IMG/VR virus record: IMGVR_UViG_3300025093_000133
Coordinates: 1 to 22,904 of that record
DNA: 22,904 nucleotides
Reading direction: 5' to 3' (one strand)
DNA from: a virus
The notes under the pieces are model-generated. The model saw only the letters and a list, made by a program, of their open reading frames with translations, was not told the DNA's origin and made no database searches. The translations under genes and the position numbers were made by a program. Below, piece by piece: positions 1-22,904 of this stretch (positions within the stretch are counted from its first letter, which is position 1; every line of letters starts with the position of its first letter).

Positions 1-1640
1 ACAACTTCAAGTCTCTTAGCAGGACTCGTCGTACCGATTCCGACGTTACCGTCGGAGGCAATGCGCATTTTTTCCGACGGAGTTATAGTGCCATTGTTCG
101 TAAAAAAGGTAAGACGACCCGGCATATCGTCAGTGCCAGGGGTGCCATCTACTTCGCCGTCGATGCGTGCGGCTTGAAGTAAATTTGCACCATCAGCACC
201 ATTGAATGAAAGCGAACCGAGTCGGTCACCTTGCTGAACAATAGTGTTAGAACCGTTTGTTGTTCCCCTTGTCTTTGAAAGATAAATGGTAGATGAGTTT
301 GTACTGTTAGAGTTTCTCGTAATACCTAGTGCAATCGAGCCAGCGGTTCCTTCGATTTGAGAAATAGGCGTTAGAGCTGTGCTGCCAAATTTAATGTTAG
401 TGCGTGCGCTGCTCGAGCCAATTAAGAACCTACCATTGCTGTCGATGCGTGATCTTTCATTGCCGCCGTTTGTTTTAAAAATTACATTATCTGGACCCCC
501 GCTTTCACTTCGCAAGAAAACCCCGTCAGAATCTGTCCCAAGAAGACCAACCCTTGCATCACTTCCGTAAAGTTCGATAAAAGTTGTAGGCCCATTCGCG
601 GCAGTGGTGTCATTATCGGTAATCCTAAGTCTTGGGTTATTTGCTGAAATTTCTACTTTTTGCTGAGGATCACTAGTCCCGATTCCGACGTTACCGTCAT
701 GTGTAATGAGCATTTGCTCAACAAGGTTAACATTTGTAGCGGTAGATTCGTGCGTTAAAAATGCAATTCCTACTTGGTCAGGATCAGCAGTTGTTTGTTT
801 TGCTGCGATAACTGAACCTGTTCTATTTGAGTCGCCTATTCGATTAAACCCTAATGAAGCTCCGTACTGCCCATCACCCTGCGTGAATCCACCTTCTAGA
901 AATAACGTATAATCAATTGTATTTGTGTTTAATGTAAAGTCAGAAAATTCTTGCACTACTAATTTAGTTCCAGGATTCGTCGACCCGATACCGACCAGGC
1001 CGTCGGCTGTGATGCGCATGGCTTCTGTTGTGCTAGTTGATCCGCTAGCGGTAGTGTAGAACTTTAGGTTGCTTGGCCTCGAAGTGTCTGTGTGGTTACC
1101 GGCTGAGTCACATCGAATTTGTCCACATACTGTAAAAGCACCGTCGGTGGCGTTGCCTTGGAATTCAATTTGTCCGATTCTGTTTTCATTAGTAACACTA
1201 GTATCATCTCTACCTAATACAATTCTGCTTCCAACAGAAGCTGATGCTTGAATAAGGCTGCCACCTGCTGTTGTAAGGGGACTAGAAGTACCAACGAGCA
1301 CCCTGCCTGCACTATCAACAGTTAAACGATCATTACCACTGGTTGTAATACGGACTTCATTTGCAGCTGCATTATAAAAACCAGTATCTGTATCACCAAT
1401 AAAAGAAATGGAGGGTGCAGCTTCTGTACCGGAAGCAAACAAACCTGTGATACCAGAAATTGTCACACCGCTGGCGTTAATATCTCCAGATACGGTTAAA
1501 TCATTTCCAACAATTACATTGCCACTAAAGGTAGGATTATTAATCAATCCTGATACAGTTACTGTGCCTTTACCTTCACTTGGAAAAGTGCCCGTGGTGT
1601 AAGTAATATAATCAACGCGAAGTTCACCGTACTCGGGCAT
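1..1640 (-). CDS. Tail fibre / receptor-binding protein with GIGT repeats (3' end off the window)
   Basis: An open frame reads leftwards from an ATG at 1640 for 546 codons and leaves the window without a stop, so the C-terminus is missing. The protein is rich in Gly, Ser, Thr and Asn. After a Ser-Gly rich N-terminus (about residues 27-65) it has a DTDTGFYN module near residue 80-90. It then has four spaced copies of a motif like MRI(T/A)xDGxVGIGTxxP, near residues 105-117 (degenerate, LTVDSAGRVLVGTSSP), 208, 310 and 525. GIGT(S/T)xP repeats are typical of phage fibres and often precede a C-terminal intramolecular chaperone (S74-type) domain. That domain would lie outside the window and is only inferred. 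The gene follows another fibre gene on the same strand with a 38-bp gap and shares the TGFYN module with it. A role in host adhesion is likely; the exact receptor is unknown. Confidence 0.8.
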   Translation of the reverse strand, partial: MPEYGELRVDYITYTTGTFPSEGKGTVTVSGLINNPTFSGNVIVGNDLTVSGDINASGVTISGITGLFASGTEAAPSISFIGDTDTGFYNAAANEVRITTSGNDRLTVDSAGRVLVGTSSPLTTAGGSLIQASASVGSRIVLGRDDTSVTNENRIGQIEFQGNATDGAFTVCGQIRCDSAGNHTDTSRPSNLKFYTTASGSTSTTEAMRITADGLVGIGSTNPGTKLVVQEFSDFTLNTNTIDYTLFLEGGFTQGDGQYGASLGFNRIGDSNRTGSVIAAKQTTADPDQVGIAFLTHESTATNVNLVEQMLITHDGNVGIGTSDPQQKVEISANNPRLRITDNDTTAANGPTTFIELYGSDARVGLLGTDSDGVFLRSESGGPDNVIFKTNGGNERSRIDSNGRFLIGSSSARTNIKFGSTALTPISQIEGTAGSIALGITRNSNSTNSSTIYLSKTRGTTNGSNTIVQQGDRLGSLSFNGADGANLLQAARIDGEVDGTPGTDDMPGRLTFFTNNGTITPSEKMRIASDGNVGIGTTSPAKRLEV

Positions 1641-1678
1641 GATTCTAAATTACTTCTAATAGATAAATTTATTCTACT

Positions 1679-4039
1679 TTAAACACCCCATATTGTTAAT
1701 ACGTGCCTTCCTTCGCTATCGCCTGTTCCTGATTCAATAGTCCAGCCACGGCTACCGTTAACTGTTGCAGCAATCATTTCACCTGATGGATTATAAAAAC
1801 CAGTATTTAAATCGCCTGTAAAAGTAATGCCTGGATCAGCTTCTGTTCCCCATGGAAATTGCGCTTGTCCTGATAGAACAATTAAATCATTATGTGACCT
1901 TACAGTTCCACTTACTGTTACATCACCACCAATGTTTGCACCACTTGTTACAAAAGCATCACCACTAACACGGAGGTCAGCATCAATAATAATTTGATTA
2001 TTAACGATAAGTTTTCCAAATTCACCTGTTGTAGTTTGTATTGTTGTTCCAGTAATTGTATTTCCTGACAGGTTTATAAAATTCCCATTCGTAGCGTTTA
2101 TGGAAGAACCTGTAATTGTAGTGCCGGTTAGATTTGTAAAGGTTCCATTTGTACTATTAACAGAAGTACCTGTAACAGTTGTGAATATTCCTGTTACAGC
2201 AGTAACGTTGCCAGTTGCAACAATATTATCATCGACTGTTAAACTACCTGATACCAATAAATCTCCACTGACAATTAATCCGCTAACAATATTTAATTCA
2301 TCAAAGGTTACTGTTCCACTTACGACAAGATCACCGCTAATAATTAAATCGTCATTTATAAATCCACTATTAAATACAATGTAATCAATACCGCTTAAAC
2401 TCGTCTCTCCATCACCAGTGATATCGCCAGAAGTAATAGACAAGTCCCCACTAATGGATGTATCACCGCTAATAATTAAATCTTCATTTATAAATCCACT
2501 ATTAAATACAATGTAATCAATACCGCTTAAACTCGTCTCTCCATCACCAGTGATATCGCCAGAAGTAATAGACAAGTCCCCACTAATGGATGTATCACCG
2601 CTAATTTGAACAGTGCCGTCAACAATAAGATTGCCACTGATATTTGTATTACCGATACCAGTAGTGTTACCAGTGACAATAAGATTGCCATTGATATTTG
2701 AATCACCTGTGACATTTAAGTTACCTCCTATTTCAATGTCGTTTACAATATTTAAATCATTACTAACATTTAAATCTTCGCCAATGTTGCCGTTACCGCT
2801 AACGAATAAACCAGTAAAAGTAGCGAAACCTCCTGAGAAAGTAGGTGCAGTAACGATTGTATTAAACGTTCCGCTTTGACCTGTAATTGTTTCACCTGAA
2901 ACAATTCCGGTTATTTCTAAAGGACCTCCGATATAAGTTCCACTAAGTACATATAAATTTTGCAGTACTGTTAAATCACCACTAATCTGCTGGTCACCTG
3001 AAAATTCAAGTTCAACTGCGTTTAAAGTATGGACATTAATAATTCCTGCGTTAATGGTTGTACCAGTAATCGTATCTCCTGAAATATTTTGAAATTCACC
3101 AGAAACGCCGGAAATAAAGTTTGCATTTAAAGTGTCAGTTGTAATGCCACTTGCAACAGTTAAACTTTGAAAATCACCAGAAGTTACTTGAAGGTTTTCA
3201 CCAGTTATTGTTGTTCCGGATAAATTTTGAAAATTACCACTGATTGCATTTACTGTGTTACCAGTAGCCAGTGTAAATAAAACAATATCTCCTGTGATAG
3301 CAGTTCCTGAGATACTGGTAAAAATTCCAGAGGTTACATTTAATTCAGTAACATTAACTAAATCACCCGTAATTGTTGCACCTGAAATAGTTCCTGATGC
3401 ATTGATATTATTAGCGTTTATATTACCGCTAATTGTTACGCCAGAAACAAAAGCAGTACCGACTTCTAAATAATCAAAGTATCCACTAACGGCATCAATT
3501 CCACGGGTTACAGTTAAATCAACTACTGTACCGCTTTGAATTCCTACGCTGTCTCCTGTGATTGTCGTGCCTGAAATTATATCGAAATAACCACTGGCAA
3601 AATCAATAGTGGTTCCGGTAGCAATTGTAAAGTTACCAGAAGTTGCTTCTAAGAATTGTGTATTTACATTTAAAACATCAAGCTGATTAGCACTAATATT
3701 TCCAGTTACAGTTATAGCGCCACCTACTAATAGGTCTTGGCGTAAGATTACATCTTGTTTAAAATCAGATTCTCCGCTGACTAAAAAATTAGATTCTGCA
3801 GTTAAGTCACCACTGATAACTGCATAACCAGAAACAAGAACATTTCCGACTATGAAAGGATCAGTTTCTCCTACGTTAATATAAAATTGATCTAAGTAAG
3901 TGCGAAGACCACTAAAATTAAGTTTTTTATTCCTAAGAGCAGGGTCAATTTCAAAGACCTGTACAAGCGTAACTAGGTCCTGATCTACAATATCAGTCGC
4001 CTCAATAGAGGGGAATTGAGTAATTCTTCTATTTGCCAC
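1679..4039 (-). CDS. Repetitive Ser-Gly-Thr fibre protein, 786 aa, probable tail fibre
   Basis: The N-terminal 55 residues (ITQFPSIEATDIVDQDLVTL...) look like an attachment domain of the kind that docks fibres to a baseplate or tail. Most of the rest is a low-complexity array built from SG and (I/T)TG steps such as SGTTITG and SGDLxVSG. It is very poor in Cys, Met and aromatic residues, which suggests a long beta-structured shaft. Residues about 482-569 are an almost exact tandem duplication of a 44-residue unit. The C-terminus has a GDLNTGFYNPSGE module, also found near the N-terminus of the next gene (1-1640), followed by a short HVLTIWGV end. No enzymatic domain was seen. A TATAAT sits 27 bp upstream of the start (4066-4071). 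Function as a host-contact fibre is inferred from repeat style and neighbour. Confidence 0.8.
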   Translation of the reverse strand: MANRRITQFPSIEATDIVDQDLVTLVQVFEIDPALRNKKLNFSGLRTYLDQFYINVGETDPFIVGNVLVSGYAVISGDLTAESNFLVSGESDFKQDVILRQDLLVGGAITVTGNISANQLDVLNVNTQFLEATSGNFTIATGTTIDFASGYFDIISGTTITGDSVGIQSGTVVDLTVTRGIDAVSGYFDYLEVGTAFVSGVTISGNINANNINASGTISGATITGDLVNVTELNVTSGIFTSISGTAITGDIVLFTLATGNTVNAISGNFQNLSGTTITGENLQVTSGDFQSLTVASGITTDTLNANFISGVSGEFQNISGDTITGTTINAGIINVHTLNAVELEFSGDQQISGDLTVLQNLYVLSGTYIGGPLEITGIVSGETITGQSGTFNTIVTAPTFSGGFATFTGLFVSGNGNIGEDLNVSNDLNIVNDIEIGGNLNVTGDSNINGNLIVTGNTTGIGNTNISGNLIVDGTVQISGDTSISGDLSITSGDITGDGETSLSGIDYIVFNSGFINEDLIISGDTSISGDLSITSGDITGDGETSLSGIDYIVFNSGFINDDLIISGDLVVSGTVTFDELNIVSGLIVSGDLLVSGSLTVDDNIVATGNVTAVTGIFTTVTGTSVNSTNGTFTNLTGTTITGSSINATNGNFINLSGNTITGTTIQTTTGEFGKLIVNNQIIIDADLRVSGDAFVTSGANIGGDVTVSGTVRSHNDLIVLSGQAQFPWGTEADPGITFTGDLNTGFYNPSGEMIAATVNGSRGWTIESGTGDSEGRHVLTIWGV
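2331..2594 (-). repeat. 132-bp tandem duplication inside the fibre gene
   Basis: Two head-to-tail copies (2331-2462 and 2463-2594) are followed by the first ten bases of a third. Copies differ at one base only (2351 G versus 2483 T, changing Asp to Glu). The unit is 44 codons, so the reading frame is kept and the shaft is lengthened by one module. Near-identity at silent positions indicates a very recent duplication or ongoing gene conversion. Confidence 0.95.
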
Positions 4040-4065
4040 CCTGCTAAAGCTAAGTCCTAGCCTTA

Positions 4066-4071
4066 ATTATA
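4066..4071 (-). promoter_or_regulatory. Candidate -10 element upstream of the fibre gene
   Basis: TATAAT on the minus strand within TTATAATTAAGG, 27 bp before the fibre ATG. This would give a leader of about 20 nt. No good -35 box was found. Similar TTATAATTRA strings lie upstream of the genes starting at 18947 and 7509. Confidence 0.4.
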
Positions 4072-4078
4072 AGACTGC

Positions 4079-4594
4079 TTATTTATCACGAATTTCAATT
4101 CGTGGCAAGATATCGCTAATAAATCCAACGCCTGCTTGCACTCCAATTACACCAGTGATTGCGATTAGAAAAACAACTGCTAGTTCAGCAATTGTTAAAT
4201 TTCTACGTAAATAAACAACATTTGGTTGAGGAGCTGTTTGATTTACTGGCTGCACGGTTTGGGGAGCAGCTACTGGACGCTTTGAAGTCACTTGTTGAAT
4301 AGCATCTTCTAATGCCTTTTTCCTAAGTTCTGAGAAATCAGGGACAGGCATTTGGGGAGCCTGCGGCTGGTTAATTTGTTGAGAAGAAAGTTTTGAGGCA
4401 ATCTCCTGTTGTTGTAAGGCTTGCTGTTGCAAAGCTTGCTGCTGAATATTTTCTAAATATTTTTGTCTTTCTGCTGCGTCAAATTCTGAAGGACTATTGT
4501 AACGCTGACCATTAGGATCAGAGTAATACATTCCTTGTTGAGGAGCTTGGCTAGGAGTAACAAATTGCTCTTGAGGAGCTACTTGATCTTCCAT
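4079..4594 (-). CDS. Gln/Pro-rich protein with one C-terminal membrane segment
   Basis: The start was placed at the ATG at 4594 (MEDQVAPQEQ...), not at 4726 where the frame first allows one. The longer version would overlap the divergent gene at 4642, and its extra 44 residues look like translated non-coding DNA. The 171-aa protein has a Gln/Pro-rich first half with a QQQALQQQALQQQ stretch predicted to be helical or coiled. One hydrophobic segment lies near residues 134-158 (IAELAVVFLIAITGVIG...), followed by a short charged tail ending in DK. There is no signal peptide. It sits directly upstream of the fibre genes on the same strand. It could be a membrane-anchored virion or tail accessory protein, or an inner-membrane protein acting during infection; the sequence does not decide. 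The family is not recognised. Confidence 0.65.
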   Translation of the reverse strand: MEDQVAPQEQFVTPSQAPQQGMYYSDPNGQRYNSPSEFDAAERQKYLENIQQQALQQQALQQQEIASKLSSQQINQPQAPQMPVPDFSELRKKALEDAIQQVTSKRPVAAPQTVQPVNQTAPQPNVVYLRRNLTIAELAVVFLIAITGVIGVQAGVGFISDILPRIEIRDK

Positions 4595-4611
4595 AAAAAT
4601 CACAGTATGTT

Positions 4612-4624
4612 TACAGAAACTGTA
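4612..4624. promoter_or_regulatory. Inverted repeat TACAG-AAA-CTGTA, candidate operator
   Basis: A perfect 5-bp inverted repeat with an AAA centre lies in the 47-bp gap between the divergent starts at 4594 and 4642. It lies 18 bp upstream of an HTH-protein gene, a position suited to autoregulation of a divergent promoter. The short arms make chance possible. Confidence 0.35.
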
Positions 4625-4641
4625 GCATTTAATTTTAAGAA

Positions 4642-5088
4642 ATGTCAGATATTTCCGCATCTCTTGATGCGATCGGCGGTGAATTAAAAGCCATTCGCCA
4701 TATACTTTCCTGCCTTTGGCATTCAAAGTATTTCAATGATGAAACCGATCAGGTTAGCCCTGAGTTCTATGCAGATGAGTACATCTCTACTACTGAGTGT
4801 GCAAAGCGTCTAGGTGTCACTGAACAGACAATTAGGAACTGGATTTTGAATGGTAAAAGCAAAAAGAAAAAAAGAGGTGTTGCCTGGGTCCAAGGTATTC
4901 ATTATATTCTTATTCCCACTGGTACACAGAAGAATTTGATTCGTATCGGCTGGAATAATCTCGTTGCTAAATTCGCAAAAGGAGAAGAGGCAGGATTAAG
5001 AAGCTTTGATGAGGGAGAAAAACTTTATGAAAGAAAGCGTCCGACTTTATTTAATGTACCTGGAGTAAGGCAAGACAATGAAGAATAG
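4642..5088 (+). CDS. Excisionase/MerR-like helix-turn-helix protein, 148 aa
   Basis: Residues about 48-70 (STTECAKRLGVTEQTIRNWI) form a clear helix-turn-helix of the MerR/excisionase type. The wing-like stretch GIHYILIPTG and a basic KSKKKKRG segment follow. The N-terminal 35 residues look helical and may mediate dimerisation. The likely role is DNA-binding regulator or recombination-directionality-like factor. It is the first gene of a rightward cassette, and its 3' end overlaps the next gene by 11 bp. The start is the ATG at 4642, with only a weak upstream AAGA. A small inverted repeat just upstream is a candidate binding site for its own product. The C-terminal 50 residues match nothing I recognise. 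It has the same overall layout (HTH then GxHY) as the protein at 13103-13327. Confidence 0.7.
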   Translation: MSDISASLDAIGGELKAIRHILSCLWHSKYFNDETDQVSPEFYADEYISTTECAKRLGVTEQTIRNWILNGKSKKKKRGVAWVQGIHYILIPTGTQKNLIRIGWNNLVAKFAKGEEAGLRSFDEGEKLYERKRPTLFNVPGVRQDNEE

Positions 5089-5539
5089 ATTTAAAAGTAT
5101 TGATATACAAAATTTAACAATTGAGAATTATAAAGAAATTTTGCCTGAAAGCCTTGCTGATCAGGTTTCTCAATTCATTCCTCCAGAGGGATCATTTGAT
5201 GATGAATCCTTGAAAAGATACATCAAAGTTATTAAAGACTTTGAATCGGAAGATCCAAATAGCAATATGACCTTAGCTAACCGGCTTAGGTTAGCATTTG
5301 CTGATATGACTCCTGATACTATATGCAATCGTTTTCCCAATGCTGATCTGCCTCTTAAACGTAGATTGCGTTGTGTAGCTGAGTACTTGATACGCTCTGG
5401 TGAATTTATAAAGCTAAGAGATCAAAACGGAAAGCTGATTAAAAAAAGAGGTGTCTTAGGAAAAATGGTTGTTATTTACGAGCCACAGCCGAAAATGCTT
5501 GCTATATTACAGAAACAAAAACTTATCTCAAATGAGTAA
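5078..5539 (+). CDS. Unrecognised protein, 153 aa, in the early-like cassette
   Basis: The start ATG lies inside the end of the previous gene (11-bp overlap), and the stop overlaps the next start in ATGAGTAA. This points to translational coupling. The protein is soluble, with an acidic N-terminal half. Its more basic C-terminal half (LKRRLRCVAEYLIRSGEFIKLRD..., about residues 88-145) has the alternation expected of a winged-helix DNA-binding fold. That fold assignment is inference only. No catalytic motif, membrane segment or Cys cluster is visible. Its neighbours are an HTH regulator and a Dam-like protein, so a role in DNA handling or regulation is plausible but unproven. Confidence 0.65.
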   Translation: MKNRFKSIDIQNLTIENYKEILPESLADQVSQFIPPEGSFDDESLKRYIKVIKDFESEDPNSNMTLANRLRLAFADMTPDTICNRFPNADLPLKRRLRCVAEYLIRSGEFIKLRDQNGKLIKKRGVLGKMVVIYEPQPKMLAILQKQKLISNE

Positions 5540-5915
5540 TCGTAGAGAAGAACTGCTAAAAAGGGTATGCGGCAAAGACATTGATGGCAATAGTGCAAAG
5601 TATGCCGACGCTACGACCAAGATTATCCTTGGTGATATGGGAAAATACTTTGTTAAGTTCTGGGAAACAGAAGGGCCTGGAGTTCTTGTTATGCAACCAA
5701 AGAATGAAAGGTCAATGTTTTGGTTGACATTAGAAGAGTTGCATGCTGCTCGGGAAGAATCAGAACGTCAAGGAGAAGAGGAAATGGCATCTGCATTTCA
5801 ATCTATTGTAGAATCTGCAGCCAAGATTGATCCGATGGCTTCTGCTGGTTATCTTCTTAACGATGAAAAAGGCATGCGTTATTTCGTAATTGACTACAAT
5901 AAAACATCTGAGTAA
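5532..5915 (+). CDS. Unrecognised acidic protein, 127 aa
   Basis: The start was set at the ATG at 5532 (MSNRREELL...), which overlaps the previous stop as ATGAGTAA. The upstream in-frame Met at 5469 would make a 71-bp overlap and is less likely. The protein has a helical, charged N-terminus, a central VLVMQPKNERSMFWLTLEEL segment that looks like beta then helix, and an acidic helical region (about residues 65-95). No known motif was seen. Its stop shares one base with the next ATG (TAATG), so it is translated as part of the same coupled series. The function is unknown. Confidence 0.65.
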   Translation: MSNRREELLKRVCGKDIDGNSAKYADATTKIILGDMGKYFVKFWETEGPGVLVMQPKNERSMFWLTLEELHAAREESERQGEEEMASAFQSIVESAAKIDPMASAGYLLNDEKGMRYFVIDYNKTSE

Positions 5916-6508
5916 TGGGTGTTGTTAGAGGTAACCAGCGTTCTGAAGAGTTTGAGCACATCACCAACCGTGATCTGGTTGACTCTGCGCGTATGCTTAT
6001 GGGTTCAATTGATCTCGACCCTGCTAGCTCTAAGTTTGCTAACGAATATGTCGGCGCAACAGAATACTATGATCCTGTCAAAGATGGATTGAATGATCAG
6101 CAATGGTATGGAAATGTTTATTTATTTCCACCAAAGAGGTCTTACTTCTGGGATAAAAAAAATGTGCGTTGGAAAGCAACTCGTGGAATGTCGCCAACTT
6201 TATGTGCAGGCCATGCTGTATGGTGGCGCACATTAAAACGTAAATGGTTGTCAGGTGAAATAGAACAAGCTGTTTATTTTACTAACTATATGGACATGGC
6301 AATGTACTGCCAGGATATTTTTGATCACCCTGTTTGTTTTTTAAAGCAAAGGCCGACTTTAGTTCGCCGTTATTATAGTGACGACAGAGTTGAAAAGAGA
6401 AGCACTGGATCTTCCATGATTATTTACCTGCTTCCAAAGGAGGACATATCAGAAAGTACCCAGCAATTCGTGGATATCTATTCTGAAAAAGGCAGAGTTT
6501 TGGTGTAG
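5915..6508 (+). CDS. Phage Dam-like (N6-adenine methyltransferase family) protein with altered active-site motif
   Basis: The N-terminal half follows the phage DNA N6-adenine methyltransferase family closely. It has LVDSARMLMGSIDLDPASS (about residues 21-38), AN at 42-43, then YYDPVKDGLNDQQWYGNVYLFPPK to residue 74. Enzymes of this family carry NPPY (or D/S-PPY) after the WxGxVxL strand. Here the tetrapeptide is FPPK, so both the catalytic Asn/Asp and the aromatic residue are replaced. The length (197 aa) and the conserved W, DG and YF context argue against a random fragment. The protein may be inactive as a methylase, may bind DNA or AdoMet, or may use altered chemistry. The start overlaps the previous stop by one base (TAATG). 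The next gene is dCTP deaminase. Confidence 0.65.
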   Translation: MGVVRGNQRSEEFEHITNRDLVDSARMLMGSIDLDPASSKFANEYVGATEYYDPVKDGLNDQQWYGNVYLFPPKRSYFWDKKNVRWKATRGMSPTLCAGHAVWWRTLKRKWLSGEIEQAVYFTNYMDMAMYCQDIFDHPVCFLKQRPTLVRRYYSDDRVEKRSTGSSMIIYLLPKEDISESTQQFVDIYSEKGRVLV

Positions 6509-6531
6509 ATTGTTTAAACCGACTTTGAATC

Positions 6532-7116
6532 ATGTCTGTTCTTAGCGATAAAGAGATCCGGGAATACGCAAAAGAAGGGATGATTTCCCCGTTTGTGGAA
6601 AAGCTAATTAGCAAAGACAATGAAGTTCCGATTTTAAGTTATGGATTATCGTCATATGGCTACGATATTCGCTTATCTCCGAATCAGTGTTTACTGTTTG
6701 GTGGCGTTCAGCACGGCATGTGTGATGCTAAAGATTTTGATCCCGCTATTCTAAAGGAGACTGAATTACATGAAGATGAACGCGGCAAGTATTTTATTCT
6801 GCCTCCTTACGGTTACTGTCTTGGCGTGGCTATGGAATATCTATGTCTACCACGTGATGTTACCGTGGTGGCTGTAGGTAAAAGTACTTACGCAAGAGCA
6901 GGTATTATGGCAAATATCACACCAGCGGAAGCTGGTTGGGAAGGCCATTTAACTTTGGAGATTAGTAATTGTACTCCCCTGTTTAATAAAATCTATGCTA
7001 ATGAAGGAATCTGTCAGCTTCTGTTTTACAAGGGTGAACCTTGTGAGGTAAGCTACCAAGAGCGCAAAGGAAAGTATCAAAAACAACCTTATGAAATAGT
7101 ATTTTCTAAGGTTTAA
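6532..7116 (+). CDS. dcd: dCTP deaminase
   Basis: The enzyme converts dCTP to dUTP plus ammonia and so feeds dTMP synthesis for phage DNA replication. At 194 aa it is almost exactly the size of bacterial Dcd. It shows the family motifs SYGYDIRL (about 41-48), GKSTYARAGI (116-125) and GWEGHLTLEISN (135-146). By comparison with E. coli Dcd, Ser118, Arg122 and Glu143 fill the positions of the active-site Ser111, Arg115 and Glu138. Bifunctional dCTP deaminase/dUTPase forms exist, and sequence alone does not exclude this here. There is no clear Shine-Dalgarno; a GTTTAAAC palindrome lies at 6512-6519, in the 23-bp gap before the gene. A DUF3310 gene downstream fits a shared nucleotide-pool role. 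Confidence 0.9.
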   Translation: MSVLSDKEIREYAKEGMISPFVEKLISKDNEVPILSYGLSSYGYDIRLSPNQCLLFGGVQHGMCDAKDFDPAILKETELHEDERGKYFILPPYGYCLGVAMEYLCLPRDVTVVAVGKSTYARAGIMANITPAEAGWEGHLTLEISNCTPLFNKIYANEGICQLLFYKGEPCEVSYQERKGKYQKQPYEIVFSKV

Positions 7117-7134
7117 TATGAAATTGTCTTATTT

Positions 7135-7167
7135 AAAGTTCAATAGTAAAGTTTAATAGTAAAGTTT
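7135..7167. repeat. 13-bp direct repeat at a convergent gene junction
   Basis: About 2.5 copies of AAAGTT(C/T)AATAGT lie between dcd and the end of the convergent gene at 7153. The second copy carries that gene's stop codon. The likely source is replication slippage. No terminator hairpin was found here. Confidence 0.7.
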
Positions 7168-7509
7168 GCTTGTGGAAGCTTGTGGTTTATCCGCATAAAC
7201 TGTACTTCCACCTCTGCCAAATCTATCTCCTTGGATAAAGGCAGGGGTTTGTCCTTCACGATTGGTCCATGGTTGATCGTACTGCCTCTTCTGCCGAAAC
7301 TTTCCGGCACTACGCTTTGCTTTCAAAAACTTTTCAACTTGACGTTGCTTGCCAACGTTGCGAGTGTCCGCAGCATATGCAGTCTCACGCATATCTTCAG
7401 GCAAGCGACGTATATCAACGTCATAAGACCTGCCTGGATTAAGGTCATTTCTTTCGCCACCGGATGAACCGCCGTCAATCCGTTTGTCGTAATTGGGATT
7501 ATAAGCCAT
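7153..7509 (-). CDS. Small basic, probably disordered protein, 118 aa
   Basis: This is a lone minus-strand gene inside the plus-strand cassette. It is convergent with dcd and divergent from the gene at 7547. The protein is rich in Arg, Lys, Gly and Gln, with few hydrophobic residues. The centre (about 52-83) is strongly basic (VGKQRQVEKFLKAKRSAGKFRQKRQ). Nucleic-acid or acidic-protein binding is a reasonable guess, but no family is recognised. The ATG at 7509 follows a minus-strand TATAAT at 7516-7521 so closely that the mRNA would be leaderless or nearly so. The overlapping plus-strand frame (7180-7467) has a less protein-like composition and was left out. Confidence 0.6.
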   Translation of the reverse strand: MAYNPNYDKRIDGGSSGGERNDLNPGRSYDVDIRRLPEDMRETAYAADTRNVGKQRQVEKFLKAKRSAGKFRQKRQYDQPWTNREGQTPAFIQGDRFGRGGSTVYADKPQASTSKLYY

Positions 7510-7513
7510 ATGT

Positions 7514-7525
7514 CAATTATAATTG
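7514..7525. promoter_or_regulatory. Palindromic bidirectional -10 element
   Basis: CAATTATAATTG is a perfect 12-bp palindrome in the 37-bp gap between divergent genes. It contains the consensus TATAAT on both strands (plus 7518-7523, minus 7516-7521). Plus-strand transcription would leave about a 17-nt leader before 7547, and minus-strand transcription almost none before 7509. No consensus -35 was seen on either side. Confidence 0.5.
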
Positions 7526-7546
7526 TAGTTAAACTCCTTTAGAGAT

Positions 7547-7909
7547 ATGAACTTTCTTGATTCGTTTATAGAAGGTAATGACGAATTAAAACAACGCATG
7601 GTTACGTTGGATGATTTAGGTCAACCTTTAGACAATGAAGCTAATGATGTTCCGATGTATGACCAATACAATCGTGGATTAGCAGTTACTCAGCAAGATA
7701 TGTCAGATCGTGTTAACTTAGCAATAGATCCAAGGGCGCAACCAAGATGCGGTTTGACGGGAATGATTCCGAGTGCGGAGGAAGGGATGATGGAGGGGGC
7801 AATGCCACAGCCACGTCAGTTAATGGTAGATATGGGTCAGTTCGTACCGGAGGAGACTCAGTTAGCCAAGATGGAACAACGCAGGTTAAGGCAGGGACTG
7901 AATCGTTAA
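7547..7909 (+). CDS. Unrecognised acidic Gln/Met-rich protein, 120 aa
   Basis: The protein begins MNFLDSFIEGNDELKQRM and has no membrane segment or Cys cluster. The N-terminal two thirds are acidic and the end is basic (MEQRRLRQGLNR). The C-terminal half is rich in Met, Pro and Gln. The last 163 bp overlap, in a different frame, the open frame of the DUF3310 protein. Both frames are free of stops across this stretch, so the pair may be a true overlap or a frameshift-linked gene. It is the first gene to the right of a bidirectional -10 palindrome. The function is unknown. Confidence 0.55.
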   Translation: MNFLDSFIEGNDELKQRMVTLDDLGQPLDNEANDVPMYDQYNRGLAVTQQDMSDRVNLAIDPRAQPRCGLTGMIPSAEEGMMEGAMPQPRQLMVDMGQFVPEETQLAKMEQRRLRQGLNR

Positions 7910-8190
7910 AAGATTTGTTTGACCCGATTGAATCAACGATAGATTGCCCAGGGGGAGTTTGCCCTGTACCTTGGGCGACAAAAATAGATAATGTGAATCA
8001 TCCATCACACTATACGGATGGTAGCATTGAATGTATTGAAGCAATAGAAGCGCAGCTTACAAGGGAAGAATATAGAGGTTATTTGAAAGGAAACATTGCG
8101 AAATACGTATGGAGGGAAAACCATAAGGGAGGTGTTGAATCCCTCAAAAAAGCCCAGTGGTATTTAGATAAGTTAGTGAAATTAGAATAA
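7747..8190 (+). CDS. DUF3310 (SaV-like) protein, possible nucleotide kinase
   Basis: Residues 82-147 match the DUF3310 pattern: VNHPSHYT, then IECIEAIEAQLTREEYRGYLKGNIAKYVWR, then GGVESLKKAQWYLDKLV. The family is common in phages. I recall it as including T7 gp1.7, a dGMP/dTMP kinase; treat that link as recollection. The start is uncertain. The only Met in the frame is at 7747, deep inside the preceding gene. A TTG at 7915, six bases after that gene's stop, would give a 91-aa protein, closer to the usual family size. The N-terminal part in the overlap (GGRDDGGGNATATS...) is low complexity, as expected of an alternative frame. A CPGGVCP motif lies just before the domain. Confidence 0.75.
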   Translation: MRFDGNDSECGGRDDGGGNATATSVNGRYGSVRTGGDSVSQDGTTQVKAGTESLKDLFDPIESTIDCPGGVCPVPWATKIDNVNHPSHYTDGSIECIEAIEAQLTREEYRGYLKGNIAKYVWRENHKGGVESLKKAQWYLDKLVKLE

Positions 8191-8210
8191 TAAAAGTCAA
8201 TTAATTAAAT

Positions 8211-8561
8211 ATGGCTGAAAAAAGAAAACCAAGGAATACTGCTGCTGCGAAAGCCAGGCAGAGTGTTAGAGCTAAAACTAAAACAGCCACTGGTAAGAGC
8301 CCAAGAAAAGCTCCTGATAAAGTAAGGAAGGCAACTAATCAAGCTTCTAAAACTGCTTCCAGGGTTGCAAGACGTGAAGCCAAAGGCAAGGAAGTTAGTG
8401 ATGGAATGCGGGCACGCTTAGAAAAGCGTATTGCTCGTCTTGAGAAGCGCCTTGATACTGCGACTAAGGCTTCTGATGAAAAAAAAGCTGAGAGCGCAGG
8501 AAAGTTTGAATCTGCCAAAGAAAAAATGGCTAAACTTCGTGAAATGCGTAAGAAAAAGTAA
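8211..8561 (+). CDS. Lys/Arg/Ala-rich histone-H1-like protein, 116 aa
   Basis: The protein is extremely basic. Its disordered N-terminal half is rich in Lys, Ala, Arg, Thr and Pro (NTAAAKARQSVRAKTKTATGK). The C-terminal helical half (about residues 62-116, RARLEKRIARLEKRLDT...) has heptad-like Leu/Ile spacing typical of a short coiled coil. The composition resembles DNA-condensing H1-like tails, so DNA compaction or nucleoid binding is a fair guess. No catalytic residues are visible. The start is the ATG at 8211, with no obvious Shine-Dalgarno. The stop overlaps the next ATG by one base (TAATG). Confidence 0.7.
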   Translation: MAEKRKPRNTAAAKARQSVRAKTKTATGKSPRKAPDKVRKATNQASKTASRVARREAKGKEVSDGMRARLEKRIARLEKRLDTATKASDEKKAESAGKFESAKEKMAKLREMRKKK

Positions 8562-8701
8562 TGGCTAATCCGGATTATTACGACCTTCGTAAACTGCGGT
8601 CCTTGGTGGAAAAGCCTAAGGGTAAACCAAAGGCTAATCCGAATACTGCTGCTTTTAATAAAAAACCAATGAAGAAAAAGGGTCAGCCAAACAAGGGTTG
8701 A
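8561..8701 (+). CDS. Very small basic protein, 46 aa
   Basis: The start overlaps the previous stop (TAATG) and the frame runs 46 codons to TGA at 8699-8701. The protein begins MANPDYYDLRKLRSLVEK and continues with a Lys/Pro/Asn-rich tail ending KKKGQPNKG. The overlapping start, the same strand and the shared basic character make it a credible coupled gene. Its last 19 bp overlap the end of the convergent NblA-like gene. The function is unknown; it resembles the 38-aa basic protein at 9701-9817 in composition. Confidence 0.6.
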   Translation: MANPDYYDLRKLRSLVEKPKGKPKANPNTAAFNKKPMKKKGQPNKG

Positions 8702-8982
8702 TCCTCATCTTCGTCTGGATCCAGATCATCCTGGCTCATCATTGTTAATGCAAGTTGAGCCAGTTCTAAATCTGTCGGGATATCGAATTCGAGTTCAATA
8801 TCCTCTGCTTGTAGCATGTCTCTGATGGCTTGGTTCTCTACAAGTCTTTGGTGGTAAAGATTTAAAAGGGCTGCATGGAGCTGATCCCATGTCATTTCAT
8901 CTGCTGCTAATTCAGCTTTTCGCATGGAGAGTTGTAGATGCAAAGGCATATCAACTTCTCTTGTAGTTCCAAAATCTCCCAT
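8683..8982 (-). CDS. NblA-like protein, candidate phycobilisome degradation adaptor
   Basis: Residues 14-60 follow the NblA pattern: a short polar stretch, LQLSMR (NblA has xxFSIR), MTWDQLHAALLNLYHQ (NblA has MSxxQAxxFLxxLYxQ), then VENQAIRDMLQ (NblA has VxREAxYxxLLK). NblA is a roughly 60-aa two-helix protein that brings the phycobilisome to the Clp protease. Phage copies are known from freshwater Microcystis phage and have been reported for marine cyanophages. This protein is longer (99 aa), with an 11-residue N-terminal extension and a strongly acidic tail (DDLDPDEDED) not typical of host NblA. It lies directly downstream of the endolysin gene. The match is by eye over about 45 residues, so a look-alike helical hairpin is possible. 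Confidence 0.5.
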   Translation of the reverse strand: MGDFGTTREVDMPLHLQLSMRKAELAADEMTWDQLHAALLNLYHQRLVENQAIRDMLQAEDIELEFDIPTDLELAQLALTMMSQDDLDPDEDEDQPLFG

Positions 8983-9006
8983 GCGTTTTTAGTCGCTGTT
9001 ACTATT

Positions 9007-9672
9007 TTAATCCCAAGCGTTAAAAATTTGGTCTAATTCCAAATCAGTAATATCCGGACAAGGATCTGAATCGACATCAAAATCATTAGCAAACTCTGAC
9101 AGTATGTAAGGGTTAACATTCTCTTGTAATTTCCTAATAGCCCGAACTTCATGCGGCGCTGCACTATAATTCCTAAATGCTTTTAAAAGAATATCGTCAG
9201 AGGTCCATGGATTTGCATCTAGTTCTTGTGTAAACAGTTTTACTTCTTCTCTTCTGCGATCAATTAAACCGCCGATAACCTGGTGGTTTTCATCAAAAAT
9301 CCAACGTGTGATCTCGTGGGATGCTGCAAGGTAATCATTGCGTTCACAGCAATCGATAATAGAACTATATAAAAAGGACTCCCATCCTACTGAATGAGCA
9401 AAAGATATCAAAGCATTAAGCATTGATCTATCAAGGCCTAGATTCTGCTTTTTTATTTCATGGGAAATAATATTGATTTCATGTAATAGATATTCAATTG
9501 CTTTCTCTTTTGTGCATCGATGGCCTTTTTTTACAGGAGTGCCATCTGGATAAAAGTTTGTACCATAGCCAAGTGTATAAGGCTCTTCTCCTGTGCCATA
9601 ATCACAATAGGCTTTTTCATGAAAACCTTCAAAAGTTTTAATCAGCTTTACAGCATCTTTATAAGGGTACAT
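9007..9672 (-). CDS. Endolysin, GH24 (T4-type) lysozyme
   Basis: This enzyme would cleave the glycan strands of peptidoglycan to release progeny. Residues 1-150 fit phage lysozymes. The catalytic triad of T4 lysozyme (Glu11, Asp20, Thr26) maps to Glu15 in FEGFHEKAY, Asp24, and Thr33 in YTLGYGT, with a six-residue insertion between the last two. The later segment LNALISFAHSVG matches the family's conserved helix. A C-terminal extension of about 60 residues (from about 160) is acidic and unrecognised. No signal peptide or anchor was seen, so a holin is probably needed; none was identified. The gene lies between a small basic gene and the NblA-like gene on the same strand. The stretch upstream is AT-rich with a TATAAA-like -10. 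Confidence 0.88.
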   Translation of the reverse strand: MYPYKDAVKLIKTFEGFHEKAYCDYGTGEEPYTLGYGTNFYPDGTPVKKGHRCTKEKAIEYLLHEINIISHEIKKQNLGLDRSMLNALISFAHSVGWESFLYSSIIDCCERNDYLAASHEITRWIFDENHQVIGGLIDRRREEVKLFTQELDANPWTSDDILLKAFRNYSAAPHEVRAIRKLQENVNPYILSEFANDFDVDSDPCPDITDLELDQIFNAWD

Positions 9673-9700
9673 AAAAAAGCCAATATTTTTTTATAATAAC

Positions 9701-9817
9701 CTATTTTTTACCTTGTCCTCTGTATTTCTTTTGGTTTGTTTTTGGCTTAGAATGTTTGCCTTTTCCTTGATAAGTCTTTTTAGGTTTGCCGACAACGTAG
9801 CCACCACCTTTTAACAT
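9701..9817 (-). CDS. Very small basic Gly/Lys-rich protein, 38 aa
   Basis: The ATG at 9817 opens a 38-codon frame, MLKGGGYVVGKPKKTYQGK..., ending GQGKK and a TAG at 9701-9703. A third of its residues are Lys or Arg. The frame is the same as that of the upstream gene at 9854-10153, and 12 sense codons with no start codon separate that gene's TAA from this Met. The expected mode is independent initiation, but readthrough would append this tail. The composition and position between two real genes support coding; there is no Shine-Dalgarno. Confidence 0.5.
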   Translation of the reverse strand: MLKGGGYVVGKPKKTYQGKGKHSKPKTNQKKYRGQGKK

Positions 9818-9853
9818 TGAAGAATTGCATCTCCAATGAGCATAACACTTAAG

Positions 9854-10153
9854 TTACCATTTTTCTTTATCCGCCCAGTAGGCTGCTGACATCTTTCCTT
9901 TAGCAATATTTTTACTATGACGTGCTTTAAAAGATGCGCGTTTCTTTTTCATCTTATCTGATTCACCTGCCTTAGGTTTACCTGCAGTTTTTGCACCTTG
10001 CTCTCCAAACCTGATGAGTTTTTCTTTACCGCCTTCTTTGGCGAGGACCATGTGAGACTTAGTAGGATGATTAGGAGTCCTTACTGGCTTGTTTGGTTTA
10101 AGACTATCCTTTGCCCTTTTAGCTGCGCTAGCAGCTTTCCTTTGTTTAGACAT
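9854..10153 (-). CDS. Small basic cyanophage-type protein, 99 aa
   Basis: The protein is Lys/Arg-rich throughout. Its segments HMVLAKEGGKEKLIRFGEQGA (about 34-54), AGESDKMKKKRASFKARH (about 62-79) and KGKMSAAYWADKEKW at the end I associate with small conserved proteins of marine T4-like cyanophages; I cannot name the family with certainty. It is probably a nucleic-acid-binding or virion-associated protein. No membrane segment or Cys is present. The start at 10153 lies just downstream of TATAAATA on the minus strand (10161-10168), which is the T4-type late promoter sequence. Confidence 0.75.
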   Translation of the reverse strand: MSKQRKAASAAKRAKDSLKPNKPVRTPNHPTKSHMVLAKEGGKEKLIRFGEQGAKTAGKPKAGESDKMKKKRASFKARHSKNIAKGKMSAAYWADKEKW

Positions 10154-10160
10154 CTATTTT

Positions 10161-10168
10161 TATTTATA
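10161..10168 (-). promoter_or_regulatory. T4-late-promoter-like TATAAATA
   Basis: An exact TATAAATA on the minus strand ends eight bases before the ATG at 10153. In T4-like phages this octamer is the late -10 region. Transcription would start within a few bases of the ATG. The local DNA is very AT-rich, so chance is possible. Confidence 0.3.
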
Positions 10169-10195
10169 TAAAAGTAATTCTAATTCATTGGTTTA

Positions 10196-12604
10196 TTAGA
10201 AGGCAAATAAGCCTCCAGTACCTCCTTGGAAGGGGTTTGGAGGCGAGTTATCGAAAGATTCAAATGCTTGGTCAGCGCCTTCGGGATCGTCAAATATAGC
10301 AAAGTAATTTTCATCGTTAAAAGAATTATCGTTAGAAGTTGAATTACCAAACAGATCAATACCTTCATCATCGCCAAGTAGCGGTGCGATTGCTCCTAGT
10401 GCCTGGAAAGGATCATCAAGATTATCAAGCCCTAGATCTCCTGATAAATAATTGTTTACAAAATCAATATCTTCTCGACTTTCACCAGGGAAAAATTCTG
10501 AATAGAATTCGTCACGTGTACCTTCAAAACCTGAGTCTTTAAAAGTTTTAAACAAAAAATCCCTTTCTTCTTTAACTCTAGGGACATCATCTTCATCTCT
10601 TTCGATATATGTAATACCTAGTCTTTTTTGTGTTGGTTTTAGTTTTAGTTCCTGTAATTCTTTAATACCTGCTCTAATTCTTGCAGCTTCATCAACCTGT
10701 AAAGATTCTGAAATAAAATCATTAAGCTCATCAATGCCTATATCTGCATCTAGACCAAATGCTTTAATTGCTTTTTCATATTCTTTCTGGTCAAGAGGAT
10801 TTAATCCTGAAGTTAATGAATCTGCGAATTCTGCTGGGGCAACAAAATCTTTAAATGGTCCTCCACCAAAATCTGCTTTTTGTTCTTGTAAAGCAGGTAC
10901 CAATGTATCAGCAATAAAATCTTTAACATCGCTACCTGTAACTGCATCTTTTGCTGGGTCAAATCCAAATTCAGGCAAGCTGCCTTTGATTTGGAAATGA
11001 AGCCTTGCAAATTGTTCTTTGTCATTAATATCAACTCCATAGATATAAGCAAGTTCATTCCAGGTGTATTTGTTTTCTACGCCTTTAGGTAGTTTGGGTT
11101 TTAAATTCCCATTCTTCCTTGCCATATCCCAATCTCTATTTACAATATCTGCCTGTTTTTGGTAACGATTGAATTTACTTGGTTCAACGCTACCTTCTCC
11201 GCCTGATACCCCACCTGGATCAAAGTAAAACAAACCATCGAATCCAGCAGTCGTGCCTGCTGTTTGAAGGCCTGAATAAAATTCAGATGTTCTAACGGAA
11301 GCTAACTCTTGTAAATCATTAATGGTAGTTTCTGTTTGAAAAATATTTTCATTTTCTTGCTTTACATCGATGTATTGTGTAAATTCAACAATAGATTTTG
11401 ATTGATCAAATCTAGGTATAATATATTTTTCAATAAAAAGATTTTTAAAATTATCATCTAATTCAAGAACAGTTCCATCTTCGGTTGTAATATTTTTTAA
11501 ACCCTTAATTTTTCCAATAATTTCTTTGTCTATAAATTCTTGCCAATTGTAACTAACACTGTTTAGATTAATTCCCGTAACTCCAGCAAACTGTTGCTCT
11601 AGATTATCTGCGGTTCTTTCAATATTAATTCCAGCTTGAGAAAACACAGGACCAAAGGCACCGTCTCCAAGAAATGAATTAGCTAATGTTTCATTAATAT
11701 TTAAAATCTCACCAAATCCTGGTAATCCTTTAAATAAATCTAATTCTGCTTCTTTTGCTTTTTGTTCTTTGATCTTATTAATCGTGTCTTTTAAAGTAGT
11801 AGTAGCTAAACTACGAAAGCGTTGTAAGTCTTCTCTTTCTTGTCCGAAAAAACCTGCTTCAAGTGTTTGGGAGATTGCAGTACTTGAATTTGGATTCGAG
11901 AAATCAGATGTTAAATTTCCATCTTTATCTTTTGCTACTAGTCCTAACTGTTTATCACGTATAAATGCTTTTTCTGCATCAGTTAAGTCATCAAAAGTTT
12001 CACTAACGTTATCTGCTTTAGATGTTTCTTGCGCGGCGTTTCCTCTATTGCCTGCTTGTTTTCCTGTTACGCTGTAATCATTATATGCATAATCTTCAAT
12101 TGATCCATAGCGTGCAAGTACATCTACGTCATCATTGGCGACTGCCTCATCATATTTTATTTTTAAATCTTCTCCATAGGTGTCTAAATAATATTTAGCA
12201 TCAAAATCTCCTACTGGTGGCTTAAGGCCTTGCTGCTCTGGATTCCATGGGCTTACACGTGTTTCTGTATAGAATGTTTTAAATTGATCAGTACTTCCTT
12301 TTTTAATTTCTTGTATTAAAGGACGTGTAAGTAATTTCTTTCCATTTGAAAGAGTAAAGTCACCATTTTCTAATTGAGCTAATGCGTCTGCATTTATCTG
12401 CTCGATATCTCCTCTAAATTTTAAATATTTTCCTGATTTTGAATTATTAGCTTTTTTAACTAATGATTGACTCCATTCATTTATTATTCGATTGAATTCA
12501 TTCTTTTTGGCATTATCTGCATTCTTGTTCGGGTCTTTTCCATCGACAGGAAGATCAATAGGTTCATTGACCGAGATCCATGCACCATCTATATATTTTG
12601 CCAT
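10196..12604 (-). CDS. Large unrecognised protein, 802 aa, probable virion protein
   Basis: This is the largest complete gene in the window. It is soluble-looking and acidic, with no signal peptide, no clear membrane segment and no Cys. Around residues 133-185 (FDAKYYLDTYGEDL... ARYGSIEDYAYNDYSVTGK) it resembles a single copy of the HY-x-x-x-G type repeat found in some secreted and phage proteins; this is weak. The middle is helical and the C-terminal 60 residues are Asp/Asn/Ser/Gly rich, ending NPFQGGTGGLFAF. The start (MAKYIDGAWISVNEP) is immediately after the stop of the HNH gene (TAA then ATG, no gap). Size and position suggest an internal virion, tail or tape-measure-like protein; that is inference. 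Enzymatic motifs were not found. Confidence 0.6.
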   Translation of the reverse strand: MAKYIDGAWISVNEPIDLPVDGKDPNKNADNAKKNEFNRIINEWSQSLVKKANNSKSGKYLKFRGDIEQINADALAQLENGDFTLSNGKKLLTRPLIQEIKKGSTDQFKTFYTETRVSPWNPEQQGLKPPVGDFDAKYYLDTYGEDLKIKYDEAVANDDVDVLARYGSIEDYAYNDYSVTGKQAGNRGNAAQETSKADNVSETFDDLTDAEKAFIRDKQLGLVAKDKDGNLTSDFSNPNSSTAISQTLEAGFFGQEREDLQRFRSLATTTLKDTINKIKEQKAKEAELDLFKGLPGFGEILNINETLANSFLGDGAFGPVFSQAGINIERTADNLEQQFAGVTGINLNSVSYNWQEFIDKEIIGKIKGLKNITTEDGTVLELDDNFKNLFIEKYIIPRFDQSKSIVEFTQYIDVKQENENIFQTETTINDLQELASVRTSEFYSGLQTAGTTAGFDGLFYFDPGGVSGGEGSVEPSKFNRYQKQADIVNRDWDMARKNGNLKPKLPKGVENKYTWNELAYIYGVDINDKEQFARLHFQIKGSLPEFGFDPAKDAVTGSDVKDFIADTLVPALQEQKADFGGGPFKDFVAPAEFADSLTSGLNPLDQKEYEKAIKAFGLDADIGIDELNDFISESLQVDEAARIRAGIKELQELKLKPTQKRLGITYIERDEDDVPRVKEERDFLFKTFKDSGFEGTRDEFYSEFFPGESREDIDFVNNYLSGDLGLDNLDDPFQALGAIAPLLGDDEGIDLFGNSTSNDNSFNDENYFAIFDDPEGADQAFESFDNSPPNPFQGGTGGLFAF

Positions 12605-12973
12605 TTACGCTACTTTAAAATTATTTTCATAATAGCTGTCATCAGCTATGAATTCTATTTTATCTCCTTTTGTCCAGGCAATAATTAATTCTAAATTTTT
12701 TTCTTCATAGAAATCTTGGTTTTTGTACCATTCTTCCATGTCTTCTGATCCTTTATTCCCATTACAACGTAAGCAAGCAGGTACAAGGTTGAACCAAGCA
12801 CTAGAGCCAGACTTAAACTTTGGAATAATGTGATCAAGACTAGTAGCTGTATCACCGCAGTAAGCACACTTATGCCCCCATGCGTCATATATACATTGTC
12901 TAAATCTTCGCTTGGCTAGTTTCGGAGTCAGTTCAATCAGAAGGACGAGGGGTTCGTTCTCCGTTCTGAACAT
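12605..12973 (-). CDS. HNH endonuclease, 122 aa
   Basis: The HNH core spans residues 36-75. Zinc ligands are CAYC (Cys36, Cys39) and CLRC (Cys67, Cys70). The catalytic part is LDHIIPK (Asp47-His48), followed by FNLVPAC with Asn62 and a final NGNKG. The length is normal for a stand-alone phage HNH enzyme, either a homing endonuclease or one assisting DNA packaging. No terminase gene is visible next to it, so homing or DNA degradation is equally likely. It is the first gene of a leftward unit and abuts the 802-aa gene directly. A consensus TTGACA on the minus strand at 13021-13026 lies upstream. There is no Shine-Dalgarno before the ATG at 12973. Confidence 0.85.
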   Translation of the reverse strand: MFRTENEPLVLLIELTPKLAKRRFRQCIYDAWGHKCAYCGDTATSLDHIIPKFKSGSSAWFNLVPACLRCNGNKGSEDMEEWYKNQDFYEEKNLELIIAWTKGDKIEFIADDSYYENNFKVA

Positions 12974-12998
12974 ATTTGTCTAGCCGTTAACTTATTCT

Positions 12999-13026
12999 AT
13001 TAGTGGTTAATTCAATAAATTGTCAA
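12999..13026 (-). promoter_or_regulatory. Candidate leftward promoter for HNH gene
   Basis: TTGACA (minus strand, 13021-13026) with ACTAAT (12999-13004) after a 16-bp spacer. The -35 is perfect and the -10 matches four of six. A better -10, TAGAAT at 12994-12999, has a spacer that is too long at 21 bp. Confidence 0.4.
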
Positions 13027-13051
13027 ATATAAAATTTTTAAGCTGAAGCAG

Positions 13052-13079
13052 TTGACACAACTTCATTTGAGTCTATTTT
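13052..13079 (+). promoter_or_regulatory. Candidate rightward promoter for the Xis-like gene
   Basis: TTGACA at 13052-13057 and TATTTT at 13074-13079 with a 16-bp spacer, predicting a leader of about 17 nt before the ATG at 13103. The -35 is perfect and the -10 matches four of six. It stands back to back with the leftward TTGACA at 13021. Confidence 0.45.
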
Positions 13080-13102
13080 AAATATGTAGTTCCTACCTCC
13101 CC

Positions 13103-13327
13103 ATGGAATCTCTTTCAAAGGATTGGGTGCCTTCGCACCGTGCGCAAAAGATCCTAAACATCAGCCGTGACGATCTACATCGCATGCGTGATAACGGAAC
13201 CTTTAAGTTAGGAAGGCATTATGGAGCAGGACCTATGACTAGGTCAAGGGACTCTTATTACTGGCATGTACCACGGGTAGAGAGATTGCTTAAGAGGGAA
13301 CAAGACAACGGTTCTCTTGCCTCTTAA
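13103..13327 (+). CDS. Excisionase-like helix-turn-helix protein, 74 aa
   Basis: This short protein has W8, then a helix-turn-helix (AQKILNISRDDLHRMRDNG, about 14-32), then FKLGRHY and SYYWHVPRVERLL. The order W, HTH with ILxxSR, LR-x-G, GxHY, W, VE-x-x-L matches small excisionase/regulator proteins found beside recombinases in cyanobacterial mobile elements. The role is inferred as DNA-bending or directionality factor, or a repressor. It has its own TTGACA promoter upstream and no Shine-Dalgarno; the bases before the ATG read CCTACCTCCCC. Its 3' end overlaps the convergent integrase-like gene by 38 bp, and this overlap forms a hairpin. Confidence 0.7.
   Translation: MESLSKDWVPSHRAQKILNISRDDLHRMRDNGTFKLGRHYGAGPMTRSRDSYYWHVPRVERLLKREQDNGSLAS
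13290..13327. other. Stop-to-stop hairpin shared by two convergent genes
   Basis: Arms TTAAGAGG (13290-13297) and CCTCTTAA (13320-13327) pair perfectly, and an inner stem CAAGA/TCTTG (13301-13305, 13315-13319) encloses a 9-nt loop, with GAA bulged. The outer ends are the TAA stops of the two convergent genes. It lacks a U-tract on either strand, so it is not a classic terminator, but it could end or stabilise both messages. Confidence 0.6.
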
Positions 13328-13715
13328 TTGGTGTGTAATAGACCTTGCGTACTTTGTAGGCTAGTAAAAGTCCTTCAACGCTAAGTCTGACATCGTCTCT
13401 TTCTAGTGCTTTTCCTAAATTGTTTAGGATCGTATCCCAACGGCTTCTCAATCTGAGAGGCTGTTTTTCTTTGAGGGAAAATAAGAAAACCCACTGTGGA
13501 TGTAGCGGGCGTACTGGTCTTTTTTTATTTAATAGATTAATGGAATCATCATCATTCCATGTGAAGCCTTTAAGTTCATTTGGCGTCTTGCCAAAGGTGG
13601 CAACCATGCCCATTAACCATCCCACGTCATGGTGGCCATTCAAGGCTCTTAACGAAAACACTTCATCAACGATCCGTGGATCACTCGGTAAATGCCGGTG
13701 AATCATGGTAATCAA
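13290..13715 (-). CDS. Shortened tyrosine-recombinase-like protein, catalytic residues replaced
   Basis: The stretch WLMGMVATFGKTPNELKGFTW... (about residues 33-53), then INLLNKKRPVRPLHPQWVFLF, follows the catalytic domain of tyrosine recombinases of the cyanobacterial type (GxRPxEL, then a Lys hairpin, then RPV-PL-P-W). At the first catalytic position GLRPxEL reads GKTPNEL, so the essential Arg is Thr. The HxxR box seems to be YKVR in LLLAYKVRKVYY (about 115-126). The protein stops 15 residues later, with no room for the usual catalytic Tyr region. At 141 aa it also lacks the N-terminal core-binding domain. It is therefore probably not an active integrase; it could be a DNA-binding remnant or regulator. 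A near-consensus promoter lies upstream at 13808-13836. Confidence 0.6.
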   Translation of the reverse strand: MITMIHRHLPSDPRIVDEVFSLRALNGHHDVGWLMGMVATFGKTPNELKGFTWNDDDSINLLNKKRPVRPLHPQWVFLFSLKEKQPLRLRSRWDTILNNLGKALERDDVRLSVEGLLLAYKVRKVYYTPIKRQENRCLVPS

Positions 13716-13781
13716 GCTTCAATAGGTGAACTATAAACACGAAGCAAACCCAATAACGTATTTAATGTTCTTTTAATCAAA

Positions 13782-13809
13782 AAGACTTATGTCTTCCTGA
13801 TTAAGACAT
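13782..13809 (-). promoter_or_regulatory. Alternative hairpins around the start of the integrase-like transcript
   Basis: AAGAC-ATAA-GTCTT (minus strand, 13782-13795) is followed by TTTGATT, and overlaps a second pairing ATGTCTT/AAGACAT (13789-13795 with 13803-13809). The first lies in the predicted leader just after the start site and resembles a weak early terminator or a 5' stabilising stem. It could equally end the transcript of the 570-aa gene. Confidence 0.35.
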
Positions 13810-13836
13810 TATAAAGGTTAAACTTTGTCAAGTCAA
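13808..13836 (-). promoter_or_regulatory. Strong sigma-70 promoter for the integrase-like gene
   Basis: On the minus strand: TTGACT (13831-13836), a 17-bp spacer, and TATAAT (13808-13813). This is the best promoter match in the window. The expected start near 13801 leaves a leader of about 85 nt before the ATG at 13715. Confidence 0.65.
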
Positions 13837-13837
13837 A

Positions 13838-15550
13838 TTAGTAGTTAGTACCTATGGGGAATTCCCAGGGTTTTACGTCGTAGTTGGGACTATTACCTGC
13901 TGAAGTTGGAACCTGCCCAGATACTGGTGCATATCTTTGATCGTCTTTATCTATCATAATGAAATTTTGTAATTGAATAAATTCTGTAGGAATATTTATC
14001 AAACGCTGAATCATCGGGAAGACCATTGGTGACTGGAAGTTATAGGGAGGAACGTCCATGTAACTTAAACCATAGGTTGTTAAGCGTTCAAAATATTTAC
14101 GCTGTTGTTTTCTTGTCTTATCAACCAATCTTTCTTCCCATTCGCTAATGAGTCCTACTTCTACAGGAAAGTCAGAAGGTTCATTTGGAAATACTCCATC
14201 TTGATAACGCATTGCATAAATGTGTTTGCAATAGCGGTATTGATCAAGAGTATATGTCCAGTTATCTGTAATTTCTGTAATAGTATCTCCACTTTGTTTG
14301 TAATCTCCATAAATTGCTAATCCTTCAGCCACTGCATTTGGATTTGGTTTATCTCCAAAACCTCTTCTATATAAGCCGCCAAAGTCGTCAAAAACTTCTG
14401 GTTGTTGCCTATAAAGTTTTTTTGGATCTCTTGCATCTTTACCTGATTCAGAAAGAGAAACACCCGAGGTATTGAAATCAGTAGGCTCTCCACTTGGATA
14501 AACAATAGTTAACAATCGATTATTAACAAGTCCACTTGTAATTTCTGTCTGAGCAGCATTCAAAAAATTACCTTTAAATTTAATTTCTTCATAGCGTCCT
14601 GGTTTAACTGTTGCTGCTCTTTGTTTAAAAAATAAAGGCTTTTTCTTTAAGCCAAGACTTGATAAGTATGTGTAATTTCTTCTTGTAAAATCTTGGCAAG
14701 TACAACAGTACCTAGCGCCAAGCTGAAGGAATCTACCTGATTCAAATGGAATTCTAGAGGGTGTTTGAAGAACACCGTCAAGTGTTGCTTGAGTTGAGCC
14801 TAGTTTTTCAATTTGAAGGATACCTTGATATTGATCAACATTAACTAAAACAGCTTGTACAAATCCAAATCTTCTGCCTGTTTGAGGATCTCTTGTTTCT
14901 TTATCAATCGGTGTACCAGAGACAGTTAAAATTGTGTCTTCTAATGTATCTCCATTGATGGGTTTTGCTTCTCTTCCATCAGGTAGTTCAACAAATAAAG
15001 GAGGAGGTACTGGGCCACTTATTCCTGATATTGTGACTGAACTAAATGTACCGCTTAATTGTATATACCAATAATTTGTATTATCTTGTCCTTTGCCTAA
15101 GAATAATTTGTCAGGGGGAGCCTCGCCTGATACTGCAAGTCTTACACCTTGTTGATCTTCTAGGTTGTCAAATCTTAAATTTCCTGCTCTTGTAACACCG
15201 CACCATTGCATTCCCAATTCTTTATTTTCACTTGCATAACCTTGAATTGCGCCTGTAATTACCGGGCTTCTATTTCCAATGATGTCATTCCCACTTGTAA
15301 AAGGAATATTGTATTCAAAGTTATAAAAGAACGGCCTCAGGACGCCATTAGCAGCTCCAAGCTCCCATCCTCTTCTCCACCTTGACCAAGTTGATTCACG
15401 GTTACTTGTATATAAAGAATCTGGAACGCTACCTCCAAATTCACCTTTAACAGGTGCTACTTTAAATTTTTTAATCTCTGGCTTACCGATATCAGAAAAG
15501 GAGGAACTTCCGAAATTTCCGAAGTTTCCTCCTGGCCTTCTTCTTGCCAT
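13838..15550 (-). CDS. Probable virion structural protein, 570 aa
   Basis: The N-terminus is basic and Gly-rich (MARRRPGGNFGNFGSSSF). The body is mixed alpha/beta with Ser-Gly-Thr surface-like stretches near 165-180 (SGTFSSVTISGISG). There is a CCTC cluster near residue 285 (ARYCCTCQDF) and an aromatic-rich region near 430-445 (YRYCKHIYAMRYQDG). The C-terminus is Pro/Tyr rich and contains VPPYNFQSPMVFP. No known fold or enzyme motif is recognised. It lies one base downstream of the 259-aa gene in the leftward virion series and is the last gene of that series before the regulatory island. Tail or neck function is possible; this is context only. Confidence 0.65.
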   Translation of the reverse strand: MARRRPGGNFGNFGSSSFSDIGKPEIKKFKVAPVKGEFGGSVPDSLYTSNRESTWSRWRRGWELGAANGVLRPFFYNFEYNIPFTSGNDIIGNRSPVITGAIQGYASENKELGMQWCGVTRAGNLRFDNLEDQQGVRLAVSGEAPPDKLFLGKGQDNTNYWYIQLSGTFSSVTISGISGPVPPPLFVELPDGREAKPINGDTLEDTILTVSGTPIDKETRDPQTGRRFGFVQAVLVNVDQYQGILQIEKLGSTQATLDGVLQTPSRIPFESGRFLQLGARYCCTCQDFTRRNYTYLSSLGLKKKPLFFKQRAATVKPGRYEEIKFKGNFLNAAQTEITSGLVNNRLLTIVYPSGEPTDFNTSGVSLSESGKDARDPKKLYRQQPEVFDDFGGLYRRGFGDKPNPNAVAEGLAIYGDYKQSGDTITEITDNWTYTLDQYRYCKHIYAMRYQDGVFPNEPSDFPVEVGLISEWEERLVDKTRKQQRKYFERLTTYGLSYMDVPPYNFQSPMVFPMIQRLINIPTEFIQLQNFIMIDKDDQRYAPVSGQVPTSAGNSPNYDVKPWEFPIGTNY

Positions 15551-15551
15551 A

Positions 15552-16331
15552 TCAATAGAAGCCGCCTTGTGCGATCACATGTACACCTGGGATATAACCA
15601 GATGGTGTGTTATATACACCTCTTTGTTGAATACCAACATAGAGACGCATTCCTCGCTGTAGATGAATAGCACGATTCCTCAAGGGAGATGCTGGTCCTA
15701 ATCCTTGTGTATTTCCTGTATTAGGAACAGGAGTTGCAAGTTCTGGGAGCTCATCAGTACAATCTGCAGCTACTTCATTAACACCAAGTGTTTTAGTAAA
15801 TAAAAGTTTATAATCACCATCGCCTGGAATCGGCACAGTCGTGCCGCTCGTCAAATAAGCAACAAAAGTAAGACTAGGTAATACGCCTGATTCAACAGGA
15901 GTAAATGTGAAGTCAGGTTCACCACTATATTCAATTTCTGTATTTACACTACCTGTTGCGGTTGGATTAACATAAGTATAGTAACCTACGCCAGAACCGG
16001 CTGGATTAGACAAAACTCCTGTTTCTTGGATAAAAATAGTTTGTCCACTGACTAATCCAATATAGTCACCTGAAGTTGTGGAGTTAATTGTGTAATCAGG
16101 AGTAAGGGTCACATTAGTGTTATCCCTATGGATGCGGATAGCATCGATAACACCTCCACTATTATTATCAGAAGCTAAGGCAGCATCCATGTCAACAAGG
16201 ATGGCAGGATTCTGACCACCCAAAACAACAAAACTACTTTCGCTGCCAACAACTTGATTTGTAAGACGCGTTGAACGAACTAAAGGGCGATCAACGAATA
16301 CAGGTTGCTTATTGGTATTCGTAGTGGTCAT
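15552..16331 (-). CDS. Probable virion structural protein, 259 aa, beta-rich
   Basis: The protein is rich in Thr, Ser, Gly, Val and Pro, with strands such as VTLTPDYTINSTTSGDYIGLVSGQTIFI (about 75-102), and lacks long hydrophobic helices. The end (RGMRLYVGIQQRGVYNTPSGYIPGVHVIAQGGFY) suggests a beta-barrel or jelly-roll-like surface protein. TATACT (16354-16359, minus strand) lies upstream and could be a -10 giving a roughly 16-nt leader. The gene is followed one base later by the 570-aa gene. It is unrecognised; a head decoration, tail tube or adaptor protein are all possible. Confidence 0.6.
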   Translation of the reverse strand: MTTTNTNKQPVFVDRPLVRSTRLTNQVVGSESSFVVLGGQNPAILVDMDAALASDNNSGGVIDAIRIHRDNTNVTLTPDYTINSTTSGDYIGLVSGQTIFIQETGVLSNPAGSGVGYYTYVNPTATGSVNTEIEYSGEPDFTFTPVESGVLPSLTFVAYLTSGTTVPIPGDGDYKLLFTKTLGVNEVAADCTDELPELATPVPNTGNTQGLGPASPLRNRAIHLQRGMRLYVGIQQRGVYNTPSGYIPGVHVIAQGGFY

Positions 16332-16366
16332 ATCTAGTTAATAGTTATTTTCTAGTATAAGATGTT

Positions 16367-17053
16367 TTAGCCAATGTATCCTTGCAGATATTGCATTGGG
16401 TTTAGATATCCACTTCCCATTCCAGTGGCTTGTGCAAATAGTAATGGATCCAAGGTTGGATTTAAAGCTGCATCAGGATCAATAATTCCCGCTGGTTGTC
16501 TTGTATTTTTTCTAATTAATTTTTTTAATTCTGATGCTAAAAGATTATCTACATAACCTGAAAGGAATGATTTTTCTTTTTCTTTTGTTTTATCTTCTGT
16601 CTGATTACTTGGTATGGAATCAGGAACATCGGTATTTGTAGTATTGTTTTGAGGTACGTTATTAAAGGTTTGCGGACTATCAATTGCTGTATCTAAAGCA
16701 GCTTGAGATGATTCAGGTAGAAATTTTTTATATGATTGATTTGTATATGCTCCCCAAGCGTTCAATCCTTGTTGGTCATAAATAGCTTTAGCGACCCTTA
16801 AATTAGTCATCGGGTCATATAATTCTTCATTTGATTCAAGACCAAATTGACGACGTCTTTCTGGTCCTATGTCACCAATCATATTGACCTGAGTTAAACC
16901 ATAAGATAAATCTGGCCCTCTGGGATTAAATGCATCTGATCTGCCTCCGGATTCTGCCATTGTGATAGCAGTCATTGTTGGGATGTCACTCTCTGGAAAT
17001 CCCGCTTGTCGCAGCATCTTTGCGATTTCAGCTTTCGTGTAAACCTTAGACAT
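16367..17053 (-). CDS. Virion-associated lytic transglycosylase-domain protein
   Basis: Residues 1-110 form a lysozyme-like transglycosylase (SLT) domain. It has TAITMAESGGRSDAFNPRG with Glu34 as the likely catalytic acid, then YGLTQVNMIG and LRVAKAIYDQQGLNAWGAYTN. Such domains locally open peptidoglycan during DNA entry. The C-terminal half is a low-complexity linker rich in Asn, Thr and Pro, then a KEKEKSFLSGYVDNLL segment and a hydrophobic MGSGYLNPMQYLQGYIG end. Its place in the structural series (start overlapping the upstream stop as TAATG) argues for a virion component, not an endolysin. The endolysin is a separate gene at 9007-9672. Confidence 0.82.
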   Translation of the reverse strand: MSKVYTKAEIAKMLRQAGFPESDIPTMTAITMAESGGRSDAFNPRGPDLSYGLTQVNMIGDIGPERRRQFGLESNEELYDPMTNLRVAKAIYDQQGLNAWGAYTNQSYKKFLPESSQAALDTAIDSPQTFNNVPQNNTTNTDVPDSIPSNQTEDKTKEKEKSFLSGYVDNLLASELKKLIRKNTRQPAGIIDPDAALNPTLDPLLFAQATGMGSGYLNPMQYLQGYIG

Positions 17054-18465
17054 TACATTCCCATGCCTCGACGAATTGCGTCTACTTCTGCCTGTCCGAT
17101 TAATTGTTCAAGCATATATGTGGCATCAGCAATACTTGCTTCTTGAGCACCACGTTTGAATTCAGCTTGATAGGGAGTGTCTTGTACTTGAGCAGTAGCA
17201 AGTTCACTACCCGAATCAGCTTCAATCATTGATCCTGGCAGAGTTGTACCACGGGTTTTAATATTACCTTGAAGTGTAGAGTTCACTCTTTCTGGGAACA
17301 TTGACGCCATTAATGGGTTAATATTTTGCGCCTTACTGAATTTTTGGTCATAGATTTTACGATTAATAGCAAGTCCCAGATCACGAACAGCATCCATTTC
17401 ACTTTGAGTTGTTGCAAGCTTACGGCCTTGACCATAAACAGCAAGGTTGTAAGCATAAGGATCCATCATCGACTGTTCAGGTGAAGATGGAAGATTGTTA
17501 GAAGGAGGCGGAGGAAGGATAGGAGCTGGAGGAGGAGTATCTGAATTAAAAGTATATTCACGAGTTGATGGTGAGTAGGTAGCTGAATCGCCTGCATCCA
17601 TATCACCACGTCTAAAAGTTCCGGGTAAACCCTTACCTGTTTTTGGATCAACGTCAACAATTCCAGGGATGCCGTTAAGTGTTGCGGCTGCAGTTAGTTC
17701 AGATAAGGTGCTAGGTCCACCAGGGCCTGCATCCATATCACCAGATCCGCCATAGCGAGCACGCATCGCTAAAGGATCTGTGTCTACTCCTCGCTCTAAA
17801 CGTTTCTGCATTTCTTCTGTTGTCAATGCATAACCTGGATCTCCTGTTGCATCTTGATACCTTTTTTGTATAGCTCTTTTTCTAGCAAAATCCGGATTAA
17901 GAGCTTGGCCAATTGCATCAATACCCATTAAACCAAGTTCAACAAGTCCTCCACGGCCTATATTTTTAATGCCTTTAAATTTTTTCGCAACAGAACCTGT
18001 TTTTTTTACCGCTTGCATTGCGTCTCGGGTCATTCCATAATCACGTTGGAAAGGACCTCCACCAGGTAATCGCGTATTAGGATTAAACGTCATTCCAGGA
18101 GTATTACTGCCGCCAACGCCTACACCAGGTGCTCTAAATGCTCCGCCTGGACCTTGACCTGCGGGCCTTCCAGGGGGTTGAAGGCCTCTCTCGGCCATCC
18201 TAAGATTCCTTTGAATTTGATTACGTGCTGCTTCTTTTGCAGAGCCTTCAGGCATATCTGCAAGATCACTAACCTGACCAATAATGTTAATAGGCGCATT
18301 TTGAATGCCAGCGCCTGTGAAGCTTCTTGGTAAATTTCTCTGTAAAGCTGAATCAACTTGTGAACCAAGCTGTTGATAAGACCTCGTGCCAATAGGATCA
18401 ATCGGTGACGAAGCCACTCCGGTAAACCGGCCAAGTCCTTGCATCAAAAGTTCGTATGGATTCAT
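17053..18465 (-). CDS. Pro/Gly-rich virion-region protein, 470 aa
   Basis: The N-terminal part is Gln/Gly/Pro rich and probably disordered, with PPGRPAGQGPGGAF near residue 97. A short hydrophobic region follows near 175-190 (GLVELGLMGIDAIGQAL). Further on is a poly-Pro stretch (PPPAPILPPPPS near 312-323). The C-terminal 130 residues are helical, with Ala/Gln/Met-rich segments. There is no known enzyme motif. The ATG at 18465 follows the upstream stop by two bases, and the stop overlaps the transglycosylase start. An injected internal protein is a reasonable guess, since it is coupled to a virion transglycosylase. The family is not recognised. Confidence 0.6.
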   Translation of the reverse strand: MNPYELLMQGLGRFTGVASSPIDPIGTRSYQQLGSQVDSALQRNLPRSFTGAGIQNAPINIIGQVSDLADMPEGSAKEAARNQIQRNLRMAERGLQPPGRPAGQGPGGAFRAPGVGVGGSNTPGMTFNPNTRLPGGGPFQRDYGMTRDAMQAVKKTGSVAKKFKGIKNIGRGGLVELGLMGIDAIGQALNPDFARKRAIQKRYQDATGDPGYALTTEEMQKRLERGVDTDPLAMRARYGGSGDMDAGPGGPSTLSELTAAATLNGIPGIVDVDPKTGKGLPGTFRRGDMDAGDSATYSPSTREYTFNSDTPPPAPILPPPPSNNLPSSPEQSMMDPYAYNLAVYGQGRKLATTQSEMDAVRDLGLAINRKIYDQKFSKAQNINPLMASMFPERVNSTLQGNIKTRGTTLPGSMIEADSGSELATAQVQDTPYQAEFKRGAQEASIADATYMLEQLIGQAEVDAIRRGMGM

Positions 18466-18467
18466 GA

Positions 18468-18947
18468 TCAGCGGGTAGTGATGTTCAAATAGACGTTTGC
18501 GCCAATTGCTGTATCAGCGGGTCCGGGTAAGGCCTGAATAAATTCAGCTCCTGAACGTTCATATCGATAACGCGCTTGCATTGGATCCTTATAGTTTGGA
18601 ACATATAAGATGTAGGCAAGCCAGTTAGTTTCGTACAGATATACGTCGTTCCATAATCTTAAGGCATCCCTAACATTGCTAGAACGAATCGTACGATCAA
18701 CGTCTCCAACGATGCCTTCAACTCTCGTACTCGGCGGTTGAAAGTCGTCTTCAAATGAAGCAAGCTGTGTTTTCTTTTCTGCAGCATCACAACGACCAAT
18801 GTGATATACGATTTTGTCTTGGAAGACAGAATCAGGTACAGAATTCATCGCCTCTTCAAGACGAGCATAATCACCTGCTGGAACACTAACAACGTAGTAA
18901 CCAAGGTGATATCTAATTCTGCTTTTATTAAATGTAGATAACTGCAC
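18468..18947 (-). CDS. Probable head-tail or virion protein, 159 aa, GTG start
   Basis: The start is GTG at 18947; no in-frame ATG lies between it and the upstream stop codon, and GGTGA is suitably spaced as a Shine-Dalgarno. The protein has RIRYHLGYYVVSVPAGDYARLEEAMNSVP, then KIVYHIGRCDAAEKK, and a beta-rich C-terminal part with NWLAYILYVPNYKDP. It is soluble, without a signal peptide. It is the first gene after an intrinsic terminator and has its own TATAAT (18970-18975). The size fits a neck or head-completion protein; this is by context only. Confidence 0.6.
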   Translation of the reverse strand: MQLSTFNKSRIRYHLGYYVVSVPAGDYARLEEAMNSVPDSVFQDKIVYHIGRCDAAEKKTQLASFEDDFQPPSTRVEGIVGDVDRTIRSSNVRDALRLWNDVYLYETNWLAYILYVPNYKDPMQARYRYERSGAEFIQALPGPADTAIGANVYLNITTR

Positions 18948-18969
18948 AACAGGTCACCATCATTCGTTA

Positions 18970-18975
18970 ATTATA
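18970..18975 (-). promoter_or_regulatory. Candidate -10 for the second virion transcription unit
   Basis: TATAAT on the minus strand, in GATTATAATTAACG, between the terminator at 18986-19011 and the GTG start at 18947. The predicted leader is about 16 nt. The -35 region is not consensus because it falls in the terminator stem. Confidence 0.45.
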
Positions 18976-18985
18976 ATCTGCGTAA

Positions 18986-19011
18986 ATAAAGAAAAAGCCC
19001 CGAAGGGCTTT
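18986..19011 (-). terminator. Rho-independent terminator after the KOW/HhH gene
   Basis: On the minus strand AAAGCCC-TTCG-GGGCTTT (18994-19011) is a perfect 7-bp stem with a TTCG tetraloop, followed by TTCTTTATT. The stem starts three bases after the TAA at 19015-19017. It should end the transcript covering the capsid gene and the two genes after it. Confidence 0.85.
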
Positions 19012-19014
19012 GTC

Positions 19015-19425
19015 TTAAACACGAACTAGATCTGCTGCAAATACTGAATCCCAATCAACGCGAGGAATTTGACGTAACTGCTCAAGGCTATTAAATCTTT
19101 CGCCCGACAATGACAGCTGCAAATCTTTAATATCTTTGGCAGTCTTTAATCCGACTCCTTTGATATGATCAGCAATCATTTGAGCCGTAGCTGAATTAAT
19201 GTTCAGCCGAGTTTCAGTTGGGAACTTGCGGGGCTCGTCTCCTTTAGCGGCATCCTTTACTTGTAAAGTTTTTACTCGTTTGGATGCTGCTTTATCTTCT
19301 TCAATTTCTGTTTTGTAAACAGTGAAGATGCGACCGTCTTGGTCTTCGACCATGTACCAATCGCCTTCATCCCACTCAGTTACAACTTTAACTCTTACTC
19401 CAGTTCGCTTGTGTTGATAGAGCAT
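19015..19425 (-). CDS. KOW/SH3-like plus helix-hairpin-helix protein, 136 aa
   Basis: The N-terminal 45 residues (VRVKVVTEWDEGDWYMVEDQDGRIFTVYKTEIE) look like a small KOW/SH3-type barrel. A charged linker follows, and the C-terminal 65 residues resemble a ComEA-like helix-hairpin-helix: RLNINSATAQMIADHIKGVG, then KTAKDI, then SLEQLRQIPRV. HhH domains bind DNA backbone, so the protein may touch packaged DNA, the portal vertex or a transcription complex. It sits between the abundant structural genes and the terminator. No Shine-Dalgarno is present; a perfect 9-bp hairpin ends one base before its ATG. Lysines are abundant in the linker. The domain calls are by eye, the HhH being the firmer one. 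Confidence 0.65.
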   Translation of the reverse strand: MLYQHKRTGVRVKVVTEWDEGDWYMVEDQDGRIFTVYKTEIEEDKAASKRVKTLQVKDAAKGDEPRKFPTETRLNINSATAQMIADHIKGVGLKTAKDIKDLQLSLSGERFNSLEQLRQIPRVDWDSVFAADLVRV

Positions 19426-19426
19426 A

Positions 19427-19452
19427 GAGACCAGTGTTTAATAACTGGTCTC
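19427..19452 (-). promoter_or_regulatory. Hairpin touching the start codon at 19425
   Basis: GAGACCAGT (19427-19435) and ACTGGTCTC (19444-19452) form a perfect 9-bp stem with an 8-nt A/T-rich loop. In the minus-strand mRNA the stem occupies the place of the ribosome binding site. There is no U-tract after it, so it fits translational control or RNA processing better than termination. Confidence 0.6.
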
Positions 19453-19471
19453 ATATTACTCTAATTAATTA

Positions 19472-20242
19472 TCAATAACCAGGGAGGTTGGTGACAATTT
19501 TGTAGGGAAGATATTGCTCCATGTCGTCATACTCAACAGCAACATCCTGACGGATAAAGCAGAGTTCAACGAGGATGTAACCGAAGCGACCAGCTGCCTT
19601 GTCAGCATCAGAGATTGCCCAGCCACCATTGGTGGAGGTAGAGCCTTCTGCAGCCTTGGAATAGACGCGGAAGTCTTGGTTGGCATCGTATTCCTTGTAC
19701 TCAACACCGCTAGCCAGTGGAGAAGAGCCTAAACCACCTGTACCTGCGGGGATGTTGTTACCAGAAGCGGTGATGTTAGCGCCTTCGACAACACCAGAGA
19801 TATCTTCAGGAGTTGTGGAAGTTCCGGGTCCGAATCCGATGACTTGAGTAGCACCTGAAGTGGTGATTCCGTCCAGGGCAACACGTCCGTCACCCCAACC
19901 AGAAGCAACAGAAACTGCAGAACGATAAACGTATGCAGGGCGATCAGTATCAGCGACAAGAGTCATGCCGGTGATGTTGACACGAGTGTGATCGTTCTTA
20001 TAAGGGGAAGGAATGATCACGTCGGCAACGGTGGTGTAGCCATCTCCAGTGGAGGTGGTTACAGGCACATAGCCACGCAGTTGATAGAACTGCCAACCGG
20101 GATTAGCGAGAACGGAGGTGGGGCCAGCCTTGGAGGCATCATTGACCGTACCACCTTGGGTAAGGTCAATGTTTTGGTACCAACCGTTCAGGGGCTCGGT
20201 CATGTCCCCTGGGTAGATTTTCTTAGCGGATAAGTATGCCAT
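19472..20242 (-). CDS. Probable abundant virion protein, 256 aa, downstream of the capsid gene
   Basis: The protein is Gly/Thr/Val/Asp rich, beta-like and soluble, starting MAYLSAKKIYPGDMTEPLNGWYQNIDLTQGG. It ends with an acidic, aromatic stretch (VEYDDMEQYLPYKIVTNLPGY). Its codons favour C-ending forms and are GC-richer than its neighbours, as in the capsid gene, which suggests high expression. A good Shine-Dalgarno (AAGGAGT) precedes the ATG at 20242. It lies 37 bp after the capsid gene. A capsid decoration or cement protein is the favoured guess by position and composition; a major tail protein is an alternative. The family is unrecognised. Confidence 0.65.
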   Translation of the reverse strand: MAYLSAKKIYPGDMTEPLNGWYQNIDLTQGGTVNDASKAGPTSVLANPGWQFYQLRGYVPVTTSTGDGYTTVADVIIPSPYKNDHTRVNITGMTLVADTDRPAYVYRSAVSVASGWGDGRVALDGITTSGATQVIGFGPGTSTTPEDISGVVEGANITASGNNIPAGTGGLGSSPLASGVEYKEYDANQDFRVYSKAAEGSTSTNGGWAISDADKAAGRFGYILVELCFIRQDVAVEYDDMEQYLPYKIVTNLPGY

Positions 20243-20279
20243 TTATGGACTCCTTATTTATGGTTTACGTTTAAACTAA

Positions 20280-21443
20280 TCAGACCACACCGTCATCAGA
20301 GACGAAGCTAAACGCATTGGTGATGAAGTCCTTGTTCAGGATCTCGAAACCAGCGTAGAGCTGCCAGATAAGAATAATGAAACGGCTGAAGTCATCGTTG
20401 TTGTTGATGAGCACCTGAGCGTTAGGACCGCCGATGCCAACACCAATAGACTGAGGGCCAAAGAAATAACCTTGGGCGACTTCTTCAGAAGCGTAGGTAC
20501 TGCCGTCGTCGAAAGAAGCGGTGACGTTCTTGATTGGGAAGTTGGTGGACTCGAAGAACTTAACGCCCTCGAATTGAACACCAGTAGGCATCACAGGCTC
20601 ACCAGCCAGGAAGTAGCCTTGTCCAGCTTGGGGACCCATGTAGAAGCTGGAGTTGTTAGGCATCATGGGGTTAGCCATGTACATGCCTTGTCCGGGATTG
20701 CCTGCATAGCGGGCGATCTCGCGGAAGTCTTCGTCACGACGCAGATGCATCATGAAGACGGGGTCGCAAATACAACGATACAGACCGTCAGCAAAAGTCG
20801 GAACGTTGCGCTTACGCATGTCCTTCACAACCTCCAGGAGGTCAGTGCGGACAGAGAACTGCTGAACTTGTGCAGTGTACTCAGCAGCAGTGTAGGAGAT
20901 ACGGCCTTGTGAATCCTTGGCCTTATCACCAGCGAAGTAGTAACCACCCTGGGTAGAATCAGACTGACCCTGAGCTTCAGACTTGGCGAGTTCATCAAGG
21001 AACACGCGGTCACGCCAACGGCGGTAGTCATCCAACAGAGTCAGAGAGCCGATGCTCTGGTGGAACATATTGAGATTACCGGTGTCTAACAGCAGTCGCT
21101 GTGCAGTCACCAGGGTCTCACGGGCGATTTTGAAAGTACTGGGTTGAGTGGGATCACCAGGATCAGCAGGTCCTGTGTATTCCTTCATCACAACAAGCAC
21201 CTTTTCCTTGGTGATGTTGCGGCTGTTAGCAGTACCGATAGTCTGGTCAGCAATACGCTCACGGCTGTCCTTCGTACCGGGGGATCCCCAGAATTTGTAG
21301 CGGTCTAACTGAACAGTTTGGCCAGGTTGTGCGGTGAAGTCATGAACCACAACAGGCTCACAAGCCATCTCACAGACATAAGCCGGATGGGGACGGTATA
21401 ACTCCGCACCCAAAATTTTGGGAAAATCGTTGTCTAAAAACAC
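20280..21443 (-). CDS. Probable major capsid protein, 387 aa
   Basis: The start is GTG at 21443 with a strong GGAGG eleven bases upstream; no better ATG is available. The N-terminal half contains QPGQTVQLDRYKFWGSPGTKDSRER (about 39-63) followed by VLVVMKEYTGPADP and a helical region with LLLDTGNLNMFHQSIGSLTLLDDYRRWRDRV. This looks like the N-arm, E-loop and spine-helix order of HK97-fold coats of the P22/N4 kind. A conserved-looking ICDPVFMMHLRRDEDFREIARY follows near residue 225. Codon use is strongly biased to C-ending codons, as expected for the most abundant protein. Upstream genes look like scaffold and membrane-type proteins. The assignment is from order, size, codon bias and pattern. 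Confidence 0.7.
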   Translation of the reverse strand: MFLDNDFPKILGAELYRPHPAYVCEMACEPVVVHDFTAQPGQTVQLDRYKFWGSPGTKDSRERIADQTIGTANSRNITKEKVLVVMKEYTGPADPGDPTQPSTFKIARETLVTAQRLLLDTGNLNMFHQSIGSLTLLDDYRRWRDRVFLDELAKSEAQGQSDSTQGGYYFAGDKAKDSQGRISYTAAEYTAQVQQFSVRTDLLEVVKDMRKRNVPTFADGLYRCICDPVFMMHLRRDEDFREIARYAGNPGQGMYMANPMMPNNSSFYMGPQAGQGYFLAGEPVMPTGVQFEGVKFFESTNFPIKNVTASFDDGSTYASEEVAQGYFFGPQSIGVGIGGPNAQVLINNNDDFSRFIILIWQLYAGFEILNKDFITNAFSFVSDDGVV

Positions 21444-21453
21444 TTTCTTTTAT

Positions 21454-21458
21454 CCTCC
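21454..21458 (-). promoter_or_regulatory. Strong Shine-Dalgarno deciding the GTG capsid start
   Basis: GGAGG on the minus strand, eleven bases before GTG 21443, the clearest ribosome binding site in a window where most genes show none. Confidence 0.75.
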
Positions 21459-21490
21459 AGTGTCGCGGAAATAAAAATTGTCGGGACGAA

Positions 21491-21507
21491 AGATAGTAAT
21501 CCTATCT
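21491..21507 (-). other. Small hairpin in the gap upstream of the capsid gene
   Basis: AGATAG-5-CTATCT in the 100-bp gap between the 188-aa gene and the capsid gene. The minus-strand side has no U-tract, so it is either part of the capsid leader or a processing site. No convincing promoter was seen in this gap. Confidence 0.3.
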
Positions 21508-21543
21508 AAATTAAAGTTTAGCAGTATTTAATGTTTGTACTTA

Positions 21544-22110
21544 TTAGTACATTGGTAACATTGTAGACTGCATGCTCAGACGTGAACCCATTGTATTACT
21601 AGAGCCAGGTGCTTCTGGATCAATTCCTAACATTTGGCCAACTGCTGTAACGCCTTGACCGGCAGCCATTCCACCTAAGCCAGCAACTGCACCAGCGGTT
21701 GGGGCTAAAATAGCTCCCAGGGCAGCAGGAGCACTTGCATTAATAGAAGCAGGTGCTCCTAACAATGCAGTACGTGCCATGTTTTGAATTGATTGTGGAT
21801 CATACAAAGTCTTAGAAGGTCCTCTTTCTCTGTATTCGGGACTTTGTCTAATTGCTTCTTCAGTGCGTTCGCGAATAGAAGCTCCTGAGTTACCCCTAGG
21901 AGAATCAATTTTTTCTTGCAAACGTGTCATAAGTTGCGGGCTATATTTACCAGCAAGGGCACGAGCACCAAGAAGACCGGCAGCACCACCTAAAGCAGCA
22001 GCACTACCGGCACCTAATATTCCTAATGGGTTTTCGTCTTGAGCCGCAGCAGCTCCTGCAGCGCCGAGGCCGACTAGTGCAGGAACTCCATACTTAAGAC
22101 TGTTACGCAT
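21544..22110 (-). CDS. Gly/Ala-rich hydrophobic protein, 188 aa, possible membrane or internal virion protein
   Basis: The N-terminus (KYGVPALVGLGAAGAAAAQ) and two later blocks are hydrophobic and Gly/Ala rich (LGILGAGSAAALGGAAGLLGARALAG; PAALGAILAPTAGAVAGLGGMAAGQG). They could be membrane-active helices. A charged central section (about 65-100, IRERTEEAIRQSPEYRERG) separates them. Small glycine-zipper proteins of this sort are often injected pore-forming or pilot proteins in podovirus-like phages. That is inference. It lies four bases after the scaffold-position gene and before the capsid gene. The family is unrecognised. Confidence 0.6.
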   Translation of the reverse strand: MRNSLKYGVPALVGLGAAGAAAAQDENPLGILGAGSAAALGGAAGLLGARALAGKYSPQLMTRLQEKIDSPRGNSGASIRERTEEAIRQSPEYRERGPSKTLYDPQSIQNMARTALLGAPASINASAPAALGAILAPTAGAVAGLGGMAAGQGVTAVGQMLGIDPEAPGSSNTMGSRLSMQSTMLPMY

Positions 22111-22114
22111 TAGA

Positions 22115-22904
22115 TCACTCCATTACGAAAAGCTTTTGAGCCATCGCTTGGGGAGAAGCTTGGTTGATTAAACGCCAGGCTTGGCTGGGGTCAACGTCCA
22201 TTTGTTGCTTAAAGCTTCCCCAGAAATCACCGGGTTGCTGAGCAGCAGCAGCTTGAGGGGGAGCAGGCATCTGAGAAAGATCTGCATAACCCTGAGCAGG
22301 TCCGGTGGGATAACCAGGAGTTTCAAGTTCTTGCTCAGATTCATAAACAGGATATGGACCTTGAGGACCAAAGAACTGAAGAGTGTAATCCGACAGAATG
22401 TCAGGATTAGTAAGAATCTCGTTATAAGCAAGATTTTCACGGTGCTCATTGACCATGAAATTAGCTGAATCGTAGAAAAGATTCTGAGCTACGGTTGCCC
22501 AATCAATCGCACTATCGACGACGGTTTCGAGATTTAGAGCGTACTGGTTTAGAATCGCCGGAGCTTCCGTCCCGTAGTTCGCGACCACCATCCGACTCTC
22601 CGGACTCCATTCCAGGAGATCCGCTACGTCTGCTAATGAGTTGATCGATGAAGTTGGGGAATAGCTGGGCGATGAGGTCTGGTTTGTTTGCCAGGTCTGC
22701 GCTGCCGATTGCTGCGCCGCCAAGTTGGGTGCCGGGCTGGGAGGAGCCTGTGTACCCCAGTTTGCCTGGGTATACGGACTGGCTGTCGGTGCCTGGACCG
22801 GTGATGGTTGACCCTGGAACGGGGATTGCACCGGGCTCCCCAACAGGTTCACCACCTTGTTGAATGCCGACTCCCATGGATTCCCCACCGTTCCCTGGGA
22901 AGGG
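22115..22904 (-). CDS. Pro/Gln-rich protein in scaffold position (5' end probably off the window)
   Basis: The first usable start inside the window is GTG at 22888, but the frame stays open to 22904, so the true start may lie outside. The N-terminal 85 residues are Pro/Gln/Ser rich and disordered. A folded, acidic and helical middle follows (LADVADLLEWSPESRMVVANYGTEAPAILNQY, about 85-115). The end is helical (SQAWRLINQASPQAMAQKLF). This build, low-complexity arm plus helical C-terminus, one gene away from the major capsid gene, fits an assembly scaffold; there is no direct proof. Another frame (22512-22877) is also open in this GC-rich stretch, but its composition is repetitive. Confidence 0.55.
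   Translation of the reverse strand, partial: PSQGTVGNPWESAFNKVVNLLGSPVQSPFQGQPSPVQAPTASPYTQANWGTQAPPSPAPNLAAQQSAAQTWQTNQTSSPSYSPTSSINSLADVADLLEWSPESRMVVANYGTEAPAILNQYALNLETVVDSAIDWATVAQNLFYDSANFMVNEHRENLAYNEILTNPDILSDYTLQFFGPQGPYPVYESEQELETPGYPTGPAQGYADLSQMPAPPQAAAAQQPGDFWGSFKQQMDVDPSQAWRLINQASPQAMAQKLFVME

Follow-up and report, generated by a model that had tools for sequence, protein, structure and literature searches.

A small gene beside the endolysin of a cyanophage of the S-EIV1 lineage encodes a protein whose family is homologous to NblA, a relationship that profile comparisons indicate to be distant but real. NblA is the adaptor by which cyanobacteria destroy their light-harvesting antennae. 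The gene looks like a core gene of S-EIV1-like cyanophages, and we think it fairly probable that its product is a divergent, tailed NblA-type proteolysis adaptor, encoded by a core late gene of these phages and acting on phycobilisomes. The window, that is, the whole stretch of DNA analysed, is 22,904 nucleotides long and is a 22.9-kb virus record. The following features of the window are used below:

8683..8982, minus strand: NblA-like protein, whole ORF including the stop codon (ORF listing and translation, relatives).
8809..8949, minus strand: NblA-type helix-loop-helix core, residues 12–58 (Pfam NblA at 17–58; 1ojh aligns to 8–59; predicted helices 14–28 and 32–59).
8737..8808, minus strand: conserved C-terminal extension, residues 59–82, with a third predicted helix at 71–85 (column counts, model, rough dN/dS of ~0.27).
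8686..8736, minus strand: acidic, probably disordered tail, residues 83–99, ending near a Phe (composition in 103 homologues; pLDDT < 50).
9007..9672, minus strand: endolysin, a phage lysozyme (PF00959, E 1.3e-18; phrog_7 endolysin, E 2.1e-25).
20280..21443, minus strand: major head protein, which marks the late module and belongs to the gene run of the NblA-like ORF (phrog_1357, E 5.1e-14).

The NblA-like ORF (8683–8982) starts with ATG on the minus strand and encodes 99 aa, in agreement with the preliminary description, which also placed it beside an endolysin. This neighbour is a phage lysozyme by both PF00959 and phrog_7. It lies directly upstream, with a gap of 24 bp from its stop codon to the start of the NblA-like gene, and no promoter-like site was found in this gap. 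The NblA-like gene is the last in the minus-strand run that holds the lysozyme and major head protein genes, and at its 3′-end it shares bases with a convergent ORF on the plus strand (8561–8701). Since the gene ends this run and the gap is without a promoter-like site, late expression together with the lysozyme is plausible. The co-expression with lysis genes suggested earlier would fit this arrangement.

The window has several other ORFs of note. Two small, very Lys/Arg-rich proteins (8211–8561, plus strand; 9854–10153, minus strand) flank the lysozyme region, and a Pfam search with the former gave no match. A second lysozyme-like domain (SLT_3, E 1.3e-10) at 16367–17053 on the minus strand lies among late structural genes and is possibly a virion-associated lysin. 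The ORF at 7747–8190 (plus strand) encodes a DUF3310 protein, named 'nucleotide kinase' in PHROGs; a long unmatched stretch precedes the domain, and the true start may be inside the ORF. The ORF at 1679–4039 (minus strand) encodes a 786-aa, tail-fibre-like protein with repeated SG-rich units (SGDxxISG...), which had only weak PHROG matches.

The window protein alone scored 17.6 bits against PF04485 (18.7 in the genome scan), below the curated cut-off of 25, and its sole match in the PDB was 1ojh, the NblA of Anabaena, at E 0.68. In a Pfam search of 39 family members, NblA was dominant (22 of 39 at E ≤ 0.01, best E 8.9e-6), and other families appeared once each. When the NblA model was run over six-frame translations of the genomes of 15 related phages, the NblA-like gene was the best match in 11; in the other four, the model had no match at this gene. 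Two relatives exceeded the PF04485 cut-off (25.6 vs. 25 bits), so the family straddles the line. The family profile searched against all PDB sequences retrieved 1ojh at E 2.3e-4 (5e-4 in another run), and the next match, at E 1.2, was unrelated. The hhalign comparison of the family with host NblA reached 92% probability (score 38.4, E 5.2e-7) and was ungapped over 52 columns, against a maximum of 14% and a score of 21.2 in 200 column shuffles. These profile results show that the NblA pattern over about 45 residues, first noticed from the sequence alone, is more than chance, and the profile–profile comparison suggested in the preliminary description came out in its favour. An NCBIfam search was uninformative.

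Residues 9–58 of the window protein align to NblA without a gap. Over 46 aligned columns, its identity to canonical NblAs was 9–28%, that of a better-scoring relative (L057) was 20–33%, and canonical NblAs were 15–37% identical among themselves. We do not class the window protein as an ordinary NblA, since its score is below the curated threshold and its length is different (99 aa vs. about 60 aa, which is typical of NblA and not strictly defining).

The likeness to cyanobacterial NblA (PF04485, 1ojh) includes L..Q[LF]..R close to the beginning of helix 1 and, at the loop, M-[ST]-x-[DE]-Q, and the surroundings of the loop and second helix track NblA closely. In the NblA motif L-x-x-E-Q-[QE]-F-x-x-R, the family retains the Leu, the second Gln, the Phe or Leu, and the Arg; the Glu is retained in 45 of 103 homologues and Leu stands in place of the first Gln. 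The window protein reads LHLQLSMR at this motif, so the EQ of LxxEQ[QE]F, present in cyanobacterial NblA, is lost (LHLQL). A Gln of the window protein aligns with Lys53 of Anabaena NblA.

The full-length model of the protein has helices at 14–28, 32–59 and 71–85 and disordered ends, with a mean pLDDT of 68. The model of the core alone (a monomer, pLDDT 89) comprises a short helix (9–23, 15 residues), a three-residue loop and a long helix (27–54, 28 residues). The two-helix hairpin expected for an NblA is thus predicted in the core, and a helix-loop-helix is the arrangement reported for NblA (PMC7966870, PMC4103541). Foldseek searches with the full-length model and the core model retrieved no NblA structure, a negative result that carries little weight for so small a monomer of two helices; VIA searches with the same two models found nothing.

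The preliminary description spoke of an N-terminal extension and an acidic tail. The former amounts to just about five residues relative to Anabaena NblA, since residue 9 aligns with residue 4. The true addition to NblA is about 40 C-terminal residues, absent from host NblA, which consist of a conserved helix, FDIPTDLELAQLA, and the acidic tail that follows it. E60, P69, E73 and L77 are invariant in the 103 homologues. The tail is rich in Asp/Glu as described, with approximately nine acidic residues among the last 20, and a Phe lies within the last four residues in 103/103 homologues. The tails of a few deeper relatives end differently, in SFL or PVG. The dN/dS values were ~0.11 for the core, ~0.27 for the extension and ~0.53 for the tail, all rough because synonymous changes were near saturation. 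They indicate purifying selection on the core and a tail that is loosely constrained in sequence, whose character is conserved. We propose that the third helix together with the acidic, Phe-bearing tail forms an additional docking or regulatory element. The suggestion of the preliminary description that the tail may change the protease partner is speculative.

The window belongs to the lineage of cyanophage S-EIV1. Its order of HNH nuclease, large protein, small proteins, lysozyme and NblA-like gene is the same in the S-EIV1 genome (KJ410740). Among annotated phages, tblastn matched one record, Synechococcus phage S-EIVl (S-EIV1), with 60% identity; a megablast search of phage records with the window returned nothing. 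The direct orthologue in S-EIV1 (AHV82245.1) was deposited as a 'hypothetical protein' and adjoins the S-EIV1 lysozyme; its tail is longer than that of the window protein and ends RKELAPF. S-EIV1 infects Synechococcus, which points to cyanobacterial hosts. In IMG/VR, at least 463 stretches encode relatives; further ones came from a scan that used the S-EIV1 sequence. A total of 103 distinct full-length homologous proteins (93–105 aa) were recovered. A scan of genome contigs found two phage contigs, both assigned to MAGs, and no host gene. The phage contigs L084 and L085, which carry the NblA-like gene, were placed in MAGs with the labels Puniceicoccaceae and Euryarchaeota; they are probably misbinned cyanophage DNA.

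So that the NblA-like gene did not decide which loci were sampled, an unrelated late gene (13838–15550) was used to fetch 80 of them. A locus was judgeable if it included the lysozyme and extended 500 bp or more past it; 17 of the 80 stop short of the lysozyme and two end too soon. In every one of the 61 judgeable loci, the NblA-like gene immediately adjoins the lysozyme and has the same orientation; some of the contigs are near-identical, so the loci are not fully independent. This points to a core gene and not to an auxiliary gene present only now and then, whereas the preliminary description treated it as an odd accessory gene. A weak hli-type (high-light-inducible) match lies no more than 1 kb away from the NblA-like gene, on the opposite strand, in the related genome G002 (31194–32049; contig of L015 and L185). 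Such matches were found in 6 of 11 related genomes, every one under the cut-off of the hli family.

Phage NblA genes are known from Ma-LMM01, PaV-LD, marine cyanopodoviruses, S-TIM5 and S-SCSM1 (PMC9602691). The NblAs of the freshwater cyanophages Ma-LMM01 and PaV-LD resemble the present family in being phage-borne and in having the same hairpin region. The Pfam model gives them 52 and 45 bits, they lack the C-terminal extension of the present family, and the nblA of Ma-LMM01 overlaps nrdA (PMC4103541), whereas the neighbour in the S-EIV1-like family is the lysozyme. A tblastn search with Anabaena NblA found nothing in phage records at E 0.1, so the phage NblAs were reached via the Pfam model. 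An NblA function in cyanophages has also been proposed for the marine cyanophage 'NblA' genes (S-TIM5, S-SCSM1 ORF237 and cyanopodoviruses; PMC9602691). The genomes of S-TIM5, S-SCSM1, P-SSP7 and Syn5 gave zero matches to PF04485 or to the S-EIV1-like family at E ≤ 1. Common ancestry with S-SCSM1 ORF237 (54 aa) was considered and is unsupported, as hhalign gave no alignment. By these searches, the S-EIV1-like family stands far nearer to canonical NblA than do the marine cyanophage 'NblA' genes tested. The table of Nishimura et al. for the S-EIV1 group contains hli and ptoX and no nblA (PMC5332604), and an earlier mention elsewhere is possible. What is new is the S-EIV1-like tailed family as a variant of the known phage NblAs, with the proviso that an earlier assignment may exist elsewhere.

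The main rival to an adaptor acting on phycobilisomes is an NblA-derived adaptor with changed cargo, which would bring another host or phage protein, such as a lysis-timing component, to a Clp protease late in infection. It holds this place because the gene looks like a core gene and the extension is conserved. Typical auxiliary metabolic genes have a patchy spread, whereas the NblA-like gene is universal beside the lysozyme, which counts against an adaptor acting on phycobilisomes. So do the low score of the window protein with PF04485, the lost EQ, the Gln opposite Lys53 and the four related genomes in which the NblA model had no match at this gene. The invariant residues of the extension and the partial loss of the NblA motif point the same way. 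However, the core still scores best with NblA, the loop and second-helix residues are close to those of NblA, and no known case of such an adaptor was found in this analysis. We regard a change of cargo as possible but rather unlikely. A related, equally tentative idea keeps the NblA adaptor and makes it an obligatory, late, tailed class, in which the third helix and Phe tail would redirect the choice of protease partner or cargo and thereby couple the removal of the antenna or another host complex to lysis.

The protein could also be a helical hairpin with no relation to NblA, for instance a small protein that belongs to the virion or helps in lysis or assembly, whose NblA likeness arose by convergence of short amphipathic helices. 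The helices are short and simple, the neighbourhood is one of structural genes, and 5 of 19 members had weak matches to a PHROG tail assembly chaperone (best E 0.0045). The profile statistics, however, are significant and specific to NblA, and the alignment is ungapped across the whole length of NblA, which makes convergence improbable. The PHROG matches, including those to tail assembly chaperone and SSB, were weak and inconsistent among members and were rejected as assignments. It is very improbable that the protein is a DNA-metabolism partner whose acidic Pro-Phe tail mimics the C-terminal tip of SSB and docks on replication or recombination enzymes: tails such as DDDDLQPF, EEEYIPF and DVTPF among the homologues do resemble the SSB tip DDDIPF (PMC5872125), and the SSBs of two related phages (L254, 1249–2112; L257, 1219–2100) end NDSKEPF and TDDENAPF, but residues follow the Phe in the window's own clade (PLFG, PFFG), deep relatives end differently, the tail sequence is weakly constrained and the gene is grouped with late genes.

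For the preferred reading, a divergent NblA-type adaptor acting on phycobilisomes, the following course of infection can be proposed. The adaptor would be produced late, together with the lysozyme. Its N-terminal PLxxQ[LF]xxR stretch would bind the host ClpC chaperone, and its helix-loop-helix core would bind phycobiliproteins. The dismantled antenna could supply amino acids for virions, and light damage before lysis would be reduced. The NblA of known systems is reported to have a ClpC-binding motif near the N-terminus and a phycobiliprotein-binding motif near the C-terminus (PMC4103541), and phage NblAs of other lineages were reported to cause phycobilin loss upon expression in cyanobacteria (PMC9602691). 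By analogy, we would expect ClpC binding, phycobiliprotein binding and bleaching, and from the NblA homology alone we infer that the phage may dismantle the antenna.

Phage NblA genes are usually taken as optional auxiliary metabolic genes, and here the gene looks core-like and linked to lysis. The S-EIV1 lineage is widespread and has a cultured member, S-EIV1, in which the gene stands as 'hypothetical'. The conserved tail offers a natural variant for asking how NblA selects protease and cargo. If the NblA-like activity is true, antenna demolition would be part of the basic infection programme of S-EIV1-like phages, which is testable in culture.

Follow-up and report, generated by a model that had tools for sequence, protein, structure and literature searches.

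A tyrosine-recombinase domain cut short of its catalytic residues, convergent with an Xis-like gene in an S-EIV1-like cyanophage: a possible DNA-binding pair

The window, meaning the whole stretch of DNA analysed, is a linear virus record of 22,904 bases, part of the genome of an S-EIV1-like cyanophage. A gene for a shortened tyrosine-recombinase catalytic domain without the catalytic set (hereafter Int-like) lies tail-to-tail with a gene for a small basic HTH protein (hereafter Xis-like), and the two are flanked by an HNH endonuclease gene and by a 570-aa ORF. Promoter-like sequences precede both genes, and an inverted repeat lies in the putative leader of the Int-like gene (Table 1).

Table 1. 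Features of the Int-like/Xis-like locus (positions are those of the window)
Feature	Position	Strand	Basis or remark
HNH endonuclease gene	12605..12973	-	conserved neighbour
Promoter-like TTGACA-16-TATTTT before Xis-like	13052..13079	+	10/12 consensus bases
Xis-like, small basic HTH protein, 74 aa, convergent with Int-like	13103..13327	+	profile; HTH_17 E 0.01, below cut-off
Tail-to-tail frame overlap, 38 nt	13290..13327	.	ORF coordinates; 32-86 nt in 80/80 relatives
Int-like, shortened tyrosine-recombinase catalytic domain without catalytic set	13290..13715	-	ORF, profile, fold
Inverted repeat, possible 5′-leader hairpin directly after -10 box	13773..13804	-	in close relatives, covarying arms and a conserved ATAA loop
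Promoter-like TTGACT-17-TATAAT into Int-like	13808..13836	-	11/12 consensus bases
570-aa ORF, function unassigned	13838..15550	-	conserved neighbour upstream of Int-like

Along its full length, the major capsid protein shares 83.5 % identity with that of Synechococcus phage S-EIV1 (KJ410740), the sole phage record matched, and the 570-aa neighbour is 43.2 % identical to its S-EIV1 counterpart. The window is thus placed in the S-EIV1 lineage by its capsid, its neighbouring genes and a gene order in common with S-EIV1, a phage whose lineage is called widespread in the title of a reference that PMC6157547 cites (in excerpt). From about 8.7 kb on, the large ORFs are on the minus strand, with the Xis-like gene as the exception. 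Elsewhere in the window, positions 4642–5088 (+) encode another HTH protein (MerR E 0.0004 and HTH_17 E 0.0009, both below cut-offs), and the start of this ORF overlaps that of a divergent 215-aa ORF (4079–4726, −). A 786-aa ORF at 1679–4039 (−) is composed of numerous near-repeats in which Ser-Gly-Asp motifs abound, and may encode a repetitive tail or fibre protein.

The Int-like ORF encodes 141 aa from a TTG, or 138 aa from an in-frame ATG at 13706. The RPV-PL-P-W signature pointed out in the first-pass annotation is read in the protein as RPVRPLHPQW. Pfam and PHROG searches with the window protein returned nothing at E ≤ 1; with all 39 members of the Int-like profile (A1), PHROGs gave three families, hit by one member each, with a best E of 0.043. 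Profile comparison against ten full-length integrases, however, gave an hhalign E of 1.3e-13 (probability 98.1), and against the integrase of cyanophage P-SS2 (gp101) alone an E of 8.6e-5 (probability 60). The AF2 model of the protein (pLDDT 87.7, pTM 0.82) was compared with 114 chains by VIA-align, and tyrosine recombinases make up 24 of the 25 listed PDB entries (Z 6.1–9.6), the remaining one having a Z of 2.2. Foldseek alone returned no match at E ≤ 0.001, with recombinases heading its PDB list, and a PDB sequence search with the Int-like profile matched nothing. The recombinase similarity first read by eye is therefore recovered by profile search and by structural alignment.

Scans of viral contigs found 119 relatives at first and 312 with the profile, which excludes a chance ORF. 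The best 80 matches of each Int-like and Xis-like scan (119, 312 and 524 relatives) were kept, and all fractions given here are of kept loci, which are not a random sample and in which several contigs recur in more than one set. From all scans, 129 viral Int-like ORFs were read, of which 96 are unique. A scan of genome contigs added 12 relatives, of which three are short and lie on phage-like contigs, and nine are cyanobacterial ORFs 466–525 aa long. Contigs with both Int-like and Xis-like genes are also held by MAGs labelled Aliivibrio, ‘bacterium’ and Euryarchaeota (L085, L086, L087), and are probably phage contigs in the wrong bin.

The cyanobacterial relatives are full-length tyrosine recombinases from Aliterella, Calothrix, Rivularia, Richelia and Plectonema (L088–L096), to which L195–L223 can be added. 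They have WLYGM.ATYG..P.EL and PLHPQW or PLYPHW in common with the Int-like family. In the nine named ORFs (L088–L096) the catalytic set is invariant, whereas the Int-like forms are without the N-terminal domains, Arg I, the box III His and the nucleophilic Tyr. Full catalytic sets are confined to this separate, full-length group, in which 17 of 24 rows tested match all four simple catalytic motif patterns. A quick tree built from 15 short forms and 24 full-length ones divides them into these two groups with a support of 100, and by this tree the short forms are one clade.

The loss of catalytic residues runs through the whole family. The Thr of GKTP aligns to the Arg I position, as the first-pass annotation had it. 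Across the 95 unique ORFs scored, this column holds Lys (40), Thr (32), Ser (7), His (6), Asp (5), Asn (3) or Ala (2), and the 96th (L184), missed by the Arg I pattern, reads His; Arg never occurs. The ORFs are 132–155 aa from the chosen start (median 140), with open frames, against 466–525 aa in the nine named full-length relatives, and N-terminal DNA-binding domains are absent. They end 16–34 residues beyond the last conserved Arg, and consequently box III with its His/Trp and the nucleophilic Tyr are missing. The window protein had been said to end before any catalytic Tyr; by alignment it also ends before the box III His. Of the features proposed for comparison among relatives, the short form is common to all 129 viral ORFs read, and the same Thr (as GKTP) and YKVR are found in 25 and 11, respectively, of the 96 unique ORFs. 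A one-off truncation, with full catalytic sets among close homologues, is ruled out by the family of short ORFs and by the short-form clade. HPQWV and K63 are invariant in the A1 alignment, although K63 is aligned to the β2–β3 loop Lys across a shortened loop. The predicted pI is 9.0–10.1 in all 96 unique ORFs.

The reading of YKVR as the HxxR box was most likely an error of register. In the MAFFT alignment LLLAYKVR lies over LRHAYAIR of the full-length domains and not over YDLRH. The same register was obtained with hhalign of the C-terminal halves, a weak match (E 0.34), and agrees with the predicted helix starts at V111 in the Int-like protein and P134 in the full-length domain, although the model of the latter is of low confidence (pLDDT 54) and the Arg II register is moderately certain. 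The residues that correspond to the known catalytic motifs (Arg I, loop Lys, Tyr-x-x-Arg II, box III His and Tyr) do not vary among the nine full-length catalytic domains. The Tyr at the His place of HxxR (Y135, 9/9) is therefore normal in full-length relatives, and is no sign of a dead enzyme. In the LRHAYAIR register the Arg II column of the 96 unique Int-like ORFs reads Leu (79), Ile (13), Val (3) or Met (1), such that Arg II has probably been replaced by a hydrophobic residue, and the domain would be deader than the first-pass annotation held.

Both genes appear to be maintained. Median dN/dS is 0.152 for Int-like (maximum 0.403, 299 pairs) and 0.098 for Xis-like (maximum 0.413, 159 pairs), values from nonindependent pairs, with pairs beyond divergence limits dropped and the last 28 (Int-like) and 20 (Xis-like) codons omitted, the longest Xis-like overlaps exceeding 20 codons. 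On these values both genes are under purifying selection, and the earlier description of an intact frame rather than a decaying pseudogene holds for the Int-like family at large.

The Xis-like protein of the window has a pI of 10.1. HTH_17 is matched weakly by 20 of 40 family members, and excisionase models likewise (DUF1233 in 4/40, best E 0.028; TIGR01764 in 2/40, best E 0.019; Phage_Cox in 1/40); no curated cut-off is reached. All 80 kept Int-like loci contain the gene, convergent with Int-like and overlapping it, and each of 17 long relatives (52–83 kb) has one Xis-like place. Of the other neighbours of the Int-like gene, the 570-aa ORF is found in 80/80 kept loci and the HNH gene in 76/80; in the four contigs without HNH, the contig ends shortly behind the Xis-like gene.

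Seen from the Xis-like side, the association is looser. That scan found 524 relatives, and among the 95 loci kept the Int-like gene is present in 77, on the opposite strand and overlapping in all 77. It is missing from the other 18, two of which (L254, L281) are undecidable at contig ends, which rules out a fixed two-gene unit. In L264, L271, L272 and L304–L310 the slot is filled by an ORF resembling the 74-aa ORF of S-EIV1, and in L248, L252, L253, L285, L303 and L315 the 570-aa ORF lies close to the Xis-like gene with no notable ORF between. The S-EIV1 ORF (L083, 5040–5264) belongs to a family of 73–75 aa, also seen in some relatives, that is unrelated to Int-like. A quick tree of the 570-aa ORF, enriched on purpose in rows without Int-like, has 55 rows (6 of 61 planned rows were dropped because the neighbour ORF was missing or <200 aa), of which 14 lack Int-like. 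On it the presence of Int-like changes at least nine times, seven of these being forced by starred branches. The repeated absence of Int-like from loci that retain Xis-like shows that the pair is not obligatory; the pairing with an HTH gene noted earlier is thus constant only when viewed from the Int-like gene. Conversely, Int-like was never seen without Xis-like in the loci checked, and Xis-like stands alone in some phages, which suggests that Int-like depends on Xis-like.

For the promoter-like sequence into the Int-like gene, 0.01 occurrences of the exact pattern are expected in the window by chance. The near-consensus promoter of the first-pass annotation is not general in the family: one as strong is present in 12 of 91 unique upstream regions, against a shuffled mean of 7.9. 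A −10-like hexamer (a loose pattern, counted without a chance control) occurs at −122 to −98 in 84 of 94 regions. The inverted repeat that follows it has a mean score of 7.10 versus 5.25 when shuffled, with p ≤ 0.05 in 30 of 84. In seven marine relatives of one register, hand-picked from 14 rows, 87.1 % of stem cells are paired and five pairs are changed on both sides, a covariation reached by 1 of 500 shuffles; over all 14 rows a register shift of one base obscures the signal, and a slide of −1 scores higher on covariation. From these alignments the inverted repeat looks like a hairpin at the transcript start. It was not found in lineages in which the 570-aa ORF reaches Int-like, such as L009 and L012, and in other clades the arms at roughly this position differ in sequence. 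No tRNA gene was found in the window. A tRNA or Rfam relic of an att site was rejected, since apart from the lack of a tRNA only two sub-threshold microRNA matches, both on the hairpin, were obtained.

A working integrase was also sought elsewhere in these phages and in cyanobacteria. The full-length integrase profile (A3) matches one place in each of the 17 long relatives, whose records may be incomplete, and that place is the Int-like ORF. It has no match in S-EIV1 (P-SS2 control, E 6.6e-104), and in viral contigs it added nine Int-like loci, all of them short, and none of full length. PF00589 found nothing in the 17 long relatives but missed the P-SS2 integrase too, and was set aside in favour of A3. 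A resolvase search found none in 19 records, and a scan of viral contigs with the P-SS2 integrase found no relatives. The Int-like profile, with E values of 1e-57 to 1e-66 in phage records, matches 57 of 386 cyanobacterial genomes with a best E of 2.7e-11, mostly in long ORFs; among the matches listed, five rows are <300 aa. No integrated copy of the short phage form was seen in the 386 genomes. Three cyanobacterial genomes (G020, G021, G022) hold 4–7 integrase-family matches each, which implies a sizeable recombinase set in some hosts.

Taken together, these observations raise the possibility, favoured here with somewhat less than even confidence, that an inherited int–xis module has been turned into a DNA-binding and probably regulatory pair. 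In an S-EIV1-like cyanophage, the integrase would have been pared down to the first two thirds or so of the catalytic domain, and recombination chemistry would have been lost with it. Both basic proteins may still bind DNA. The Xis-like protein would act as the sequence-specific regulator that sets the site, and the Int-like protein as an optional co-binder that works only with Xis-like and modifies the complex. The outcome would most likely be control of transcription or of DNA state around the late-gene block. Of the repurposed lysogeny module put forward in the first-pass annotation, the loss of recombinase residues and the retention of selection and of a basic fold are kept; YKVR was probably read out of register, a promoter of this strength is seen in a minority of relatives, and the pairing is not obligatory.

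Several other readings have to be weighed. Were the shortened integrase a neutral relic in the course of decay, its repeated absence from related phages would be expected; the low dN/dS over 299 pairs, the open frames of 132–155 aa in 96 unique ORFs and the single clade make such decay highly improbable. It is also unlikely, if less so, that the Int-like protein is a folded basic protein acting outside DNA binding, on RNA or on a host protein, its ancestry having supplied a stable fold only. The invariance of HPQWV and K63 after the catalytic features have gone would suit such a role, yet the constant pairing with Xis-like and the high pI fit DNA at least as well. There is, in addition, a slim chance that the phage borrows a full-length host integrase in trans, with both small proteins serving as architectural factors at the phage att site. 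Related integrases are indeed present in host genomes, and the Xis-like protein resembles small HTH proteins beside full integrases in P-SS2 and at two cyanobacterial loci. On the other hand, the window has no tRNA gene, the matches in the 386 genomes are weak, mostly long ORFs and include no integrated phage form, and the N-terminal domain by which lambda integrase contacts Xis is absent from Int-like.

Tail exchange between recombinase subunits is known from work on lambda Int, Cre and Xer, and a domain that retains the catalytic core and has no tail might act as a decoy. The Int-like protein would dock on and poison same-family integrases of host islands, satellites or prophages, with Xis-like biasing excision, such that competing elements could neither integrate nor remobilise during infection. 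The host phylum does have full-length relatives, as the 57 matched genomes attest, and Int-like is patchy and not found without Xis-like, as might be expected of an accessory counter-element; the similarity to host integrases is distant, however, and poisoning of this kind, like its effect on competing elements, is judged rather unlikely. A related version, in which the dead domain pairs with the cyanobacterial integrases or occupies their sites and blocks rival elements together with Xis-like, is given little credence. If it were true, the patchy retention of Int-like would track rival islands, satellites and prophages.

Whichever use applies, S-EIV1-like phages carry an unannotated conserved family that appears to be built from a dead integrase, and that lysogeny tools which count integrases would miss or misread. 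The family may offer a natural example in which the catalytic domain of a recombinase is retained for a use other than recombination. Relatives with both genes, with Xis-like only or, as in P-SS2, with a full integrase make the function testable by comparison.

Among known systems, P2 Cox and lambda Xis are phage Cox/Xis-type excisionases that also regulate transcription. The Xis-like protein is likewise a small basic HTH protein encoded beside an integrase gene, but its partner is not catalytic. The closest layout is that of P-SS2, in which a 68-aa HTH protein (gp100) and the integrase (gp101) are encoded convergently with ends overlapping by 6 nt. The Xis-like profile matches gp100 with an E of 4.6e-8 by hhalign and 2.5e-8 by hmmsearch. 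The P-SS2 integrase differs from Int-like in being 457 aa long and in matching all four catalytic motif patterns. Among 42 full-length cyanobacterial loci (some overlapping), an Xis-profile HTH gene lies directly upstream of the integrase on the same strand in L201 (E 9.1e-11) and is convergent with it at a distance of 443 nt in L220 (E 3.7e-9); the other 40 have none within the available flanks. By these profile matches Xis-like is related to small HTH proteins encoded next to integrases, and the layout and profile kinship suggest that the int–xis module may have been inherited from a P-SS2-like ancestor. For P-SS2 itself an attP has been proposed for the integrase, and int but no excisionase is reported in the excerpted account of its authors (PMC2784084). 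The comparison with Xis-like brings out gp100 (L084, 5041–5247), which overlaps the integrase end, as a candidate for that excisionase. S-EIV1 resembles the window in its capsid and in having Xis-like and HNH genes at the same place, but is without Int-like and has the unrelated 74-aa ORF in its slot. A more distant parallel is the Crypton case, which is eukaryotic, from an unrelated context and without a known Xis partner. Domesticated Crypton tyrosine recombinases of eukaryotes are an instance of reuse after domestication, according to an excerpt of PMC3212892. A literature search found no description of a dead or shortened integrase family of the Int-like kind, a result that does not in itself prove absence. 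Some lytic cyanophages are known to retain a functional integrase without forming stable lysogens (PMC8776855, in excerpt), and compared with these the Int-like family appears to have gone further, its recombination chemistry having been lost.
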